From positions 4,477,001-4,541,000 of the forward strand of contig NZ_CP120683.1 in assembly GCF_030506325.1 (NCBI RefSeq): 64,000 nt of DNA. The letters run 5' to 3'. A model generated the notes under the pieces. The model was not told the DNA's origin, did not search any database, and saw nothing but the letters and a program-made list of their open reading frames with translations. Position 1 is the stretch's first letter, and the number at the start of each line of letters is the position of its first letter. Positions 1 to 64,000 of the stretch are shown in pieces. Source of the stretch: Tunicatimonas pelagia. GTDB lineage: Bacteria; Bacteroidota; Bacteroidia; Cytophagales; Cyclobacteriaceae. A program made the translations under genes and the position numbers.

Positions 1-738
1 GAGCGTATGCGGATTCTGGGTGCCGAAGTGGTTCCTGCCCACAGTGGTAGCAAAACGCTGAAGGATGCCACCAACGAAGCCATGCGTCACTGGATTAATA
101 ACCCCATTGATAGCCACTATATTATTGGTTCAGTTGTTGGTCCCCACCCCTACCCCGACATGGTAACTCGCTTCCAATCGGTCATTAGTGAGGAAACCAA
201 GTGGCAACTCAAAGAAAAAACGGGATCGGAAGACCCGGATTACGTGGTAGCCTGTGTAGGTGGAGGCAGCAATGCAGCCGGGGCATATTACCATTATCTA
301 GATCGACCTAATGTTGAACTGATTGCGGTAGAAGCGGGCGGATTAGGAGTTGCTTCAGGAAGGTCAGCCGCTACCACTGCGCTGGGGAAAGCCGGTATTT
401 TGCACGGCAGCCGCTCGCTGGTGATGCAAACCGAAGACGGTCAGGTGGTAGAACCGCACTCTATATCGGCCGGACTGGATTACCCGGGCATTGGTCCGCT
501 ACACGCTCACTTGTTTGATAGCGGACGAGCTAAATTCTACAGTGTAACCGACGATGAAGCTATGCAAGCGGGTATTCAACTCAGCCGACTGGAAGGCATT
601 ATTCCGGCTATCGAAACGGCTCACGCCATCAGCGTTCTTGCCCAAATGGATCTAAAATCCAGCGATGTAGTTATTATCAATCTATCGGGTCGGGGTGACA
701 AAGATTTGGAAACCTACATTAAGTGGGGAAAATATTAG
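1..738 (+). CDS. trpB: Tryptophan synthase beta subunit, 3' part only
   Basis: TrpB joins indole to L-serine using pyridoxal phosphate, the last step of tryptophan synthesis, working with TrpA. The frame is open from the first base of the window, so about the first 150 of some 395 residues lie outside; the first Met inside (position 7) is internal. The glycine-rich phosphate-binding loop GGGSNA, the following EAGG, the GLDYPGIGP stretch and the C-terminal LSGRGDKD are all typical of TrpB. trpA normally follows directly, but here it lies about 3.9 kb downstream on the same strand, separated by accessory genes. The stop is followed at once by a degenerate 7-bp repeat tract. Identity is secure. 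Confidence 0.97.
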   Translation, partial: ERMRILGAEVVPAHSGSKTLKDATNEAMRHWINNPIDSHYIIGSVVGPHPYPDMVTRFQSVISEETKWQLKEKTGSEDPDYVVACVGGGSNAAGAYYHYLDRPNVELIAVEAGGLGVASGRSAATTALGKAGILHGSRSLVMQTEDGQVVEPHSISAGLDYPGIGPLHAHLFDSGRAKFYSVTDDEAMQAGIQLSRLEGIIPAIETAHAISVLAQMDLKSSDVVIINLSGRGDKDLETYIKWGKY

Positions 739-740
739 GT

Positions 741-796
741 TCAATGAGCAATGAGCAATGAGCAGATTGCAGTGAACAATTGAGCAGTGCTTGATA
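741..796. repeat. Degenerate 7-bp tandem repeat after trpB
   Basis: Eight successive heptamers in one register: TCAATGA, GCAATGA, GCAATGA, GCAGATT, GCAGTGA, ACAATTG, AGCAGTG, CTTGATA. It belongs to the heptamer family that fills many spacers in this window. No function is evident. Confidence 0.7.
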
Positions 797-821
797 ACCA
801 GTTGGTAGAGGACAAGTAACG

Positions 822-980
822 ATGACGGTACGGGAGTTTGATACCTATCGTGGAATTTACAGCTTTTCAGCATCGCTAACTTGCGGATTTTATGACCAAG
901 CCCACTTTAGCAAGACCTTCAAAGAAAGGTTAGGCATAAGTCCGTCCGAAGCGTATAATAGCAGAATGTTACAAGATTAG
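822..980 (+). pseudogene. Remnant of an AraC-family regulator (C-terminal HTH end)
   Basis: A 52-codon open frame ends with CGFYDQAHFSKTFKERLGIS followed by PSEAYNSRMLQD. This is the signature end of the second helix-turn-helix of AraC/XylS regulators (C-G-F-x-D-x-x-H-F-x-x-x-F-K, then G-x-x-P-x-x-Y). The roughly 20 residues before it do not resemble the rest of the DNA-binding domain, and the sensor domain is absent. I read it as the decayed 3' end of a regulator gene left between trpB and the GNAT gene. A functional 52-residue protein is unlikely, because half of the DNA-binding domain is missing. Confidence 0.65.
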
Positions 981-1027
981 TTGAGTAAAAAGTAAGAATT
1001 TTGTGCAAACAAAAATACCTACTCCAG

Positions 1028-1495
1028 ATGAACTCAACCATCAGAAACATTAGCCCAGCTGACGTACCAGGTTTGAAGGCAGTTATAGATTCTAGCGAAC
1101 TATTTCCTTCGGAACTACTGGATGATATGATCGCCGATTACTTCAATACCCCATCATCAGAAGATATTTGGCTCACGAAAGATGAAGAAAACACTCCCGT
1201 GGCCGTAGCTTATTGCGCCCCCGAAAAAATGACGGAAGGAACGTATAATCTGTACTTAATTGCCGTTCGTAAAGAGTATCAGGGCAAGGGCATTGGTGCC
1301 GAAATGATGCGCTATATTGAAGAGCACCTGCGAACAAATGGGCACAGAGTATTGATTGTAGAAACTTCCGGCTTGCCCGAGTTCAAGCCTACTAGAAAAT
1401 TTTACGATAACTGCGGTTACGTTCGGGAAGCCATCATTCGCGATTTTTATCAGGAAGGAGAAGATAAGGTGGTCTTTTGGAAGAAGTTAAACTGA
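1028..1495 (+). CDS. GNAT-family N-acetyltransferase
   Basis: Predicted soluble acetyl-CoA-dependent acetyltransferase of about 155 residues, the normal size for a single GNAT domain. The acetyl-CoA-binding motif A is clear: VRKEYQGKGIGAEMMRYIEE contains Q/R-x-x-G-x-G. A late FYDNCGY segment corresponds to motif B, where GNAT enzymes often carry a catalytic tyrosine. An in-frame TTG at 1001 would add nine residues, but the ATG at 1028 begins at the usual place for a GNAT fold. The substrate is unknown. It sits in the accessory block between trpB and trpA with no evident partner. Confidence 0.85.
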   Translation: MNSTIRNISPADVPGLKAVIDSSELFPSELLDDMIADYFNTPSSEDIWLTKDEENTPVAVAYCAPEKMTEGTYNLYLIAVRKEYQGKGIGAEMMRYIEEHLRTNGHRVLIVETSGLPEFKPTRKFYDNCGYVREAIIRDFYQEGEDKVVFWKKLN

Positions 1496-1547
1496 GAAAC
1501 TGAAGCGGTACAAAGTTCGTTTTTAGGAAAAATGGCTATCTTGGAAT

Positions 1548-1736
1548 ATGAGAACGAATATTGACATAGATGATACCCTGCTACGGCAGGCAATGAAATT
1601 TAGTAAGGCCAAATCCAAAAAGGCTGTTGTAGACGAAGCTTTGCGGATATACGTCAAACTATCTCAACAGAAAAGTATATTGGAACTTAAAGGAAAAATT
1701 TGCTGGGAAGGTGACCTAGATGAAATGCGCAGCTAA
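1548..1736 (+). CDS. vapB: VapB-type antitoxin (orphan)
   Basis: A 62-residue protein starting MRTNIDIDDTLLRQAM, the classic N-terminus of the VapB family of type II antitoxins, with a ribbon-helix-helix DNA-binding segment followed by a helical toxin-wrapping tail. Normally it would bind and neutralise a VapC PIN-domain ribonuclease and repress its own operon. The toxin start codon follows after three bases, the usual operon spacing, but the toxin frame stops after 14 codons (see 1740-1784). The antitoxin therefore appears to be left without its partner, although it could still neutralise a related toxin elsewhere. Confidence 0.85.
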   Translation: MRTNIDIDDTLLRQAMKFSKAKSKKAVVDEALRIYVKLSQQKSILELKGKICWEGDLDEMRS

Positions 1737-1739
1737 ATT

Positions 1740-1784
1740 ATGTTGATTGATACATCTGCATGGGCAGAATACTTTTTATTCTAA
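1740..1784 (+). pseudogene. vapC: VapC toxin stub, 14 codons
   Basis: The frame reads MLIDTSAWAEYFLF and then TAA. This matches the beginning of PIN-domain VapC toxins (M-x-x-D-T-S-x-W), with the first catalytic Asp at residue 4, but the other acidic residues and about 115 residues are missing. No continuation is visible in the other frames before the restriction-type gene starting at 1845. I read it as a toxin destroyed when the restriction-modification block arrived or by a deletion. Confidence 0.75.
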
Positions 1785-1844
1785 GCAACTCCTCAAATAA
1801 AGAAGCAAGCTTAGTTGTTAATAGATTTATCCTATTTGTTCATA

Positions 1845-2462
1845 ATGGATCTCTTTGACAAAGGAAACTATAAAATCCCCCCTGATAATTTTACAACTTC
1901 TGGCGAAAAGGCATTAGATGAGCTTACTAAATTTCAAGAAGAGTTCGGAGAATACGATACGGACACTACTGTTAATACTATAAGAGACTCTATCGTAGCT
2001 AGATATTTAGGCTATGATTTGGTAAATTTTGATAAACATGGATTTGATGCTAGGAAAAGTTCAGATGAGCATTATTTAGAAGTTAAGCAGTGCTCTATAC
2101 ACTCTACCTCTTGGGGAGGCACTTGGAACGATACTAATGATGAAAAGGCACTAGCTTTCTCTGACAATAGGCTATACACAGCGATTGCTTTGTGGCGTGG
2201 AGCAAGCGATTTGCAGGCAATAGTATACGGACAAAATCCAAAACTTGGTGAATATCTAAAACGCCTGATGGACAATCGTCCTTCGGGAAGTAGGTCAACT
2301 CAGTCGATTTCTCTCTGGAAAATAATCACTGAATTTGGCTTTAATATTTACTGTCCACCGGACAAAACCAAAGAATTTATTGTAGATTTATTCGTAAATA
2401 AGAACAAGAGATTTAGAAGTTATGTCAACATCTACACAGTCAAAACCTTACAAGATTTATAA
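1845..2462 (+). CDS. Probable type II restriction endonuclease of the pair
   Basis: A 205-residue protein I do not recognise by family. It is inferred to be the restriction enzyme because it overlaps the start of a DNA methyltransferase gene by 41 bases on the same strand. It carries a plausible PD-(D/E)xK nuclease core: Asp68 in GFDAR, then Glu79-Val-Lys81 in YLEVKQC, followed by an SxSWGGTW segment. That order and spacing (D, about 10 residues, E-x-K) suit restriction enzymes. An in-frame TTG lies ten codons upstream of the chosen ATG. AT content is higher than in neighbouring genes, consistent with horizontal acquisition. Recognition sequence unknown. Confidence 0.6.
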   Translation: MDLFDKGNYKIPPDNFTTSGEKALDELTKFQEEFGEYDTDTTVNTIRDSIVARYLGYDLVNFDKHGFDARKSSDEHYLEVKQCSIHSTSWGGTWNDTNDEKALAFSDNRLYTAIALWRGASDLQAIVYGQNPKLGEYLKRLMDNRPSGSRSTQSISLWKIITEFGFNIYCPPDKTKEFIVDLFVNKNKRFRSYVNIYTVKTLQDL

Positions 2463-3423
2463 CCAAAGTTGTTACGGATTAGAAGGTATCTCCGATGATA
2501 GTATTGATGCCATAATTACTGATCCTCCTTACGGAATTGGGTTTCAGGCGCATGAATGGGATAAAGCTTTACCTGAGCGTCAAATTTGGAAAGACTGCTA
2601 TCGAGTATTGAAGCCGGGTGGTTATGCATTAGTTTTTTCTTCTATTCGTTTGATGCACCATTTGATGCTAGATCTAGAAAAATCTGGTTTTCGTATTAAA
2701 GATGTGTTGATGTGGGCGTTTCTGAACGGCATGCCTAAGAGTCGTGATGTAGGTCTGGATATTGATAAGGAATTAGAGGTAGAAAGCACTAAAGTTGGGA
2801 CATACAACTACGTACAAGGTTATAAGAAAGGAGGCGCTGATAACTATTACGCAGGTAAAAAGAAGTATCGTTATGAACCTGCTAGTGAAGAAGGAAAGTA
2901 CTATCAAGGTTGGGGAATGGGAATTAAACCTTGTTACGAACCGATCATTATGGTACAGAAGCCTCTACCCAACGGAGTAAATGTCGCCCAAAATATGCTG
3001 GAGCACGGTACCGGAGCATTAAATCTTGAAGACACTCGTATGCCCTACGAAGAAGGCGAAGGTAAAGTCGGTCACAACCCCCATTCCAAAGGTAGAGTTA
3101 CGGGTAATGTACTTCGTACTTTTCCTTTTAAAGATGGCTATGATAAATTCTTTCTAGTCCCTAAAGTTCGTCAGCACGCTGAAGAATACAACTACCATCC
3201 AACTAAAAAACCGGTAGAGCTAATGGAGCATCTGATCAAGTTGATCACTCACGAAAAAAGTACAGTACTGGACCCCTTTACTGGTAGTGGTAGTACTGGA
3301 GTAGCTTGTGTTTACCTGCATCGCTCATTTGTTGGTTACGAGATGGACAAAGGTTACTCAGAAATAGCTAAGAATCGCCTTCTTGCAGCTTATAAAGGTG
3401 GGAAGCAGCAGGATATGTTTTAA
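2422..3423 (+). CDS. Site-specific DNA methyltransferase (beta class, N4-C or N6-A)
   Basis: A 333-residue S-adenosylmethionine-dependent DNA methyltransferase that would protect host DNA at the site cut by the upstream nuclease. The catalytic motif IV DPPYGIGF is at about residues 34-41 and the SAM-binding motif I, DPFTGSGSTGVA, comes near the C-terminus (about 284-295). That permuted order (IV before I) defines the beta class; DPPY does not by itself separate N6-adenine from N4-cytosine activity. The start overlaps the end of the nuclease gene by 41 bases, indicating coupled translation of a type II restriction-modification pair. The pair lies between a broken vapBC locus and a small reverse-strand gene. 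Confidence 0.92.
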   Translation: MSTSTQSKPYKIYNQSCYGLEGISDDSIDAIITDPPYGIGFQAHEWDKALPERQIWKDCYRVLKPGGYALVFSSIRLMHHLMLDLEKSGFRIKDVLMWAFLNGMPKSRDVGLDIDKELEVESTKVGTYNYVQGYKKGGADNYYAGKKKYRYEPASEEGKYYQGWGMGIKPCYEPIIMVQKPLPNGVNVAQNMLEHGTGALNLEDTRMPYEEGEGKVGHNPHSKGRVTGNVLRTFPFKDGYDKFFLVPKVRQHAEEYNYHPTKKPVELMEHLIKLITHEKSTVLDPFTGSGSTGVACVYLHRSFVGYEMDKGYSEIAKNRLLAAYKGGKQQDMF

Positions 3424-3441
3424 TTGCTATTACATGCACAT

Positions 3442-3654
3442 CTATAATCGCTGGGTACTAGTTCTTACTACGGCCACTTCCTTGGCAATCTCTTCTAAAG
3501 AGGGGGTAGATTCAGACTTCTTACGTAGTCTTTCTATAACTTTCTGAAAATCTACCTTTTCATCCTTTTTTATAGCAATAAGTTCTAAAGCTTCCAAATC
3601 TTCCAGTAGCTTTTTGGCCTTAGGGTTTAATATATCAATTCGTATCGTATCCAT
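3442..3654 (-). CDS. Small hypothetical protein, antitoxin-like
   Basis: A 70-residue, highly charged and probably helical protein (MDTIRIDILNPKAKKLLEDL...) that converges on the methyltransferase gene with 18 bases between the stops. Proteins of this length beginning with a short beta strand and followed by LNPKAKKLLEDLEALELI are widespread in Bacteroidota and cyanobacteria and are often labelled antitoxin-like, but I see no toxin gene beside it. No catalytic motif. It may be another remnant of a toxin-antitoxin pair. Confidence 0.55.
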   Translation of the reverse strand: MDTIRIDILNPKAKKLLEDLEALELIAIKKDEKVDFQKVIERLRKKSESTPSLEEIAKEVAVVRTSTQRL

Positions 3655-3729
3655 ACTTTAATGTAACGAATTTTCTCAGACTTGGATTATATTTACTCTA
3701 ATCAACATTGATAATTGATGCAACTCGGA

Positions 3730-4599
3730 ATGCCGAACCACTGCGTTTTTCTTACGATGGATAGCCTGGAAGGCTTCGTTAGCGACGATTCGCTCACCTA
3801 CCAACCGCTGGCTGAACTAGGCTGGCAAGTACACCCAGTTTCCTGGCGCAGTACTAACACCGATTGGAGCATTTACGATGCCGTAATTATCCGCACTCCC
3901 TGGGACTATCAGCAGGCTCCGCAGCAGTTTCTGCGAGTTTTGGAAGATATAACTGCTTGCGGTGTTCCGCTGGAAAACAGCTTGGACTTGGTACGCTGGA
4001 ATATTGATAAAACTTATTTGCGTGATTTGGAAGCGCGAAGTATCCGAGTTGTATCAACCCAGTGGAGTAAGGCATTTCAGCGCGAAACAATTGAAAGTTG
4101 GTGGCAAGACTGGAATACTCCCGAGCTGATTATTAAACCTACGGTCAGTGCCAATGCTGATGATACTTTCTGGCTTACTCATCAGACTAATGAAGAAGTC
4201 TGGGAAACCGTAGCTCAAACCTTTCAGCAGCGTTCGTTTATGGTGCAGCCCTTTATTCCGGCTATTTTGGAAGAAGGTGAGTATTCACTGTTCTTCTTTG
4301 GTGGATCGTATAGCCATACTATTGTCAAAATCCCGAAACCCAATGACTTCCGGGTGCAGGAAGAGCACGGTGGATTAATTCAAGCGGCTAAGCCATCGCC
4401 AGAATTGCTAAAAACAGCTCAACAGATTTACGAAGCGGTTCCGTACAACCCTCTCTACGCCCGCATTGATCTGGTTCGCTTATCGAACGATGAATTTGCG
4501 CTGATGGAAGTAGAATTGATCGAACCTTCGTTGTATTTTCGCACCGATGCTAAATCGCCCTACCGTTTTGCCCAAGCAATCCATGAGCGGTTTAGCTAA
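3730..4599 (+). CDS. ATP-grasp domain protein (glutathione-synthetase-like)
   Basis: About 290 residues, with the layout of ATP-grasp carboxylate-amine ligases. The N-terminal FLTMDSLEGFVSDD and the IIRTPWDY segment form the substrate-side Rossmann-like domain. LVRWNIDKTYLRDLEARSI leads into the ATP-grasp fold, and ELIIKPTVSANADDT carries the expected ATP-binding Lys. The late YARIDLVR and ALMEVELIEPSLYF supply the Asp and Glu/Glu metal ligands. Family members are often annotated as glutathione-synthetase-type ATP-grasp proteins; the real substrate is unknown. In-frame starts also occur at 3715 (TTG) and 3718 (ATG); 3730 matches where the conserved part begins. Lies directly upstream of trpA. 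Confidence 0.8.
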   Translation: MPNHCVFLTMDSLEGFVSDDSLTYQPLAELGWQVHPVSWRSTNTDWSIYDAVIIRTPWDYQQAPQQFLRVLEDITACGVPLENSLDLVRWNIDKTYLRDLEARSIRVVSTQWSKAFQRETIESWWQDWNTPELIIKPTVSANADDTFWLTHQTNEEVWETVAQTFQQRSFMVQPFIPAILEEGEYSLFFFGGSYSHTIVKIPKPNDFRVQEEHGGLIQAAKPSPELLKTAQQIYEAVPYNPLYARIDLVRLSNDEFALMEVELIEPSLYFRTDAKSPYRFAQAIHERFS

Positions 4600-4605
4600 T
4601 TCTGC

Positions 4606-4633
4606 TAATTGTTAATTGCACATTGTACACTGT
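4606..4633. repeat. Degenerate 7-bp repeat before trpA
   Basis: Heptamers in register: TAATTGT, TAATTGC, ACATTGT, ACACTGT. They occupy the 39-base gap between the ATP-grasp gene and trpA, ending six bases before the trpA start codon. Confidence 0.55.
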
Positions 4634-4638
4634 TATTT

Positions 4639-5424
4639 ATGATTCAAACTACTCACCGAATAGATCAGCTTTTTCAGCAGAAGAAAGAAAATATTTTATC
4701 GGTTTACTACACGGCCGGATTTCCTCAATTAGACGATACCGTTCGCGTTGCCGAATATCTGCAACAAGCCGGAGCGGACCTGATTGAGATTGGTATGCCC
4801 TATTCTGATCCTTTAGCCGATGGGCCGACCATTCAGGATAGTAGCCAGCAGGCACTGGACAATGGAATGAGTATTAAAGTACTGTTGCAGCAATTGCAAG
4901 ATATTCGGAAAAAAGTAGACATACCACTGATTTTAATGGGTTATCTAAACCCAGTAATTCAGTACGGAGTAGAGAAGTTTTGTGAGCAATGTCAGAAAAT
5001 TGGAATAGACGCACTCATTATTCCCGACCTACCCATGCAAGCCTATTTGGATGAATACAAAGCGATGTTTGAATCCTACGGGCTGTACAATATCTTTCTG
5101 ATTACTCCCCAAACCTCCGAGAAGCGTATCCGGCTGATTGATGAGCATTCACACGGTTTTATCTACATGGTATCCTCAGCCAGCGTAACCGGGGCGAAAG
5201 GCAATATTACCGAGCAGCAGATTGCCTATTTCAATCGTATTCAGGCTATGCAGTTGCGCCACCCGCAGTTGATCGGCTTTGGTATTTCCAATCACGAAAC
5301 CTTCAGTCAGGCTTGTAGGTACGCGCAGGGAGCGATTATCGGTAGTGCGTTCATTAAAACTCTAGCTAAGAGCAAAGATTTAGAGAAGGATATTGCTGGT
5401 TTTATCAATTCAATTACCGAATAG
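4639..5424 (+). CDS. trpA: Tryptophan synthase alpha subunit
   Basis: TrpA cleaves indole-3-glycerol phosphate to indole and glyceraldehyde 3-phosphate and passes indole to TrpB through a tunnel. The 261-residue TIM barrel is normal length. The catalytic Glu and Asp are visible in DLIEIGMPYSDPLADGPTIQ (Glu of the IEIG segment, Asp of SDPLADGP), and the flexible loop and phosphate site follow in YMVSSASVTGAKG and IGFGIS. An upstream TTG frame start (4609) falls in repeat DNA, so ATG 4639 is preferred. trpA is separated from trpB by accessory genes. Confidence 0.97.
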   Translation: MIQTTHRIDQLFQQKKENILSVYYTAGFPQLDDTVRVAEYLQQAGADLIEIGMPYSDPLADGPTIQDSSQQALDNGMSIKVLLQQLQDIRKKVDIPLILMGYLNPVIQYGVEKFCEQCQKIGIDALIIPDLPMQAYLDEYKAMFESYGLYNIFLITPQTSEKRIRLIDEHSHGFIYMVSSASVTGAKGNITEQQIAYFNRIQAMQLRHPQLIGFGISNHETFSQACRYAQGAIIGSAFIKTLAKSKDLEKDIAGFINSITE

Positions 5425-5837
5425 GTCAGTCCCCAAGATTCTAATTATTTCATTTTGCCTGGGATGACCCTGCCTTGACCGACTTACTATGACACAGCCT
5501 TCCGAGAAAATCAGCGCGTAAAATTGCCAAGGTTTTGTACAGACTATTTCTACGAAAAGGCTACGAATATGTCTATAAACGTCGGCGAAAATATAATGCT
5601 AATTTAGACGTTACAAATAAAGATATTGACCATTCTCAACCCATAATTTTCTGTTATTTCTTACGCCAGAATCAATGTATCTAAAAAGATGGGATGCTTA
5701 GAATGCGTAGTTTTTATTAAATTTACCTCAATCAACTGAACCTACGAATACGCTAGGCTGTTTTTTTGAATTGATAAGACTTACGCTACCTTTGTAGCCC
5801 TGTTACTGGCGTAATTAATTAACTGCGAGTATCTGCT
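5425..5837. other. Non-coding gap after trpA
   Basis: A 413-base stretch without a convincing gene. One frame at 5520-5684 is open for 54 codons and reads like protein (RLFLRKGYEYVYKRRRKY), but has no ATG and no family I recognise; it may be a gene fragment. The 3' end holds the promoter for the next gene (5765-5794). Confidence 0.5.
5765..5794 (+). promoter_or_regulatory. Bacteroidota-type promoter
   Basis: TTTG at 5765-5768, then 18 bases, then TACCTTTG at 5787-5794. This matches the Bacteroidota primary sigma-factor consensus (TTTG at -33, TAnnTTTG at -7). It places the transcript start near 5800, about 38 bases upstream of the start codon at 5838. Confidence 0.6.
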
Positions 5838-6491
5838 ATGAAAACAATTAACCTACGCAACATCTTTATTGCTGTTTCTTTTGTCGGAATTATGCTTTTT
5901 ATTATTGGCTCGGCTGTGGCTCAGCAAGGGAATGGCACACCTACCAATCAGCCCTTACAGCAGCAGTTTAGCGAAATGGTTCAAGATTCCAATCCAGTAA
6001 AATCCAAGTCAGGAGCCGAATACCGAGTGGTGAGCCGGAATCGGCTGAATCGGTTCTGGGGTAATGCCAAGGACTCCTTAACTAATGTTCGACAGGATCT
6101 ACAGCAAACCCAAGAAAGGGTGGCAACCCAGGAATCGGATCTTAACTCTATGAACACTAGTATCCGGGAGAAGGATGCCATTATTGCGGCGAGTGAACAC
6201 GATAGTACTCATATTTCGGTGCTTGGCATTGATTTTCCGAAGGAAGGGTTTCTGAATTTCTTCTGGATTGCCGTGTTGGTATTGGTGCTGCTGCTCGGCG
6301 GAGCTATTTATCAGTATCGTAATAGCCAAAAGGTTACCTCCCGTACCCGCCAGGATTACCGAAAGCTTCAGCATGAGCTAGAAGAGTTCCGTAAGACCTC
6401 GCTAGAAAAAGAACGCCGTTTGCGCCGGGAGCTTCAGACTGAACGAAACCTAGTGGAAGAGCTAAGGGTAACGTCCTCACAAAAGCGGTAG
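5838..6491 (+). CDS. Coiled-coil membrane protein, conserved in Bacteroidota
   Basis: A 217-residue protein with a cleavable signal peptide (ending around GSAVAQQ), a periplasmic coiled coil (about residues 75-120, rich in Gln and Glu), one transmembrane helix (FFWIAVLVLVLLLGGAIY, about 141-158) and a basic cytoplasmic coiled coil ending LEKERRLRRELQTERN. This architecture matches a family common in Flavobacteriia and Cytophagales whose members, from memory, often carry the database label 'tRNA (guanine-N1)-methyltransferase'. Nothing here resembles a methyltransferase, so that label is best ignored. Function unknown; a structural role in the envelope is plausible. Confidence 0.75.
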   Translation: MKTINLRNIFIAVSFVGIMLFIIGSAVAQQGNGTPTNQPLQQQFSEMVQDSNPVKSKSGAEYRVVSRNRLNRFWGNAKDSLTNVRQDLQQTQERVATQESDLNSMNTSIREKDAIIAASEHDSTHISVLGIDFPKEGFLNFFWIAVLVLVLLLGGAIYQYRNSQKVTSRTRQDYRKLQHELEEFRKTSLEKERRLRRELQTERNLVEELRVTSSQKR

Positions 6492-6497
6492 TACGTG

Positions 6498-7844
6498 CTA
6501 CGGGCGAACCGGAGTACCGTCTCCTTTGCGTAGTTGTGTCCAGTTGTAGTTGTTCTTCTCGGGTAGTGGGTATTTCAATGCTAACGCTTCATTTACATCT
6601 ACTCCCAATCCCGGTACTTCATTCACGTACATATAGCCATCTTTCATCTCCGGTGCGCCCGGAAAAATCTCCCGCAGGGTATCGGAAAAACTTACTGCTT
6701 CTTGGATACCAAAATTCCATACGGCAAAATCAATATGGGCGTTAGCCGCATGACCTACCGGAGAAACATCGCCCGGACCGTGCCAAGCTGTCCGTACATT
6801 AAACCATTCGCCCAAACGAGCTACTTTTACTGCCGGAGTTATCCCGCCAATCTGCGAAATATGAATACGGATAAAGTCGAACAATCGCTCCGTCATCGGG
6901 TTCACCCACTCGTGCGGACTATTGTACAGCTCACCCATTGCAATAGGCACGGTAGTCTGCTGCCGTAGCATAGGAAAGTAGCCAATATTCTCCGGCGAAA
7001 AAGGGTCTTCAATAAAAAACGGACGGTGCTCTTCTAGCGATTTCACTAGATTAATCGCATCCAGCGGCTGTAGTCGCTCGTGTATATCGTGCAGCAGTTC
7101 TATCTCCTCACCGCAGGCTTTCCGCACTTCTTCAAACAGCTTAGGCACCGACTTCATATACAGGTACGGATTCATATAATTGTCGTCCTCCGTCCCAAAG
7201 CCCGCATTTTTAAAATCAGGCGTTTGATCTACCGTGTTGCCGTAGCCCCCCAGCATTTGCGCGGCTCCGTATCCTCCTAACTGAATGCGTACGTGGCGAT
7301 ACCCTTCTTCGGTAAAACGCTGCACATTTTCTACTACTTCTTCAATGGTCTTTCCACCCCCGTGGGCGTAGCAGTCTACCGCAAAGCGACACTTACCGCC
7401 TAACAATTGGTACACCGGCATACCCGCTCGCTTCCCTTTGATGTCCCACAAGGCTTGGTCCAGACCACTAAGCGCATTATTGAGCACCGGCCCATTGCGC
7501 CAGTAAGAACTCACGTAAGCCGTTTGCCAAATATCTTCAATATTGTCTACATCTTTTCCCCGGCAAAAGTCATCCAAATAATCATTAATAGCCGATACTA
7601 CGGCGTGGGCTCGCTGCCGGAAGGTGGCGCAGCCTACCCCGTACAAGCCGGGTTCGCTGGTTTCTACCTTCACTACAATGAGTTCAATTCCGTGCGGGCA
7701 AGTAGGAATCGCTTTTACTTTGGTAATGGTGATCGGTTTCATGCCTCGGTTTAAGTTATGTGGGTGAGCCGTAGTGGTTTGCGCGGAAGCAGTAAGACCT
7801 AGTCCGGCCAGCCCTAGCCCCTTAAGCGCGTTTCTTCGGTGCAT
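6498..7844 (-). CDS. Enolase-superfamily dehydratase, ManD/RspA-like, Tat-exported
   Basis: A 448-residue member of the mandelate racemase/muconate lactonizing group. The N-terminal RRNALKGLGLAGLGLTASA is a twin-arginine-type signal, so the protein is probably exported. Metal ligands expected for the family appear in LLHDIHERL (Asp near 253), FIEDPFSPEN (Glu near 278) and AMGELYNS (Glu near 302). The WHGPGDVSPVGHAAN segment and the RKGDGTPVRP tail are typical of the ManD/RspA subgroup, which dehydrates sugar acids such as D-mannonate or D-gluconate. Many close homologues have low activity, so the substrate cannot be assigned. No operon partner is evident; the stop lies six bases from the convergent gene. 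Confidence 0.82.
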   Translation of the reverse strand: MHRRNALKGLGLAGLGLTASAQTTTAHPHNLNRGMKPITITKVKAIPTCPHGIELIVVKVETSEPGLYGVGCATFRQRAHAVVSAINDYLDDFCRGKDVDNIEDIWQTAYVSSYWRNGPVLNNALSGLDQALWDIKGKRAGMPVYQLLGGKCRFAVDCYAHGGGKTIEEVVENVQRFTEEGYRHVRIQLGGYGAAQMLGGYGNTVDQTPDFKNAGFGTEDDNYMNPYLYMKSVPKLFEEVRKACGEEIELLHDIHERLQPLDAINLVKSLEEHRPFFIEDPFSPENIGYFPMLRQQTTVPIAMGELYNSPHEWVNPMTERLFDFIRIHISQIGGITPAVKVARLGEWFNVRTAWHGPGDVSPVGHAANAHIDFAVWNFGIQEAVSFSDTLREIFPGAPEMKDGYMYVNEVPGLGVDVNEALALKYPLPEKNNYNWTQLRKGDGTPVRP

Positions 7845-7979
7845 ATTTGTGCGGTGTTAGGTTGGTTGAGCACCTAATCTACTGCAAAATACTCTTTAAA
7901 GCTAGAGTTGGCGTGTTCATGTATTCAGGTCGTCTTAAAACGGTGTTATGATATTTTAGCGTATAGTCTAGAATTTTGC

Positions 7980-8007
7980 GTTCAGGGTTCTGAGTTCAAA
8001 GTTTGCT
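7980..8007. repeat. Short degenerate heptamer tract
   Basis: GTTCAGG, GTTCTGA, GTTCAAA and GTTTGCT stand in one 7-bp register. The units resemble the reverse complement of the AACCCAG array at 28981-29127 and the degenerate tract at 28930-28957, so they are probably an old copy of the same family. Confidence 0.45.
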
Positions 8008-8070
8008 GAGCGTAAACCTAGAACTTCGCACCATAAAACGCTAACGCTGGAATACTTAAACACAACATTG

Positions 8071-8694
8071 CTACCATACTTCAGCGAGCACTCGAAACGC
8101 CTGATACCCTCCGAGCGATAGAAGAATACCACCAGTAATTTTGTTGGTCCATTGGGTAAAGCGGGCTAATTGGGAAGAAAGCCACTGACCTGCTTGGGCG
8201 TATAGCAATAAAGAGAGAAACCGTCCTACCGATACTCCCAGCATTAGTCCCAAACAGTTGCTAAATTCCGATAGAAATACCCAGCCCTGTGATATTGTGT
8301 AAAGTAGTCCGAGGGTGATAAAGGGTAAACTCTGCGGATTAATAATACCAAATGCCAACCCTGTACTGAAAAACCCCCAGCTTCGTTGGGGAGATTGAGG
8401 CTTTTTCTTTTGCTGAGGAGAGGAAAACCAGAAATATAGACCCACCACAAGTAGAATTATCAGAGCGGTTACATCTATATAAATGTTATTAACCAACTCG
8501 CGGCCTACCCACTGGTTAAGCGTAATGGCTAAGTACGTGTAAAAAATTTCTACCAAAGCCGCTCCAAGAGCCATGAAAACTGCCGGACGAAGTGCTCGGG
8601 TAATAGCTGTATTTAGTACCACCATGTTGACCGTTCCGAAGGGAAGGTAACCAAAAAATGCCAGCGCAAATGCAATTAAAAAATGGGTTAGCAC
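8071..8694 (-). CDS. LysE/RhtB-family amino-acid exporter
   Basis: A 207-residue integral membrane protein with about six hydrophobic helices and no signal peptide. The N-terminal LAFFGYLPFGTVNMVVLNTA has the small-residue G-x-x-x-G-P/F-N pattern of the LysE/RhtB superfamily, and GFFSTGLAFGIINPQSLPFI corresponds to the conserved second half-repeat motif with its Asn-Pro. The family exports amino acids or related small molecules; the substrate is not predictable. It lies between the helicase and the ManD-like gene, all on the minus strand but separated by more than 100 bases. Confidence 0.8.
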   Translation of the reverse strand: MLTHFLIAFALAFFGYLPFGTVNMVVLNTAITRALRPAVFMALGAALVEIFYTYLAITLNQWVGRELVNNIYIDVTALIILLVVGLYFWFSSPQQKKKPQSPQRSWGFFSTGLAFGIINPQSLPFITLGLLYTISQGWVFLSEFSNCLGLMLGVSVGRFLSLLLYAQAGQWLSSQLARFTQWTNKITGGILLSLGGYQAFRVLAEVW

Positions 8695-8805
8695 GGTATA
8701 GACCTTTTTTATCAGTAAATGTTACCGATGTTAAAAATAGTTAAGCAACTGATTTTAGGCGTTATGTAAGCAAAAGTAGTAAAGATGAATCGTAAAATCC
8801 AGTAT

Positions 8806-11568
8806 TTAAGGGTACATGCTTTGGCCTGGACTACTTAAGAATCTTTTTAAATATTTGGTGGAGATTTCTTGATTAAAATACCAACGGCTGTATGATAGAG
8901 GGTAAGCTAAAATGCCAACTCGCTGAAGAATATTAAACTGCTCTACTGACATGGCCTCTTCCATTTCTCCCGGATAGCCAATTAGGTTGATACAGAAGGT
9001 AGTCTCTTGATGTACCAACACAATGTCAATTTCAATCCCAGCGATGGTATATTGTTGGTGAATTTCTTGATAGCCTTGCTCTCGCAACCATGCTACCACA
9101 GATGCCAGAAATGTATCATGATAGTATGATGTTACCCCTGACATAAGTCGTAAATCGGCTTGTTCAATATGATTAATGTACTTCTCTAGTTGAGATGCTG
9201 CTGCATAACCAGTTGGTTGATGTAAAGATGTGATGATCCACTGCTCGGAACGTGCCCGAGTAATACTGACGTTAAATACATCTTCCCGACTGAGAATTTG
9301 AAAGGTAGAAGGATGTACCTCTTCGTCTACGGCAAGCGATATGAGCATAATATCCCGTTCTTCCCCCTGAAAAGTATAAGGAGTACCAATTAGTATCTGG
9401 TGTCTATCCAGTAATTTAATGTCAATTTTTTCAGCAACCTGTTTCCGAAGGCAATCTACTTGTTGCCGAAAGGGGGATAAAATCCCAATACTTTGACAAG
9501 CGGCAGGCATTAAAGGCAATTCAGTATTAGCTATCTCGCTAATCTTAGCGAGTATAAAATTTATCTCTTCTTGGTTGTGACCAGCCTTATGGCGTTTGCC
9601 GGACAGCCGGATAAGATGAACATGCTGCACTCGCTCATTCTGGGGCTGAGCCGTCATAATACGTAGCTGATTCTGATAGAAATGCTGGTTGCTAAATTGA
9701 ATAATTGACGGCTGGCTACGGTAATGCTCATTCAGAAACACGAGTGCAGACTGAGAAAGAAGGTTTCGGTTGGCAATATCCAGCAGACTATGATCTCTGA
9801 AATTATATTCCCCCGCTAGCAATGCAGATAACCCGTTTCTCTCAGCAAGCTGTTGCTGACGATGTTTAGCGAGAAAAGATACGTGCCGAAGCTGCTTAGG
9901 ATCTCCGGCTACTACTACCTTTTTTCCCCGTTGCAAAATAGGTAGCACCGAAGCCATATCACACTGGGTAGCTTCATCCACAATCACCACATCAAACATT
10001 TCTTTTCTCATCGGCAGAATGTGGCTTATATCGGTGATACTCACCAGCCATACTGGAAAAGTCTGACTTAGGTGATTGAAGTTGATTTTGTTGAATAGGG
10101 CGATTTGCTTACTGCTAGTGCGGGCTCGGATGGCGGATAAAAATCTCTGAAGCTCTTTCCGGTGATAAAGTAGCGACTGATGTAGCCGATAGTTAAACTT
10201 TGATACTAGTAACTCTTTAATTTTCCGATGTTTAGTAGCTAACTGATCCTGATATACTACGGTGAAATTTCCGATGGACTGAGTACGTTTTATTCGCCAC
10301 CCTATGAAACGCTTTCTGACAGAATACATCCAGGAGTTTTGCGGGGTGGTCAAAAATACTCCTTCGCGGTAAGCCTGTTTAGCCCGTTTAGTGTACTCGC
10401 GTTCCAGTTTATGAAGATTGTTACTAAGTTTGGCTACATTTTTTTCTAGTAGTTTGATAACCTTCTGGTCTACAGGTTCTACACTCATCCCATTCAGCCA
10501 GTTTTCTAATCGCTTCTTAAGCACACTTTTGTAGTCTCTGTTGCCTCCACCCCTTACGGCAATCTGCTCCAACTGAAATTCAGACTGGATTTTATTATGA
10601 ACTACATCAACTGCTTGGTCATTAGCGGAGACGATTAGCACTGACTTCCCTTTGCTCATGCAGTCAATCGCCATTGAAGCGATAATAAAGGATTTTCCTG
10701 TGCCGGGTGGCCCGGTAATTTGCGTTAGCCAATTTTCTTCTATTGCAGCAAAAGCTTTAACCTGCGCTTGGCTTAAAACGGACGGAACTGTAGGAGGCTC
10801 TATAGGCATGGATATAGAAGTTGCCGAAACCGATTTGTCAAAAAGGGAGAGTAAAGCAGTGGAGTAATCATCAGTTTGACAGAGAGTCTCTAGTTCGCTT
10901 AAGATACCTAGCGTGGTGGTAGATTTACGCAAAACCCCCAGACCGGCAGCAGGTAAAAGGTAGTTCTTCTTCTTTTTCTTGAAGTTGAGAATTGCTTTCT
11001 TTTCCAGGAGTGAAGGGTACATCAACATCTCTTCGGTTTGCAAGTGAGGGACTTGCTTTGCCAAAACTTCTCGTAAGATGCCTATATCACCAAACCCAAA
11101 CTTCTCTCTGGTAATCCAATTCTGTAAAACCGAAGCACTATCGGTATCTTCTTCTACTGTAGCATTAAGTAAGTTTACGGCAATGGGGTTCACTGAGGCA
11201 TTTTCAGTAGAAGGTTTGATAAAGTAATTTTCGTCCCGTAATTCTAGGGTGGTTGGTATTAGGAAAAGTGGAGTGGCCACTGAGCTATTTCTACTACCTA
11301 CAGAGAGTTGGGCAGTCAGAAAAATGTAGGCCATCATTAGTTCCTTTTCTTTCGCGTATACCTTGGTTGTTTTGGCTACTTTTTCACCCCATAATGGATC
11401 TACCGGATAGATAGGTAATTTCTCAGCTAAAATTTCGGCATCAGGTAATAGCCACTGATGTTCTACACTTTTGCCAAAGAAATTGGAGAGCCCAACTTCT
11501 CGATTATCAGCTTGGTAGCAATCCTTCAGATATTGAATAATGGTAGTGATGCTGCTCATTTGTTTCAT
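8806..11568 (-). CDS. UPF1-like superfamily 1 helicase with C-terminal nuclease-like domain
   Basis: A 920-residue cytoplasmic ATPase with the full set of SF1 motifs: Walker A GPPGTGKS (near 286), Ia VLIVSANDQAVD, II VIVDEATQCDMAS (near 529), III VVAGDPKQLRHVSF, IV LNEHYRSQPSIIQFS, V GTPYTFQGEERDIML and VI VSITRARSEQ. The roughly 110-residue insert between motifs Ia and II is typical of UPF1/DNA2-like enzymes. Residues about 820-900 resemble a restriction-type nuclease fold (YTIAGIEIDIVLVHQ), but where Glu-x-Lys is expected the sequence reads CINLIGYPG, so it is probably inactive. A role in DNA or RNA processing or defence is possible. It stands alone, divergent from the sulfatase fusion. Confidence 0.82.
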   Translation of the reverse strand: MKQMSSITTIIQYLKDCYQADNREVGLSNFFGKSVEHQWLLPDAEILAEKLPIYPVDPLWGEKVAKTTKVYAKEKELMMAYIFLTAQLSVGSRNSSVATPLFLIPTTLELRDENYFIKPSTENASVNPIAVNLLNATVEEDTDSASVLQNWITREKFGFGDIGILREVLAKQVPHLQTEEMLMYPSLLEKKAILNFKKKKKNYLLPAAGLGVLRKSTTTLGILSELETLCQTDDYSTALLSLFDKSVSATSISMPIEPPTVPSVLSQAQVKAFAAIEENWLTQITGPPGTGKSFIIASMAIDCMSKGKSVLIVSANDQAVDVVHNKIQSEFQLEQIAVRGGGNRDYKSVLKKRLENWLNGMSVEPVDQKVIKLLEKNVAKLSNNLHKLEREYTKRAKQAYREGVFLTTPQNSWMYSVRKRFIGWRIKRTQSIGNFTVVYQDQLATKHRKIKELLVSKFNYRLHQSLLYHRKELQRFLSAIRARTSSKQIALFNKINFNHLSQTFPVWLVSITDISHILPMRKEMFDVVIVDEATQCDMASVLPILQRGKKVVVAGDPKQLRHVSFLAKHRQQQLAERNGLSALLAGEYNFRDHSLLDIANRNLLSQSALVFLNEHYRSQPSIIQFSNQHFYQNQLRIMTAQPQNERVQHVHLIRLSGKRHKAGHNQEEINFILAKISEIANTELPLMPAACQSIGILSPFRQQVDCLRKQVAEKIDIKLLDRHQILIGTPYTFQGEERDIMLISLAVDEEVHPSTFQILSREDVFNVSITRARSEQWIITSLHQPTGYAAASQLEKYINHIEQADLRLMSGVTSYYHDTFLASVVAWLREQGYQEIHQQYTIAGIEIDIVLVHQETTFCINLIGYPGEMEEAMSVEQFNILQRVGILAYPLSYSRWYFNQEISTKYLKRFLSSPGQSMYP

Positions 11569-11703
11569 GTTCTATCAAGCAGTAAGCCAAACTATGATAA
11601 GTAACCAGTCAAAATGCGAGGTATATTACACCGCATCAAATTTGAAAATCTCATCAATTAGTGAGAAGTTGTGGCACTTGATTTAATACGATACACAACC
11701 AAC

Positions 11704-14700
11704 ATGATCAAATCTATTTTACTATTGGGATTCTTCGTAGTCTTCGCTGCTCAGCCTTTTTTGTCTTTTGGGCAATCTACCCAGAATGCTACCAGTCCCA
11801 ACATTATTTTTATTCTCACCGACGACCAGCGGTGGGATGCGCTGGGCTACGCGGGCAATGAGCTAATTCATACGCCTGAAATGGATAAATTGGCTAAACA
11901 GGGCACTTACTTCTCTCACGCGATGGTGACTACGCCCATTTGTGCGGGAAGCCGGGCGAGCATTTTGAGTGGGTTGTACGAGCGCACACATCGCTACAAT
12001 TTCCAGTCGGGACCCATGCAGGAGCATTATATGCAGCAGGCGTACCCAAGACTACTAAAAGAAGCGGGCTACCGCACCGGGTTCTACGGTAAGTTTGGGG
12101 TAAACTACCCTGACTTGAATGCGCTGTTTGACGAATACGAATCCTACGACCGCAATAACAAGTTCAAAGATCGGCGGGGCTACTACTATAAGGCACTGGG
12201 TGAAGATACGGTTCATCTTACTCGCTACACCGGACAGCAAGCCCTGGACTTTATTGATCGGGCAGACTCAAGAACTCCCTTTTGCTTATCGCTTAGCTTC
12301 AGTGCGCCTCACGCCCACGACCCCGCCGAAGATCAGTACTTCTGGCAGTCGGAATCTGATAAGTTGCTGGCGAAAACCGAAATGCCCGAGCCAAATTTGG
12401 GTAACGATCGCTACTTTAACGAATTACCCGAACCCGTTCGAGAGGGGTTTAATCGCACGCGCTGGCATTGGCGCTACGATACGCCCGAGAAGTATCAGCA
12501 TAGCGTGAAGGGCTACTATCGTATGATCTCAGATATTGATCGGGAGATTGCTAAAATCCGCCAACAACTGAAGAAAAAGAAACTGGATAAGAATACTGTC
12601 ATCATTCTGATGGGTGATAACGGCTATTTTCTGGGCGAACGCCAACTGGCTGGTAAATGGTTGCTGTACGATAACTCGGTGCGCGTTCCCCTCATTGTTT
12701 TTGATCCCAGAGTTGATAAGCACCAAAGTAGCGATGAACTGGCACTTAACGTAGATGTGCCCGCTACGATGCTTGCTCTGGCCGGGGTTAACGTTCCCGA
12801 TACTTATCAGGGGAAAAGTCTGCTGCCCATTGTTTCGGGAGAAACTACAGGCCTAGCTCGTGACACTGCGCTAATTGAACACCTGTGGGAGTTTGAGTAT
12901 ATTCCGCCTAGCGAGGGAGTACGAACCAAGCAATGGAAGTACTTTCGCTATGTAAACGACAAGTCCAGTGAAGAGCTGTATCACTTAACCGACGACCCTC
13001 AGGAGACTAATAACTTAGCTAAGGATCCGAATTATCAGGATGTATTGGCTGATTTATCCTCCGCTACCGATCGGCTAATCCGAGAACATAGCGATTCGCT
13101 CTCGATAGCTCCGCACGGGTTAATGGTAGAATTTATTCGCCCCTCCGGTACTTCTACGGTGAATGACCAATTGCCAGAATACAGTTGGACGGTGCCCCAG
13201 GGAGCGGTTCGGCAACAGGGCTATCAACTATTAGTAGCTTCTTCGGAAGAAAACTTAGCCGAAAATATCGGTGATGTGTGGAATAGCGGTCAAGTTAAAG
13301 CGAGTATATCGGCAAACGTAGAGCACGGAGGTAATCCACTGGCTCCCCAAACTAAGTACTTCTGGAAAGTTCGTATTTGGGATGAAGGCAATCGGGTGAC
13401 CGATTACTCGGAAGCTCACTCCTTTCAAACTACGAACTTTCAGTCGGGTAATGCTCCGGGGCGAAGCTTCCAACTGGAAAGAATTCATCCGACAGTATTA
13501 GAGAAGACCAGCGAGAATAGTTACTTCGCTGATTTTGGGAAACATGCTTTCGGTAAGCTGAAGCTACGCTATCAAGCTCCAGCAGCGACTACCCTAACCG
13601 TTCGCTTGGGTGAAAAGCTGAAAGATGGTCAGATTGATCGGGAGCCAGGTGGCACCCTACGCTACCAAGAAGTAAGGGCACCCGTTAGCCCTGACCAACA
13701 GACCTACGAAATTGAGTTGGAACGTAACGAGCGTAACACGTTGCCCGTGGCAGTAGCCTTACCCGACTCCTTTGGTATTGTTATGCCCTTTCGCTACGCG
13801 GAAATAGAGGGCGTGCAAACCGAATTAAAACCTGACGATCTTACTCAACTGGCTTACTTCAACTACTGGAATGAAAACGAAAGTAGCTTCACCTCATCAG
13901 ATACGTTGCTGAACCAAGTTTGGGATTTATGTAAGTATACCATGAAGGCGACTTCCTTTGCGGGAATATACGTAGATGGCGATCGGGAACGAATTCCCTA
14001 CGAGGCGGATGCCTACATTAACCAACTAGGGCACTATACCACCGATCGGGAATACGCAATGGCGCAGCGAACCATTGAGTGGTTCATGAATAATCCTACT
14101 TGGCCTACCGAGTGGCTACTGCATACCGCCCTCATGATGTACCAAGATTATTACTACAGCGGGAACACCGAACTGATTGAAAAGTACTACGAACCGCTAA
14201 AAAGCAAAACCCTGATTGACTTAGCGCGAGAAGACGGACTAATTAGCTCTACCTCCGGCCAAGTGACCGGGCCATACATGGCGCAATTGGGCTTTGCCGA
14301 TACTACCAATCGATTGAAAGACATTGTAGACTGGCCTCCGGCCCAGAAAGATACCGGCTGGAAACTCTCTACCGAAGAAGGTGAACGCGATGGCCACCAG
14401 ATGCTACCCATCAACACCGTAGTGAACAGTTTCTTCTACCAAAATATGAAGATGATGGCTGAACTAGCCGAAGTGCTAGGTAAGTCAGAGGATGCAAGCC
14501 ACTTTGCTCTGATGGCGGCCAAGGTGAAGCAAACAATTAATACTAAGTTGCTTGATAAAGAGCAAGGAATCTACCTGGATGGCGAAGGGGCTACGCACTC
14601 ATCCTTGCATTCTAATATGATGCCACTGGCTTTCGGATTAGTACCACCCGAACATCAAAAAACGGTAGTAGAATTCATTAAGTCGCGCGGGATGGCCTGC

Positions 14701-15231
14701 AGTGTGTACGGTGCTCAGTTTTTACTGGAAGGCTTGTACGAAGCCGGAGCCAGTGACTACGCCCTGGAACTGATGACGGCTACTCACGACCGCAGTTGGT
14801 GGAATATGATTGCCGCCGGGTCTACCGTTGCCCTGGAAGCTTGGGACATGAAGTACAAGCCTAATCTGGACTGGAACCACGCCTGGGGTGCCACTCCGGC
14901 TAATATTATCCCCCGCTACCTCTGGGGCATCCAACCCAAAACTCCCGGCTTTGGCATCATCAGTATTGAACCGCAAATGAGCAAACTAAAGCACAGTAGC
15001 ATTAAAATGCCCACCATTAAAGGTTCGATAACCGGAGAATACCAGTTTGTCAATAATCGCTTGCAACGCTATACCATTGAACTGCCGGGCAATACCGTCG
15101 CCGAGTTTACTCTTCCCAACATATCGGACGCAGCTATCAGCCTAAACGGTCAAGCGGTAAATCCCTTGTTTGGTTCTATCCACCTTGAACCCGGCGTGAA
15201 CCAGATTGAGATACAGATAAACTCGTTTTGA
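11704..15231 (+). CDS. Secreted sulfatase / alpha-L-rhamnosidase (GH78) fusion
   Basis: A 1175-residue exported protein joining two enzymes. After a signal peptide (to about residue 24) comes an S1 arylsulfatase domain (about 30-480) with metal Asp40-Asp41 in ILTDDQRWD and the modification motif C80-A-G-S-R84, where Cys80 should become formylglycine; the usual Pro/Ala at the third position is Gly. MGDNGYFLGE and GKW supply further active-site residues. A fibronectin-like linker leads to GH78, with DGDRERIPYEAD (near 758) and VALEAWD (near 1045) holding candidate catalytic acids. Bifunctional S1/GH78 proteins are known from marine flavobacterial ulvan loci, suggesting desulfation and release of rhamnose from algal polysaccharide. 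A GTG at 11671 would bury the signal peptide. Confidence 0.9.
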   Translation: MIKSILLLGFFVVFAAQPFLSFGQSTQNATSPNIIFILTDDQRWDALGYAGNELIHTPEMDKLAKQGTYFSHAMVTTPICAGSRASILSGLYERTHRYNFQSGPMQEHYMQQAYPRLLKEAGYRTGFYGKFGVNYPDLNALFDEYESYDRNNKFKDRRGYYYKALGEDTVHLTRYTGQQALDFIDRADSRTPFCLSLSFSAPHAHDPAEDQYFWQSESDKLLAKTEMPEPNLGNDRYFNELPEPVREGFNRTRWHWRYDTPEKYQHSVKGYYRMISDIDREIAKIRQQLKKKKLDKNTVIILMGDNGYFLGERQLAGKWLLYDNSVRVPLIVFDPRVDKHQSSDELALNVDVPATMLALAGVNVPDTYQGKSLLPIVSGETTGLARDTALIEHLWEFEYIPPSEGVRTKQWKYFRYVNDKSSEELYHLTDDPQETNNLAKDPNYQDVLADLSSATDRLIREHSDSLSIAPHGLMVEFIRPSGTSTVNDQLPEYSWTVPQGAVRQQGYQLLVASSEENLAENIGDVWNSGQVKASISANVEHGGNPLAPQTKYFWKVRIWDEGNRVTDYSEAHSFQTTNFQSGNAPGRSFQLERIHPTVLEKTSENSYFADFGKHAFGKLKLRYQAPAATTLTVRLGEKLKDGQIDREPGGTLRYQEVRAPVSPDQQTYEIELERNERNTLPVAVALPDSFGIVMPFRYAEIEGVQTELKPDDLTQLAYFNYWNENESSFTSSDTLLNQVWDLCKYTMKATSFAGIYVDGDRERIPYEADAYINQLGHYTTDREYAMAQRTIEWFMNNPTWPTEWLLHTALMMYQDYYYSGNTELIEKYYEPLKSKTLIDLAREDGLISSTSGQVTGPYMAQLGFADTTNRLKDIVDWPPAQKDTGWKLSTEEGERDGHQMLPINTVVNSFFYQNMKMMAELAEVLGKSEDASHFALMAAKVKQTINTKLLDKEQGIYLDGEGATHSSLHSNMMPLAFGLVPPEHQKTVVEFIKSRGMACSVYGAQFLLEGLYEAGASDYALELMTATHDRSWWNMIAAGSTVALEAWDMKYKPNLDWNHAWGATPANIIPRYLWGIQPKTPGFGIISIEPQMSKLKHSSIKMPTIKGSITGEYQFVNNRLQRYTIELPGNTVAEFTLPNISDAAISLNGQAVNPLFGSIHLEPGVNQIEIQINSF

Positions 15232-15271
15232 GTAGACTGCAAACTAAATTCATGGGCTACTTACTTCACTG

Positions 15272-15389
15272 CGTCACGGCGAATCAGTAAATCGGACTTC
15301 CGAAGCAGTCATCTCGCGCTCCCGTGGGAATAAGTACATGTGTAAGTGCCCCACTCCGTGAAATGGCTTCGCAGAGCCTCGCCATGACG
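15272..15389. repeat. Degenerate palindromic intergenic repeat
   Basis: Near-perfect inverted ends, CGTCACGGCGA (15272-15282) and TCGCCATGACG (15379-15389), enclose a variable middle. This resembles the widespread bacterial intergenic repeat ending CGTCATTGCGAG...CTCGCAATGACG. It lies in the convergent gap between the sulfatase fusion and trpF and could act as a transcription barrier. The family assignment is from resemblance only. Confidence 0.4.
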
Positions 15390-15497
15390 GTACTAATAAA
15401 ACACTTTACCCCTTAGTTTACAGTGCGCTTCGCAACTGAACTGCCGCTTCGTAAATAGTTTGAAGATAGTGCTTTTGAGAACCGAAGAATGAGTCAA

Positions 15498-16139
15498 TCA
15501 TTCTTCTGAATGGGGGTTGCGTACTTTGTTCACTAGCTTTTTTAAGCGAGTGCTATCTTTATGTCCTGGTTCAATCTCGAAGCGACTGTTGACATCCAGG
15601 CCGATAAATTGATCGTGATTTAAGCTGAGAGCTTCCTCAAGATTGTCTAAACCAATGCCACCGCTGAGGAAGAACGGGGTAGTGAGTGTATACTCTTCTA
15701 GCTGTGACCAATCGAAAGTGTGGCCTGATCCGCCGTAGTTCGGCGTTTGGGTATCAAATAAGAAATAATCTACGTGAGCTTCGTAGGAGGCTAACTGAGT
15801 GAAATCAAAGTTTACACTCCCTAAGCGAAACACCTTGATGACAGTATAGTTAGCAGCTTTCAGTTCCCGACACTGCACGGGAGATTCGTCGCCGTGCAAC
15901 TGCACTCCGTTTAAGCCAAAATGCTGGGCTTGCTGAAGTATGTATTCATTTATTGCATTTACAAATACTCCTATCTTCTGAATACGGTCAGGAATGGCCT
16001 TCACTTCTTCGGGAGCAAGGCAGTCTGCCATATAGCGAGGAGATTTCTCGTAAAAGATAAAACCCAGATAGTCTGGTTGTAATGTGGCAACCTCGCGTAA
16101 ATTCTTAGCGTACTTCATTCCGCAAATCTTAAGCTTCAT
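15498..16139 (-). CDS. trpF: Phosphoribosylanthranilate isomerase
   Basis: TrpF converts N-(5-phosphoribosyl)anthranilate to the open-chain carboxyphenylamino-deoxyribulose phosphate, step three from chorismate. The 213 residues form a TIM barrel of normal length. The N-terminal LKICGMKYAKNL contains the catalytic Cys, the GFIFYEKSPRY loop follows, and LFDTQTPNYGGSGHTFDW carries the catalytic Asp and the phosphate-side Gly-Gly-x-Gly. FFLSGGIGLDN is the second phosphate loop. The start codon overlaps the trpC stop by four bases (ATGA), so the two genes are translationally coupled. Confidence 0.96.
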   Translation of the reverse strand: MKLKICGMKYAKNLREVATLQPDYLGFIFYEKSPRYMADCLAPEEVKAIPDRIQKIGVFVNAINEYILQQAQHFGLNGVQLHGDESPVQCRELKAANYTVIKVFRLGSVNFDFTQLASYEAHVDYFLFDTQTPNYGGSGHTFDWSQLEEYTLTTPFFLSGGIGLDNLEEALSLNHDQFIGLDVNSRFEIEPGHKDSTRLKKLVNKVRNPHSEE

Positions 16140-16945
16140 GTGGTGGGCGTGGTTACTTTCTGAATAAAATCATGGCAGGCTTCGCCTGGGTTCGGTTGCT
16201 TCATAAAATATTCACCAATTAAAAAGCCTTGGTAACCATGTTCCATTAGGGTGTGAATATTAGCTGGGTCGCTAATGCCGCTTTCGGAGATTTTTACGAG
16301 GTCTTGAGGCATCAGATTAGCTAACCGGATAGACGTTTCAATAGTAGTATTGAAAGTGTTTAGATCGCGATTGTTTACCCCGACTACATCAATGAAAGGA
16401 GTGATTGTCTCATTTAGAGCCGTTTGCCGAAGTTCATCTTCGTCGTGAACTTCCAAAAGAACTTCTAACCCTAACTGGTGGGCACGTTGGGCTATTGCTA
16501 GTACGCGAGGAGGGGGAAGGATAGCTGCAATCAACAAAATAGCATCAGCACCCAGTGCTTTCGCTTCGGTAACTTGGTATTCGTCAATCGTAAAGTCTTT
16601 CCGCAAAATCGGTATTTGATTATGCTCCCGGGCAATCCGTAGGTTTTCATCGCTACCGGCAAAAAAGTCAATATCGGTGAGTACCGAAAGGGCGGCTGCT
16701 CCGGCTTGTACGTAGCCCTGCGTAGTTTGCGCCACATCAGCCTGATCGTTAATAATTCCTTTGGAGGGCGACTTACGCTTAAACTCGGCAATAATACCCG
16801 GACTGGCATTTCGTAAGGCTTGCGAGAGCGAATACGTTTTTCGATCAAAAAGCGGGTTTTGCTCTAGTTCAGCTGCGCTTTTTAGCGATTTACGCTCGGC
16901 TATTTCCTCTTTTTTTCGGACGACAATTGTATCTAAAATGCTCAT
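16136..16945 (-). CDS. trpC: Indole-3-glycerol-phosphate synthase
   Basis: TrpC closes the ring of carboxyphenylamino-deoxyribulose phosphate to indole-3-glycerol phosphate. The 269-residue protein begins MSILDTIVVRKKEEIAERKS, the typical N-terminal helix. Family signatures are IIAEFKRKSPSKG (catalytic Lys and phosphate site), ILRKDFTIDEYQV, LEVHDEDEL, GVNNRDLNTF and KISESGISDP. A longer frame open to 17020 runs into the heptamer repeat tract and lacks homologous residues, so the ATG at 16945 is preferred. It is the first gene of a trpC-trpF pair cut off from the rest of the trp genes. A TATCTTTG promoter element sits 23 bases upstream. Confidence 0.96.
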   Translation of the reverse strand: MSILDTIVVRKKEEIAERKSLKSAAELEQNPLFDRKTYSLSQALRNASPGIIAEFKRKSPSKGIINDQADVAQTTQGYVQAGAAALSVLTDIDFFAGSDENLRIAREHNQIPILRKDFTIDEYQVTEAKALGADAILLIAAILPPPRVLAIAQRAHQLGLEVLLEVHDEDELRQTALNETITPFIDVVGVNNRDLNTFNTTIETSIRLANLMPQDLVKISESGISDPANIHTLMEHGYQGFLIGEYFMKQPNPGEACHDFIQKVTTPTT

Positions 16946-16967
16946 AATTTCATTTAAATTAACGTTG

Positions 16968-16975
16968 CAAAGATA
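16968..16975 (-). promoter_or_regulatory. -7 promoter element of trpC-trpF
   Basis: On the minus strand the sequence is TATCTTTG, an exact match to the Bacteroidota TAnnTTTG -7 box. No clear TTTG was found at -33. If used, the transcript would begin about 15-20 bases before the trpC start, leaving no room for a leader peptide, so the attenuator upstream of trpE is not duplicated here. Confidence 0.45.
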
Positions 16976-16990
16976 GTAATAGAATAAGTG

Positions 16991-17049
16991 AATGATTAAT
17001 GAACAATGAATTGCGGTCATTTGTCATCAGTCACTACCCATTAATCATT
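16991..17049. repeat. Heptamer tract with inverted ends between trpC and arginine deiminase
   Basis: Eight heptamers in register starting AATGATT, AATGAAC, AATGAAT and ending ACTACCC, ATTAATC, ATT. The outer 11 bases are exact inverted repeats: AATGATTAATG (16991-17001) and CATTAATCATT (17039-17049). A similar arrangement with some of the same units occurs at 32721-32825. Confidence 0.6.
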
Positions 17050-17060
17050 ATCTTTACTAT

Positions 17061-18548
17061 ATGATCCACGATATTTATGTAAACTCGGAGATTGGCCGAC
17101 TGAAACGTTTGCTTATTCATAGCCCCGACGCCGGTATCGGCAAAATCGTTCCCCGCATTAAAGACCAATTGCTGTACGATGATATTGTGTACCTGGAAAA
17201 GATGCAGCAGGAGTACAGTGAGTACTTACGTATCTTACTGTGTTTTCTTGATTCTGAGAGAATTCAGGGAAAAGCGAACGACCCTGATTACCAAGCTTCA
17301 GTAAAAAACAACTGGTTTGAGTCAGATAAAGTACTGAATGTGGAACGAATGCTAGTGCGAATCCTTCAGTACGAAGATATTAAATACCTGTTGGTTCCTT
17401 CGGTGTGTGCCATTGAAAAATGTGGGCTGCGAACGCAAAAGCAAATGCTGGGCATGTCGCCCGAAACATTGGCTTCGCTGCTGATTACCGGTATTTTGAA
17501 AGATGAACATGGTCAGGAGATTATTCTGTTTCCTCCGGTGCCCAACTTGATTTTCACCCGCGATATTGGCATTACCATCCATGATCACATTCTGCTGAGT
17601 AAGCCTTACGAAAACGCTCGCGACCGTGAAGCCCTGATTTTCAAGTATATCGCTCATTTTGAACTGCTAAGGCAAAAAACTAGTCAGGAGGCTGATGAAC
17701 TAGCTCATCAGGTGATAGAACTACAAGAACCTAACTTGTTCTACATCTCTAGTGAAGAAGAAACCCAGCAGAAGGTAGTAACGGTTGAGGGCGGCGATGT
17801 GATGATGATAAGTCCTGGACACTTGTTGGTGGGACTGAGTGAACGCACCTCTTTACCGGCGGTAGAACAATTGGTAGAAAAACTGTTTCAGCGGAATCTA
17901 ATTCAGAAGGTTTCGGTCGTTAAAATACCCCGCCGCCGGGCGTATATGCATATTGATACGGTTTTTACGCAGGTAAAGCGAGACACTTGGATTGTCTTTA
18001 GTCCGTTTACGAAACAAGAAATCAATCGGAACCGAGGCTTTAACGTGACTGGGGCTATTCAAGGGCAAAGAAACATAGAGTCGGTGCATGAAGTTGAAGT
18101 TATCCAATTTATTCGCCAGCAAGAAACCGAAGATACGTACAGCATCACGACCAACCGAATGGACTATCTAGATGATCTGTTGGAGCAGATTAGCCGACAA
18201 GATTTTGGGGCAAAACATTGCGAGATTATTCCGAGTGCTGGAGGTGAATTTCCCTACAGCGAACGAGAGCAGTGGACGGATGCTTGCAACTTTTTAGCAG
18301 TGCGTGAAGGAGTAATTATTGGCTATGATCGTAATATAAAAACTGAAAAAGAATTCAGAAAGCGGGGTTTTGCCGTGATGCGCTCTGCCGAAATTATTGA
18401 GCAGGTAGAGCAGGGGGAACCTATTGAAGAAGTAGTAACCGGAGATACCCTCATTTTATTACCTTCGGGCGAGCTTTCCCGGGCGCGGGGTGGCACCCAC
18501 TGCATGAGTATGCCGCTATTGCGCGAGGAGGTGGATGTGTTGGTTTGA
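17061..18548 (+). CDS. Arginine deiminase-like amidinohydrolase
   Basis: A 495-residue member of the guanidino-group modifying superfamily, predicted to hydrolyse L-arginine to citrulline and ammonia. Catalytic residues fall in the expected order: Asp in FTRDIGITIHDH, Glu243 in VEGGDVMM, His297 in MHIDTVF and nucleophile Cys481 in RARGGTHCMSMPL. The long insert between the N-terminal signature (SEIGRLKRLLIHSPDA) and the Glu is a feature of arginine deiminases. The next gene encodes another enzyme of the same fold (citrulline hydrolase), so the two may act in sequence. The gene is divergent from trpC across a repeat tract. Confidence 0.88.
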   Translation: MIHDIYVNSEIGRLKRLLIHSPDAGIGKIVPRIKDQLLYDDIVYLEKMQQEYSEYLRILLCFLDSERIQGKANDPDYQASVKNNWFESDKVLNVERMLVRILQYEDIKYLLVPSVCAIEKCGLRTQKQMLGMSPETLASLLITGILKDEHGQEIILFPPVPNLIFTRDIGITIHDHILLSKPYENARDREALIFKYIAHFELLRQKTSQEADELAHQVIELQEPNLFYISSEEETQQKVVTVEGGDVMMISPGHLLVGLSERTSLPAVEQLVEKLFQRNLIQKVSVVKIPRRRAYMHIDTVFTQVKRDTWIVFSPFTKQEINRNRGFNVTGAIQGQRNIESVHEVEVIQFIRQQETEDTYSITTNRMDYLDDLLEQISRQDFGAKHCEIIPSAGGEFPYSEREQWTDACNFLAVREGVIIGYDRNIKTEKEFRKRGFAVMRSAEIIEQVEQGEPIEEVVTGDTLILLPSGELSRARGGTHCMSMPLLREEVDVLV

Positions 18549-18670
18549 CGGAGCACGGGATTTAAAATTGATCGCTTCCGAAAGCAAAGTAATTGTGACT
18601 GTCGTACGGATAAATAATGAATAATTTCCAAAACTTTTAACCCCGGACAGGTTCTGGAGCCTAAACCCAA

Positions 18671-18797
18671 AACTTTGTAACCTTGAACTTTCTAACCCGC
18701 GCGATGGTCGCCTGTAACCCAATGCCCACAGTTAACTATGGACTGTCGACTATTGACCGTGGACTAATTAGCCATTCAACAATCGAACAATTGAGCC
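18671..18797. repeat. Mosaic of degenerate 7-bp repeats
   Basis: Starts AACTTTG, TAACCTT, GAACTTT, CTAACCC, a four-unit cassette that recurs almost unchanged at 22202-22229. After an irregular stretch come ACTATGG, ACTGTCG, ACTATTG, ACCGTGG, ACTAATT, AGCCATT, CAACAAT, CGAACAA, TTGAGCC. The tract ends one base before the citrulline hydrolase start. Confidence 0.6.
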
Positions 18798-18798
18798 A

Positions 18799-19746
18799 TT
18801 GAAAGACAATCAGCAACTAACGGATACATTATTAATGATTCGCCCGGTAAAATTCGGGTACAATGTAGAGACCGCCATAAATAATCATTACCAGCGAGAA
18901 TTAGGCGATGTGCTACCGGAGGAAATTCAGCATCGGGCATTAGCGGAGTTTAATCAGTTTGTAGATGTACTTAGGCAGCAAGGCGTTAACGTGATTACGG
19001 TAGATGATACCGCTGAAAAGGAAACTCCTGATTCAATATTTCCGAATAACTGGATTTCCTTTCATCAAGATGGTACTGTAGTAACGTATCCTATGTGGGC
19101 ACCTAATCGTCGGAAAGAGCGGCGTGACGATATTCTATCTACCCTTATTAAGGAGCACCGTTACGCTATTCGCCGAAAAATTGACTACTCCTACTTTGAG
19201 GCGGAAGAAAAATTTCTGGAAGGAACCGGAAGCATGGTACTTGATCGGCAGAACCGGATTGCCTACGCTTGCGTATCACCCCGCACGCACTTACATCTTT
19301 TGTCGGAGTTTTGTCAGGAGTTTGGGTATCGTCCCATTGTATTCATCGCCTCGCAAATGATTAACGAAGGCTTTGCTGAAATCTATCATACCAACGTAAT
19401 GATGAGTATTGGTGAAGACTTTGCTATATTCTGTGCCGATGCGCTGAAAAATACTTGGGAGCAAAAAGACATTGTGAAGATTATACGTGATACTGGTAAA
19501 GAAGTGATTTTTATTAGCGAAGAGCAGTGTAATCACTTTGCTGGTAACATGCTTCAGGTAAAAAATCAGCAAAACGAACAGCTACTGGTTATGTCGAGTC
19601 AAGCATACCGTTCGCTAACTAAAAATCAACTTAATCAGCTTGAGCAATACACTGATATTGTTCACAGCCCACTTAGTACCATAGAAGCCTGTGGGGGAGG
19701 CAGTGCCCGCTGTATGATGGCTGAAATATTCCTGCCTAAAAACTAA
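18799..19746 (+). CDS. ctlX: Citrulline hydrolase CtlX family
   Basis: A 315-residue amidinotransferase-fold enzyme. VLMIRPVKFGYN-type N-terminus (here LLMIRPVKFGYNVETA), DSIFPNNWISFHQDG, the LEGTGSMVLDR substrate loop and the C-terminal CGGGSARCMMAEIF with nucleophile Cys305 are characteristic of CtlX, reported to split citrulline to ornithine, carbon dioxide and ammonia. Following an arginine deiminase, it would give an ATP-free arginine-to-ornithine route. The start is uncertain: TTG 18799 gives the N-terminal extension seen in relatives, while the first ATG (18835) begins exactly at MIRPV. Confidence 0.87.
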   Translation: MKDNQQLTDTLLMIRPVKFGYNVETAINNHYQRELGDVLPEEIQHRALAEFNQFVDVLRQQGVNVITVDDTAEKETPDSIFPNNWISFHQDGTVVTYPMWAPNRRKERRDDILSTLIKEHRYAIRRKIDYSYFEAEEKFLEGTGSMVLDRQNRIAYACVSPRTHLHLLSEFCQEFGYRPIVFIASQMINEGFAEIYHTNVMMSIGEDFAIFCADALKNTWEQKDIVKIIRDTGKEVIFISEEQCNHFAGNMLQVKNQQNEQLLVMSSQAYRSLTKNQLNQLEQYTDIVHSPLSTIEACGGGSARCMMAEIFLPKN

Positions 19747-19758
19747 CTAAAACTGCTT

Positions 19759-21996
19759 CTAGGATTTTAGAGGAAGTTGGGGAAGATGCAAGGTAAACTC
19801 AGTGCCCAGCTCGTGGCTAGAGCGCACTTTAATCGAGCCTTTTAGTTTTTCTATCGTTTCTTTAACAATATACAACCCCAGCCCTGACCCTGGTTTGTGG
19901 TCGTCGGCTCGGTAAAACATTTCAAAAATTTTGGACTGATGAGCACTAGGAATGCCTATGCCGTTATCTTCTACCCGAATTATTGCCTCTTCTTGATTGA
20001 CCTCTATGCCTACCTTCACATAAGATTCTGCGTCGCGCCGATTCATGCGGTACTTCATGGCGTTAGAAATAATGTTACCTAAAACAATGTGCAGTCGGCT
20101 TTGATCGGTGAAGAAAGTAGTATGCTGATTAACCTCTAGCGAGGTTTTTACCGGAACTTCATGATCCATGAACTGGTACTGCTCAAATATTCCGCCAATA
20201 AGATCGTTAAAATCAATTGGTTCGGCTGTTACTTCCATGCGAGCATTGCGCGAGAAGTAAATGAGGTCTTTAATGAAAGCATCTAACCGATGAGCACTTT
20301 TCTTCATATGCTGAAGGTAGCCCTGCACTTCTTCTAAGCCATTTTCAGTTTCGGCCAGACTGATAAGGCCAAGTATTGAGGTGAGCGGAGCCCGAAGATC
20401 ATGCGAAGCACTGTACACAAAGCGGTCTAGCTCCTGGTTTGCTTTGGTTAAGTGCTGATTACTTTCTAGCAAAAGTGCTTCGGCCTTCTTCTTATCGGTG
20501 ATATCGGTTATTCTCACTACTCCGTAACCCATTTCGGGAAAAGTGGTAATTGCTAAGCTACCCCAGAAAACCCTGCTTTTAGTAGATACGAACTCAACTT
20601 CGCTGGTCCATAGTCCGGTTTCATCTATTGCCTTGCGAATGGAGGTAACCTCTTCTTTAGTAAAAGGATCCTTCTGAAAACTGGTGGCATCAACTCCTAG
20701 CACATCCTCTTTTTGATCAATCTCAAGAATACGTAACGCACTTTGGTTACAGTTAATAACTCTACGTTCCTGGTCAATAATGAATAATGCATCGGCCGTA
20801 CTATTGAATACCGATTGGAAGAGCCATTCCCGGTGTTTAATTCGCTCTTTGGAAAGTTGCGACTCAGTAATATCCTGAATAACTCCGTAGGCTCGCACAA
20901 AATTACCGTGAACGCTCTCTCGCTGACCGATTACTCGCACCCACAGTTCCCGTCGTTGGGCAGTGTGTAATTTCAGGCTGAGGTCAAAAGGTTCGCCGTT
21001 ACTGATTAGCTCCCGATACGCTCGCCGTATAATGGGTTGATGTTCTTCATGAAAAAACTGAATGACACGCCGCATGGAGATGCGCGTTCCCTCGGCAACA
21101 TCATGAATGCGGTAGGTTTCAGGAGTCCAACTAACTTGCTTGGAGAAGCTACTAATTTCCCAACCACCAATGCGAGCCATCTGGCTGGTTTCACCCAACA
21201 GGTCGGCCATTCGCTTCTTCTGCGAAATATCGTGACCTACTGCCTGAATCTCCACTACGTCTCCGGTGTCGTCCGTAATGCCTACCAAATCCCAAGCGGT
21301 CCAAAAATACTCTCGTTTATTGTTGTAACACCGTATCTCAATATGACGGTAACTTCCCGGGTGGTCGATACAATAGGCAGCAGCCTTAATGCATGATATG
21401 GCGTACTTAGGATCAGTAAGGTAATTTAAAGATCGGAACACATCTTCATCTTCATCCTCTCGGTCAAATTGAACTCGAGCCGCTTGGTTGAGATACAAGA
21501 AATTTCCTTCTAGGTCGGTACGAATAATATAGTTCGTTTGGTGTTCGGGTACCGAGAGCAACCGGCTGGCCTGTCGAGAGGCTTTCAGCTCAGCATTAGT
21601 ATTGGTAGTTACATCCACAAAAGTAACTACCGATCCCTGGTAATCATTTTCTTCCGAAAAGAGCGATTTCGCGTGAAAAGAGAGCCAAACCGTATTTTTC
21701 TTGAGAATAAGACCAATTCTTACTCCATTAATTGCCTCTTGATCTTGCGGTGAACTGACTAGTAGCTCTTCGGGAGCCTCCAAAACGCTATTATCGGTAC
21801 GTATTAGTAACCAAGACCCTCGCAAAAAAGGACTCCCAATGAGATGCCCGGCCTCTTCTTCAAGTAATTCACAGACAAGTTGGTTGACTTGCGCTATTCT
21901 GCCTTCTGTATCTACTAATATGGTAGGCAGAGGTAAGCTATCCAGCATTAGGAGGGAAGGCGAATTAAATATATCTGCCTTGGAAACTATATCCAT
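19759..21996 (-). CDS. Soluble multi-PAS sensor histidine kinase
   Basis: A 745-residue kinase without transmembrane segments or a receiver domain. About four PAS/PAC modules occupy residues 15-510; recurring cues include ILVDTEGRIAQVN, VVEIQAVGHDISQKKR, RAYGVIQDITESQLS and VVRITDITDKKKAE. A HisKA domain follows with the phosphoacceptor His near 532 in ASHDLRAPLTSILG, then a HATPase with NIISNAMKY, VEDNGIGIP, FYRAD and GSGLGLYIVKE boxes. It should respond to an internal signal and pass phosphate to a separate response regulator not present nearby. It lies in the break between trpD-aat and trpC-trpF. Confidence 0.93.
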   Translation of the reverse strand: MDIVSKADIFNSPSLLMLDSLPLPTILVDTEGRIAQVNQLVCELLEEEAGHLIGSPFLRGSWLLIRTDNSVLEAPEELLVSSPQDQEAINGVRIGLILKKNTVWLSFHAKSLFSEENDYQGSVVTFVDVTTNTNAELKASRQASRLLSVPEHQTNYIIRTDLEGNFLYLNQAARVQFDREDEDEDVFRSLNYLTDPKYAISCIKAAAYCIDHPGSYRHIEIRCYNNKREYFWTAWDLVGITDDTGDVVEIQAVGHDISQKKRMADLLGETSQMARIGGWEISSFSKQVSWTPETYRIHDVAEGTRISMRRVIQFFHEEHQPIIRRAYRELISNGEPFDLSLKLHTAQRRELWVRVIGQRESVHGNFVRAYGVIQDITESQLSKERIKHREWLFQSVFNSTADALFIIDQERRVINCNQSALRILEIDQKEDVLGVDATSFQKDPFTKEEVTSIRKAIDETGLWTSEVEFVSTKSRVFWGSLAITTFPEMGYGVVRITDITDKKKAEALLLESNQHLTKANQELDRFVYSASHDLRAPLTSILGLISLAETENGLEEVQGYLQHMKKSAHRLDAFIKDLIYFSRNARMEVTAEPIDFNDLIGGIFEQYQFMDHEVPVKTSLEVNQHTTFFTDQSRLHIVLGNIISNAMKYRMNRRDAESYVKVGIEVNQEEAIIRVEDNGIGIPSAHQSKIFEMFYRADDHKPGSGLGLYIVKETIEKLKGSIKVRSSHELGTEFTLHLPQLPLKS

Positions 21997-22038
21997 TCAC
22001 TAAATAAGACTATTGCGGTTTGAACAGGGATAAATCTA

Positions 22039-22046
22039 CAAAGTTA
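22039..22046 (-). promoter_or_regulatory. -7 promoter element of the histidine kinase
   Basis: Minus-strand TAACTTTG, an exact TAnnTTTG match 43 bases upstream of the kinase start. No matching TTTG was seen at the -33 spacing. Confidence 0.4.
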
Positions 22047-22141
22047 GTATCTGGGTTTGCGATACGTTTTAGGTAAAAGCTGTCGTAGGTAATATTTAGC
22101 CCCAAATCAGCGTGCAAAGAGTACAATTAGTATGGCAGCGT

Positions 22142-22324
22142 GAGCAATGAATTGATTGATAGTTGAAAACGGAGACCGGAGACCGGATGAATAATTCCCG
22201 AAACTTTGTAACCTTCAACCTTCTAACTCTGTAGTCCAATGACTGTGGACTGTGGACTGTGGACTGTGGACTGTGGACTGTGGACTGTGGACTGTGGACT
22301 GTGGACTGTGGACTATTGACTATT
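22142..22324. repeat. Continuous heptamer array with 10 perfect GACTGTG copies
   Basis: The gap between the histidine kinase start and the aat stop holds 26 consecutive heptamers in one register. It opens GAGCAAT, GAATTGA, TTGATAG, passes through two CGGAGAC units and the AACTTTG/TAACCTT cassette, and becomes ten exact copies of GACTGTG at 22241-22310, then two GACTATT. The TAG stop of aat lies inside it. The remaining 140 bases upstream (21997-22141) hold the kinase promoter and nothing else recognised. Confidence 0.85.
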
Positions 22325-22985
22325 GACCATGCTCATCGGCAGATAGTGCTTTACTGAGTAACTTCATGTACTGCTGGCGGGGGACTTCTTCTGCTCCGAA
22401 GCGCTGTAGGTGGGGAGTGTGTACTTGGCAATCGATGAGCAAAAAATTCTTTTGTTTCAAATCTAAAACATGAGTAACAAAAGCGACTTTTGAGGCATTG
22501 CTTACCTGAGAAAACATAGATTCGCCGAAGAATATTTTTCCTAGTGAGATGCCGTATAGCCCACCTACCAGTTTTCCTTTTTGCCAAGCTTCTACCGAAT
22601 GCGCGTGCCCCAGTGTATGTAATTCACAATATGCTTCCAACATTTCGTCGGTAATCCAGGTGCCGGGCTGGTCGGGGCGGTTTATCTGCTGGCAGTTGGC
22701 AATTACTTCCCGAAAGGCCTGATTGTAGGTGATCGTAAATTTTTTTTGGTTGAGCACCGGGCGCAAACTACGGGGAATATGTAGCTTATTTGGAAAGAGC
22801 ACAAAGCGAGGGTCGGGAGCATGCCAGATAATGGGCTGATCTTCGTCGTACCAGGGAAAGATACCGGAGCGGTAGGCTAGTAATAAGCGTTCGGGGGAAA
22901 GGTCGCCGCCTAGAGCCAAACCACCCCAATCTTCGGCAAGCTCAACCAGGGGAAATACCAAATCATCGGTAAGCCAATAGAGCAT
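22320..22985 (-). CDS. aat: Leucyl/phenylalanyl-tRNA-protein transferase
   Basis: Aat transfers Leu or Phe from tRNA to proteins bearing N-terminal Lys or Arg, marking them for ClpAP degradation. The 221 residues are normal length. Signatures include GGLALGGDLSPERLLLAYRS, GIFPWYDE, IIWHAPDPRFVL, GTWITDEMLEAY, HAHSVEAW, GGLYGISLGKIFFGESMFS and LIDCQVHTPHLQRFGAEEV. The start overlaps the trpD stop by one base (TGATG), so it is coupled to the trp operon. The stop codon lies in a heptamer repeat array, so the final residues may have been set by the repeat. Confidence 0.96.
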   Translation of the reverse strand: MLYWLTDDLVFPLVELAEDWGGLALGGDLSPERLLLAYRSGIFPWYDEDQPIIWHAPDPRFVLFPNKLHIPRSLRPVLNQKKFTITYNQAFREVIANCQQINRPDQPGTWITDEMLEAYCELHTLGHAHSVEAWQKGKLVGGLYGISLGKIFFGESMFSQVSNASKVAFVTHVLDLKQKNFLLIDCQVHTPHLQRFGAEEVPRQQYMKLLSKALSADEHGQ

Positions 22986-23986
22986 CAGGCCGAAATGGGT
23001 TTGCCTACCATTTTTTGGAAGGCTTGCAGTGCATTGCCTGATGCTAATGATTCGTTTGCTTGTGTAATACTTTCTTCCAAGCTAAGTGAAGGGTTGCCGC
23101 AGTGAATTGCCATTCCTGCATTTGCCAGCACAACTTCTTGTTGGGCTTGAGTTCCTTTTCCCTTTAAAATATTCAGAAATACCTTGGCTGACTCTTCCAC
23201 AGTTTCGCCTCCGTAAATGGCTTCTGGCGCATGTGTTTGAAACCCTAAGTCTTTTGGGCGTAACAGATATTCCCCAGCATTGGTAATCATGCGAAATGGT
23301 CCGGTTAAGGAAATTTCGTCGTAGCCATCTAAAGAATGCAGAATAACGAACTGCTTATCGCTCTTTTGAAACAGGTAAGCGTAAAGGCGAGCCAGTTCTA
23401 AGTTAAAGACTCCCACCAATTGCTTCTTCGGGAACGAAGGGTTCACCATTGGCCCCAGCATATTGAAAAAGGTCTTCATGCCCAGTTCGCGCCGCACCGG
23501 AGCCACGTTCTTCATAGCCGGGTGAAAGAGCGGGGCGTGCAAAAAGCAGATACCTGCTTGATCTAGGCTCTGTTTCAGTTGGTTGGTATCGTTGGTAAAT
23601 TCGTAGCCAAAATGGGTTAGTAGGTTGGATGAACCGCAAACCGAAGATACTCCGTTGTTACCGTGTTTGGCAACATTCTGCCCAGCACCTGCTACCACAA
23701 ACGAGGCGGTAGTAGAAATATTGAAAGTGTTTCTGCCATCGCCACCTGTGCCACACAGGTCAATGGCATCGTAATCAGCAATATTCAAGGGCACGCAGAG
23801 TTCTAGCATCGCTTCTTGGAAGCCTTCTAGTTCTTCCACCGTAATGCTTCGCATCAGAAATACGGTAAGAAAGGCCGCCATTTGGCTCTGATTAAACTCT
23901 CCTTGAGCCAGGCGGACCAGTATATCTTTAGCAGTTTGCTTATCCAGTGATTTATACTCGATGAGATTGTTGAGGATGTTTTTCAT
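22985..23986 (-). CDS. trpD: Anthranilate phosphoribosyltransferase
   Basis: TrpD joins anthranilate to phosphoribosyl pyrophosphate, step two of the branch. The 333-residue protein has the family signatures DLCGTGGDGRNTFNIST (PRPP loop), GQNVAKHGNNGVSSVCGSS, FLHAPLFHPAMKNVAPVRRE (anthranilate site) and FNMLGPMVNP. It follows the trpG region in the minus-strand trp operon. A four-helix-bundle gene and a repeat array separate trpG from trpD, while aat is coupled directly downstream. Confidence 0.97.
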   Translation of the reverse strand: MKNILNNLIEYKSLDKQTAKDILVRLAQGEFNQSQMAAFLTVFLMRSITVEELEGFQEAMLELCVPLNIADYDAIDLCGTGGDGRNTFNISTTASFVVAGAGQNVAKHGNNGVSSVCGSSNLLTHFGYEFTNDTNQLKQSLDQAGICFLHAPLFHPAMKNVAPVRRELGMKTFFNMLGPMVNPSFPKKQLVGVFNLELARLYAYLFQKSDKQFVILHSLDGYDEISLTGPFRMITNAGEYLLRPKDLGFQTHAPEAIYGGETVEESAKVFLNILKGKGTQAQQEVVLANAGMAIHCGNPSLSLEESITQANESLASGNALQAFQKMVGKPISA

Positions 23987-23999
23987 CAGTTGATTGTCG

Positions 24000-24035
24000 A
24001 TTGATGGTTGTTGATTGTTAAGTTGATAGGTTTGT
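24000..24035. repeat. Degenerate heptamer tract before trpD
   Basis: TTGATTG, TCGATTG, ATGGTTG, TTGATTG units in register fill the 31-base gap between the four-helix-bundle gene and trpD. They run into the last codons of the former. Confidence 0.5.
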
Positions 24036-24401
24036 GTTGGTTACCTTGATAAGAGTATTGATCAATTTGGGCAGTCCTTTCAAATCGCTATAAATTTCTT
24101 GATATTGTTTCATGCCGACCAAATTACGGGTTTTAGCCTTTTCATTCCAATCTAGGGACTCATATGCTGAGCCTAGGGCATAGCGATAGAACTTGATCTT
24201 ATCTTTTTTGCTATAGCGACCAAATCCTTCCGCTAAATTTGCAGATACTGAGTCTACTGAACGGACGAACTGAATGCCTACAGTATTTTTACTAAAGTGA
24301 TCCCATTTTAGGACTAAATCCCATACCTTGTTGCTCAGGTGAAAGGCAGCTTTGTATGCCTCAATATCATTTAGTTGTAAATGCTTCTTGTTATTTATCA
24401 C
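24018..24401 (-). CDS. Four-helix-bundle protein (23S rRNA intervening-sequence family)
   Basis: A 127-residue helical protein of the family first seen in 23S rRNA intervening sequences and now found widely in Bacteroidota. Key features are LQLNDIEAYKAAFHLSNKVW at the N-terminus and the conserved SVSANLAEGFGRYSKKDKIK, YRYALGSAYESLDW and the final helical segment. Function unknown; members form pentameric barrels. It is inserted between trpG and trpD on the operon strand, and a decayed relative lies between trpG and the methyltransferase (25116-25486). Both flanks are heptamer repeat tracts. Confidence 0.9.
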   Translation of the reverse strand: MINNKKHLQLNDIEAYKAAFHLSNKVWDLVLKWDHFSKNTVGIQFVRSVDSVSANLAEGFGRYSKKDKIKFYRYALGSAYESLDWNEKAKTRNLVGMKQYQEIYSDLKGLPKLINTLIKVTNTNLST

Positions 24402-24416
24402 ATCTCATTAATTTTA

Positions 24417-24500
24417 GCAACCAGCAACCAGCAACCAGCAACCAGCAACCAGCAACCAGCAACCAGCAACCAGCAACCAGCAACCAGCAACCAGCAATTC
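24417..24500. repeat. Perfect 11-copy GCAACCA array
   Basis: GCAACCA is repeated 11 times exactly (24417-24493), followed by GCAATTC and degenerate units. The array fills the gap between the four-helix-bundle gene and trpG, and the trpG stop codon lies at its edge. It is stop-free in all frames and so produces spurious open frames. Confidence 0.95.
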
Positions 24501-25071
24501 AACCACTTAACCAATTCTTAATCATCTCTTTCCCGTGTTCGGTCAGGATTGATTCCGGATGAAACTGCAGACCTTTTACATCGTATTGCTTATGGCGAAG
24601 CCCCATAATTTCTCCTTTAATATCCCGGGCAGTTACCACCAAATCATCGTTCACCGAACTAGCAACCACCGCCCAACTATGGTAGCGACACACCCCAAAG
24701 GATTTAGGCAAGCCATGAAATAAATATTCTTCATCATCTTCAACAAAAACTTTATCGCCGTAGCCGTGCAGTACCAACGGCATATTATACAACTCAGCCC
24801 CAAAAGCTTCGGCAAAACCCTGATGACCCAAGCAAATGCCAAGTATACTTTTACTCGGAGCGTAGGTTTTGATGAGTTCCATCATGGCACCTGCTTCTTC
24901 AGGAATACCCGGCCCCGGTGAAAGCAGAATTTTATCGTAGTGATCTACTTCCTCTACCGAGATTTTATCATTCCGAATGACATCCATCTTTTCTTCCATT
25001 CCCAACTCCCGAAGGATATGCACTAGGTTGTAAGTGAAAGAGTCGTAATTATCTAAGACTAGTATTTTCAT
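24499..25071 (-). CDS. trpG: Anthranilate synthase glutamine amidotransferase subunit
   Basis: TrpG hydrolyses glutamine and supplies ammonia to TrpE for anthranilate synthesis; relatives also serve PabB. The class I amidotransferase triad is visible: Cys in ILGICLGHQGFAEAFG, and His and Glu in LQFHPESILTEHG. The oxyanion-site motif LLSPGPGIPEEAG is also present. The 190-residue length is normal. In the operon it follows trpE, the methyltransferase and a pseudogene. The last codons and stop lie in heptamer repeat DNA. Confidence 0.96.
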   Translation of the reverse strand: MKILVLDNYDSFTYNLVHILRELGMEEKMDVIRNDKISVEEVDHYDKILLSPGPGIPEEAGAMMELIKTYAPSKSILGICLGHQGFAEAFGAELYNMPLVLHGYGDKVFVEDDEEYLFHGLPKSFGVCRYHSWAVVASSVNDDLVVTARDIKGEIMGLRHKQYDVKGLQFHPESILTEHGKEMIKNWLSG

Positions 25072-25075
25072 GGTT

Positions 25076-25115
25076 GATTACAAATTGAAAAATTACAGAT
25101 TGTAAAGTTGAAAAT
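25076..25115. repeat. Degenerate heptamer tract upstream of trpG
   Basis: ATTACAA, ATTGAAA, AATTACA, GATTGTA and related units in register fill the space between the trpG start and the pseudogene end. The same AATTGAAA/AATTACGAATTG type of unit recurs at 26210-26245 between trpE and the methyltransferase. Confidence 0.45.
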
Positions 25116-25486
25116 TTATACTTTTAAGCGAAGGTATTTCATGAAGCCTGATATTTGCTGGGAAATATCCAGTAGTCTATTTCGCAAAGTATCATACTCA
25201 TTTCATTGAATGACTCCCGATTGGTGAAGAACGTACAATCGACTCCACAGTTCTCCCGCTGAGCCTTTAGCGTACCGTAGAAAACGGATAAAATCTTTGG
25301 TGTTATCATATCAAAACCTTCGGCAATATTGCTTGAAATGGATAAGGCAGAACGCTGTATCTGATCTTTGATACCAAAAGCATATTTCTATTCTTCCCGA
25401 ACACTTAACTGATATATCTCAGAAGCAACATCAGATGCTTGTTGCCAGATCGGTAAACTTTCAAATTGCTCAATCTTCTTCGCCAT
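25116..25486 (-). pseudogene. Four-helix-bundle protein gene, broken
   Basis: Translation from ATG 25486 gives MAKKIEQFESLPIWQQASDV and on to QLSVREE, then an in-frame stop. The frame resumes as IKDQIQRSALSISSNIAEGF, then a shift moves to another frame reading DNTKDFIRFLRYAKGSAGEL, with a second stop before the final helix. The SISSNIAEGF and RYAKGSAGEL motifs identify the same family as the intact gene at 24018-24401. At least three lesions (two stops and a frameshift) make this a clear pseudogene. It sits inside the trp operon between the methyltransferase and trpG. Confidence 0.88.
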
Positions 25487-25520
25487 CCTAAATAATTTGC
25501 GATTTTAAATTTCCCAACCT

Positions 25521-26216
25521 TTAGTTTGCAATTACACTAGTCAACTTTAACATTTGATTACCACCTTTCTGAAATTCGTAGTCAACGGTTAGTATCTCAG
25601 TATGTATTCCCTGATTTTCCAAATAATTTACTACGCTATTCAGATGTCTTGAGGCTTTACCGCTGATCTCTAGCAAAGGAAATATTCTGAGTTCTCTACC
25701 TACCCGGCACATTTCTAGTATAGCTTTTTGATGAAATTCTTCATCTAACTGTTCTGAATAAGCAAACAAAAAATGAGAACAAATGACTAAATCAAAGGAG
25801 TCATCCTCGAAAGGTAAACTAGGCAGGGTTCCTATTACGTAGCGATTAGTATTATTTTTTTGCTCAAAATCCTGTAGGAATAGCTCCATCGCAGCTAATC
25901 GAGTTTTTACTAGTTGCTTGGGCGACTGATAGTAATCCCAAATATAATCGGCTTGATTTTTTGTTAATTGCTCCTTAATAACCGTAGCAGTTGCTTCTAT
26001 TCGCTCTCGGATTTGTTGAGCTGAGAATTGATAGATAGGATCTAACGATGTGTAGTCCTTATCTATAGAGAAGAGTTCAGCATTTACACTGGCAGGGCCA
26101 TCTCCGCAACCAAGTATCTTTTTATCTAAACTCTCTGGTAGAAGCGCAAACATACGCTGATATTCCTCTAAATTCCTTCCCCAAGGAACAACTTGATCAA
26201 TTGTAAATCCCATTTT
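25521..26216 (-). CDS. SAM-dependent methyltransferase-like protein in the trp operon
   Basis: About 231 residues, beginning MGFTIDQVVPWGRNLEEYQR. KKILGCGDGPASVNAEL is the glycine-rich SAM-binding motif I, and LPFEDDSFDLVICSHFLF matches the motif IV region of class I methyltransferases. The substrate is unknown. A TTG at 26237 would add seven residues and overlap the trpE stop by four bases, but those codons come from heptamer repeat DNA; ATG 26216 matches the usual N-terminus. It ends VIAN, encoded by another heptamer tract, just as trpE ends TIAN. Its place between trpE and trpG is unusual. Confidence 0.78.
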   Translation of the reverse strand, partial: KMGFTIDQVVPWGRNLEEYQRMFALLPESLDKKILGCGDGPASVNAELFSIDKDYTSLDPIYQFSAQQIRERIEATATVIKEQLTKNQADYIWDYYQSPKQLVKTRLAAMELFLQDFEQKNNTNRYVIGTLPSLPFEDDSFDLVICSHFLFAYSEQLDEEFHQKAILEMCRVGRELRIFPLLEISGKASRHLNSVVNYLENQGIHTEILTVDYEFQKGGNQMLKLTSVIAN

Positions 26217-26233
26217 GAACAATTCGTAATTTT

Positions 26234-27673
26234 TCAATTTGCAATTGTTTCTGCTAACTCCAGAGCCTTCCGCAATGCTGCCAGCTTATTATTCACTTCT
26301 TGTAATTCCTTTTTAGCTTCTGACTTGGCAACAACTCCGGCACCGGCTTGGTAGTACAGGGTGTTGTCCTGACTCAGAAACGAGCGAATCATAATGGCGT
26401 GGTTAAAATCGCCGTTGAACCCGAGAAAGCCGAGAGCACCACCGTAGTAGCCCCGTTGTGTAGTTTCGTAACGATGAATCAACTGCATGGCCATATGCTT
26501 GGGTGCTCCCGAAAGCGTTCCGGCAGGAAAAGTATCGGCCACTACCCGAATGGGTGACGTCTCTTTCGAGAGCGTTCCGGTTACTTTAGAAACCAAGTGA
26601 ATAACGTGGGAGAAGTACTGGATTTCTTTGAAAGTCTCTACCGTTACATCGTCGCCGTTGCGGCTTAAGTCGTTGCGGGCTAAATCTACCAGCATTACGT
26701 GTTCAGAATTCTCTTTGGGGTCGTCCATCAGTTTACGTGCTAGTTCGGCATCGGCTTCATCGCTACCCGTACGGCGAAAAGTACCGGCAATAGGGTAAAT
26801 ACTGGCAGTATCGCCTTTAATCACAATCTGGGCTTCAGGCGAAGAACCAAATAGCTTGTAGTTACCGTAGTCGAAGTAGAATAGATAAGGGGAAGGGTTG
26901 ATGGAGCGTAAGGTGCGATATACATTAAACTCATCGCCCTTAAAAGCTGTCTGGAACCGTCGCGACAGCACAATCTGAAATACATCGCCCCGAAAGCAAT
27001 GTTCCTGCCCTTTACGAATAATCTCCAGAAACTCGTCATCAGTATAATTACTTCCCTCGGCTTCGCTACGCTTGAAGTGGTAGCTGGGAATGTTTTTATT
27101 GTTGATAAGTGCCAGCAAGTTGGTTAGGCCACTATCTTCGCCATCATTGCCTTCGTACTGATGCTCAAAAGCGTATAGTTCGTTACGAAAGTGGTCTACT
27201 ACAACCACGTAGCGATACACTGCGTAGTATATTTCGGGAACGTTGTAATGCGTTTTTTCATCTGAAGAAAGATCAATCTCTTCAAAATATTGTACCGCAT
27301 CGTAGGCCATGTAGCCAAACAAGCCGCTGGTAGTGAAGCGATAATTGCTTTCCTCACTTTCAAACCGTTGAGAAAATTGCGCTAGCATCTCGACCACTGC
27401 CTGAGGGTTTTCTACTGACTGCGAGTCTTTAGTACCGTCGGGAAAAACTTGGGTAACTGTTCTCTGGTTCACCGAGAAAGATGCAATCGGCTGGCAGCAA
27501 ATAAACGAGAAGCTGTTATCGCTACTGTGGTAGTCGGAGCTTTCCAACAAAATAGGATTTTCGTAGCGATCCCTAATCTTCAAGTAGATGCTAACAGGAG
27601 TTACAGTGTCTGCTAATAATCGCTCGGATCGGGTAACGAGCCGAAAGGTATTGGGGGGTGATTGTGTATTCAT
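26234..27673 (-). CDS. trpE: Anthranilate synthase component I
   Basis: TrpE converts chorismate to anthranilate with ammonia from TrpG and is normally inhibited by tryptophan. The 479-residue protein shows the chorismate-binding signatures: IVLSRRFQTAFKGDEFNVYR, FGSSPEAQIVIKGD, YPIAGTFRRTGSDEADAE, MLVDLARNDLSRNGDDVTVE, HLVSKVTGTL, FPAGTLSGAPKHMAMQLI and AGAGVVAKSEAKKE. LLESSDYHSSDNSFSFICC corresponds to the N-terminal tryptophan-inhibition LLES motif. It is the first structural gene of the operon, preceded by a Trp-rich leader peptide and an attenuator. The final codons overlap a heptamer tract. Confidence 0.97.
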   Translation of the reverse strand: MNTQSPPNTFRLVTRSERLLADTVTPVSIYLKIRDRYENPILLESSDYHSSDNSFSFICCQPIASFSVNQRTVTQVFPDGTKDSQSVENPQAVVEMLAQFSQRFESEESNYRFTTSGLFGYMAYDAVQYFEEIDLSSDEKTHYNVPEIYYAVYRYVVVVDHFRNELYAFEHQYEGNDGEDSGLTNLLALINNKNIPSYHFKRSEAEGSNYTDDEFLEIIRKGQEHCFRGDVFQIVLSRRFQTAFKGDEFNVYRTLRSINPSPYLFYFDYGNYKLFGSSPEAQIVIKGDTASIYPIAGTFRRTGSDEADAELARKLMDDPKENSEHVMLVDLARNDLSRNGDDVTVETFKEIQYFSHVIHLVSKVTGTLSKETSPIRVVADTFPAGTLSGAPKHMAMQLIHRYETTQRGYYGGALGFLGFNGDFNHAIMIRSFLSQDNTLYYQAGAGVVAKSEAKKELQEVNNKLAALRKALELAETIAN

Positions 27674-27697
27674 GTTGGTAAATGGTTGAGTTTTTGT

Positions 27698-27728
27698 AAA
27701 AAAAAAGCCTACTGCGTAGACAGTAGGC
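27698..27728 (-). terminator. trp attenuator terminator hairpin
   Basis: In transcript sense the sequence is GCCTACTG, loop TCTACG, CAGTAGGC, then nine T residues: a perfect 8-bp stem with a U tail. It lies 25 bases before the trpE start and 37 bases after the leader peptide stop. It would terminate transcription when tryptophan is plentiful. Confidence 0.93.
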
Positions 27729-27774
27729 GATTATTAAGTTATTTGTACAATAAGTTACCCCTAGTTCACGCAAA
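27707..27774 (-). promoter_or_regulatory. Antiterminator region of the trp leader
   Basis: The leader segment TTGCGTGAACTAGG (within 27758-27774, overlapping the last leader codons) can pair with CCTACTGTCTACGCA, the 5' half and loop of the terminator. The pairing has about 13 base pairs, one mismatch and a two-base bulge. Upstream, CGCAAGAA can pair instead with TTCTTTGCG, forming a pause hairpin around TATC. These are the mutually exclusive 1:2, 2:3 and 3:4 structures expected of ribosome-mediated attenuation. Confidence 0.8.
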
Positions 27775-27828
27775 GAAGATATTCTTGCGCCACCACCATG
27801 CAGTAAACATATTGATTTGTGTATTCAT
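27766..27828 (-). CDS. trpL: trp operon leader peptide with Trp-Trp-Trp
   Basis: A 20-residue peptide, MNTQINMFTAWWWRKNIFFA, with three consecutive Trp codons (27790-27798). It precedes a terminator hairpin and trpE, the classic layout of an attenuation leader. When charged Trp-tRNA is scarce the ribosome would stall at the TGG run, covering the pause-hairpin segment and freeing the downstream strand to form the antiterminator. A second in-frame ATG at codon 7 is an alternative start. The first 12 bases are identical to the start of trpE (ATGAATACACAA). Confidence 0.9.
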   Translation of the reverse strand: MNTQINMFTAWWWRKNIFFA

Positions 27829-27836
27829 CTTAACGA

Positions 27837-27867
27837 CAAATATAAAAGTCCGTGTGGATAATCCCAA
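27837..27867 (-). promoter_or_regulatory. Promoter of the trpE operon
   Basis: Minus-strand TTG (27865-27867), 20 bases, then TATATTTG (27837-27844), matching the Bacteroidota -33/-7 consensus. The predicted start lies a few bases before the leader peptide ATG, so the leader mRNA would be almost leaderless. A 13-base palindrome, GCTGAA-A-TTCAGC (27895-27907), lies just upstream in the divergent region and could be an operator. Confidence 0.65.
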
Positions 27868-27934
27868 TAGAAGCGTAAATTTATCCGATAATCTGCTGAA
27901 ATTCAGCAATCAACCACGAAGTTTAATATAGTAT

Positions 27935-28519
27935 ATGGAAACCCTCGCCGAACAATTTCAGCAAGTTAGCAAACAGAAGAGCCGGGTGCAACGAGAGAAC
28001 AAAGCACTTAAACAAGGACTAATTTTTAGCGGAGGGCTTATTTTGTTGTTGGTAGGTTACCTGATATTCATTGAGTTTTTCACTCCATTATTTGGTCGCT
28101 GGCCGCAAGTGCAAAAATCGTTGCAACGGGCCGAAGCGCACAATCACTACCTAAAGGAACAAGTTGATAGTTTATACCGGGTAAACGATTTGTTGTTAGA
28201 ACTTTCCCCCTACTACACCGGAGTATTCTACGAAGTGCAAATTGGTGCCTTTGAGAATTTTAATCTGGCTGACTACCAGGAAGATTTGGTAAAGATGAAC
28301 ATTGATTACAACGGTCCGCTGGATCAGTATACCTTAGGAAAATTTAGGGACTTGCCCAAAGCCTTGGCCTTTCAGAAAGATGTGCAGCAAATGGGCATTC
28401 AAGATGCCTTTGTAGTGGCGAAGGTAGATGGAGAACGAGTTTCTGTAAATGAAGCTTTACGGGAAGCAGAACGGTTACAAGAAAGCCGGGAAGAAAGTTT
28501 GGAAAAAAACCCAACTTGA
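27935..28519 (+). CDS. Membrane-anchored protein with a SPOR-like domain
   Basis: A 194-residue protein with a short cytoplasmic N-terminus (coiled-coil, rich in Gln and Lys), one transmembrane helix (LIFSGGLILLLVGYLIFIEF, about 29-48), a coiled-coil linker and a C-terminal domain. The last part contains FYEVQIGAFENFNLADY and YTLGKFRDLPKALAFQKDVQ, the paired beta-alpha pattern of SPOR domains that bind denuded peptidoglycan at division sites. It is divergent from the trp leader. The precise role is unknown; a cell-wall or division function is a reasonable guess. Confidence 0.7.
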   Translation: METLAEQFQQVSKQKSRVQRENKALKQGLIFSGGLILLLVGYLIFIEFFTPLFGRWPQVQKSLQRAEAHNHYLKEQVDSLYRVNDLLLELSPYYTGVFYEVQIGAFENFNLADYQEDLVKMNIDYNGPLDQYTLGKFRDLPKALAFQKDVQQMGIQDAFVVAKVDGERVSVNEALREAERLQESREESLEKNPT

Positions 28520-28980
28520 GTCTGTCGGTTTTACTAAATCCCAGAATAAACAGGATTTGAGCTGTTACGCCATCGCAACCCTCCACTGTTAACATCCTGC
28601 AAAAGCAGAATGCCCTAACAAAAGTTAGGGTGAGGCCCGGTTTTGGTGGCAAACTTGGCTCGGTAATGGTCTAAGTGTTGGATTTAGAAAACGAGATTAG
28701 ACTCAAGCGGGTAACCTTCAATATGTAAAAGAACTACCGCTTCATGCGGCATTTACTTATAAATTTCTATTTACGAATATACTATAAACTCAAGAAAGGC
28801 TAAAATGATTTCATGCGGAAAAACTTCATTTTTAGTACATGCACTACTAAATCAGTAGATACTGTTTTGTAGACAGGAAAGAAAAAACCAGATAATTCGT
28901 ACAGAGTTGAAAAGTAATAAGCCCTAAGAGTTCAGAGTTTTGGGTTCACAGTTCTGAATTACGATATGTTTACTAATTTG
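28520..28980. other. Non-coding gap upstream of the AACCCAG array
   Basis: No gene is convincing here. It contains a perfect hairpin CCCTAAC-AAAA-GTTAGGG (28613-28630) without a U tail, a short inverted repeat TTTAGTA/TACTAAA (28831-28851), and four degenerate heptamers GTTCAGA, GTTTTGG, GTTCACA, GTTCTGA (28930-28957). The last are related to the reverse complement of the array that follows and could fold back on it. Confidence 0.55.
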
Positions 28981-29127
28981 AACCCAGAACCCAGAACCCA
29001 GAACCCAGAACCCAGAACCCAGAACCCAGAACCCAGAACCCAGAACCCAGAACCCAGAACCCAGAACCCAGAACCCAGAACCCAGAACCCAGAACCCAGA
29101 ACCCAGAACCCAGAACCCAGAACCCAG
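28981..29127. repeat. Perfect 21-copy AACCCAG tandem array
   Basis: Exactly 21 uninterrupted copies of the heptamer AACCCAG (147 bases) end six bases before the kdsC start codon. Because 21 x 7 is divisible by three and the unit contains no stop, an ATG at 28966 reads through in frame with kdsC, giving an artificial NPEPRTQ repeat. The array occupies the position where a 5' untranslated region is expected. Confidence 0.98.
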
Positions 29128-29133
29128 ACTTTC

Positions 29134-29616
29134 ATGAATATTGATCCCGATAAAATTCGCTTACTTGTTTTAGATGTAGACGGAACGCTTACCGATGGTG
29201 GAATTTACGTTACCGAGAAAGGAGATTCCTTCAAAAAATATAATGCCAAAGATGGTATGGCTATTTCCAAACTTATCCGGCAGGGATTACCCGTGGCGTT
29301 TATCAGCGCGAGCTTTACTGTTAACACGGTAGAGTATCGAGCTAAGATGCTGGGCGTAGAATATTGCTACGTGGGTAAAGATCCAAAAACGCAGATACTG
29401 GAAGGCTGGATGGAGACGTTAGGCATTCAATACTCAGAAATTCTGTTTATGGGCGATGATATTAATGACCGTGAAGTAATGCAGAAAGTAGGCATCTCGG
29501 CTTGCCCAGCGGATGCTTCTCCAGCAATACGAGAGATTGCTGACATCGTTTTGGAACGGCGCGGGGGAGATGCCTGTTTCCGAGAATTAGTCGACCGTTA
29601 CTTTCCAATTAGCTAA
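29134..29616 (+). CDS. kdsC: 3-deoxy-D-manno-octulosonate 8-phosphate phosphatase
   Basis: KdsC removes the phosphate from Kdo-8-phosphate on the route to lipopolysaccharide inner core. The 160-residue protein is a capless HAD phosphatase of normal length: motif I LLVLDVDGTLTDG with nucleophile Asp14 and acid Asp16, then YNAKDGMAISKLI, motif II FISAS, Lys in VGKDPKTQILE, and motif III FMGDDINDREVM. A longer frame from 28966 only translates the upstream heptamer array, so ATG 29134 is preferred. The next gene starts three bases after its stop, suggesting an operon. Confidence 0.93.
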   Translation: MNIDPDKIRLLVLDVDGTLTDGGIYVTEKGDSFKKYNAKDGMAISKLIRQGLPVAFISASFTVNTVEYRAKMLGVEYCYVGKDPKTQILEGWMETLGIQYSEILFMGDDINDREVMQKVGISACPADASPAIREIADIVLERRGGDACFRELVDRYFPIS

Positions 29617-29619
29617 CGT

Positions 29620-31776
29620 ATGAGCTTTGTCTATCCGTCGTTTTTGTGGGGCTTGCTAGCATTGGCTATTCCGATTATTATTCACCTGTTTAATTTTCGG
29701 CGTACCAAAAAAATATACTTCAGCAACAATCAGTTTCTGAAAAATGTAAAGGAAACGACCACTTCCAAATTGAAAGTCAAGCACTTACTGATTCTTTTAG
29801 CCCGGTTGGCCTTTATTGCGTTTCTAGTGCTCACCTTTGCCCAGCCCTACCTACCCGGAGAAAATGATGATGAGGCGGGGTCAGGCGAAAATCCGCTGGT
29901 GTATCTCTATCTGGATAATTCACTGAGCATGTCATCCGAATTGGCGAACGGAGTGCGGGGTATTGACCAAGGAGTGAGCTTTGTTGATGAAATTGCTACG
30001 TACTATCCCCGCAATACTCAGTATAAACTGCTGACCAATGGCTTTGGCAGTTTTTCGCGCGTACCCAAAAGCGGTGAGGAACTCACGGATTTGGTTACCA
30101 ACGTATCGCTCACCGGAGTGGCTCGTGGCCTGGATGAAGTGTTGCAGAAAATTCAAGGTGATGTGCAACTAACTGGTATGCAAGGCAACGAAATACAACG
30201 GGCGGATGTATACCTGATCTCTGATTTTCAGAAATCAACCATCGGTGAAATACAGGGAAGTAAACTGGGCGAAGACACTACCTTGCAGGTGAATTTGGTT
30301 CCGGTGCAATCGTCGTATCAACATAATGTATTTGTGGATTCTATGTATCTGGCCAACCCGTTTATGATGGCCGGGCAGGCGAACGAACTAGCCGTAGCTT
30401 TGCGAAACGAAGGAGGTGAAGCAGTAGAAAACCTTATTGTTCGTCTGCTAATTAACGAGCAGCAGGTGGGCAGCGGCAGTGTAGACATTAATGCCTATGC
30501 GACTAATACGGTTAATTTTCCGCTCAACTTCCCGCTTCAGCAGCAAAATCAGTGTCGGGTTGTCTTCGAAGATTATCCCGTTACCTTCGATAATGAATTT
30601 TTCTTTACACTCAACCTGGGTGATAAAATTAATGTGCTGGAAATTACTTCTAATTTGGCGGCAACCCGAGTGAATAGTGCTACCAACGTAGCTCGGGTAT
30701 ACGCCAACGAGAGTGTCTTCAATTTCCAATCGTTCAGTATCGATAATCTGGATTATAGTCTGCTGGATAACACTAACTTACTAATCTTAAACGAGATAGA
30801 AGGGGGTAATCAAAACGCTTCAGTGCTACTGCCTTACATTCGCGAGTTTTTGGAAGACGAAGGACATATGGTATTTATTTTGCCCTCCAGTGGCGATGTT
30901 TCTTTTCTCAGTGAAGTTACTCAAAACACATCGTTAGCGGCTCAGCGCCAAACCTACACTGATTCTACCGGAGTGCGTACAGTGACTTTGGCCAATCCTG
31001 ATTTGGCAAATCCTTTCTTCGACAATATGTTCGAGGGGCAAGCCGATAATTTTGACATGCCCTTCGCTGTGCCGTTGGTGAACCACAATCTGCCGGGTAG
31101 CTCGTTGCTACGTTATAAAACCGGCGATCCGTATCTGCTTTCGTTGCGAACGCCGTTCACTTCGGGAGATCAGATTTTTGTGTTTAGCACCCCGTTGCGC
31201 CAGGAGTTTACCAGTTTGTACCGTCACGCGATATTTGTACCGGTGATGTATCGGTTAGCTTCTATGAGTAAATCGCTGGATGTACCGCTGTATTACCCGA
31301 TGGATGAAAATACTATTACGCTGGAAGCTTCACGCTTACTAGACTCCGCCAGTCGGGAAGCTACTGGTCCCCGCTACTTGTACAAATTGCGCCGCGACGA
31401 ACAAGAACTAATCCCAACGCAACGAGCAGTAAACGGACGGCTACTGATGGAGGTGCCGCAAAATATACTTGAAGCCGGTTTTTACGAACTGGTACGTACT
31501 GAAGAAGCCGCCAACGCGGCCGATAGTGCGGTAGGGCTACTTTCTCTTTCCTTTAACAATACCGAATCAGAATCACTGGTAGAGCCCTACACCGTTGACG
31601 AGCTTCAGCAGCAGATTGAAGGAATAGAAGGCGTTTCTCTGTACGAAGCTGACGATGTAGAAGGCTTCACTGCTTTGATGCAATCTAAAAACGATCAGGT
31701 AGCTTTGTGGAAATATGCTTTGTTATTAGCCTTGGCTAGCTTACTTGCTGAGATTCTGCTGATTCGGTTTCTTTAG
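29620..31776 (+). CDS. BatA-type membrane protein with N-terminal aerotolerance domain
   Basis: A 718-residue inner-membrane protein. MSFVYPSFLWGLLALAIPIIIHLFNFRRTKKIYFSN is the BatA N-terminal domain: a helix followed by the basic F-R-R-x-K/R motif. A second helix lies at about 53-72. YLYLDNSLSMSSE resembles the DxSxS start of a von Willebrand A metal site, followed by a large periplasmic region with beta-rich repeats, and a final helix lies near 700 (LWKYALLLALASLLAEIL). Such proteins occur in most Bacteroidetes, often near peptidoglycan or LPS genes; the function is unclear. It follows kdsC by three bases. Confidence 0.85.
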   Translation: MSFVYPSFLWGLLALAIPIIIHLFNFRRTKKIYFSNNQFLKNVKETTTSKLKVKHLLILLARLAFIAFLVLTFAQPYLPGENDDEAGSGENPLVYLYLDNSLSMSSELANGVRGIDQGVSFVDEIATYYPRNTQYKLLTNGFGSFSRVPKSGEELTDLVTNVSLTGVARGLDEVLQKIQGDVQLTGMQGNEIQRADVYLISDFQKSTIGEIQGSKLGEDTTLQVNLVPVQSSYQHNVFVDSMYLANPFMMAGQANELAVALRNEGGEAVENLIVRLLINEQQVGSGSVDINAYATNTVNFPLNFPLQQQNQCRVVFEDYPVTFDNEFFFTLNLGDKINVLEITSNLAATRVNSATNVARVYANESVFNFQSFSIDNLDYSLLDNTNLLILNEIEGGNQNASVLLPYIREFLEDEGHMVFILPSSGDVSFLSEVTQNTSLAAQRQTYTDSTGVRTVTLANPDLANPFFDNMFEGQADNFDMPFAVPLVNHNLPGSSLLRYKTGDPYLLSLRTPFTSGDQIFVFSTPLRQEFTSLYRHAIFVPVMYRLASMSKSLDVPLYYPMDENTITLEASRLLDSASREATGPRYLYKLRRDEQELIPTQRAVNGRLLMEVPQNILEAGFYELVRTEEAANAADSAVGLLSLSFNNTESESLVEPYTVDELQQQIEGIEGVSLYEADDVEGFTALMQSKNDQVALWKYALLLALASLLAEILLIRFL

Positions 31777-31868
31777 TTGTCGGTTGACGATCTACAGCCC
31801 ACGACCAGTGGTTGTAACAGGTGAAAAAGTGAGCTGAGTAGAGAATCAGTTCCAGTAAAGCCTAGCAG

Positions 31869-32690
31869 CTACTTTTCAATTGACTTCCTAACCTTCCGAA
31901 TTTGCTTTAGCGGTGTATCAGCAATCTGAGCAATCTGCTCATCCGTAAGTAATCCAGACTTTAGCATTGCAATTATCATTGCCTCCTTACCTTCGCCCTT
32001 ACCTTCTTGTCTACCCTCTTCTTTGCCCTCTTGGTAACGAACGTCAGTCTTAATATCGTAAGTAAGTGCCATTGCTTCGGTATATTGTATGACTTTTGGT
32101 TGTAGGTGGCGTAAGTTAGCCAGTATTTCTATCTGTCGAACGTATCTCTTTAATTTTCGTTCGTTTTTGGATAACTGCCTTAATCTGTTGAGGATTTTAG
32201 GAATTACTGTATCTACTTCCTCTTTCTTAAAACTACTTAGGATTGCTAACACTGCTTCTTCCGGTTGGGTAGCGTTGCTAAGTAAATTACGGTAGTCAAG
32301 TTCGCGGATATCTACCAAAGTGAAGTGGTAATTTAGTTGTTCGTGGTTCAAAATAGTAGCCATGCGAGGCTTACGCGATCCAATAAATATGACGTACTGC
32401 TTAATCGGTTCCTGGTACTTCTCCCAGAGCATAGCGTAATACAAAAGCATCCGATTAGCCATGGTGGTTTCATCTTTCACCTGAAACTCGATGTGCAATA
32501 AGTAGGAGGGATGTTCATTTTTATGAGCAGTAACCCGCTTTAGTAAATCAGGCTTGCGCTCTAGCGTGGTTTGCAGATCATCGGGTAGCTCTTCCGTGGT
32601 TTTGATAGGCAAACCTAACAGCTTATCAGCCAACGGCAGGATTAGTGCCTCCATATTTTCTTTCAGAATCTTGTCGTAGTCTTGAGCCAT
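31869..32690 (-). CDS. Rpn-family PD-(D/E)xK nuclease / transposase-like protein
   Basis: A 273-residue protein of the Rpn/YhgA-like group, whose E. coli members promote RecA-independent recombination. LLHIEFQVKDETTMANRMLLYYAMLWEKY carries the family core, with Glu-x-Gln standing in for E-x-K. The charged repeat DVRYQEGKEEGRQEGKGEGK and the C-terminal LLTDEQIAQIADTPLKQIRK are typical for this family in Bacteroidota and cyanobacteria. There are no inverted repeats or target duplications around it, so it is not obviously mobile. It converges on the BatA-like gene. Confidence 0.85.
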   Translation of the reverse strand: MAQDYDKILKENMEALILPLADKLLGLPIKTTEELPDDLQTTLERKPDLLKRVTAHKNEHPSYLLHIEFQVKDETTMANRMLLYYAMLWEKYQEPIKQYVIFIGSRKPRMATILNHEQLNYHFTLVDIRELDYRNLLSNATQPEEAVLAILSSFKKEEVDTVIPKILNRLRQLSKNERKLKRYVRQIEILANLRHLQPKVIQYTEAMALTYDIKTDVRYQEGKEEGRQEGKGEGKEAMIIAMLKSGLLTDEQIAQIADTPLKQIRKVRKSIEK

Positions 32691-32720
32691 ACATTAAGCG
32701 GTTGATATTTCAAATATAAT

Positions 32721-32825
32721 AGTCCACAGTCCAATCTAATGAGTAGTGATTAATGAATAATGATGAACGGCATGTATAAATCATCCATCATTGTGCATCA
32801 GTCATTACCAACCCTGTGGACTATT
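32721..32825. repeat. Continuous 15-unit heptamer mosaic
   Basis: Fifteen heptamers in one register, including AGTCCAC, AGTCCAA, ATTAATG, AATAATG, ATGAACG, TCCATCA, TCAGTCA, CCCTGTG and GACTATT. The units echo those at 16991-17049 and 22142-22324. The tract lies in the divergent gap before the dihydroorotase-like gene. Confidence 0.65.
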
Positions 32826-32868
32826 AATAAGAATCTACTATTTTTGTCCGCAGTTATCTACCATCCTA

Positions 32869-34167
32869 ATGAACGTCTGGTTAAAGTCTGTCACTCTTCT
32901 TGAACCTTCCTCACCACTACATCAGCAACGGGTTCATCTGTTTATTCAAAACGGAAAAATCGCTCGCTTGGAAGCTGCGAGTGATACTGAACCTAATATT
33001 CAGGCGGATCGGATAATTGAAGGTGATGAAGTGCGGGTTTCAATAGGTTGGCTGGATATGCAGGCGCATTTTGGCGATCCGGGTCTGGAGCATAAGGAAG
33101 ATTTATATTCGGGTAGTCAGGCGGCAGCGGCCGGAGGGTTTACCGAAGTTGCGCTGGTTCCTAACACTGAACCTGTACTGGATACGAAGAACGATTTACA
33201 CTATTTGCTAGGTCGTTCGTTAAATTTAGTTAAGATTCATCCACTAGCGGCGGTTACTCGTAGTGCCGAAGGGCAGGAGCTAACCGAAATGATTGATCTG
33301 CATCAAGCCGGCGCCGTTGCGTTTTCGGATGGGTTGAATGCGCTCACCCACCGACAAGTGCTGCTGAAGGCCTTACAGTACACGCAGAAATTTGGTGGAC
33401 TGCTGATTAACCGCCCGGAAGATACCCAACTTACCCAGTTTGGTACCATGCACGAAGGTGTGCAAAGCACCTTGCTAGGAATGAAAGGAATGCCCAGCTT
33501 GTCGGAAACACTAGCGGTAGAGCAGCACATCCGGCTATTACAGTACGCCAGCGAGTTTACTTACGCTCATCCACCTCGGTTGCATCTCAGTAATATTTCT
33601 ACTGCTGAATCAGTAGCGTTAATTCGCCAAGCGAAGCAGCAAGAACTGGCGATCACCTGCGATGTAGCCGCGCATCAGTTGGTCATGACCGATGAGCTAC
33701 TGGCTGACTTTGATACCAACTATAAAGTAAATCCGCCGCTACGTACCGAAGCAGATCGGTTAGCTTTGTTGGAAGGGCTGAAAGACGGGACGATTGACGT
33801 GATTGTATCCAGCCATCAGCCACAGGATGTGGAAAGTAAACGCTGCGAGTTTGATCTGGCCGAATTCGGGATACTTGGGCTACCTACGTTTTTGCCGACG
33901 TTGGCTCAGGTGGCATCAGAAGCATTGCCTTGGTGGTCGTTGCTAGATCGCTGTACGCATCTTCCTCGGGAGTTACTAAAACTACCGCTACCCAAAATAG
34001 CCGAAGGCGAAACGGCGAACTTAACCGTGTTTGATCCCACAGCAAGCTGGGAATTTAACGAATCAACCAGTCCTTCCAAATCTAACAATCATCCTTGGTG
34101 GGGTAATCCACTGACCGGGCGGGTGTTGGCAGTATTTAACGCTGGCGAACAGTATCTAGCTCCATGA
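32869..34167 (+). CDS. Dihydroorotase homologue lacking catalytic residues
   Basis: A 432-residue amidohydrolase-fold protein clearly related to type I dihydroorotase (IEGDEVRVSIGWLDMQAHFG, DPGLEHKEDLYSGSQAAAAG, GGFTEVALVPNTEP, and GILGLPTFLPTL near the end). However, the metal-binding H-x-H is Gln65-Ala-His67, the following substrate Arg is Gly69, and the catalytic Asp site normally TDHAPH reads SSHQPQ. The T-E-V-x-P-H-H motif reads CDVAAHQL. It is probably inactive as a dihydroorotase, perhaps a regulatory partner of aspartate transcarbamoylase like known pseudo-dihydroorotases, or has another role. Upstream in-frame Met codons lie in repeat DNA. The stop overlaps the next start by four bases. 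Confidence 0.85.
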   Translation: MNVWLKSVTLLEPSSPLHQQRVHLFIQNGKIARLEAASDTEPNIQADRIIEGDEVRVSIGWLDMQAHFGDPGLEHKEDLYSGSQAAAAGGFTEVALVPNTEPVLDTKNDLHYLLGRSLNLVKIHPLAAVTRSAEGQELTEMIDLHQAGAVAFSDGLNALTHRQVLLKALQYTQKFGGLLINRPEDTQLTQFGTMHEGVQSTLLGMKGMPSLSETLAVEQHIRLLQYASEFTYAHPPRLHLSNISTAESVALIRQAKQQELAITCDVAAHQLVMTDELLADFDTNYKVNPPLRTEADRLALLEGLKDGTIDVIVSSHQPQDVESKRCEFDLAEFGILGLPTFLPTLAQVASEALPWWSLLDRCTHLPRELLKLPLPKIAEGETANLTVFDPTASWEFNESTSPSKSNNHPWWGNPLTGRVLAVFNAGEQYLAP

Positions 34168-34730
34168 GTGAAGAATCACCAAACCGGGAGATTTTTTCCG
34201 TAGGGCTAAAGTACGGATTGGTAGGCAGCGTTATCGCTATCGGTTTATTCTTTGCCATGAAATGGGGAGGGGAAAACCCGCTTATCTGGACTACCCCTAA
34301 GCTGGTGGTTTATTCTATTATCTTCATACTTTTCCCCTTGCTGGCTCTGGCTGAATTTCGTCGTTACCACTGGGAAGGAAAATGGAAGTTTTGGTACGGA
34401 TTGGTGCTAGGCATTGTGGTGTACGGAACCATTTGTTTGAGCACATTTTCAATAGATTATATCGCTATGGTGGCTGATAGTAGCTTAGTAGCTTCTTATC
34501 AAGAGGCTTCGCTCCAGTCGCTGGAAAGTAAACAACAAGAATTTCTGGAGCAGTTCGGTGAAGTGCAGTACGCTCAAACCCGCGAAGCGGTGAGCAGTAT
34601 TACGGCGGTAGAAATTGCCCTGGATGATTTGTTAAAGAAACTATTGCTAGGTTTTTTCCTAACGGCTACCATTGCCTTGGCCGTTAATATTATTTCATCT
34701 TTGCGTTCCCGTAGCGTTTCCAACTCATAA
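34164..34730 (+). CDS. DUF4199 membrane protein
   Basis: A 188-residue integral membrane protein with four hydrophobic helices, two before and one after a central basic stretch (EFRRYHWEGKWKFWYG) and one at the C-terminus (LLGFFLTATIALAVNIISSL). FWYGLVLGIVVYGTICLSTF followed by a soluble helical segment and a final helix is the DUF4199 pattern, common in Bacteroidota and of unknown function. The ATG overlaps the preceding stop by four bases (ATGA), so it is coupled to the dihydroorotase-like gene. A paralogue follows. Confidence 0.78.
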   Translation: MSEESPNREIFSVGLKYGLVGSVIAIGLFFAMKWGGENPLIWTTPKLVVYSIIFILFPLLALAEFRRYHWEGKWKFWYGLVLGIVVYGTICLSTFSIDYIAMVADSSLVASYQEASLQSLESKQQEFLEQFGEVQYAQTREAVSSITAVEIALDDLLKKLLLGFFLTATIALAVNIISSLRSRSVSNS

Positions 34731-34745
34731 GTTCTATTATCTTTG
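34716..34745 (+). promoter_or_regulatory. Possible promoter for the second DUF4199 gene
   Basis: TATCTTTG at 34738-34745 matches the TAnnTTTG -7 box exactly. GTTT at 34716-34719 is an imperfect -33 element at suitable spacing. The start codon lies 31 bases downstream. Confidence 0.45.
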
Positions 34746-34776
34746 TAATTCGTACACTACACTAACCCATTGCTTT

Positions 34777-35292
34777 ATGAACCATTCGGTTAGATACGGC
34801 CTGATTCTCGGAGCTCTAAATGTAGCATTCACGGCAGGAGTTTTTCTGATTGACTACAAACTTATTCAGAATCCACTGATAGGCTTTCTTATATTTGGAA
34901 TTACGATAGCTGTTCTATTTATCGCGGGCTTTGAACTACGAAAAAAGAACGGGGGTTATCTTACTTTCAAGAATGCTTTAGCATCCTCTTTTGTCATTTA
35001 TGCTATTGCGGCGGTGCTGGTGGTGACGTACAATGTACTACAGTACAATGTATTTACTCCCGAAATTGCTCAGGAGCTTCAGAAAGAAGCACTTAACCAA
35101 CAGGTGGCAGTATGGGAGAGCTTTGGTATGAGCGATGAGCAGATTGACGAAAATGCGGCGGCGATGGAAGATCGCAACCTGTTTGGCCTCACTTGGCAAC
35201 TGGTAGGCTTAGCCGGAAATTTGTTCTTTGGGTTAATTATCTCACTAGTTGTGGCAGCCATTATTAAGAAGAAAGAACCGGAGTTTGATTAA
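34777..35292 (+). CDS. DUF4199 membrane protein
   Basis: A 171-residue paralogue of the preceding protein, with four hydrophobic helices: YGLILGALNVAFTAGVFLID, the next helix GFLIFGITIAVLFIAGFELR, then ASSFVIYAIAAVLVVTYNVL and LVGLAGNLFFGLIISLVVAA. The soluble loop before the last helix (QELQKEALNQQVAVWESFGM) is typical of the family. The longer frame from 34672 overlaps the previous gene and adds non-conserved residues, so ATG 34777 is used. It overlaps the glycosyltransferase start by one base and probably shares its transcript; the family often neighbours GtrB-type glycosyltransferases. Confidence 0.85.
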   Translation: MNHSVRYGLILGALNVAFTAGVFLIDYKLIQNPLIGFLIFGITIAVLFIAGFELRKKNGGYLTFKNALASSFVIYAIAAVLVVTYNVLQYNVFTPEIAQELQKEALNQQVAVWESFGMSDEQIDENAAAMEDRNLFGLTWQLVGLAGNLFFGLIISLVVAAIIKKKEPEFD

Positions 35293-36269
35293 TGAAGAAA
35301 GACCTGTCCATAGTTGTTCCACTGTACAATGAAGAAGAATCGCTGGTAGAACTGTGCGCCTGGATTGCTCAGGTAATGGGCGAGTACGGATTTCGCTACG
35401 AGGTGTTGCTGGTAGACGATGGAAGTCGGGATCATTCTTGGCAGGTAATTCAAGAAATAGCAGAAGCCAATCCTAATGTGCAAGGATTGCGGTTGAACCG
35501 AAACTACGGCAAATCAGCTGCATTACAAACCGGGTTTGACCACGCCCAAGGTGAAGTGATTATTACGATGGATGCCGACTTGCAGGACAGTCCCGACGAG
35601 ATTCCTGACTTATACGCCATGATTCAGGAGCAGGGGTACGATTTGGTATCGGGTTGGAAGAAGAAACGCCACGATCCCATTAGCAAAACTATTCCTTCTA
35701 AGTTTTTTAACTCCGTTACCCGAATGATTTCAGGAGTAAAACTGCACGATTTTAACTGTGGCTTAAAGTCGTACCGTCGGGAGGTTATCAAGAACATTGA
35801 AGTATACGGCGAAATGCATCGCTACATCCCAATGATTGCCGCTCGTAATGGTTACACCCGCATCGGCGAGAAAGTAGTGCAGCATCAGGAACGGAAGTAC
35901 GGTGTTACCAAATTTGGTCTGGAACGCTTCATTTTTGGCTTCTTGGATCTCCTGTCAATCAACTTTGTTTCCAAATTTAAGAAGCGACCCATGCACTTCT
36001 TTGGCACATTAGGTTCGCTCTCGTTTTTGTTTGGGTTAATTGTGACAGTTTGGCTGATTGTGGATAAGATCTACCGAATCCATAATCAACTAATAGTGCG
36101 GGAAGTTACTGACCAGCCATTATTTTATCTGGCTCTGGTGGCGGTAATACTGGGAGTACAGCTTTTCCTTGCTGGTTTTTTGGGCGAGATGGTCACTATT
36201 CATTCGGGTAAGAAAAACGACTACCTGATTGCCGAGAAAACCCCGCAGCCCGAGAGTAAACTGGTGTAA
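35292..36269 (+). CDS. GT2 glycosyltransferase, GtrB/DPM1-like, membrane-bound
   Basis: A 325-residue family 2 glycosyltransferase that probably transfers a sugar from a nucleotide donor to polyprenyl phosphate. SIVVPLYNEEESL is the start of the nucleotide-binding half, LLVDDGSRDHSW the conserved DDGS, and ITMDADLQDSPDEIP the metal-binding DxD. NCGLKSYRREV follows. Two C-terminal transmembrane helices (TLGSLSFLFGLIVTVWLIVD and LALVAVILGVQLFLAGFLGE) anchor it. It is coupled to the DUF4199 gene and followed two bases later by a second glycosyltransferase. Confidence 0.93.
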   Translation: MKKDLSIVVPLYNEEESLVELCAWIAQVMGEYGFRYEVLLVDDGSRDHSWQVIQEIAEANPNVQGLRLNRNYGKSAALQTGFDHAQGEVIITMDADLQDSPDEIPDLYAMIQEQGYDLVSGWKKKRHDPISKTIPSKFFNSVTRMISGVKLHDFNCGLKSYRREVIKNIEVYGEMHRYIPMIAARNGYTRIGEKVVQHQERKYGVTKFGLERFIFGFLDLLSINFVSKFKKRPMHFFGTLGSLSFLFGLIVTVWLIVDKIYRIHNQLIVREVTDQPLFYLALVAVILGVQLFLAGFLGEMVTIHSGKKNDYLIAEKTPQPESKLV

Positions 36270-36271
36270 TC

Positions 36272-37255
36272 ATGTTCTACTCGCTAATTATTCCGGTTTA
36301 TAATCGCCCCGAAGATATACGGGAGGTACTGGAAGGCTTAGTTCAGCAAACTTACTCTAACTTTGAAGTGATTGTGGTAGAAAGTGGCTCTACCATTAAG
36401 TCCGATCAAGTAGTGGCTGATTTTCAGAATCACTTGAACGTTCGCTACGCGCCGACGGGCAACCACGGACAGGGCTTCTCTCGCAATTTTGGGATGGAAC
36501 AAGCCCAAGGCGACTACTTCATTATTCTAGATTCTGACATCATTGTTCCGTCAGAATATTTACAGCACGTCCACGAAGGTATTCAGCAGCAGCAGTTAGA
36601 TGCTTTTGGTGGGCCAGACCGCGGGCATGCTTCTTTCACACCCGTGCAGAAAGCCGTTGATTTCGCTTTAACCTCCTTCCTGACCACCGCCGGAACTCGC
36701 GGGCAAAAGAAACAAGTAGGTGAGTATCATCCCCGCAGTTTCAATATGGGGTTTTCGCGAGAAGTATACGAAGCCACCGGTGGCTACCGCCTTCCCAATT
36801 GCGGGGAAGATATTGACTTGAGTATCCGGATTCACCAGCAGGGTTTTACGGTTGGACTAATTCCTAAAGCATTTATCTACCATAAACGTAAGCGTACGCT
36901 GGCGGGCTTTTGGCAGCAGATGGTCTGGTTCGGTAAATCCCGAATCAACCTGGCGCGTTTGTTTCCCGGTAGCCTGAAACCTATTTATTTTTTACCACTG
37001 GCCTTTTACGCTTACCTAATTTTAACACTGCTGCTAGTAATTGCTATACCTCTGTTAGGAAAGTGGTTGTTAGCCATGCTAGGGTTCTACGCGATTGCGG
37101 TTGTGATTGAAGGAGCGTTACGATATAAATCACTTCGGGTGGGGATCTTGAGCATTTTTACTGCCTTTACGGTGTTCTTGGGCTACGGCTATGGTCTGGT
37201 AAAATATTACTTTCAGCAGTCGGAACCCTACACACATCCGGCCGAAGCACTTTAG
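36272..37255 (+). CDS. GT2 glycosyltransferase with C-terminal membrane helices
   Basis: A 327-residue glycosyltransferase. SLIIPVYNRPEDIREVLEGL opens the GT-A domain, FIILDSDIIVPSEYL holds the DxD, and NMGFSREVYEATGGYR with GEDIDLSIRIHQQGF is the acceptor-side motif (ED box) of processive and chain-extending GT2 enzymes. Two or three hydrophobic helices follow (FLPLAFYAYLILTLLLVIAI onwards). Donor and acceptor are unknown; it probably contributes to cell-surface polysaccharide together with the preceding enzyme and the sugar-nucleotide cluster that converges on it. Confidence 0.9.
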   Translation: MFYSLIIPVYNRPEDIREVLEGLVQQTYSNFEVIVVESGSTIKSDQVVADFQNHLNVRYAPTGNHGQGFSRNFGMEQAQGDYFIILDSDIIVPSEYLQHVHEGIQQQQLDAFGGPDRGHASFTPVQKAVDFALTSFLTTAGTRGQKKQVGEYHPRSFNMGFSREVYEATGGYRLPNCGEDIDLSIRIHQQGFTVGLIPKAFIYHKRKRTLAGFWQQMVWFGKSRINLARLFPGSLKPIYFLPLAFYAYLILTLLLVIAIPLLGKWLLAMLGFYAIAVVIEGALRYKSLRVGILSIFTAFTVFLGYGYGLVKYYFQQSEPYTHPAEAL

Positions 37256-37275
37256 AAGTTATTTACTTATCTGAG

Positions 37276-37806
37276 CTAAGGCTGAAAATCAGGATGGTTC
37301 GCGTCTTTCTCCGATACGATAGGTTGCTGAGTAGGCCAGTCAACATTAAATGTAGGGTCGTTCCAGCGGATGCCGCGTTCTTTTCCGGGAGCGTAAAACT
37401 GAGATACCTGATAAAAGACTTCACAATTATCTTCCAGGGTAATAAATGAATGAGCGAAATGCTCCGGTACGTACAAAGCCCGATGGTTTTCAGCGGATAA
37501 CTCTACTGCTACGTGCTGGCAGTAAGTGAGCGAGTTCTTCCGAAGATCAATAATCACATCTAAAATACTGCCCCGAATGCAGCGAACAGTTTTGGCTTCT
37601 TCGGCTCCTTCCACCTGATAATGAAAGCCCCGCAGTGTATACTTTTCTTTAGACAGCGACAAATTGCACTGAGCTACCGTCGGGTTCAGCCCGTGCTCCT
37701 GGAATTCATTCGCGCAGAAGGCTCGGGAGAAAAAACCACGCTCGTCTTCTATCTTCTTTAGATCAATAATGTGCGCTCCGGCTAATTTGGTTTCAGTAAA
37801 GATCAT
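37276..37806 (-). CDS. dTDP-4-dehydrorhamnose 3,5-epimerase-like protein
   Basis: A 176-residue cupin of the RmlC/RfbC family. The N-terminal KIEDERGFFSRAFCANEFQE and the catalytic His in LRGFHYQ are present, along with YVPEHFAHSFITLEDNCEV, where the conserved Tyr/Phe region and second His lie. It would epimerise a 4-keto-6-deoxy-sugar nucleotide. Since glucose-1-phosphate cytidylyltransferase lies upstream and no RmlA/B/D genes are visible, a CDP-linked substrate (as for tyvelose- or paratose-type pathways) is as likely as dTDP-rhamnose. It is the last gene of the minus-strand sugar cluster. Confidence 0.85.
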   Translation of the reverse strand: MIFTETKLAGAHIIDLKKIEDERGFFSRAFCANEFQEHGLNPTVAQCNLSLSKEKYTLRGFHYQVEGAEEAKTVRCIRGSILDVIIDLRKNSLTYCQHVAVELSAENHRALYVPEHFAHSFITLEDNCEVFYQVSQFYAPGKERGIRWNDPTFNVDWPTQQPIVSEKDANHPDFQP

Positions 37807-37815
37807 ATAATCAAT

Positions 37816-37857
37816 GGTTCAATTGCTCAATAGCTTGGGCTTGGAGCAGGGAGCTTG
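37816..37857. repeat. Degenerate heptamer tract
   Basis: Six heptamers in register: GGTTCAA, TTGCTCA, ATAGCTT, GGGCTTG, GAGCAGG, GAGCTTG. They lie upstream of the RmlC-like start codon. Confidence 0.5.
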
Positions 37858-37937
37858 GCGTATGTGTTTTTCGTCCACACTTTTGACCTCGCATTTATAC
37901 TTCCCTAAGTCCGTGCGCCCCGCCCGTTTTTCAAATT

Positions 37938-38492
37938 TCACTTTTTTGTCCTCTTCCAGTCTTCTTCTAAAATTGCGTATTCATGGTTATCCACCCACTG
38001 GCCTCGGATGGGTAGTACTTTTCGTTTGCTGCCTTCGCGTTGCATTCCGACTTTTTCTAGCACTCGGGCGGAGGCAATATTCTTGGTGGCGCACCCGGCT
38101 TCAATCCGATGCAAATGTAGCTCTTTAAAACCAAACCTAAGTACTTCATTCAATGCTTCGGTCGCTAAACCTTTTCCCCAGAATACTGGAAGCAACTTGT
38201 ACCAAACTGTAGCCAACTGAAATCGCTCTTCTCCCAGGTGTAGGGCAATCAACCCGATGAAGTTCTGAGTAGCTCTATCAGAAATTCGCCAAGTGAAATG
38301 ATGATTAGGTTCGGCTTGCTGCTGATTCAGCCACTGCTGCACAATGGCTTCTGTAACCGCCCTGTCTTCAGGAATACCTAGCGTATTGTATCGATCAGTT
38401 TCCGGTAAAGAATGCAGATAATGAATATCGTCCAGATCATCGGACGTAATGATCTTCAACTGAAGTCGGTCGGTGATTAGTTCTGATTGCAA
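37938..38492 (-). CDS. RimJ/RimL-type GNAT acetyltransferase
   Basis: A 184-residue GNAT enzyme. ELITDRLQLKIITSDDLDDI is the typical N-terminus of the RimJ/RimL branch, KLLPVFWGKGLATEALNEVL carries the acetyl-CoA motif A, and ATKNIASARVLEKVGMQREG is motif B. It could acetylate a protein N-terminus, or the sugar made by the surrounding cluster, but the family is broad. It lies between the SDR gene (20 bases) and the RmlC-like gene (131 bases) on the same strand. Confidence 0.87.
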   Translation of the reverse strand: MQSELITDRLQLKIITSDDLDDIHYLHSLPETDRYNTLGIPEDRAVTEAIVQQWLNQQQAEPNHHFTWRISDRATQNFIGLIALHLGEERFQLATVWYKLLPVFWGKGLATEALNEVLRFGFKELHLHRIEAGCATKNIASARVLEKVGMQREGSKRKVLPIRGQWVDNHEYAILEEDWKRTKK

Positions 38493-38512
38493 ATTTGGAA
38501 AACATAATCAAA

Positions 38513-39511
38513 TTACTGAATCAATTCCAGTCGTTTTTTTAGCGTGCGAAGCCGCACAAACTGGTCGCCCGCAAAATCTTGTTCGCTGAACTGGTGCTCA
38601 GTTAGTTTTTGGTGTAGCTCCTGCATTCCTTTTTGCAATGTGTATTCCAATTGAAAATCGGGGAGGACAAAATTAAGCAAATCAAAATTAACTTTGTAGT
38701 TACGCGGGTCTTCGCCTACCTCGCCGGTGTACACAATTTCAGCTTCCGGTAGCAGTTTCTGCACCTCGTCGGCTACATCCTTCACTTGGAAATTTTCTTT
38801 ATTGCCCCCTACGTTCACAATTAAGTTATGCACTTTGTCGCGAGAAGCTTCGCCTAAAGCCACAAACGCACGGGCAATATCTTTGCAGTGAATGAGCGGT
38901 CGCCAGGGTGAACCGTCACTTTTAATGGCAATATTTCCTTGGGAAACGGCGCAAGCCAGTAGATTATTCACCACCAGATCAATCCGTAGCATGGGTGAGT
39001 GACCGTAGGCGGTAGCGTTCCGCAGAAAGGTAGGAGAGAAGTTATCGTCGGCCAAGGCCGATATACGCTTTTCGGATTCAATTTTGGACTTGGCGTAAGC
39101 CGTGAGCGGATTCACCGGGTCGCTTTCGTCCATATCCAGCTTGGCCCCCTTACCATAGATAGAGCAACTACTGGCAAACAGAAAGCGAGATACTCCGGCT
39201 TCTTTTGCCATCTCGGCTAGTTTCACCGATCCCTCCAGATTAATTTGGTAGGTCAGTTCAGCATCAACATCGCCCATGGGATCGTTAGACAGTGCCGCCA
39301 GGTGCATTACTGCATCGTGTCCTCGCAAATCTTCTACCGAAAGGTTACGCACATCACGAATCCATTCGGTTTGGGGTGCAACAGTTTCTTCCCAGCCGGT
39401 GCTTTCGTACAGGTTAATATCGCAACCCGTAACGGTGTGACCGTTTTCTATGAGCAAGGGTACTAAATGAGCTCCGATGTATCCTTTATGGCCGGTAACC
39501 AGTACGTTCAT
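38513..39511 (-). CDS. NAD-dependent sugar-nucleotide epimerase/dehydratase (extended SDR)
   Basis: A 332-residue extended short-chain dehydrogenase. VTGHKGYIGAHLVPLL is the NAD-binding GxxGxxG loop, AVMHLAALSNDP the following strand, and SSCSIYGKG with TAYAKSKIESEK supplies Ser and catalytic Tyr-x-x-x-Lys. It acts on a nucleotide sugar; which one is not readable. The start overlaps the stop of the upstream SDR gene by four bases, indicating coupled expression within the sugar cluster. Confidence 0.9.
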   Translation of the reverse strand: MNVLVTGHKGYIGAHLVPLLIENGHTVTGCDINLYESTGWEETVAPQTEWIRDVRNLSVEDLRGHDAVMHLAALSNDPMGDVDAELTYQINLEGSVKLAEMAKEAGVSRFLFASSCSIYGKGAKLDMDESDPVNPLTAYAKSKIESEKRISALADDNFSPTFLRNATAYGHSPMLRIDLVVNNLLACAVSQGNIAIKSDGSPWRPLIHCKDIARAFVALGEASRDKVHNLIVNVGGNKENFQVKDVADEVQKLLPEAEIVYTGEVGEDPRNYKVNFDLLNFVLPDFQLEYTLQKGMQELHQKLTEHQFSEQDFAGDQFVRLRTLKKRLELIQ

Positions 39512-40455
39512 GGTTTATTCTTTAGCAGGTGAAAAATAGCGGTCGCTTCTTCCTGAAAGCGATGGCTAAGCGAATAGTTCACTACGGATTTGAGTTTCTT
39601 AGCACTAACCTGTAAATCGTCGGGATGCTGGGCAGTGTCTTGCTCATTGGTGGTGATCGGTAGCTGTTTCCCGTACTCGTTTTGATAGGCAGCCTGAACC
39701 TCCTGAGCAACGTCTAGCATAGAATAGGTTTGTTCACCGCAGATATTAAACGTATTGTTCGGAGCCTGCGGAAGTTGTAGTACCTTTTCAACGATCCGGC
39801 ACACATCTCCCATCCAAATAAAGTCGCGGGTAGCCTTTCCGTTCGATTTCAGCACAATTTTTTCTTCCGTGGCTGCCATCCTTGCCAAATCATTCAACAC
39901 CAAGTACCACTTAGAAGAATCGTAATCTTTAGGGCAACCGTAGCTGTTCGTGAGCCGAAAAATGGTGTAGGGCAACTGCTGATTGGCGTAAAACTGCTTT
40001 ACGTAGTATTCGGCGAACAAGTGAGTGGTTCCGTAGTCATTCTTAGGTTCGGGGGGCAAATCTTCGGTAATCAGTCCACTACGCCTACCGTAAATTTGAA
40101 AAGTAGAGAAGTACACAAAGTGAGGCTTAGCTCCTGAATAACCAGCAAAATGTTCCAGCAAATTACGAGTGCCCAGCGCATTTACCAGCAAGGCATCTCG
40201 GGCAAAGTTAGGTTTGAAATAATCATTAACACTGGCAGTGTGAATTACGGCATCAAATTGATGCGGTGAAAGTGAATCTTCTACCTGTTGGGCATCTGAA
40301 ATATCACAAGTAATAAGTTGAAAGTTTGCCTCAGTAATAATAGATCGTTTACGGCTCGTTAGTACGTGTACTTCGTACGCTGATTGTTGAGCAAAATAGT
40401 CGGTGAGCCAACTACCGAGGTTGCCAAGCCCTCCGGTGATGAGAATTTTCTTCAT
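39508..40455 (-). CDS. NAD-dependent sugar-nucleotide SDR with an altered catalytic motif
   Basis: A 315-residue extended SDR starting with ITGGLGNLGSWLTDYF (NAD loop). The active-site region reads STFQIYGRRSG and NDYGTTHLFAEYYVKQ, where the usual Tyr-x-x-x-Lys is Tyr-Gly-Thr-Thr-His. Substitution of the Lys suggests altered chemistry or a subfamily with a different proton relay. It may reduce or dehydrate the CDP-sugar made from the cytidylyltransferase four bases upstream. No separate CDP-glucose 4,6-dehydratase is visible in the window. Confidence 0.85.
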   Translation of the reverse strand: MKKILITGGLGNLGSWLTDYFAQQSAYEVHVLTSRKRSIITEANFQLITCDISDAQQVEDSLSPHQFDAVIHTASVNDYFKPNFARDALLVNALGTRNLLEHFAGYSGAKPHFVYFSTFQIYGRRSGLITEDLPPEPKNDYGTTHLFAEYYVKQFYANQQLPYTIFRLTNSYGCPKDYDSSKWYLVLNDLARMAATEEKIVLKSNGKATRDFIWMGDVCRIVEKVLQLPQAPNNTFNICGEQTYSMLDVAQEVQAAYQNEYGKQLPITTNEQDTAQHPDDLQVSAKKLKSVVNYSLSHRFQEEATAIFHLLKNKP

Positions 40456-40459
40456 AAAT

Positions 40460-41233
40460 CTACCAAATTTTCCAGCGGGGCTGCCCTTCGTTCCACATCG
40501 TTTCCAACCTACGTTTGTCGCGCAAGGTATCCATGCACTGCCAGAATTGATAATGTTTGTAGGCCGTTAGCTGACCATCTTTTACTAACTGTCGCATGGG
40601 TTCCCGCTCAAACATGATATGGTCACCTTCCACATAATCCAGTGCTTCGGGCTGGCAGACGAAGAAGCCACCGTTGATCCAGCCGCCTTCGCCTTCCGGT
40701 TTTTCTTCAAAGCTTTCTACCACCTGATTCTCGCCAAACTTCATCGCTCCAAATCTTCCTTCGGGCTGCACGGCGGTCATGGTAACCAGCTTGCCGTGGC
40801 TCTGATGAAAGTTCGCCAATTCTTTGATATTCACATTCGACACTCCATCGCCGTAGGTGAACATAAACGGTTCGTTGTTCAGGTAGGGTTTAGCTCGTTT
40901 GAGCCGACCGCCCGTCATGGTGTTGAGTCCGGTATTAACCAGCGTAACCTTCCAGGGTTCGGCATCGTGCTGGCTGTGCGATTCAATACTGTTGTGAGCA
41001 ATATCGATGGTCACATCATTCTGATGCAGAAAATAGTTGGCAAAGTATTCTTTAATTACGTAGCCTTTATAGCCCAGCAGAATAACGAATTCGTTGAATC
41101 CAAAGCTGGAATAAATCTTCATGATGTGCCACAAAATAGGTCGTCCCCCAATTTCCACCATCGGTTTAGGAATTAGATGGGTTTCTTCGCTTAGTCGCGT
41201 GCCAAATCCTCCGGCTAAAATGAGTACTTTCAT
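40460..41233 (-). CDS. rfbF: Glucose-1-phosphate cytidylyltransferase
   Basis: Makes CDP-glucose from CTP and glucose 1-phosphate, the entry to CDP-linked 3,6-dideoxyhexoses and related surface sugars. The 257-residue length is normal. The nucleotidyl site VLILAGGFGTRLSEETHLIP is followed by KPMVEIGGRPILWHIMKIY, FMFTYGDGVSNVNI with the metal Asp, EGRFGAMKF and WINGGFFVCQPEALDYV, all matching RfbF. It starts the tightly spaced part of the minus-strand sugar cluster. Confidence 0.94.
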   Translation of the reverse strand: MKVLILAGGFGTRLSEETHLIPKPMVEIGGRPILWHIMKIYSSFGFNEFVILLGYKGYVIKEYFANYFLHQNDVTIDIAHNSIESHSQHDAEPWKVTLVNTGLNTMTGGRLKRAKPYLNNEPFMFTYGDGVSNVNIKELANFHQSHGKLVTMTAVQPEGRFGAMKFGENQVVESFEEKPEGEGGWINGGFFVCQPEALDYVEGDHIMFEREPMRQLVKDGQLTAYKHYQFWQCMDTLRDKRRLETMWNEGQPRWKIW

Positions 41234-41235
41234 GG

Positions 41236-41277
41236 GTTAATTGTTCAATAGTTAACGGAGGCCGGAGCCCGGAGTAA
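41236..41277. repeat. Degenerate heptamer tract upstream of rfbF
   Basis: Six heptamers in register: GTTAATT, GTTCAAT, AGTTAAC, GGAGGCC, GGAGCCC, GGAGTAA. The GGAGNCC units resemble the CGGAGAC pair at 22170-22183. Confidence 0.55.
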
Positions 41278-41322
41278 TTACTCTTGAAACAGCTTATACT
41301 ATGGTTGCTTATAGACTAGATT

Positions 41323-42135
41323 TCACTTTGTTGATTTCAGTGTCTTACTATCTGCATTCCGGTCTCTGGCCGAAGGCTTTTTGCAAAAATAGACAATCTC
41401 GTTTTTCATTAGGGCGTATCGCTGAATTTGTTCGGGGGTGAAATGTTTTACGTAATCATCTTCAGTAACCTGAAATCCGCCTTGGCGCAATCGATCGCCG
41501 TAGTCGTGGCCGTAGCGGCGCACGTGGTCGTCTTGTCCGTAGAGGCGTTCCCGCTCTTTAGGATCAGTTACCGATGTGTCTTCTTGCGTGACCGGAATAT
41601 TGTAGGTGGGCGACTGAATAATGGCCCAACCATTGGGTTTTAGCACCCGACAAATTTCACTGGCACAGCGAATATCGTCCTTTACGTGCTCCATCACATG
41701 GTTGCACAGCACTATGTCGAACGTATTATCACCGAAAGGAATATCGTGCAAATCCATTTTAATATCTGCCCAAGGCGAATCCAGATCACCCGTAGTGTAA
41801 TCTAGCGTTGGCATTTCGGAAAACTTAGGGATAAAGCAGATTTCGGGAGCTACGTGCAATAGCTTTTGAGGCTTAGCGAAAAAGTCAGTTTTGTCTTGTA
41901 AATAAAGCCAAAGCAGACGGTGACGTTCTAGCGTTAGCGAACCAGGACAGAGGGCGTTTTGACGGGTTTCAATACGGCCGTAGGGCAAAAATTTACGATA
42001 ACCCCGTTCATCTACCGGGCAAAATAGACGATCACCTTGATAGAAAAAAGCTATTAAGCGGAGCAACGGCTGACTAATTAGCTGCAAATACTTACGCGGC
42101 ACATACCGGATGGCCCATTGGATCAACCACTTCAT
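41323..42135 (-). CDS. Class I SAM-dependent methyltransferase
   Basis: A 270-residue protein. LLHVAPEICFIPKFSEM replaces the usual glycine-rich motif I with the LHxAPE variant found in surface-polysaccharide-associated methyltransferases. DIKMDLHDIPFGDNTFDIVL and CNHVMEHVKDD are motifs II to IV, and EICRVLKPNGWAIIQSPTY is the post-motif. The first 60 residues are basic and hydrophobic, possibly membrane-associated. It is upstream of rfbF on the same strand, so it may methylate a glycan or sugar; the acceptor is unknown. Confidence 0.82.
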   Translation of the reverse strand: MKWLIQWAIRYVPRKYLQLISQPLLRLIAFFYQGDRLFCPVDERGYRKFLPYGRIETRQNALCPGSLTLERHRLLWLYLQDKTDFFAKPQKLLHVAPEICFIPKFSEMPTLDYTTGDLDSPWADIKMDLHDIPFGDNTFDIVLCNHVMEHVKDDIRCASEICRVLKPNGWAIIQSPTYNIPVTQEDTSVTDPKERERLYGQDDHVRRYGHDYGDRLRQGGFQVTEDDYVKHFTPEQIQRYALMKNEIVYFCKKPSARDRNADSKTLKSTK

Positions 42136-42367
42136 AGCACAAAGATAGTAGAAGGAAAGAGATCACCTAATAGTATTATTCCGTGAAAATTTATAATATA
42201 AATTTTTTAATGAGAGATATTCACAGATATTAATGGTGAGTAAATGAATTCTTTTTTTTGTACAAGAAAACAAACGTTACACCAGTATTTTTTACCCAAT
42301 TTGACTTAGGAACTTTCTTTGTATGCAACAAATTGATAAGATTGTCATTTAATTCTCACTAATTGGT

Positions 42368-42613
42368 ATGAGGACACTTAAGTTTAAAACCAACATCCAG
42401 GAAATGTACTGCGTAGATCGCATTGCGTCTTACCTGGATAATGTGAAAGATATTATCGCTTGGTCAATTGATATACATGCCGAAGATCATTTACTGGTAG
42501 TGCAGGGATACGAAGGGCTTCAGTCTCGCGATGTAGTAAGCATTATTAATTTAGCTGGTTTTCACGCGAAGCCCGTAAAGGGGAATTTAATTACGCGCTT
42601 GTTAAGAACTTGA
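42368..42613 (+). CDS. HMA-like small protein that has lost the CxxC metal site
   Basis: An 81-residue protein matching the heavy-metal-associated ferredoxin-like fold. MRTLKFKTNI aligns with the common start of bacterial HMA proteins (MKTLKFKTNIKCGGCV), and the LVVQGYEGLQSRDVVSIINL and AGFHAKPV segments complete the fold. Where the copper-binding C-x-x-C belongs the sequence is E12-M-Y-C15, so only the second cysteine remains. It is unlikely to bind copper the normal way and may be a repurposed relic. It is convergent with the next gene. Confidence 0.72.
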   Translation: MRTLKFKTNIQEMYCVDRIASYLDNVKDIIAWSIDIHAEDHLLVVQGYEGLQSRDVVSIINLAGFHAKPVKGNLITRLLRT

Positions 42614-42696
42614 CTGCTTTTGATTCTAGGTAGATTTATGTGGTCAATCTCTAAGTCTCCCTACCACCACATGAATTCATCTACAACTTCATTCTT

Positions 42697-43476
42697 CTAC
42701 GAAAAATAGCTCTTTCCTATTTGGCGTTTCCGTTCTGACTTCAGCGCGTCCACAGGTTTATCTTGTTCGTCAGATCGGCACAGATCTTTTAAAAGATCTA
42801 AGTCGGTATTCCACCGGATGCCGTCAAAGAATTCGGCTCCTTTATGGTCGCGCACTTTGTACAGCGATTTTTCGCGGTAGCAGGTGCCAATGTATACGTA
42901 GCCTAAGCCTTGCTCCTGGGCCCATTCAATTACTTTCCACATCATCCACTTACCCAGGGAGTGCGACCGCATGTATTCGGTGTCGTAGAAGGAGAACCAG
43001 TAGTGCAAGGTACTATCTTGTATAATTGCGAATACGTAGCCTAGCATTCGGTCGGTATTGCGAAAGGTGAAAATATGGCTAATTAACTGACGGCTTAGTA
43101 CGTATTGCAAACGTTCGGATTCCATATTGCCTCCGGCAAATCGCTCTTCAGCGTAGTCGGTACAAAAAGTTACAAAGTCTGGGTCATTGGTATCAAACTC
43201 GGCCTTAGGCTGCACCAGCATCCCGGCTTGCAGCGGTTCCATCTTCCGGTCTACTCGTCGGTTTTCTGAGAGAGTTTTAAATTCAGCCAAATTTACCCGT
43301 AGGCTGCGGGCCAGATAGAACACATCGTCTTTCCAGTCAGTGTCGCCTGTGTACGGTAAAAATCCCCGAGCGTAAATCTCCGGCAGTTCTTCTTGCGCTT
43401 CCTTCACGCAGTAAACCGCGTAGGAAAAAGTGTAGGAAGTATAATCAGTTTGATGCTCGGAGAATAGAATTTTCAT
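42697..43476 (-). CDS. Arginyl/leucyl-tRNA-protein transferase-like (ATE/Bpt fold)
   Basis: A 259-residue GNAT-fold protein related to arginyl-tRNA-protein transferases. EIYARGFLPYTGD and YLARSLRVNLAEFKTLSENR, followed by RVDRKM, resemble the ATE N-terminal region. LGYVFAIIQDSTLHYWFSFYD and LGYVYIGTCYREKSLYKVR match its C-terminal GNAT core (Y-x-G-x-C-x-x-x-K). Bacterial Bpt adds Leu to proteins with N-terminal Asp or Glu; ATE adds Arg. Bacteroidota homologues are usually annotated as arginine-tRNA-protein transferase. The window also has aat, so two N-degron transferases may be present. Confidence 0.75.
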   Translation of the reverse strand: MKILFSEHQTDYTSYTFSYAVYCVKEAQEELPEIYARGFLPYTGDTDWKDDVFYLARSLRVNLAEFKTLSENRRVDRKMEPLQAGMLVQPKAEFDTNDPDFVTFCTDYAEERFAGGNMESERLQYVLSRQLISHIFTFRNTDRMLGYVFAIIQDSTLHYWFSFYDTEYMRSHSLGKWMMWKVIEWAQEQGLGYVYIGTCYREKSLYKVRDHKGAEFFDGIRWNTDLDLLKDLCRSDEQDKPVDALKSERKRQIGKSYFS

Positions 43477-43492
43477 GGTTCAATTGTTCAAA

Positions 43493-43630
43493 GATGCGAA
43501 TAACGGGTTCATAAGAAAAGTAGTCGTTTATAATAAAATTTCGTAGGAACATAACGGTTCGCCGCGCGATTAATAATGTTCGTACAACCATATGATTTCT
43601 AATAAGATACGTCAACCCGTTATTCGCATC
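43493..43630. repeat. 138-bp element with 17-bp perfect inverted ends
   Basis: The left end GATGCGAATAACGGGTT (43493-43509) is the exact reverse complement of the right end (43614-43630). The centre is partly self-complementary too (GTAGGAACAT against ATGTTCGTAC and TCGC against GCGA), so the whole could fold into one long imperfect hairpin. It sits alone between two minus-strand genes. A miniature transposable element or structured RNA is possible; no clear target duplication was found. Confidence 0.75.
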
Positions 43631-43727
43631 AATGGTTGATTCTTATCGAAAAATGGAAGACGGAAAGTATTGAATATGTGTACATACTGTAAATTCTTTT
43701 CCGTTCTCCATCTTCCGGTTTCACATT

Positions 43728-44177
43728 TCATATCTCCCGCTCTTTCCTTACATAAAAAATATAGTCCATCGGTTCAGGGGTTAGTCCTTGCTGGCGAATT
43801 ACGGTGCTAATTTGCCCTCGGTGGTGGGTGGAATGATTTAGTACGTGCCAAAGTATATCATCTACCCGGTTTTTAAAGGAAGTTCCTTTAGTATTCTGAT
43901 AGACGATAGTTTGCGTTAAGTCGTCAGTATCGTCTAAGAATTGCTGGGTAGTTTCCCAGGCCTGCTGATTGATAGCGAGCCACTGCGAACGTTCGTGTTC
44001 CTGCCAAACGGCAAACGGCGATGCCTCTCCTCTGAGGCGACTCAACCAAGTGAGGTGAGCGTTTAGCAGGTGACTCATCCAAGAACTAACCTGCTTGTGA
44101 TCTACCGAGTTTTCGTTTAGGTAGCGGATGAGCTTCTCGTTTGTGCTGTGGTTGTATTGATAGAGGCGATGAAACAT
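43728..44177 (-). CDS. DinB-family putative metal-dependent hydrolase
   Basis: A 149-residue four-helix protein of the DinB/YfiT type. The three metal-binding His residues are expected in SHLLNAHLTWLSR (one) and HVLNHSTHHRGQIS (two). Members include thiol transferases and many uncharacterised enzymes. A longer frame from 44252 overlaps the upstream methyltransferase; ATG 44177 gives the typical start MFHRLYQYNHSTNEKLI. It follows the methyltransferase after a 22-base gap, so the two are probably co-transcribed. Confidence 0.87.
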   Translation of the reverse strand: MFHRLYQYNHSTNEKLIRYLNENSVDHKQVSSWMSHLLNAHLTWLSRLRGEASPFAVWQEHERSQWLAINQQAWETTQQFLDDTDDLTQTIVYQNTKGTSFKNRVDDILWHVLNHSTHHRGQISTVIRQQGLTPEPMDYIFYVRKEREI

Positions 44178-44199
44178 AGAAGTCTGGATTGGGGGGTAA

Positions 44200-44913
44200 T
44201 TACTCCTTTTTTCCTCCAAAAATAGCGTGGCCAGCAAACATCCAGTAAGCATCTACTGCATCAAACCCAGCTTCTCGCAACCAGTTGAGTTGGTCAGGTA
44301 AGGTGGAAGGCTGATCTATTGGGTCTTCGTCGGGGTAGGCGAAGTAGTTCCAGTGGTCTTGGGTAAAGGTTTGGTAGGCATCGGGATGCTGTTGCTGCTG
44401 TACGTAAGTATCCCACTGCCGGGCGGCTATCTCAAATCCAACTGGCGTTGCGGGACGAATAATATCCGCAATGAATAGTGACCCACCTGGGGCTAGTGCT
44501 TGGTACAAGTCTTGAAACAACTGCTGCTTTCCGGCATCATCCAGGTGGTGAATGAGCAAGGACGAAACTACGGCGTGTACCGGAAACGAAAACGTTCGCC
44601 AGTCAGTAGCGGCTAAGTCAAATTGTTGGGTACGAAAGCGATTTCGGTGAGAGCCAGATTGTTGAGTGGCTTGTTCTAGCATAGTGGGCGAACCATCGTA
44701 GCCGTATACTGTCGTCTGAGGATATTCTTTTAGTAGGTGATAACTCAGCAGTCCGGCTCCGCAGCCCAAATCGACTACGTTGGCCGAAGACGGCAGTGGG
44801 TTAATTAGTTCGCCAATAATCCGCTGCTGTTCATCACGGTAGGGAACAAAATCGTTGCCATACTGTATAAAGTCTTTTGAATTTTCTTCGGTCCAGATAG
44901 TGCCAGTATCCAT
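44200..44913 (-). CDS. Class I SAM-dependent methyltransferase
   Basis: A 237-residue methyltransferase. NVVDLGCGAGLLSYHLLKEY is motif I, VYGYDGSPTMLEQA motif II, and AVVSSLLIHHLDDAGKQQLF motif IV, followed by LAPGGSLFIADI. The pattern is that of small-molecule methyltransferases such as the Tam/UbiE type. The substrate is unknown. It lies between the GH13 gene (3-base gap) and DinB on the same strand, so the three may form one transcript. Confidence 0.9.
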   Translation of the reverse strand: MDTGTIWTEENSKDFIQYGNDFVPYRDEQQRIIGELINPLPSSANVVDLGCGAGLLSYHLLKEYPQTTVYGYDGSPTMLEQATQQSGSHRNRFRTQQFDLAATDWRTFSFPVHAVVSSLLIHHLDDAGKQQLFQDLYQALAPGGSLFIADIIRPATPVGFEIAARQWDTYVQQQQHPDAYQTFTQDHWNYFAYPDEDPIDQPSTLPDQLNWLREAGFDAVDAYWMFAGHAIFGGKKE

Positions 44914-44916
44914 TGT

Positions 44917-46806
44917 TTATTCGTTAGGTTGAATGGTAAAAATATAAGAAGTCAGAGGCGGGAGGTTCATTGGAATTCCGGCATCGCCTTCGCTAATAAT
45001 CACTTCGCTGGTATTCATCGTCGCGGTAGTTTCGGTCTGAAAAATATCCTGAAGTGAGTAAGTAGAGCCCTCCGGCAACCCCATTGCCTGCGTAGCGGTA
45101 ACCGGAATTTTCAGGTTGAAGGAGTGCGTATTATGAGCGTCAAAATTGCTAACAATCAACAATCGCTGATTGCCAGTAAACCGTAGAAAGGCATAAACCT
45201 GATCGTTATACCCTTCGGTGAAATGTCGGTTGTGCGGGTGTAAATCGTAAAAATAACCCGAGCGGATCGCTTCTTCCTGAGCCAAGTTCAGTAAATCTCG
45301 GTAGAATTCCCGTAACTCTCGCTGCTCTTCACTCAATTGCCCGCCGTCAAACAGACCATCATTCACCCATTTCTGATATTCGGGTACGCCCCAGTAGTCA
45401 AAAATCGTAGTGCGCCCGTCGTTACCGCTAAAGCCAGATTCACCTTCTGCGGGTTCGCCCACCTCCTGACCGAAATAAACCATTACCGGGCCGGAGTGCC
45501 ACAGGGTGCTAACCACTATTGCGGGCTTGGCTCGAGTTGGATCATTTCCAAAGAAGCGGGAAGCGATGCGCTGTTCGTCGTGATTCTCCAGAAAGCGAAG
45601 CATATTTCGATTCTTATCGCGCAAATACTGCCAGATATCCGGGAGGTGCTGCACTGAACCCTGTTCTTCAATTACCGCGCGTAGCGTATCGTAGAGTTGT
45701 ACTTTGTCGTACAAGTAATCAAACCGTCCGGTGTCAATGTAATTACGGTACTGCTCAGGATTGTAGATTTCGGCGATGAAAATCAGGTTAGGGTAAATAT
45801 CTTTCACTTTCGGAATTACCCAGTGCCAGAATTCTACCGGAACCATCTCGGCCATATCGCAACGAAACCCATCCACACCTCGACCCGACCAGTACAGCAG
45901 GATATCCAGCATTTTCTGCCAGGTATTCGGAATGGGGTCAAAGTGGGTTCTACGATCATTCAGATAATCGACTCCGTAGTTCAGTTTCACAGTTTCAAAC
46001 CAATCGTTCACGCTGGGTTGAGCCGTAAACTGATCGTTTCCGGTAGCCTTGGCCGGGTTTTCATCAAACGTACCATCTTTAGTAGGGAAAGTGTGTTCGC
46101 CCAGCGATTGATAATCGGCCGGAACCTGAAAGGGTTTACCCACCAGGTAGTAGAAATTGTTATCTGGGAAAAAAGCTTCGTTGGTATCATCACCCGCCCC
46201 GAAATCTTTGGTGCCGTCGGGCTTAGCATCTGACTGGTAAAATCGGGCTACGTGGTTGGGCACAAAGTCAATAATTACCTTCAAGCCCTCATCGTGAGTG
46301 CGTTTCACTAGCGCTTCAAACTCGGTCATCCGGTTAGGCACATCTTCTGCCAAATCAGGGTTTACATCGTAGTAATCTTTAATCGCGTAGGGTGATCCGG
46401 CTCGGCCTTTTACCACATCAGCATCGTCGAGCGGAATACCGTATTCACGGTAGTCGTTCAGTACGGCGTGTTCAATCACTCCGGTGTACCAGATATAAGT
46501 AGCTCCCAATTCACTTAAAGCTGCCAGAGCTGTTTCATCAATATCGTTGAACTTACCAACCCCATTTTCCTCAGCGGTGCCCCAGGGTACGTTATTGGTT
46601 ACCGTATTGCCAAACAGGCGGGTAAAGATTTGGTACACCACCACTTTTTGGTCAGGCGATAGCGATTCCTCCAGCAGCAGGTTAGGATCTTCTTGGGCAA
46701 TGGACTTCAGTTCTTCGGTGTTCACGGAATGTTCGGTTACGGTGGTGGATGGTGTACAGCGAATACACAAAAGTACAAGCCCAGCGGAAAGTATGCATCG
46801 GTTCAT
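44917..46806 (-). CDS. Exported GH13 alpha-amylase family enzyme
   Basis: A 629-residue alpha-amylase-type glycoside hydrolase with an N-terminal signal (MNRCILSAGLVLLCIRC); a lipobox is not convincing because Arg precedes the second Cys. GH13 region I is VIIDFVPNHVARF, region II GVDGFRCDMAEM with the nucleophile Asp, region III FIAEIYNPEQ with the acid/base Glu, and region IV RFLENHDEQRIASR with the third acid. It should cleave alpha-glucans, perhaps at the outer membrane. A longer frame to 46896 adds residues before the signal peptide and is not used. Divergent from the OM barrel gene. Confidence 0.9.
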   Translation of the reverse strand: MNRCILSAGLVLLCIRCTPSTTVTEHSVNTEELKSIAQEDPNLLLEESLSPDQKVVVYQIFTRLFGNTVTNNVPWGTAEENGVGKFNDIDETALAALSELGATYIWYTGVIEHAVLNDYREYGIPLDDADVVKGRAGSPYAIKDYYDVNPDLAEDVPNRMTEFEALVKRTHDEGLKVIIDFVPNHVARFYQSDAKPDGTKDFGAGDDTNEAFFPDNNFYYLVGKPFQVPADYQSLGEHTFPTKDGTFDENPAKATGNDQFTAQPSVNDWFETVKLNYGVDYLNDRRTHFDPIPNTWQKMLDILLYWSGRGVDGFRCDMAEMVPVEFWHWVIPKVKDIYPNLIFIAEIYNPEQYRNYIDTGRFDYLYDKVQLYDTLRAVIEEQGSVQHLPDIWQYLRDKNRNMLRFLENHDEQRIASRFFGNDPTRAKPAIVVSTLWHSGPVMVYFGQEVGEPAEGESGFSGNDGRTTIFDYWGVPEYQKWVNDGLFDGGQLSEEQRELREFYRDLLNLAQEEAIRSGYFYDLHPHNRHFTEGYNDQVYAFLRFTGNQRLLIVSNFDAHNTHSFNLKIPVTATQAMGLPEGSTYSLQDIFQTETTATMNTSEVIISEGDAGIPMNLPPLTSYIFTIQPNE

Positions 46807-46919
46807 AGACTTTTTTGTTGGGAGCAAGAGTAGGTTAGTTAATAATAAATTAGAGCCTTCGTTGTTAAGTAACAAAATAGCTTCGTATTTTTCCAAACCC
46901 TACCCCAAACTTACACGGT

Positions 46920-47729
46920 ATGCGCGAATTAGTCTTATCGGTAATAGCTTTTCTCGCCTACAGTTTAGCATCAACTGGCTACGCTCAAGACTGGAGCTTT
47001 GCTATTGGCCCAGGAGTTACACAGTATTTGGGTGACGTAAATGATCAGAAACTGGGTGGCAACCGTTGGGCAATTAATGCCGAAGGCTGGTACCGACTAA
47101 CGGATAATCTGCACATTAAATCGGGGGTAAGTTTATACCAACTCTCCGCTCAAGATGCTGATCCGGTACGTTTACGTAGTTTTCGGTCTACTAATTTTGA
47201 GTTCTATTCCTCCGCAATGTACTCATTTAAGCGAGGTTTTTTTACCCCGTTTGCCTACGCCGGTTTGGGAGCAACTACTTCCAGCCCTCGGGGCGATAGC
47301 CGACTGGGTTACTTTAACTTGCGGGATGTAGAACCCGAAGCTGAGCGAGTGCCCGGTTTGGTTGGAATGATTCCGTTTGGGGTAGGAGTAGACTACGAAC
47401 TCACTCCGGTACTTTCGCTAGTAGTTGATTTAGCCCTGCGTTATACTTTTAGTGACCGACTGGATGCTATGCGTAGGGAAATGATTACAGTGGATGATTT
47501 AAGTCCACTGGCGCGGGAGTACTACGCGGCTCTGTCGGAAGAGCAAGCGCGGGCAATTAACGAAGAATCCTTTTTGCGAGGGGGCAATTCGGCTAACAAC
47601 GACTTGTACGGAATACTGAGCGTAAAAGTCCGATTTACTCCCACATCCGCACTCTTCGGCTGCGTTGATCCGTACAAATATGCTCGCCCCACCCACAAAC
47701 GCAAAGTTAAAAATTATAAGCCTCTCTAG
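46920..47729 (+). CDS. Outer-membrane beta-barrel protein, DUF6089-like
   Basis: A 269-residue exported protein with a signal peptide ending near STGYAQD. WSFAIGPGVTQYLGDVND, INAEGWYRLTDNLHIKSGVS, FKRGFFTPFAYAGLGATTSS and LVVDLALRYTFSDRLD alternate hydrophobic and polar residues as in small beta-barrels of the DUF6089/OmpA-N type. Members are abundant in Bacteroidota and often encoded near envelope genes; the function is unknown. The C-terminus contains a single Cys (FGCVDPYKYARP). The promoter region includes a 14-base palindrome, TTGTTA-AG-TAACAA, at 46862-46875. Confidence 0.8.
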   Translation: MRELVLSVIAFLAYSLASTGYAQDWSFAIGPGVTQYLGDVNDQKLGGNRWAINAEGWYRLTDNLHIKSGVSLYQLSAQDADPVRLRSFRSTNFEFYSSAMYSFKRGFFTPFAYAGLGATTSSPRGDSRLGYFNLRDVEPEAERVPGLVGMIPFGVGVDYELTPVLSLVVDLALRYTFSDRLDAMRREMITVDDLSPLAREYYAALSEEQARAINEESFLRGGNSANNDLYGILSVKVRFTPTSALFGCVDPYKYARPTHKRKVKNYKPL

Positions 47730-47777
47730 GTGAGATAAGTGTCTTTTTGTAATTAGTGGCTGGTTCGTTAAATCAGA

Positions 47778-49250
47778 CTAAGCAATAATCTCCTTCACCA
47801 CTTTGCCGTGTACATCGGTCAGGCGAAAATCTCTTCCTTGAAACTGGTAGGTCAGTCTTTCGTGGTCAAGGCCGAGCTGATGTAGAATAGTAGCCTGTAA
47901 GTCGTGGATGTGTACTCGTCCGCTAATGCCCGAAAAACCAATCTCGTCGGTTTCGCCGTGGGTGAACCCTTGCTTGATGCCGCCTCCTGCCATCCACATG
48001 GTGAAGGCATCACCGTGGTGGTCGCGGCCTTTAAAGTCAGCACCGGAACGGGCTTCCATCATTGGGGTGCGCCCAAACTCTCCTCCCCAAACTACTAGGG
48101 TTTCATCCAGTAATCCACGTTGCTTCAAATCTAGCAGCAATGCGCTCATAGGTTGGTCAACGTATTTACAGGCATTCTTAAGACCACTGTCTACCCCATT
48201 GCCAGGTCCAGCTCCATGAGTATCCCAGCGGCGGTCAAACAGTTGCACAAAGCGAACGCCGTTTTCTACTAACCGACGAGCAAGTAAGCAGTTATTGGCA
48301 AAAGAAGCTTTTCCTGGTTCGGTGCCGTACAGCTGATGAACCCACTCGGGTTCATCATTGATATTCATCACCTCCGGTACGGCAGTTTGCATTCGGAAGG
48401 CCAACTCGTACTGCGAGATGCGAGTCAAAATCTCCGGGTCACGAGCCTGCTGGTATTCCTGTTTATTAATCGCATTGATGGCATCAATAGATTTCTTTCG
48501 TAAGTAAGGATCTACTTCGCTAGGGTTGGAGAGATACAACACCGGATCGCCTTTGGAACGACACTGTACTCCCTGGTAAACGGTGGGTAAAAAACCACTA
48601 CCCCAAGCACTTTTTCCCGCACTAGGCTCACTACCGGAAACTAGTACGACAAAGCCGGGTAGGTTCTGATTGTCGGAGCCTAATCCGTACGTAATCCAGG
48701 AACCCATGCTGGGACGGCCAAGTCGGGGTGAGCCTGTGTGCATAAATAGTTGTGCCGGAGCGTGATTAAACTCATTGGTATGCACTGCTTTTAAGAAAGT
48801 TACCTCGTCTACTATTTCAGAAAAATGAGGTAAGTAATCTGATACATATGCTCCCGATTGCCCGTGCTGCTTAAACTTCGCTTGGGTTCCTAACATTTGC
48901 GGCGTACCCTGAATGAAGGCAAACTTCTTTCCTTCCAGCAGCGACTGCGGACAGTCTTGCCCGTCTAGTCGGTTGAGGACGGGCTTGTAGTCAAATAACT
49001 CTAACTGCGAAGGGGCACCAGCCATGTGCAGGAAGATGACATTTTTGGCTTTTCCTGGAAAGTGCAGAGGAGAACCAGTAGTAAGCGCATTGTCAGGTAG
49101 AATATTCTTTGACTTAAATTCAGAAGAATGGCAGCCTCCCAACGAACTTAGCGCAACTGCTCCCAAACCAGACATACATTTTTGTAAGAAATGTCGTCGG
49201 GTATTATAGGTAGCAATTTGGTGCTGAGCTTCGGTAATGATATTCTTCAT
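47778..49250 (-). CDS. DUF1501 protein with twin-arginine signal
   Basis: About 490 residues. [20 protein letters not shown] is a Tat signal, so export after folding is expected. [29 protein letters not shown]-type region ([15 protein letters not shown]), [13 protein letters not shown] and [20 protein letters not shown] identify DUF1501, an alkaline-phosphatase-superfamily group common in Planctomycetes and some Bacteroidota; substrate unknown. It starts one base after the stop of the PSD1/DUF1549 gene, forming an operon. A paralogue lies at 56124-57569. An alternative Met at 49274 lies inside the upstream gene. Confidence 0.9.
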
Positions 49251-49251
49251 G

Positions 49252-52035
49252 TTAGTTTTTCGTAATAAACTCATCCAAGTTCAGCATAGCATTGGCCACT
49301 AGCGTTAACGCATGTAGATTGATGGGTTCTAGCTCAGTACCTACTACATTTTGTATTAGTCCTTCTGATGTGTAGTGGGCTAGTGCATCTTGATACAACG
49401 CAATTAGTACGGCTACTTTCTTATCATCGGGCTTACGTAGTATTACCCGCTCGTACCCTCTTACCAGTGCAGTCGTCACATCAGTCGGGTTATCTTCTGT
49501 CATTAACTCAGCTAGCTGTTTGGCAGCGGCGTATAAAGTAGAATCGTTTAGTAGAGTTAGTGCCTGAAGCGGAGTGTTAGTCCGAATACGACGCGAGATA
49601 CAGACATTACGGGCAGTACCATCAAAGGTCGTCAGCATGGGGTGCGGGCTGATTCTTTTAGTGAAAATATACAGCGAACGGCGGTATTGTTCTGAAGTAG
49701 TATCGGCAATCCAGTTGCTCCAAATACCACGATTAGCATCAGGGCGAGCAACTTTTATACTGGGGCCTAGTACCTTTCGGTTTAATAAATTGGTAACCGC
49801 GAGCACCTGGTCACGGATCTGCTCGGCCGATAGTCGTACCCGAGTACCTCGGGATAAAAGGCGGTTGAGTGGGTCTTTTTCTATTTTCTTATCGGTAGCC
49901 TGCGAACTTTGGCGATAAGTAGCTGAGGTAACTATCAGTTTCAGCAATGATTTTATGCTCCACCGGTACTCGTTGACTAACTGCACTGCCAACCAATCCA
50001 GCAATTCGGGGTGCGAAGGTGAAGCACCTTGGGAACCAAATTCTTCTGAGGTTTCAATAATGCCAGTTCCGAAAATTTCCTTCCAAAAATGATTGACGGC
50101 TACCCGGGCAGTTAGTGGGTTATCTTTACTTACCAGCCACTGGGCCATACCTAACCGGTTATTTAGTAAGCCATCGGGTATCTCGCCTAAAATTTCTGGT
50201 ACGTCGGCACTTACTAATTGACCCTGGGTTGTCCAGTTGCCCCGTTCAAACACATAAGTTTTTCGGCTTTTGTTGCGGGGTAAATCCTGCATGATAGGAG
50301 TTTCTTCCGGTTGGATAGAAGATAGATAAACCAGCCGCTGGTTAAACTCTTCACTGTATTGCTTCTTTCGTGGGTTTCGTTCGTGGTAGTAAATCCAGTC
50401 CAAATGAAAGAGATGCTGAGCCAAATCCTGGTTCTTACGAAAAAGGTAATACACATTCCGTGTTCCGACCCTGGGCTTTACCGAGACAGTAAACTCCCGC
50501 CACTTGTCAGGTTCGGGCTTGGTCATCGCCCATCGGTTCCACTTGCCGGTAGTGGTTATCTCGGCTTGCCCTAACTTTTCGCCATTTACTGAATCTAGCC
50601 GTGCTTCAATAAAACCGCCAGAAAGAGCGGTAGCGCAGCGAAAAGAGATTTTCTCTACTTCACTCAAATCTACGTCTTCAAACATAATCCAGGAGCTGTC
50701 CTGTATCTGCCAAACTACATCCTGGTAAGGAACCAGTAACTCGATGAGCTTGCTAGAAGCATGGTATTCTTCCGCTTCTACTTTGCGATAGCCTAAATGG
50801 TGAAGTAAAGATTCTTTTTGCTGATGCAAGAATTGAGTACTCTGGTTAGGCGGAGTATCGACATTGTCCAAATGATCTTTCAGCCAGGTAAGGGTAGATT
50901 GTACTTTTATAGCATCTTCCCCTTCGTAGGTAAATAGCTTAGGTTGTTCGTTGTAAATATCGCGGTCAACTGTGTTGTTAAAGAACGCCATAAATTGATA
51001 AAACTCCTGGTGCCGAAATGGGTCATAAGGGTGACTATGGCACTGTACACAAGCCATCGTAGTACCTTGCCACACTTCAAAGGTTGTACCTACCCGCTCT
51101 ACAACAGCAGCTACCCGAAATTCTTCATTATCGGTTCCTCCTTCATCATTGGCCATAGTATTGCGGTGAAAAGCTGTGGCAATCAACTGATCTTTGGTAG
51201 GGTTAGGTAATAGGTCGCCCGCCAATTGTTCAATCGTAAACTGATCGTAAGGCATATCTTGATTAAAAGCGTTAATTACCCAATCGCGGTACTTCCAGAT
51301 AGAGCGATCCAGATCTTTTTCGTAACCTTTAGTATCAGCGTAGCGGGCTAGATCCAACCACATAGCTGCCCAACGTTCGCCAAAGTGAGGCGAGTCTAAT
51401 AAGTGGTCTACCAGCTTCTCGTAGGCATCACTACTACTATCAGCTAAAAAAACTTGCGCCTCTTCGGGCGTAGGGGGCAACCCGGTTAAGTCTAGGTATA
51501 AACGGCGTAGTAAAATTTCTTTACCTGCTTCAGCCGCTGGAGTAAGATTATGTGCTTCTAACTTATTGTAGATAAAATAGTCGACATCGTTTTTGAGGTT
51601 ACCAATCTCTGCTTTAGGAGGACTAATGCTAGTGTCGGGAGAAATGTACGCCCAATGATCTTCCCACTGAGCGCCTTCATTAATCCACTGACTAATTAGC
51701 TCAATTTCTGCTTCGTTGAGCGGCTCACCATCCGAAGGCATTCGGTACTCCGGGTCATGGTGGACAATTCGCTGGTACATACCGCTACTTTCGGCGTCTC
51801 CGGGGACAATAGCTGGAATACCAGACTCGGCGGTATCGAGGGCTTCCTCTCGAAAAAGAAAACTAACTCCGGCTGACTTCTTAACCCCACCGTGGCAAGA
51901 AATGCACTTACTGTTGATGATCGGACGAATATGCTGGTTGTAGCTAATAGGTTCATTAGTATCTTGCAATGTAAAGAACATCACTGCAACTAGCGAGGTG
52001 ACCCCCAATCCGATGAACCAACTTTTCGAGTTCAT
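49252..52035 (-). CDS. PSD1 cytochrome c / DUF1549 / DUF1553 protein, membrane-anchored
   Basis: A 927-residue protein. A single N-terminal helix ([18 protein letters not shown]) anchors it. A planctomycete-type cytochrome c domain follows, with heme motif C44-I-S-C47-H in [11 protein letters not shown], and then DUF1549 ([51 protein letters not shown] with a second CxxCH). DUF1553 occupies the C-terminal third ([34 protein letters not shown]). The role is unknown; co-occurrence with DUF1501 and sulfatases suggests polysaccharide processing. The divergent gene at 52227 is a paralogue. Confidence 0.9.
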
Positions 52036-52226
52036 AAAAGCTACTGTTGATTAATTTTTTGGTGCTTTGTAAGATAAGAAATCTGATCGATAATTTCTCA
52101 ATTTACCCGAATGCCATTGGTTTGGGGCGTTGAGTCGCAAGAAACTAATATTTTGTGAGTCAGGTTAAATAAGCAACAATTTCTAGTAATTCTGTAAATT
52201 GGTGGATCAATGCAACGCCTTTTCCT

Positions 52227-55200
52227 ATGATTAGAAACCTCATACTTTTTTTACTAATTTCTTTGTTGTGGAGCTGTTCTCAGAGCGGAAATCTTGATCC
52301 GGAGATTGCTGAGCAGTTGCCTGAAGAGGTCAGCTACAACTTCCACGTTAAGCCGATTTTGTCGGATCGTTGCTTTGCCTGTCATGGACCGGATGAAGCG
52401 GCAATTGAAGCCGGATTAAGTTTGAGCGATGAAACCTTGGCTTTTGCTAAGTTAGAAAGCGGCGAACACGCGATTGTTCCCGGTAAACCTCATCAAAGCG
52501 GATTGGTAGACCGCATCTTTTCGGATGATCCCGAAACGGTTATGCCTCCACCGGAGTCAAATCTTACCCTGACGGAATACGAAAAAGCAGTACTAACCCG
52601 CTGGATAGAAGAAGGGGCCGAGTACGAACCTCACTGGTCATTTATTAAACCGGAAAAACCGGAAGTACCTAAAGTGCAACAAGAAGATTGGGCAAATAAC
52701 GATATTGACCGATTTGTACTGGCTAAACTAGAAGAAAAAGGCTTTGAACCTAGTGATCGCGCTACCAAAGAAAAACTTATCCGCCGAGTCACTTTTGATT
52801 TAACGGGTCTTCCCCCGACAATCGAAGAAGTAGATAAATTTTTAGCAGACAATTCATCGGATGCTTACGAGAAGGTGGTAGATCGTTTATTGAACTCGCC
52901 TCGCTACGGAGAGCGTATGGCTACCGAATGGCTGGATGTGGCTCGCTATGCCGATTCCCACGGTTACCAAGATGATGGAATGCGGAACATGTGGCCTTGG
53001 CGCGATTGGGTGATTGAATCGTTTAACCAAAATATGCCCTACGATCAATTCATTATCTGGCAATTGGCCGGAGATATGCTGCCCGATGCTACCCAGGAAC
53101 AAAAGTTAGCCAGTGGGTTTAATCGCAACCACCTGCAAAGCCAGGAGGGAGGAATTGTTTCGGAAGAATACCGAGTAGAGTATGTGGCCGACCGAGCCAA
53201 TACACTGGGTACGGCATTTTTGGGACTGACGGTAGAGTGCTCCCGATGCCACGATCATAAGTACGACCCCATCTCCCAAGAAGAATACTTTTCACTCTAT
53301 GCCTTCTTCAACAGCATTAACGAAACCGGACAGATTCCCTACATGGGCGAGGCCAGCCCCACCGTAATTTTAACGGATGATGAGGCTGAGCAGCAATTAT
53401 CTTTCTTAGAGGAAAAGATTCTGGAAAAAGAAGCAGAGGTGAATCCTGACCAAACAGCTTATCAGCAAGGCTTTGCTGAGTGGCTAACGCAGGTGAAAAA
53501 TCATGCTGCCGATCATACTATTTCTTTGAAGAGCAGAATTGGACATTATCCGCTAGATAACCCAGTAGATAATAAGTTTCGTAATCTGGCAGCCCCGAAA
53601 CAGCCCGCCACAATGGTGGTAAGTCAGCAAGACAAGGAGCCAGAGATTGTAGATGGTAAATTCGGGAAGGCAGTACGTTTGGTGGGCGATAGCTACGTGG
53701 ATATGGGTGAAGAGATTGGCTACTTCGAACGCAATGAACCATTTTCTATCAGCCTGTGGTACAAAGCCCTGAAAGATAGCATTGAAGGGCCAGTGTTTAC
53801 CCGCTCGGGAGGCTACTTTAATGGCAACCGGGGCTACGTATTTTGGCTACGCCCCGATCGTACCCTTTCGGTGAGTCTCAACCATACTTGGCCCGCTAAC
53901 AGTATTGAGATTCATACCGAAGAGAGGCTTCCGGTTAACGAATGGGTCCATTTGGTAATGACTTACGACGGATCGAGCCGAGCCAGTGGTCTTACGGTAT
54001 ATCTTAACGGGCAGCCAATGCGCCACCAAATCGTTACTGACCACCTAAGGCGTAGCATGATTACTTACGGCAAAGACAAAGAAAGTTGGGGTGGTCTGGG
54101 GAACTTACGCATCGGTAAGCTACACGATGAAACCATTGAGGGTATTGAGGTTGATGAATTTCAAGTGTTCGGCCAAAAGCTAAGTGCGGTAGGCGTGGCT
54201 GAGTTGTACGGTGAGCCTAACCCGATTGTAAAGTTCTTAGAATCAGAAGACCAGCAACCACTGCTGGATTACTACTTGCAAAACTACGATCAGGGCTATC
54301 GCACTACGCTGGCTAAGCTCACTGAGTTGCGCGGCGACGAAAACGATATTCTGAGTGCGCTACCAGAGGTAATGGTAATGAAAGAACTGGCCGAACCTCG
54401 ACCGACCTTTGTTCTCGACCGCGGGGCGTACGATGCGCCTACCAAGCGGGTTAATCCGACTACACCCGTATCTGTAATGGCGTTTCCCGAAGACTTGCCC
54501 ACTAATCGCTTAGGACTAGCACAGTGGCTGGTTCACGAAGATAATCCGCTTACGGCTCGGGTAGCGGTAAATCGCTACTGGCAAATGCTCTTCGGTCGCG
54601 GGCTGGTGAATACCTCGAACGACTTTGGTAATCAGGGTGAGTTTCCTTCGCATCCCGAACTGCTCGACTGGTTGGCCATTCAATTCTGGGAATCAGGGTG
54701 GGATGTGAAGGCACTGCTTCGGATGCTGGTTACTTCGGCCACCTACCAGCAGGCGTCGGTACCTTCGCCCGAACTATTAGAGCAGGATAAAGCCAATGTT
54801 TGGCTCGCCCGGGGGCCTAGTTACCGTATGCCCGCCGAAATGATTCGTGATAATGCTTTAGCGGCCAGTGGTTTGCTGAATGATTCCATTGGTGGTCCCA
54901 GTGTAAAGCCTTATCAGCCTCCCGGACTGTGGAAGGAATTGGCTACCCGAAATGTTACTGAATATGTGCCAGATACTGGTGATGATTTGTACCGTCGCGG
55001 TATGTACACTATCTGGAAGCGAAGCTCACCGCCCCCATCGATGATTAGCTTCGATGCCGCCGATAAATACCTCTGTACTGTAAAGCGACAAAAGACCAAT
55101 ACGCCTCTTCAAGCCTTGGTGCTACTGAACGACCCGCAGTACGTAGAAGCCGCTCGAATGCTAGCCGAGCGAATGGTTACCGAAGGAGGAGAGGATCTAG

Positions 55201-55448
55201 ATGATCAGATACGCTTTGGTTTCAAAACCCTAACTAGTCGTGAGCCAGACTCGAGAGAGCTAGCTCTACTAAAACAATTGTACCAAGAAGAAAAAGCAGT
55301 ATTTAGCGAAGAACCTGTGAGTGCAGACAGCTTATTGCAGGTGGGTGAATATCCCCGCGATTTTGCTATTCCTAAGGATCAGTTGGCTGCCCTAACCATA
55401 GTAGCGAATACATTAGTCAATTATGATGAAGCGGTGTATAAACGATAA
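52227..55448 (+). CDS. PSD1 cytochrome c / DUF1549 / LamG / DUF1553 lipoprotein
   Basis: A 1073-residue lipoprotein (ISLLWSC lipobox, lipidated Cys17). The heme motif C49-F-A-C52-H in SDRCFACHGPDEA opens a PSD1 domain, followed by DUF1549 (EWLDVARYADSHGYQDD, LTVECSRCHDHKYDPIS). A LamG-like concanavalin domain is inserted near residues 430-660 (EPFSISLWYKALKD, LVMTYDGSSRASGLTVYLNG), and DUF1553 comes last ([34 protein letters not shown]). Unlike its divergent paralogue it has the lectin-like insert, suggesting carbohydrate binding. A DUF1501 gene follows after an intervening Uma2 gene. Confidence 0.92.
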   Translation: MIRNLILFLLISLLWSCSQSGNLDPEIAEQLPEEVSYNFHVKPILSDRCFACHGPDEAAIEAGLSLSDETLAFAKLESGEHAIVPGKPHQSGLVDRIFSDDPETVMPPPESNLTLTEYEKAVLTRWIEEGAEYEPHWSFIKPEKPEVPKVQQEDWANNDIDRFVLAKLEEKGFEPSDRATKEKLIRRVTFDLTGLPPTIEEVDKFLADNSSDAYEKVVDRLLNSPRYGERMATEWLDVARYADSHGYQDDGMRNMWPWRDWVIESFNQNMPYDQFIIWQLAGDMLPDATQEQKLASGFNRNHLQSQEGGIVSEEYRVEYVADRANTLGTAFLGLTVECSRCHDHKYDPISQEEYFSLYAFFNSINETGQIPYMGEASPTVILTDDEAEQQLSFLEEKILEKEAEVNPDQTAYQQGFAEWLTQVKNHAADHTISLKSRIGHYPLDNPVDNKFRNLAAPKQPATMVVSQQDKEPEIVDGKFGKAVRLVGDSYVDMGEEIGYFERNEPFSISLWYKALKDSIEGPVFTRSGGYFNGNRGYVFWLRPDRTLSVSLNHTWPANSIEIHTEERLPVNEWVHLVMTYDGSSRASGLTVYLNGQPMRHQIVTDHLRRSMITYGKDKESWGGLGNLRIGKLHDETIEGIEVDEFQVFGQKLSAVGVAELYGEPNPIVKFLESEDQQPLLDYYLQNYDQGYRTTLAKLTELRGDENDILSALPEVMVMKELAEPRPTFVLDRGAYDAPTKRVNPTTPVSVMAFPEDLPTNRLGLAQWLVHEDNPLTARVAVNRYWQMLFGRGLVNTSNDFGNQGEFPSHPELLDWLAIQFWESGWDVKALLRMLVTSATYQQASVPSPELLEQDKANVWLARGPSYRMPAEMIRDNALAASGLLNDSIGGPSVKPYQPPGLWKELATRNVTEYVPDTGDDLYRRGMYTIWKRSSPPPSMISFDAADKYLCTVKRQKTNTPLQALVLLNDPQYVEAARMLAERMVTEGGEDLDDQIRFGFKTLTSREPDSRELALLKQLYQEEKAVFSEEPVSADSLLQVGEYPRDFAIPKDQLAALTIVANTLVNYDEAVYKR

Positions 55449-55507
55449 GATCAACGAAGCATTAAAACGCGCTTGTAGTGCGTTCACTAAAATAAAATAA
55501 TAAGGTT

Positions 55508-56074
55508 ATGGAATCCACTAAAACCGTCACTCGGATTACGTATCAGGAGTTCCTAAATATGGAAATCCCTGATGATGACAACTACATCTACGAACTACTG
55601 AACGGCGAAATTGTGAAATACTCTGCCCCCGAATCTAAGCATCAAATAGCATCAGCTAATCTACACCTCATAATGGGTAGCTATGTTAAACAGAAAAAAC
55701 TAGGCCGAGTGCTGTACGCTCCTATCAGTGTATTTTTAGGTGAATACAGTGCTCCTCGACCTGATTTGCTGTTTGTGTCTACTAAGAAGCAAGAAATTAT
55801 TCAGCAGAAGGGCGTAATGGGAACACCTGATTTGATGATAGAAATTGTATCTCCTGGCTCAGTGGTACGCGATCGAGTACACAAAAAGGAAATATATCAA
55901 CAAGCAGGTGTGCCTGAGTACTGGATTGTTGACCCTAAGTATCTCACCGTAGAGGTGTACGAACTTATTGATTCCGGCTACGCGCTTTTCCAGGATGTAG
56001 AAGGCGAAGGTACTATCGAGTCCAAAGTGATTGAGGGGTTGAAGATTGATGTGGGGGATATTTTTGGTGAATAG
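55508..56074 (+). CDS. Uma2/DUF820-family PD-(D/E)xK protein
   Basis: A 188-residue protein of the Uma2 family. The core is [16 protein letters not shown], then [10 protein letters not shown] and [20 protein letters not shown], containing the P-D and E-x-V nuclease-like residues, then [14 protein letters not shown]. The family is abundant in cyanobacteria and Cytophagales, where many copies occur per genome; the role is unknown. It separates the lipoprotein gene from its DUF1501 partner, which are adjacent in the other pair at 47.8-52.0 kb, so it appears inserted. A heptamer tract follows its stop. Confidence 0.9.
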
Positions 56075-56080
56075 GCGGCC

Positions 56081-56122
56081 GCAATCGAGCAATAGAACAA
56101 TTGATCCATCGAACAATAGATC
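56081..56122. repeat. Degenerate heptamer tract
   Basis: Six heptamers in register: GCAATCG, AGCAATA, GAACAAT, TGATCCA, TCGAACA, ATAGATC. It fills the gap between the Uma2 gene and the DUF1501 start. Confidence 0.55.
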
Positions 56123-56123
56123 C

Positions 56124-57569
56124 ATGAAACTCTTACATAACCAACATATTGACCGACGGGATTTTTTGAGTAAAACTAGCTTAGGGCTAGGCAGTGTTGC
56201 TTTGTCTTCTTTGCTAGGTTCTACTAAATTGTTTGGTAAATCCGTCTTAAGCGACAATAACCCTATTAATCATCTTCATTTCGCTCCCAAAGCCAAGCGA
56301 GTAATCTATCTTTTCCAAAGTGGTGGCCCATCTCAGTTAGAAACCTTCGATTATAAACCTACGCTTCAGGAGCGCGTAGGGCAGGAGTTGCCCGAATCGG
56401 TACGGGGTGGGCAACGGCTGACGGGGATGACAGCAGGACAGAAATCGTTTCCATTGGCTGGATCAGTATTTGACTTTGCTCAGTACGGGAACAGCGGGGC
56501 TTGGGTGAGCGAACTGATGCCACATACGGCTAAAATTGTAGACGAACTCTGCTTTATCAAATCCATGCATACCGAAGCCATCAATCACGATCCGGCGATT
56601 ACTTTTTTCCAAACGGGTTCTCAGCAAAATGGGCGTCCGTCTATCGGTTCGTGGATTAGCTATGGTTTGGGTAGCGATAACGAAAATCTACCGTCTTTTT
56701 GTGTTTTATTATCAAGGGGAAAAGAGGGTGGACAGCCACTGTACGCCAAACTCTGGGGTAGTGGCTTCCTGCCATCGCTGCACCAGGGAGTGCAGTTTCG
56801 ATCGGGAAAAGATCCGGTATTGTACCTGAACGATCCACCTGGTATGAAGAAAACCAGTCGACGAAGAATGTTGGATTATCTAAACGAGCTACACGATATT
56901 CAGTACGAGAAAGTAGCCGACCCGGAGATTAACTCGCGTATTGCTCAGTACGAGATGGCGTACCGGATGCAAGCCTCGGTGCCGGATACAATGGATATCT
57001 CGCGAGAGCCAGATTACATTTACGATATGTACGGTGAGCAGTCACGACAACCAGGCACGTTTGCGGCTAACTGCCTATTGGCTCGTCGGCTCATTGAAAA
57101 AGATGTAAAGTTTGTGCAGCTCTATCACCAAGGTTGGGATCAGCACGGTAATTTGCCTAACGATATTCAGATTATGGCGAAGAGTGTCGATCAGCCTTCG
57201 GCTGCGTTGGTAATGGACTTAAAACAACGGGGGTTGCTAGATGATACGCTGGTGATTTGGGGCGGAGAGTTTGGCCGCACCAATTATTCTCAGGGCAAAC
57301 TAACTAAAGAAAACTACGGACGCGATCATCATCCGCGCTGCTTCAGTATCTGGATGGCCGGGGGCGGCATCAAAAAAGGTATCAGCTACGGTGAAACCTG
57401 TGAGTTTGGCTACAACATCGTAAAGAACCCCGTTCACGTCCACGACTTCCAGGCTACGCTAATGCACTTACTCGGTGTAGACCACGAACGGCTAACTTTC
57501 AAGCACCAAGGCCGCCGTTTTCGCCTCACCGACGTACACGGGCACATTGTGAAGGATATTATTGCTTAG
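56124..57569 (+). CDS. DUF1501 protein with twin-arginine signal
   Basis: About 481 residues. [20 protein letters not shown] is a Tat signal. [56 protein letters not shown] and the [20 protein letters not shown] segment match DUF1501, and [20 protein letters not shown] is the shared C-terminus also seen in the paralogue at 47778-49250. Frame extensions upstream of ATG 56124 run through heptamer repeat DNA. It probably works with the PSD1/DUF1549 lipoprotein encoded upstream. Confidence 0.9.
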
Positions 57570-57592
57570 CATCCTCACCAAATAGAGTATCT

Positions 57593-58465
57593 ATGTACAG
57601 ACTACTTGCTTCGTTCATTCTTCTACTTTCTGCTTTTTATTCGGTGGGGCAAGATAAACCTGGTACGCTTCTGTGGGCGGTAAGTAAGGTAGGTGTTAGC
57701 GATACATCGTACCTGTTCGGAACATTTCATGAGGTGGATCCTTATTTCTTTTTATCTTTATCAAGTTCAGTAAAAAAGTTAGAGCAGGTCGATGTGCTTT
57801 TTGTGGAACAGACGGCAATCAATACTGATGTATCTTCTTCAGAAGAGGTCAAGCTCAATTATTGGACAGTTGAACAGTGGGACAATCTTCTAGATAAAGA
57901 ACAAAAGCAGATATTTGAATCGTTTGTAGAAAAATCTGAAAGTCCCGAGTATTATGAGTCACCACCTTTACTCTTAACATTAAATCTTACTCAAATATAC
58001 ACACGGTTCTTTTGTGATGATAATGGTCGTAAATCTTACGAGACGATGGATAGCTTCATAGAAAAGACCGCTTTAAACAAAAAGAGGGAAGTAAGGTCTC
58101 TGGATGAAAATCAAACGAATATTCTTTTGCGATCTTCTCTTGGCAGTACTTCTGAAGAGGATTCTGCGTATGCAGTTGCGTGTGTCGAATTAATGACCAA
58201 AATGCTAAACAGCGATTTATCAGGTTGTGAGTTTGTAGAAGATTACAAAGAACTTAATATTGACTATCAGTTAGAAAGGAAAGAGCATGAGCATCCCTTT
58301 GAATTAACAGAGCGTAATGACCGATGGATGACGGTTCTGGACGAAGTTTTTAAAGAAAACAGCTGTTTTGTAGCAGTTGGCTTTCGGCATTTACAGTATA
58401 AACAAGGGCTAGTTCAGCAACTAAGGGAATTAGGGTATTCGGTAGAACCTATTGCTGCTCGCTAG
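57593..58465 (+). CDS. TraB/GumN-family exported protein
   Basis: A 290-residue protein with a signal peptide ending near FYSVGQD. LLWAVSKVGVSDTSYLFGTF with HEVD is the first TraB/GumN motif (G-T-x-H). The late FKENSCFVAVGFRHLQYKQG and LVQQLRELGYSVEPI form the second (V-A-V-G-x-x-H-L and the C-terminal GYxV). The family includes TIKI-like metalloproteases, but the E. coli YbaP-type members have no confirmed function. It follows the DUF1501 gene by 23 bases and may be in the same transcript. Confidence 0.88.
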   Translation: MYRLLASFILLLSAFYSVGQDKPGTLLWAVSKVGVSDTSYLFGTFHEVDPYFFLSLSSSVKKLEQVDVLFVEQTAINTDVSSSEEVKLNYWTVEQWDNLLDKEQKQIFESFVEKSESPEYYESPPLLLTLNLTQIYTRFFCDDNGRKSYETMDSFIEKTALNKKREVRSLDENQTNILLRSSLGSTSEEDSAYAVACVELMTKMLNSDLSGCEFVEDYKELNIDYQLERKEHEHPFELTERNDRWMTVLDEVFKENSCFVAVGFRHLQYKQGLVQQLRELGYSVEPIAAR

Positions 58466-58511
58466 CTCGAATGAGACAAAACTAACTTTTTAACTTGTCA
58501 ATCTATTGCCT

Positions 58512-58826
58512 ATGAAACGAGTTGCTTTCAAAATGCAGTTGCTTCCCGAATACGCGGAAGAGTACCGAAAACGGCACGATGCCATTTGGCCAGAACTGGT
58601 GGATTTGCTGCACCAAAGCGGTATCAGCGATTACCATATTTTTCATGACCCGGATACGCACGAATTGTTTGCTACTTACGTGTTGGCCGATGACCGTAAG
58701 GTAGATCAACTAGCGCATGAGTCGGTGATGAAAAAGTGGTGGGCTTATATGAAAGACATCATGGAAACCCACGAAGACAATTCCCCCATTAGTAAACCAT
58801 TGGAGGAAGTCTTCTCTATGAAATAG
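58512..58826 (+). CDS. rhaM: L-rhamnose mutarotase
   Basis: RhaM interconverts alpha and beta L-rhamnose. The 104-residue protein has the diagnostic residues Tyr18 and His22 in EEYRKRHDAIWPEL and the tandem Trp76-Trp77 in VMKKWWAYMKDIME, with FATYVLADDRKV before it. Size and order match the family. No other L-rhamnose catabolic gene is nearby, though the sulfatase/rhamnosidase fusion at 11.7 kb would release the sugar. An upstream Met two codons earlier (58506) is possible. The enzyme acts in the cytoplasm. Confidence 0.92.
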   Translation: MKRVAFKMQLLPEYAEEYRKRHDAIWPELVDLLHQSGISDYHIFHDPDTHELFATYVLADDRKVDQLAHESVMKKWWAYMKDIMETHEDNSPISKPLEEVFSMK

Positions 58827-58834
58827 CCCTCCGC

Positions 58835-59941
58835 TTACTCAGCTATAGAAATATTCTCTGATGAAGGAAAACGAGCGCGAACTCCCCATCCGCCGAAATT
58901 CTCCGTTACAGCAAACCAGACTTCATTGTTCCCTTTGTTAAGTGGCAAATAGACAGTATCAAAGTAGCCAATGGTGCCTAGGTAGCGATAATCACGGGAG
59001 CGGAAGTTGCGCTGACCGCCGTAGACTGCTTTACCGTTTACAAACACTGTCACCATATCAGAATAGCCAATAAGTAGGGGTTTTATCTGCTTTTGGTCAG
59101 CATCTACCGTAAATTTAGCCACAACCGTATTGGTTTCTTCGGCCACTGCACTCACCTGCCCCAGATTTACCGTACCTGATGACTCGCTCATCAGTGTTCG
59201 CCAATTTAGTCTGCTCTTGAAACCTTTGGATAGCTCAGTCTGATTTTCAAGCTGTTTACTACCAAAAGCATTAGAAACTTCCCACTGCATCACGGTGCCT
59301 TCTTTCGCTGCCGGAAACGATTGGGGAGCACTCTTGATGGGTGGATTTTCCACCGACTGAAAGCTGAAATTGGCGAAGTAAGCCTCCTTTCCTCCGGTGT
59401 AAATTCCCATAAACCCAGCTTCAGCCTTTCGTTTTAGATCAAAAGCGTGCAGCACTGGCACATTCATATTATCGATGTAGACTTCCATTTGCTGGTCAGC
59501 AATAACTAACTTTACGTGCATCCATTCCTGGAAACGGTAGAAGTGAGGAGTGCCGTGGCCTTCTCCGTAGTACAGTTGCCAGCCAGCCATTCCGTTATAA
59601 ACCGGAGTATACTGCATAGCATCGGGATTACCCGACTGATGCGCTCGCATATAGTATTCTTCGTAATTCTCCTGGTCTTGCATCCGGAACATTGCCCCTA
59701 CAAAACCTCGTTCGCTATTAAAGGCGATGTCATATTCAATGATTCCATTCTTAAGTGATACATCAGACAGGTAAGCTCGACCGTTAGTCAGCTTTACTGC
59801 TGATTGCCCTTTATATTCTTCCAGGGTGTGCTCGCCAGAGAACTCCCAACGATCGGAGGAAAAGGCAACTACTTCGGGTGATTGGGCAAAGGCTAAAGTT
59901 GTAGCAAAAACGAATAGGTTAAGAAATACAGAAATTTTCAT
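58835..59941 (-). CDS. Secreted protein with a concanavalin-like domain and a C-terminal beta-domain
   Basis: A 368-residue exported protein (signal peptide to about FATTLAFAQS). Residues about 30-195 fold as a LamG/DUF1080-type concanavalin sandwich (YLSDVSLKNGIIEYDIAFNS, FRMQDQENYEEYYMRAHQSG, MHVKLVIADQQMEVYIDN). The last 150 residues resemble a galactose-binding-type jelly roll (VTVFVNGKAVYGGQ, LPLNKGNNEVWFAVTENFGG). The protein probably binds glycans at the cell surface; no catalytic motif was recognised. It converges on rhaM. Confidence 0.72.
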   Translation of the reverse strand: MKISVFLNLFVFATTLAFAQSPEVVAFSSDRWEFSGEHTLEEYKGQSAVKLTNGRAYLSDVSLKNGIIEYDIAFNSERGFVGAMFRMQDQENYEEYYMRAHQSGNPDAMQYTPVYNGMAGWQLYYGEGHGTPHFYRFQEWMHVKLVIADQQMEVYIDNMNVPVLHAFDLKRKAEAGFMGIYTGGKEAYFANFSFQSVENPPIKSAPQSFPAAKEGTVMQWEVSNAFGSKQLENQTELSKGFKSRLNWRTLMSESSGTVNLGQVSAVAEETNTVVAKFTVDADQKQIKPLLIGYSDMVTVFVNGKAVYGGQRNFRSRDYRYLGTIGYFDTVYLPLNKGNNEVWFAVTENFGGWGVRARFPSSENISIAE

Positions 59942-60312
59942 ATTGGTAAATTAGATGACATTCCGATAAACTTCTAAGGCTCGTGACGACACGAACCTTG
60001 GGGTAAATAATTATCAGAATAAGGTTTATTGAAATGATTAAAAACACTGCTTACTACACGAACGAAGGCAGTAGAAAGCTGTGTTTTGCCTTGTTCAAGT
60101 TGGTGCAAAGCGGTGCAAGTTGCTACAAGACCATTACGAGCTTGTCAATAAATTCAGTCTGATCGTCAGACTTTACAAAAGGTTTAAAAACGAAGTCAAG
60201 TGGCTCAATAGTCAAATGTAGAGCAAGTTGCACCAACTTGAACGAGTATGAACAACTGTTTTCTGGTGGGCTACGTTACCTTACTCATGTTTCACATTCT
60301 AAACTTTTTATT
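59942..60312. other. Structured 371-bp gap with hairpins and inverted repeats
   Basis: Three strong secondary-structure elements lie here. One is AAGGCTCGTG-ACGA-CACGAACCTT (59976-59999, one mismatch). The second is a 17-bp stem with two mismatches, 60041-60057 with 60071-60087 (ends AAAACAC and GTGTTTT). The third is an outer pair of perfect 16-bp inverted repeats, GTTCAAGTTGGTGCAA (60093-60108) and its complement (60228-60243), enclosing AGTCTGA-TCG-TCAGACT (60156-60172). No coding frame is convincing. Candidate structured RNA, terminator cluster or small mobile element. Confidence 0.6.
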
Positions 60313-60858
60313 ATGAACCATTTCGCACAATCTATTCTCACCTTATTTATCGCGGTAGTAACTACCTTGCCCGCTTTAGCGCAGGATGATAAAGCCAACC
60401 GACCTAGCCCTCCCGCTCAAGCGGAAGCAACGGTAGACGGCACAACCGTTATTATTGACTACAGCCAACCTTCGGTGAAGGGACGCGAGATATTTGGCGG
60501 GCTAGAACCCTACGGAAAAGTATGGCGCACCGGAGCTAACGAAGCCACTACGTTCGAGGTAAGCAGTGATGTAACCATCGAAGGTCAGGCTTTACCCAAG
60601 GGAAAGTACGCTTTGTTTACTATTCCCCAGGAAAATGAAGACTGGACAGTTATCTTTAATAAGACAGCTGAACAGTGGGGGGCTTATGACTACGATGAAT
60701 CTCAAGATGCTCTTCGAGTGCAAGTAAGTCCCGAGAAATCTGAGTCAATGACCGAGAAAATGACATTTGATATTGCTGAGTCAGGTGAAGTAACTTTCAT
60801 GTGGGCCGATACTAAACTTTCTTTTGACGTAGCCAGTGCCGGACAGGCGAGTAACTAG
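60313..60858 (+). CDS. DUF2911 exported protein
   Basis: A 181-residue secreted protein: signal peptide ending near TLPALAQDD, then the DUF2911 core RPSPPAQAEATVDGTTVIID, YSQPSVKGREIFGGLEPYGK, VWRTGANEATTFEVSSDV and KGKYALFTIPQENEDWTVIF. The family is nearly specific to Bacteroidota; its function is unknown, often proposed to be envelope-associated. A longer frame from a TTG at 60238 lies in the structured gap and is not used. A strong hairpin (60899-60923) follows it. Confidence 0.9.
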   Translation: MNHFAQSILTLFIAVVTTLPALAQDDKANRPSPPAQAEATVDGTTVIIDYSQPSVKGREIFGGLEPYGKVWRTGANEATTFEVSSDVTIEGQALPKGKYALFTIPQENEDWTVIFNKTAEQWGAYDYDESQDALRVQVSPEKSESMTEKMTFDIAESGEVTFMWADTKLSFDVASAGQASN

Positions 60859-60898
60859 TTTACGATAAAGCTTTTTTGAAATTTATCCATTGAGTAGA

Positions 60899-60923
60899 CA
60901 TAGAGGTAAATTTTACCTCTATG
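60899..60923 (+). terminator. Hairpin after the DUF2911 gene
   Basis: CATAGAGGTAA, loop ATT, TTACCTCTATG: a perfect 11-bp stem 41 bases past the stop. The following CTATTTAT is only weakly U-rich, so it may act as a terminator or as an mRNA-stabilising 3' end. Confidence 0.6.
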
Positions 60924-61004
60924 CTATTTATGGGGAGAGGAAGCCTTCAATCTTTATCACAGAATAGGTAAAAAGTCGTTATCTTCGTGATACAGCCAAG
61001 CATC

Positions 61005-62288
61005 ATGGAGGCGACTAATAAAGAAACAACGCAGATAGAACTTCTCAAGCAAATCATTGAAAATGAGGTTGCCTGGGGCAATAGTCAGGAGTGGACGCAC
61101 CAGGACTTTGAGCAACTTAGTGAGCGCATCTGGCAGAAAACCCAAACCAAGCTAAGTGCTACCACCCTGAAGCGGTTGTGGGGCAAGGTGAGCTACCAAA
61201 GTCAGCCTACCACTAATACCCTGAATGCTCTAGCCCAGTTTGCTGGTTACGAGCACTGGCGCGATTTTGTGGGAAGCCAATCTTACGTTTCTAGTACTAC
61301 TGAACAAGAACTCCCGAAGCTAAAAGCGACATCTCCGACGATCAGCAAAAAGCTGGCTATCTTACTGCTGATTCCGATTTTAGTGTTGCTGTTACTGGGG
61401 TTTAATCGATGGGTTAACCGTCCGCTAGAGATTGATGCTTCAAAGGTTACCTTTTCCAGTGAACCGGTTACAAAAGGGCTGCCTAATACGGTGATTTTTC
61501 ACTACGATGTATCTCAGTTACCTTTTGATAATATAGAAATTCAGCAATCATGGGATACCAGATTGCGCCGAGCCGTGAGCAACCAAGATAGTGTCTTCAC
61601 GACTACTTACTATTATCCGGGCTACTTCCGGGCTAAGCTGTTGGTAGAAGAGCAAATCGTACAAGAACATGATGTGTACGTAACGACTGATGGCTGGCTT
61701 GCCCTGATTGGGGGCGAAACTATCCCACATTATCTAACTGATGATATTAAGCAAGATGGCATACTTTCGGTATCGCCGGAGTATTTGCAACGAGAGAATC
61801 TGCTTAATCAAGAAGAGGCTTCTCACTTAGCTTATTATAATGTTCAAGACTTCGGAGAAGTGTCTTCGGCTAATTTTACGTTGGAAACAGCTATCAAAAG
61901 TGATTATAATCTCAGGGAAGCCGTATGTCAGGAAAGTCAGGTGTCCGTGCTTTGTGCGAAAGGGCGCATTGCTATTCCTTGGTCAGTACCTGGTTGTGTA
62001 GGAAAGCTTTATTTGGCTGCCAGCGAACAATTCCTTGACGGACAGGCGGCGGATTTATCAGCTTTTGGTTGCGACCTTTCCGAGTGGCAGCATATCCGCC
62101 TAACCGTTGAGCAACAACAACTGTCGGTATACCGCAACGAACAATTAATTTTTCAGACTACCCTTGAAGAAGATGCCGGAAAAGTAGCCGGAATCCGATA
62201 TCGATTTCAAGGAGCTGGATCAATAGATTACGTTCGACTACTGGATGAAAATCAATCAGTAGTGTTTCAGGATGATTTCAGCAACTGA
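61005..62288 (+). CDS. Membrane protein with N-terminal helical domain and extracytoplasmic concanavalin-like region
   Basis: A 427-residue protein. Residues 1-90 form a helical domain (ELLKQIIENEVAWGNSQEWT, LSERIWQKTQTKLSATTLKR, LWGKVSY, TLNALAQFAGYEHWRDFV) that resembles DNA- or protein-binding domains found at the N-terminus of many Cytophagales membrane proteins. One transmembrane helix follows (LAILLLIPILVLLLLGFNRW, about 115-134), then a large extracytoplasmic part with LamG-like strands (WQHIRLTVEQQQLSVYRNEQ and RYRFQGAGSIDYVRLLDENQ). A trans-envelope sensor-regulator is plausible but unproven. GTG 60987 is an alternative start. The 3' end overlaps the convergent lipoprotein gene by 22 bases. 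Confidence 0.7.
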   Translation: MEATNKETTQIELLKQIIENEVAWGNSQEWTHQDFEQLSERIWQKTQTKLSATTLKRLWGKVSYQSQPTTNTLNALAQFAGYEHWRDFVGSQSYVSSTTEQELPKLKATSPTISKKLAILLLIPILVLLLLGFNRWVNRPLEIDASKVTFSSEPVTKGLPNTVIFHYDVSQLPFDNIEIQQSWDTRLRRAVSNQDSVFTTTYYYPGYFRAKLLVEEQIVQEHDVYVTTDGWLALIGGETIPHYLTDDIKQDGILSVSPEYLQRENLLNQEEASHLAYYNVQDFGEVSSANFTLETAIKSDYNLREAVCQESQVSVLCAKGRIAIPWSVPGCVGKLYLAASEQFLDGQAADLSAFGCDLSEWQHIRLTVEQQQLSVYRNEQLIFQTTLEEDAGKVAGIRYRFQGAGSIDYVRLLDENQSVVFQDDFSN

Positions 62289-63082
62289 AATTCTTCCAGG
62301 TTGGAGAACGTACCTTCGGGAATAGTTTCTATCACTTCTATATCCGTAATATCTCGCTCACCCCGGTCGCCGGAAAGCATGAGTGAGCCGTGGTTTTTGT
62401 ATTCAGCCCAGGGAGTCATAAAGCGGGGAGTATCCATTTCTACGGTAGGGTAGAATGCCCACTGAGTCACCATATAATCGTTAGGGTCAACGTACACCTG
62501 ATACTTATTTTGCGGGGTAACTCCTACGCCTTCAAAGCGTAGTTCCAGCACCTCCGCCATATCACCTCCCTGAATAGTATCTTCGCCAACATAAGTCAGG
62601 GTAACCCCAGAGTCTTTCAATTTGAAGGGCATAAACAACCAGTAGCTATCGTTAATCCAGATACTTTTTCCCTGTTCTACGTACTTGGCTAGTGAATCAG
62701 CGTTAGTAATCTCTTCGCCGCCCATCGCCACTTTTCCCTGATCAGAATTTACGTTGATCAGATAAATAGCTGAGTCGCGCGGTACTTCAATTCGTACATC
62801 GCCCGACTGTTTGTCCCACAATAGGGTGCGGATATCGAAGAAGTTCCAGCTTACGTACTGGGTAGTATCCCAGGCTTTACGGCCTCCCATCGCCTGCATT
62901 ACGCTATCGGCGATTGCCATTGCTTTCTCATCAGAAGCTGCTTCATTGAAACCTTCAGCCGGAGGGTTCGCATAAGCCACCCCTGCGCCGTCTATTTCAG
63001 TAGCTTGGTCTTCAGCAGTTGATCCTGGCTGGCAGGCAGTAAATAAAAAGGGAGCTAGCAAAAAGGCGATAATTCGGGGCAT
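62267..63082 (-). CDS. Lipoprotein, LolA-like fold
   Basis: A 271-residue lipoprotein with a clear lipobox in FLLAPFLFTACQPGST. AMAIADSVMQAMGGRKAWDT, YVSWNFFDIRTLLWDKQSGD and LRFEGVGVTPQNKYQVYVDP, then YMVTQWAFYPTVEMDTPRFM, give the repeated strand pattern of outer-membrane lipoprotein-sorting-like proteins (the LolA/DUF4292 type common in Bacteroidota). The role is unknown. The stop overlaps the convergent gene by 22 bases. Confidence 0.75.
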   Translation of the reverse strand: MPRIIAFLLAPFLFTACQPGSTAEDQATEIDGAGVAYANPPAEGFNEAASDEKAMAIADSVMQAMGGRKAWDTTQYVSWNFFDIRTLLWDKQSGDVRIEVPRDSAIYLINVNSDQGKVAMGGEEITNADSLAKYVEQGKSIWINDSYWLFMPFKLKDSGVTLTYVGEDTIQGGDMAEVLELRFEGVGVTPQNKYQVYVDPNDYMVTQWAFYPTVEMDTPRFMTPWAEYKNHGSLMLSGDRGERDITDIEVIETIPEGTFSNLEEFQLLKSS

Positions 63083-63288
63083 AGGTGTAGTGGTTTTTGT
63101 CTAAAGGTATTGTTGGAAGAGAGCTCAGTAGTTAAACCGTTCTGGTACAAATGTACAATATATGCAACTGGGTGCTAACGTACATGTTTAAATTTTCACT
63201 TCTATTGAAGATGAATATTGGAAGTGCGCGTATTGTTTGGCAGATTTCAGAGAAGGAGATGTTTTTGCCAATTATGTTAGAGACTAGA

Positions 63289-63317
63289 AAAGCTGCCCCA
63301 ACAACAGAGGCAGCTTT
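63289..63317 (-). terminator. Terminator of the hybrid histidine kinase gene
   Basis: A 9-bp perfect stem (AAAGCTGCC / GGCAGCTTT) around an 11-base loop, 34 bases past the stop of the minus-strand gene. In its direction the stem is followed by TTTTC. The frame 63151-63360 on the plus strand overlapping it is not regarded as a gene. Confidence 0.65.
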
Positions 63318-63350
63318 ACAAGAATACGTAGCAAAAGGTTTGTTTCTTCT

Positions 63351-64000
63351 CTACTCTTGAGACGTAAGATGGTTTTTGTGATCTTGCATGGTCGTAACCA
63401 GCCCGTCGATGTACTCAATTGATTCGGTAGTGGACTTTCGGATTTCGTCTACAAATTGGTTAACCTCAATTTCATCTACCGAATCTTGATCCAGGGCTTC
63501 TTTTAGTCCGGTAAGATGCGTATGTAACTCTTGGTTGCCTACCATCTTGATAGAGGGCAGCAGCTTGTGTGTGAGACGACGCAATTCGTATACATCTTTC
63601 TGGCTGGCTGAATTAGCCACTTGCTCGGTTAGTAACTGAAAGCTTCGTCGCAGTGAGTCTAATAAGTTAGTTACAAATTTAACATCATCATTATACTGAT
63701 CGATTAGGCGGTGTAGTTGCACCATATCATCTTCTTCCTCATTAGGAACGAAGGGAACCTCTTTCGAGGAGATGAGTCCCATATTGAGGGCAATTTTATA
63801 GTGCAGCTCATCAGGGTTGAATGGTTTGGATAAGTAATCACTCATACCGCATTCTTTCACCCGATCTTTTACTCCCTGCACTACGTCAGCGGTAAGTGCT
63901 ATGATAGGTAAATTCTCATAATCGCCCCCTAAATTTCGAATGGCCGAAGCAGCATCGCAACCGCTCATGATTGGCATTTGTAAATCCATCAAAATGATGT
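63351..64000 (-). CDS. C-terminal part of a hybrid histidine kinase (receiver + HPt)
   Basis: The frame continues past the window end, so the N-terminal sensor and kinase parts are missing. A receiver domain ends in the usual order: the phosphoacceptor Asp in IILMDLQMPIMSG (immediately inside the window edge), LPIIALTADVVQG with the Thr, and MSDYLSKPFNPDEL with the Lys. A histidine phosphotransfer domain follows, with the His in RRLTHKLLPSIKMVG, so this is a phosphorelay protein with its own HPt. About 216 residues are visible. A terminator hairpin lies downstream. Confidence 0.88.
   Translation of the reverse strand, partial: IILMDLQMPIMSGCDAASAIRNLGGDYENLPIIALTADVVQGVKDRVKECGMSDYLSKPFNPDELHYKIALNMGLISSKEVPFVPNEEEDDMVQLHRLIDQYNDDVKFVTNLLDSLRRSFQLLTEQVANSASQKDVYELRRLTHKLLPSIKMVGNQELHTHLTGLKEALDQDSVDEIEVNQFVDEIRKSTTESIEYIDGLVTTMQDHKNHLTSQE

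Follow-up and report, generated by a model that had tools for sequence, protein, structure and literature searches.

The gene trpE of Tunicatimonas pelagia (Bacteroidota) lies behind a short leader in which an open reading frame (ORF) with a run of tryptophan codons is followed by an intrinsic terminator. This arrangement raises the question whether a translating ribosome couples expression of trpE to the supply of tryptophan. The ribosome-stalling tryptophan switch is a textbook device of E. coli. The window analysed here is a 64,000-nucleotide stretch of contig NZ_CP120683.1 (assembly GCF_030506325.1, positions 4,477,001 to 4,541,000), and all coordinates below refer to it. A sequence-only reading of this window had claimed a promoter, a 20-residue peptide with three successive Trp residues, a pause hairpin (strands 1:2), an antiterminator (2:3) and a terminator (3:4), and every one of these parts is present at the place claimed. 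Together they very probably make up a transcription attenuator of the classical, ribosome-mediated type that acts on trpE and the genes downstream. The leader is ∼135 nt long and is situated between an ORF on the opposite strand (27935-28519, plus strand) and trpE, with the following parts:

27844-27698, minus strand: trp leader parts overall (-7 box, ORF, 1:2, 2:3 and terminator), ending 24 nt before trpE
27844-27837, minus strand: -7 promoter box TATATTTG of the Bacteroidota type (consensus TAnnTTTG), read from the sequence
27828-27766, minus strand: leader peptide ORF MNTQINMFTAWWWRKNIFFA, 20 codons with UGA stop, read from the sequence
27798-27790, minus strand: Trp codons UGG-UGG-UGG, read from the sequence
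27789-27769, minus strand: 1:2 hairpin CGCAAGAA-UAUC-UUCUUUGCG, arms 27789-27782 and 27777-27769, directly after the Trp codons; the weakest-supported part
27773-27757, minus strand: segment 2 (5' strand of the antiterminator), which holds the leader stop codon and pairs with 27728-27711
27728-27711, minus strand: segment 3 (5' arm and loop of the terminator with the top of its 3' arm), which pairs with segment 2
27728-27698, minus strand: intrinsic terminator, a 9-pair stem (27728-27707) followed by nine U residues (27706-27698)

The claimed promoter is accounted for by the -7 box, and the Trp-Trp-Trp peptide by the ORF at 27828-27766. Segment 2 starts 16 nt past the Trp codons. Three of the parts depart somewhat from their first description: the pause hairpin exists but is interrupted by a one-base bulge and, taken alone, is weak (-5.7 kcal/mol), the antiterminator pairing exists but as an interrupted helix of 7+2+4 pairs, and the terminator, described as a perfect 8-bp stem, has the nine U residues but carries an extra G-U pair beside its 8 Watson-Crick pairs.

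The genes behind the leader are as follows:

27673-26234, minus strand: trpE, anthranilate synthase component I (TIGR00564, E 2.4e-126; 422 bits, below the curated cut-off of 517.7)
26237-25521, minus strand: methyltransferase-like gene (PF08241, 31.5 bits, over the cut-off), overlapping the end of trpE by 4 nt
25071-24499, minus strand: trpG, anthranilate synthase component II (TIGR00566, over the cut-off)
24401-24018, minus strand: gene for a 23S rRNA-intervening-sequence (23S-IVP) four-helix protein (PF05635), between trpG and trpD
23986-22985, minus strand: trpD, anthranilate phosphoribosyltransferase (TIGR01245, over the cut-off)

The gene aat follows trpD on the same strand, and we take trpE, the methyltransferase-like gene, trpG, the 23S-IVP gene, trpD and aat to form one transcript. 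To our knowledge, the methyltransferase-like and 23S-IVP genes are not usual members of a trp operon. On the other side of the leader, the ORF at 27935-28519 has no NCBIfam or Pfam match. Farther upstream, at 28980-29128, there is a perfect tandem array of 21.3 copies of the 7-base unit GAACCCA; it sits at the start of a listed ORF (28966-29616), and the true start of that gene probably lies behind the array.

How the parts would work together follows the classical scheme. RNA polymerase would start ∼4 nt before the leader AUG, and a ribosome would load on the nascent 5' end and translate the 20-codon ORF. When charged tRNA-Trp is plentiful, the ribosome would reach the UGA codon inside segment 2 and cover this segment, so that the 3:4 terminator forms and transcription stops before trpE. 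When tRNA-Trp is uncharged, the ribosome would stall on the three UGG codons and mask strand 1 of the 1:2 hairpin, leaving segment 2 free to pair with the emerging 5' arm and loop of the terminator; with 2:3 formed, the polymerase would read on into trpE. If the leader is not translated at all, 1:2 would form, and then the terminator. The parts themselves, their conservation and their covariation stand in the sequences; what we infer from these is where transcription starts, that the leader is translated, that the ribosome stalls and transcription terminates, that the operon is co-transcribed and that it responds to tryptophan.

Folding of the window RNA in the corresponding states is consistent with this scheme. 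With a ribosome placed on the Trp codons and the 3' arm of the terminator still incomplete, 2:3 forms (-8.3, then -14.3 kcal/mol as the polymerase advances), with the ribosome at the stop codon the 3:4 terminator forms, and the untranslated RNA folds into a structure that contains 1:2 and the terminator. The classical model would thus account for each folding state. Like other members of this class, the window has tandem Trp codons, a terminator between the ORF and trpE, and a 2:3 helix that excludes the terminator. A 1:2 hairpin, which would exclude 2:3, forms in the window fold, with weak own-versus-cross support.

Compared to shuffled sequences, the terminator and the antiterminator stand out. 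The terminator hairpin has an energy of -14.9 kcal/mol against -3.9 ± 2.0 in shuffles (0 of 200 equal to it), and it accounts for most of the stability of the whole leader (z -3.37, 0 of 200 shuffles as good). The 2:3 duplex reaches -14.8 kcal/mol against -7.2 ± 2.1 when shuffled, with 0 of 100 as good. The 1:2 duplex of the window is not significant by itself (z -1.0 against shuffles), nor are the folds of 27755-27832 (z -1.16) and 27723-27832 (z -0.93), which leave out the terminator. In 12 kb, terminator-like sites (13 against 10.7 in shuffles) and sigma-70-like sites (19 against 21.7) are as classes not above chance, and the terminator of the trpE leader has the most G-C pairs among the listed terminator-like sites of these 12 kb. 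No Rfam family reaches its gathering score in the window, and the six sub-gathering matches found in 27600-28000 at E values up to 10 include no trp leader.

The static energies of the window favour the terminator (3:4, -13.5 kcal/mol) over the antiterminator (2:3, -11.5 kcal/mol), and at equilibrium the terminator wins even with the upstream RNA masked (27692-27779, -17.8 kcal/mol). The switch must therefore be kinetic, since the terminator prevails at equilibrium in the stalled state too. A rival reading is a fixed terminator that happens to stand behind a chance Trp-rich ORF and that ends an upstream transcript or damps trpE constantly, without sensing. In its favour, once the 3' arm is there, every state of the window examined has the terminator in its minimum-energy fold. 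Against an upstream transcript, the nearest long upstream ORF (27935-28519) lies on the other strand, so that no evident same-strand gene needs ending there. Conservation of the Trp codons, of their spacing and of the antiterminator, described in the following, also argues against a fixed terminator, which we regard as very improbable.

Conservation in relatives had been set beforehand as a test of the attenuator reading, and the Trp codons, the antiterminator and the terminator proved to be kept within the order and beyond. A search for trpE (E ≤ 1e-60) gave matches in 56 of 60 genomes drawn from the family, 71 of 88 from the order, 21 of 60 from the class and 52 of 61 from the phylum; these draws overlap, and those of order, class and phylum took genomes at least 90% complete. 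In all, 163 places upstream of trpE were examined: 59 from the family, 60 from the order, 26 from the class and 18 from other classes, the last being the 18 best-scoring of 40 genomes (22 left out). Upstream DNA of G029 and G046 (family) and of G093, G117, G123 and G135 (order) was left out. The rule asked for an ORF of 8-50 codons that starts with AUG, contains neighbouring Trp codons and is followed by a terminator; because it took the longest possible ORF, the N end of some leader peptides probably extends too far. Such an arrangement precedes trpE at 128 of the 163 places, namely 54/59 in the same family, 41/60 in the same order, 19/26 in the same class and 14/18 in other classes. Seven of the 35 misses (G014, G032, G042, G049, G156, G167 and G230) have a W-x-W or longer W-rich ORF with a terminator, and a looser reading that adds the first four lifts the family to 58/59. 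The rule finds no match at 19 of the 60 same-order places, several of which are without any terminator.

The pattern is specific for Trp. Where at least 150 nt of upstream DNA was available (161 places), the rule is matched by Trp at 128 and by the next residue, Asn, at 34. The reverse strand gives 0 of 161 Trp matches, though 43 of 161 have a terminator-like site. Five rounds of dinucleotide shuffling also give no Trp match, but this zero says little about Trp because the shuffles lose nearly all terminators (6.4 against 146 of 161), and the comparison between residues is the better control. In a further count by name, 72 of 80 loci (the best 80 of 584 confirmed stretches) carry the attenuator when WW or W-x-W is accepted; they include Algoriphagus, Cyclobacterium, Hymenobacter, Spirosoma, Dyadobacter, Arenibacter, Maribacter and others, and some are the same genomes as in the count of 163 places.

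The nearest relative among the 80 loci is an uncultured Flammeovirgaceae MAG (L212; Cytophagales, Bacteroidota) with 91% TrpE identity. Its leader peptide MNTQINIFAAWWWRRNNFFA has no indels relative to that of the window, and it keeps the -7 box, the reading frame, WWW and the terminator; judged by eye, its 2:3 helix seems more regular than that of the window. Between genera, the leader peptides vary freely in length and sequence beyond the Trp run. The residue after the run is His in 58 of the 128 leaders, which may reflect pairing of CAC/CAU in 1:2. In L064 (G049) and L242 (uncultured Persicobacter sp.), which are possibly one genome, a W-Y-W-H leader (MKTTTGHIHAWYWHLYITKMNSPVMP) replaces WWW, and it may read more than one amino acid. 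In four Flavobacteriaceae (L274, L281, L282 and L284), no terminator turned up in the scan within 400 nt upstream of trpE, and their relatives L248, L256 and L278 do have a trp attenuator; the four are possible recent losses.

Free divergence of the peptides bears on a further role of the leader. Besides attenuation, and compatible with it, the leader peptide or the terminated RNA might act in trans; such a role is reported for peTrpL of Sinorhizobium meliloti, which belongs to another phylum (PMC7298713). Peptides that differ freely between genera outside the Trp run speak against such a role and are expected if only the codons matter; a trans function is improbable in our view.

The antiterminator pairing was compared across the 128 leaders. 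The mean energy of the 2:3 duplex is -17.6 kcal/mol when both segments come from the same leader and -11.6 kcal/mol when they are combined across species, and its mean z is -3.2 against shuffled versions of segment 2; in at least six leaders, over 20 of 100 shuffles pair as well as the real segment. A leader's own 2:3 pair beats the median foreign pair in 53/54 leaders of the family, 38/41 of the order, 19/19 of the class and 12/14 of other classes. Neither comparison is wholly free of relatedness. In 59 of the 128 leaders, the 2:3 duplex equals or exceeds the terminator in strength, and in static folding to the terminator end the terminator forms in most leaders. The distance from the end of the Trp run to segment 2 is similar throughout, with medians of 18 nt in the family, 17 in the order, 16 in the class and 11.5 in other classes. 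The own and cross-species energies support an antiterminator whose pairing is kept while its sequence changes.

Single pairs were examined on a MAFFT alignment of the 54 same-family leaders. In the terminator, 97% of the cells are paired, 9 of 10 pairs show changes on both sides, and 96 cells covary against 32.9 in the control. The 2:3 helix, read from one member, has 67.8% of its cells paired. Changes affect both sides in 35 cells, where shuffles give 18.1; sliding the helix by 1-3 columns gives 13-30 such cells. The count of 2:3 pairs altered on both sides does not exceed that of shuffles, 75 of 500 of which match it, and in some of the family the alignment seems to be out of register. One form common among family members pairs GUGAACAGC with GCUGUUCAC; its segment 2 extends over the upper part of the 5' arm and the loop into the opening bases of the 3' arm. 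Of all parts of the attenuator, the 1:2 hairpin has the least support: its mean energy is -9.2 kcal/mol for own and -7.4 kcal/mol for cross-species pairs, z is -2 or lower in 22 of the 128 leaders, and the mean z is about 0 in other classes.

The sensor is not identified by covariation alone, and the same RNA alternatives could be read by a protein or by direct binding of tryptophan to RNA, as in a TRAP-like system or a riboswitch. What relatives keep, however, is UGG codons in frame with a preceding AUG. There would be no need of a reading frame for a binding protein, and L212 keeps the frame while bases change; the lack of an Rfam family at gathering score in the window also counts against a sensor of this kind, which is scarcely credible here. 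The conserved Trp codons, antiterminator and terminator support ribosome-mediated attenuation, as originally proposed for the locus.

The -7 promoter box is placed at -12 to -5 relative to the start site (PMC9723704). By this measure, the start site of the trpE leader would be at ∼27832 with a 5' UTR of 3-4 nt. A TAnnTTTG box with an in-frame AUG behind it is found in 73 of the 128 leaders, and mononucleotide shuffles give 9.15 regions with a box; the other 55 leaders are without such a box. The 120 nt before the leader AUGs hold 81 boxes, and 54 of these end fewer than 20 nt from the AUG; in the equivalent bins ahead of the trpE match start there are nine boxes in total. If the box is at -12 to -5, a hand count gives a 5' UTR of less than 10 nt in 44 of the 73 boxed leaders, with some bias toward short distances from picking the box nearest the Trp codons. 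For comparison, about 3.7% of the 5' UTRs of Bacteroides thetaiotaomicron are shorter than 10 nt (PMC7366714), and 5.5% of Flavobacterium psychrophilum mRNAs are leaderless (PMC9723704). Since the boxes, where found, are mostly less than 20 nt from the leader AUG, a near-leaderless start looks typical of these trp leaders, and it may serve quick loading of the ribosome. The near-leaderless 5' end that had been called unusual is predicted from the promoter box, and it recurs in the leaders of relatives.

The window resembles E. coli trpL (L292) in having a short ORF with tandem Trp codons, an antiterminator and an intrinsic terminator directly before trpE. The distance from the Trp codons to segment 2, taken by the same measure, is 14 nt in trpL and 16 nt in the window, and in both the terminator is stronger than the antiterminator in static calculation (-13.4 against -10.9 in trpL). 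The trpL duplex (-10.9) hardly exceeds its shuffles (-9.0 ± 2.7), so that a genuine attenuator need not stand out in this test. In contrast to trpL, the window has three Trp codons instead of two, a segment 2 that reaches the terminator loop and upper stem, a TAnnTTTG box with a predicted 5' UTR of ∼4 nt, and no match to the Rfam trp leader.

Within the phylum, leader-peptide attenuation has already been inferred before amino-acid biosynthesis operons of F. psychrophilum, where structured elements upstream of pheA and hisG are among those conserved in Flavobacteriaceae (PMC9723704). The window shares phylum and type of mechanism with these leaders; trp is absent from the main text of that paper. 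In B. thetaiotaomicron, short ORFs in long 5' UTRs have been likened to the leader peptides of attenuation (PMC7366714), again the same phylum and the same suggested mechanism; the example given there is a hypothetical protein gene, and the main text has no trp case. Leader-peptide attenuators are also known in Actinobacteria and Firmicutes (PMC1262725, PMC2965389), like the window outside Proteobacteria but in other phyla; in 2010, the authors of the Firmicutes case stated that, ermC aside, none had been shown before it outside Proteobacteria and Actinobacteria (PMC2965389). A trp attenuator in Bacteroidota, its breadth and its covariation were not found in the main texts of the open papers searched; Lopatovskaya 2010 and Merino 2008 may bear on priority. 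By its mechanism the trpE leader belongs with the classical trp attenuators, a device that has hardly been described in this phylum. The earlier remark that few experimental examples exist in Bacteroidota fits the literature searched, but the element itself is common in the phylum.

Trp is probably not the only amino acid whose genes are attenuated in this way. Of 29 ilvD places found, 25 loci were fetched and 19 scanned, and 9 of the 19 have a run of at least three Ile/Leu/Val codons with a terminator behind. This rule is weak, since hydrophobic peptides often contain such runs. These nine include ilvD of T. pelagia itself (L189, G000:C1:607151-608764, minus strand), which is preceded by the leader ORF MIFSIVIIVVVLVIITPTTG and a strong terminator; together they are suggestive of branched-chain attenuation before ilvD. 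Before hisG, 3 of 19 loci (L168, L177 and L185, all relatives) have a run of at least three and up to six His residues with a terminator, three others (L170, L175 and L179) have His runs without a terminator, and the scan showed no His-run leader before hisG of T. pelagia (L182). As candidates for a second trp attenuator elsewhere in the T. pelagia genome, the pattern TGGTGG-N-T8 gives four other sites, against two for a reversed control pattern.

Whether most Bacteroidota share one ancient trp attenuator, with a near-leaderless ORF behind TAnnTTTG, a Trp triplet ∼17 nt ahead of segment 2 and an antiterminator invading the terminator by way of its loop, is in our judgement evenly balanced. If so, ribosome and polymerase would be closely coupled early in transcription throughout Bacteroidota, and the ilv and his leaders would be built alike. 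Bacteroidota are described as lacking Shine-Dalgarno sequences (PMC9723704), and a widely conserved trp attenuator would be a simple, testable readout of whether ribosomes trail RNA polymerase closely in this phylum. The mechanism is a textbook one, yet the worked examples that we found come from other phyla. The trp leader is also a candidate native tryptophan sensor, and it shows that a comparison of pairings across species can reveal short leader ORFs of the attenuator kind.
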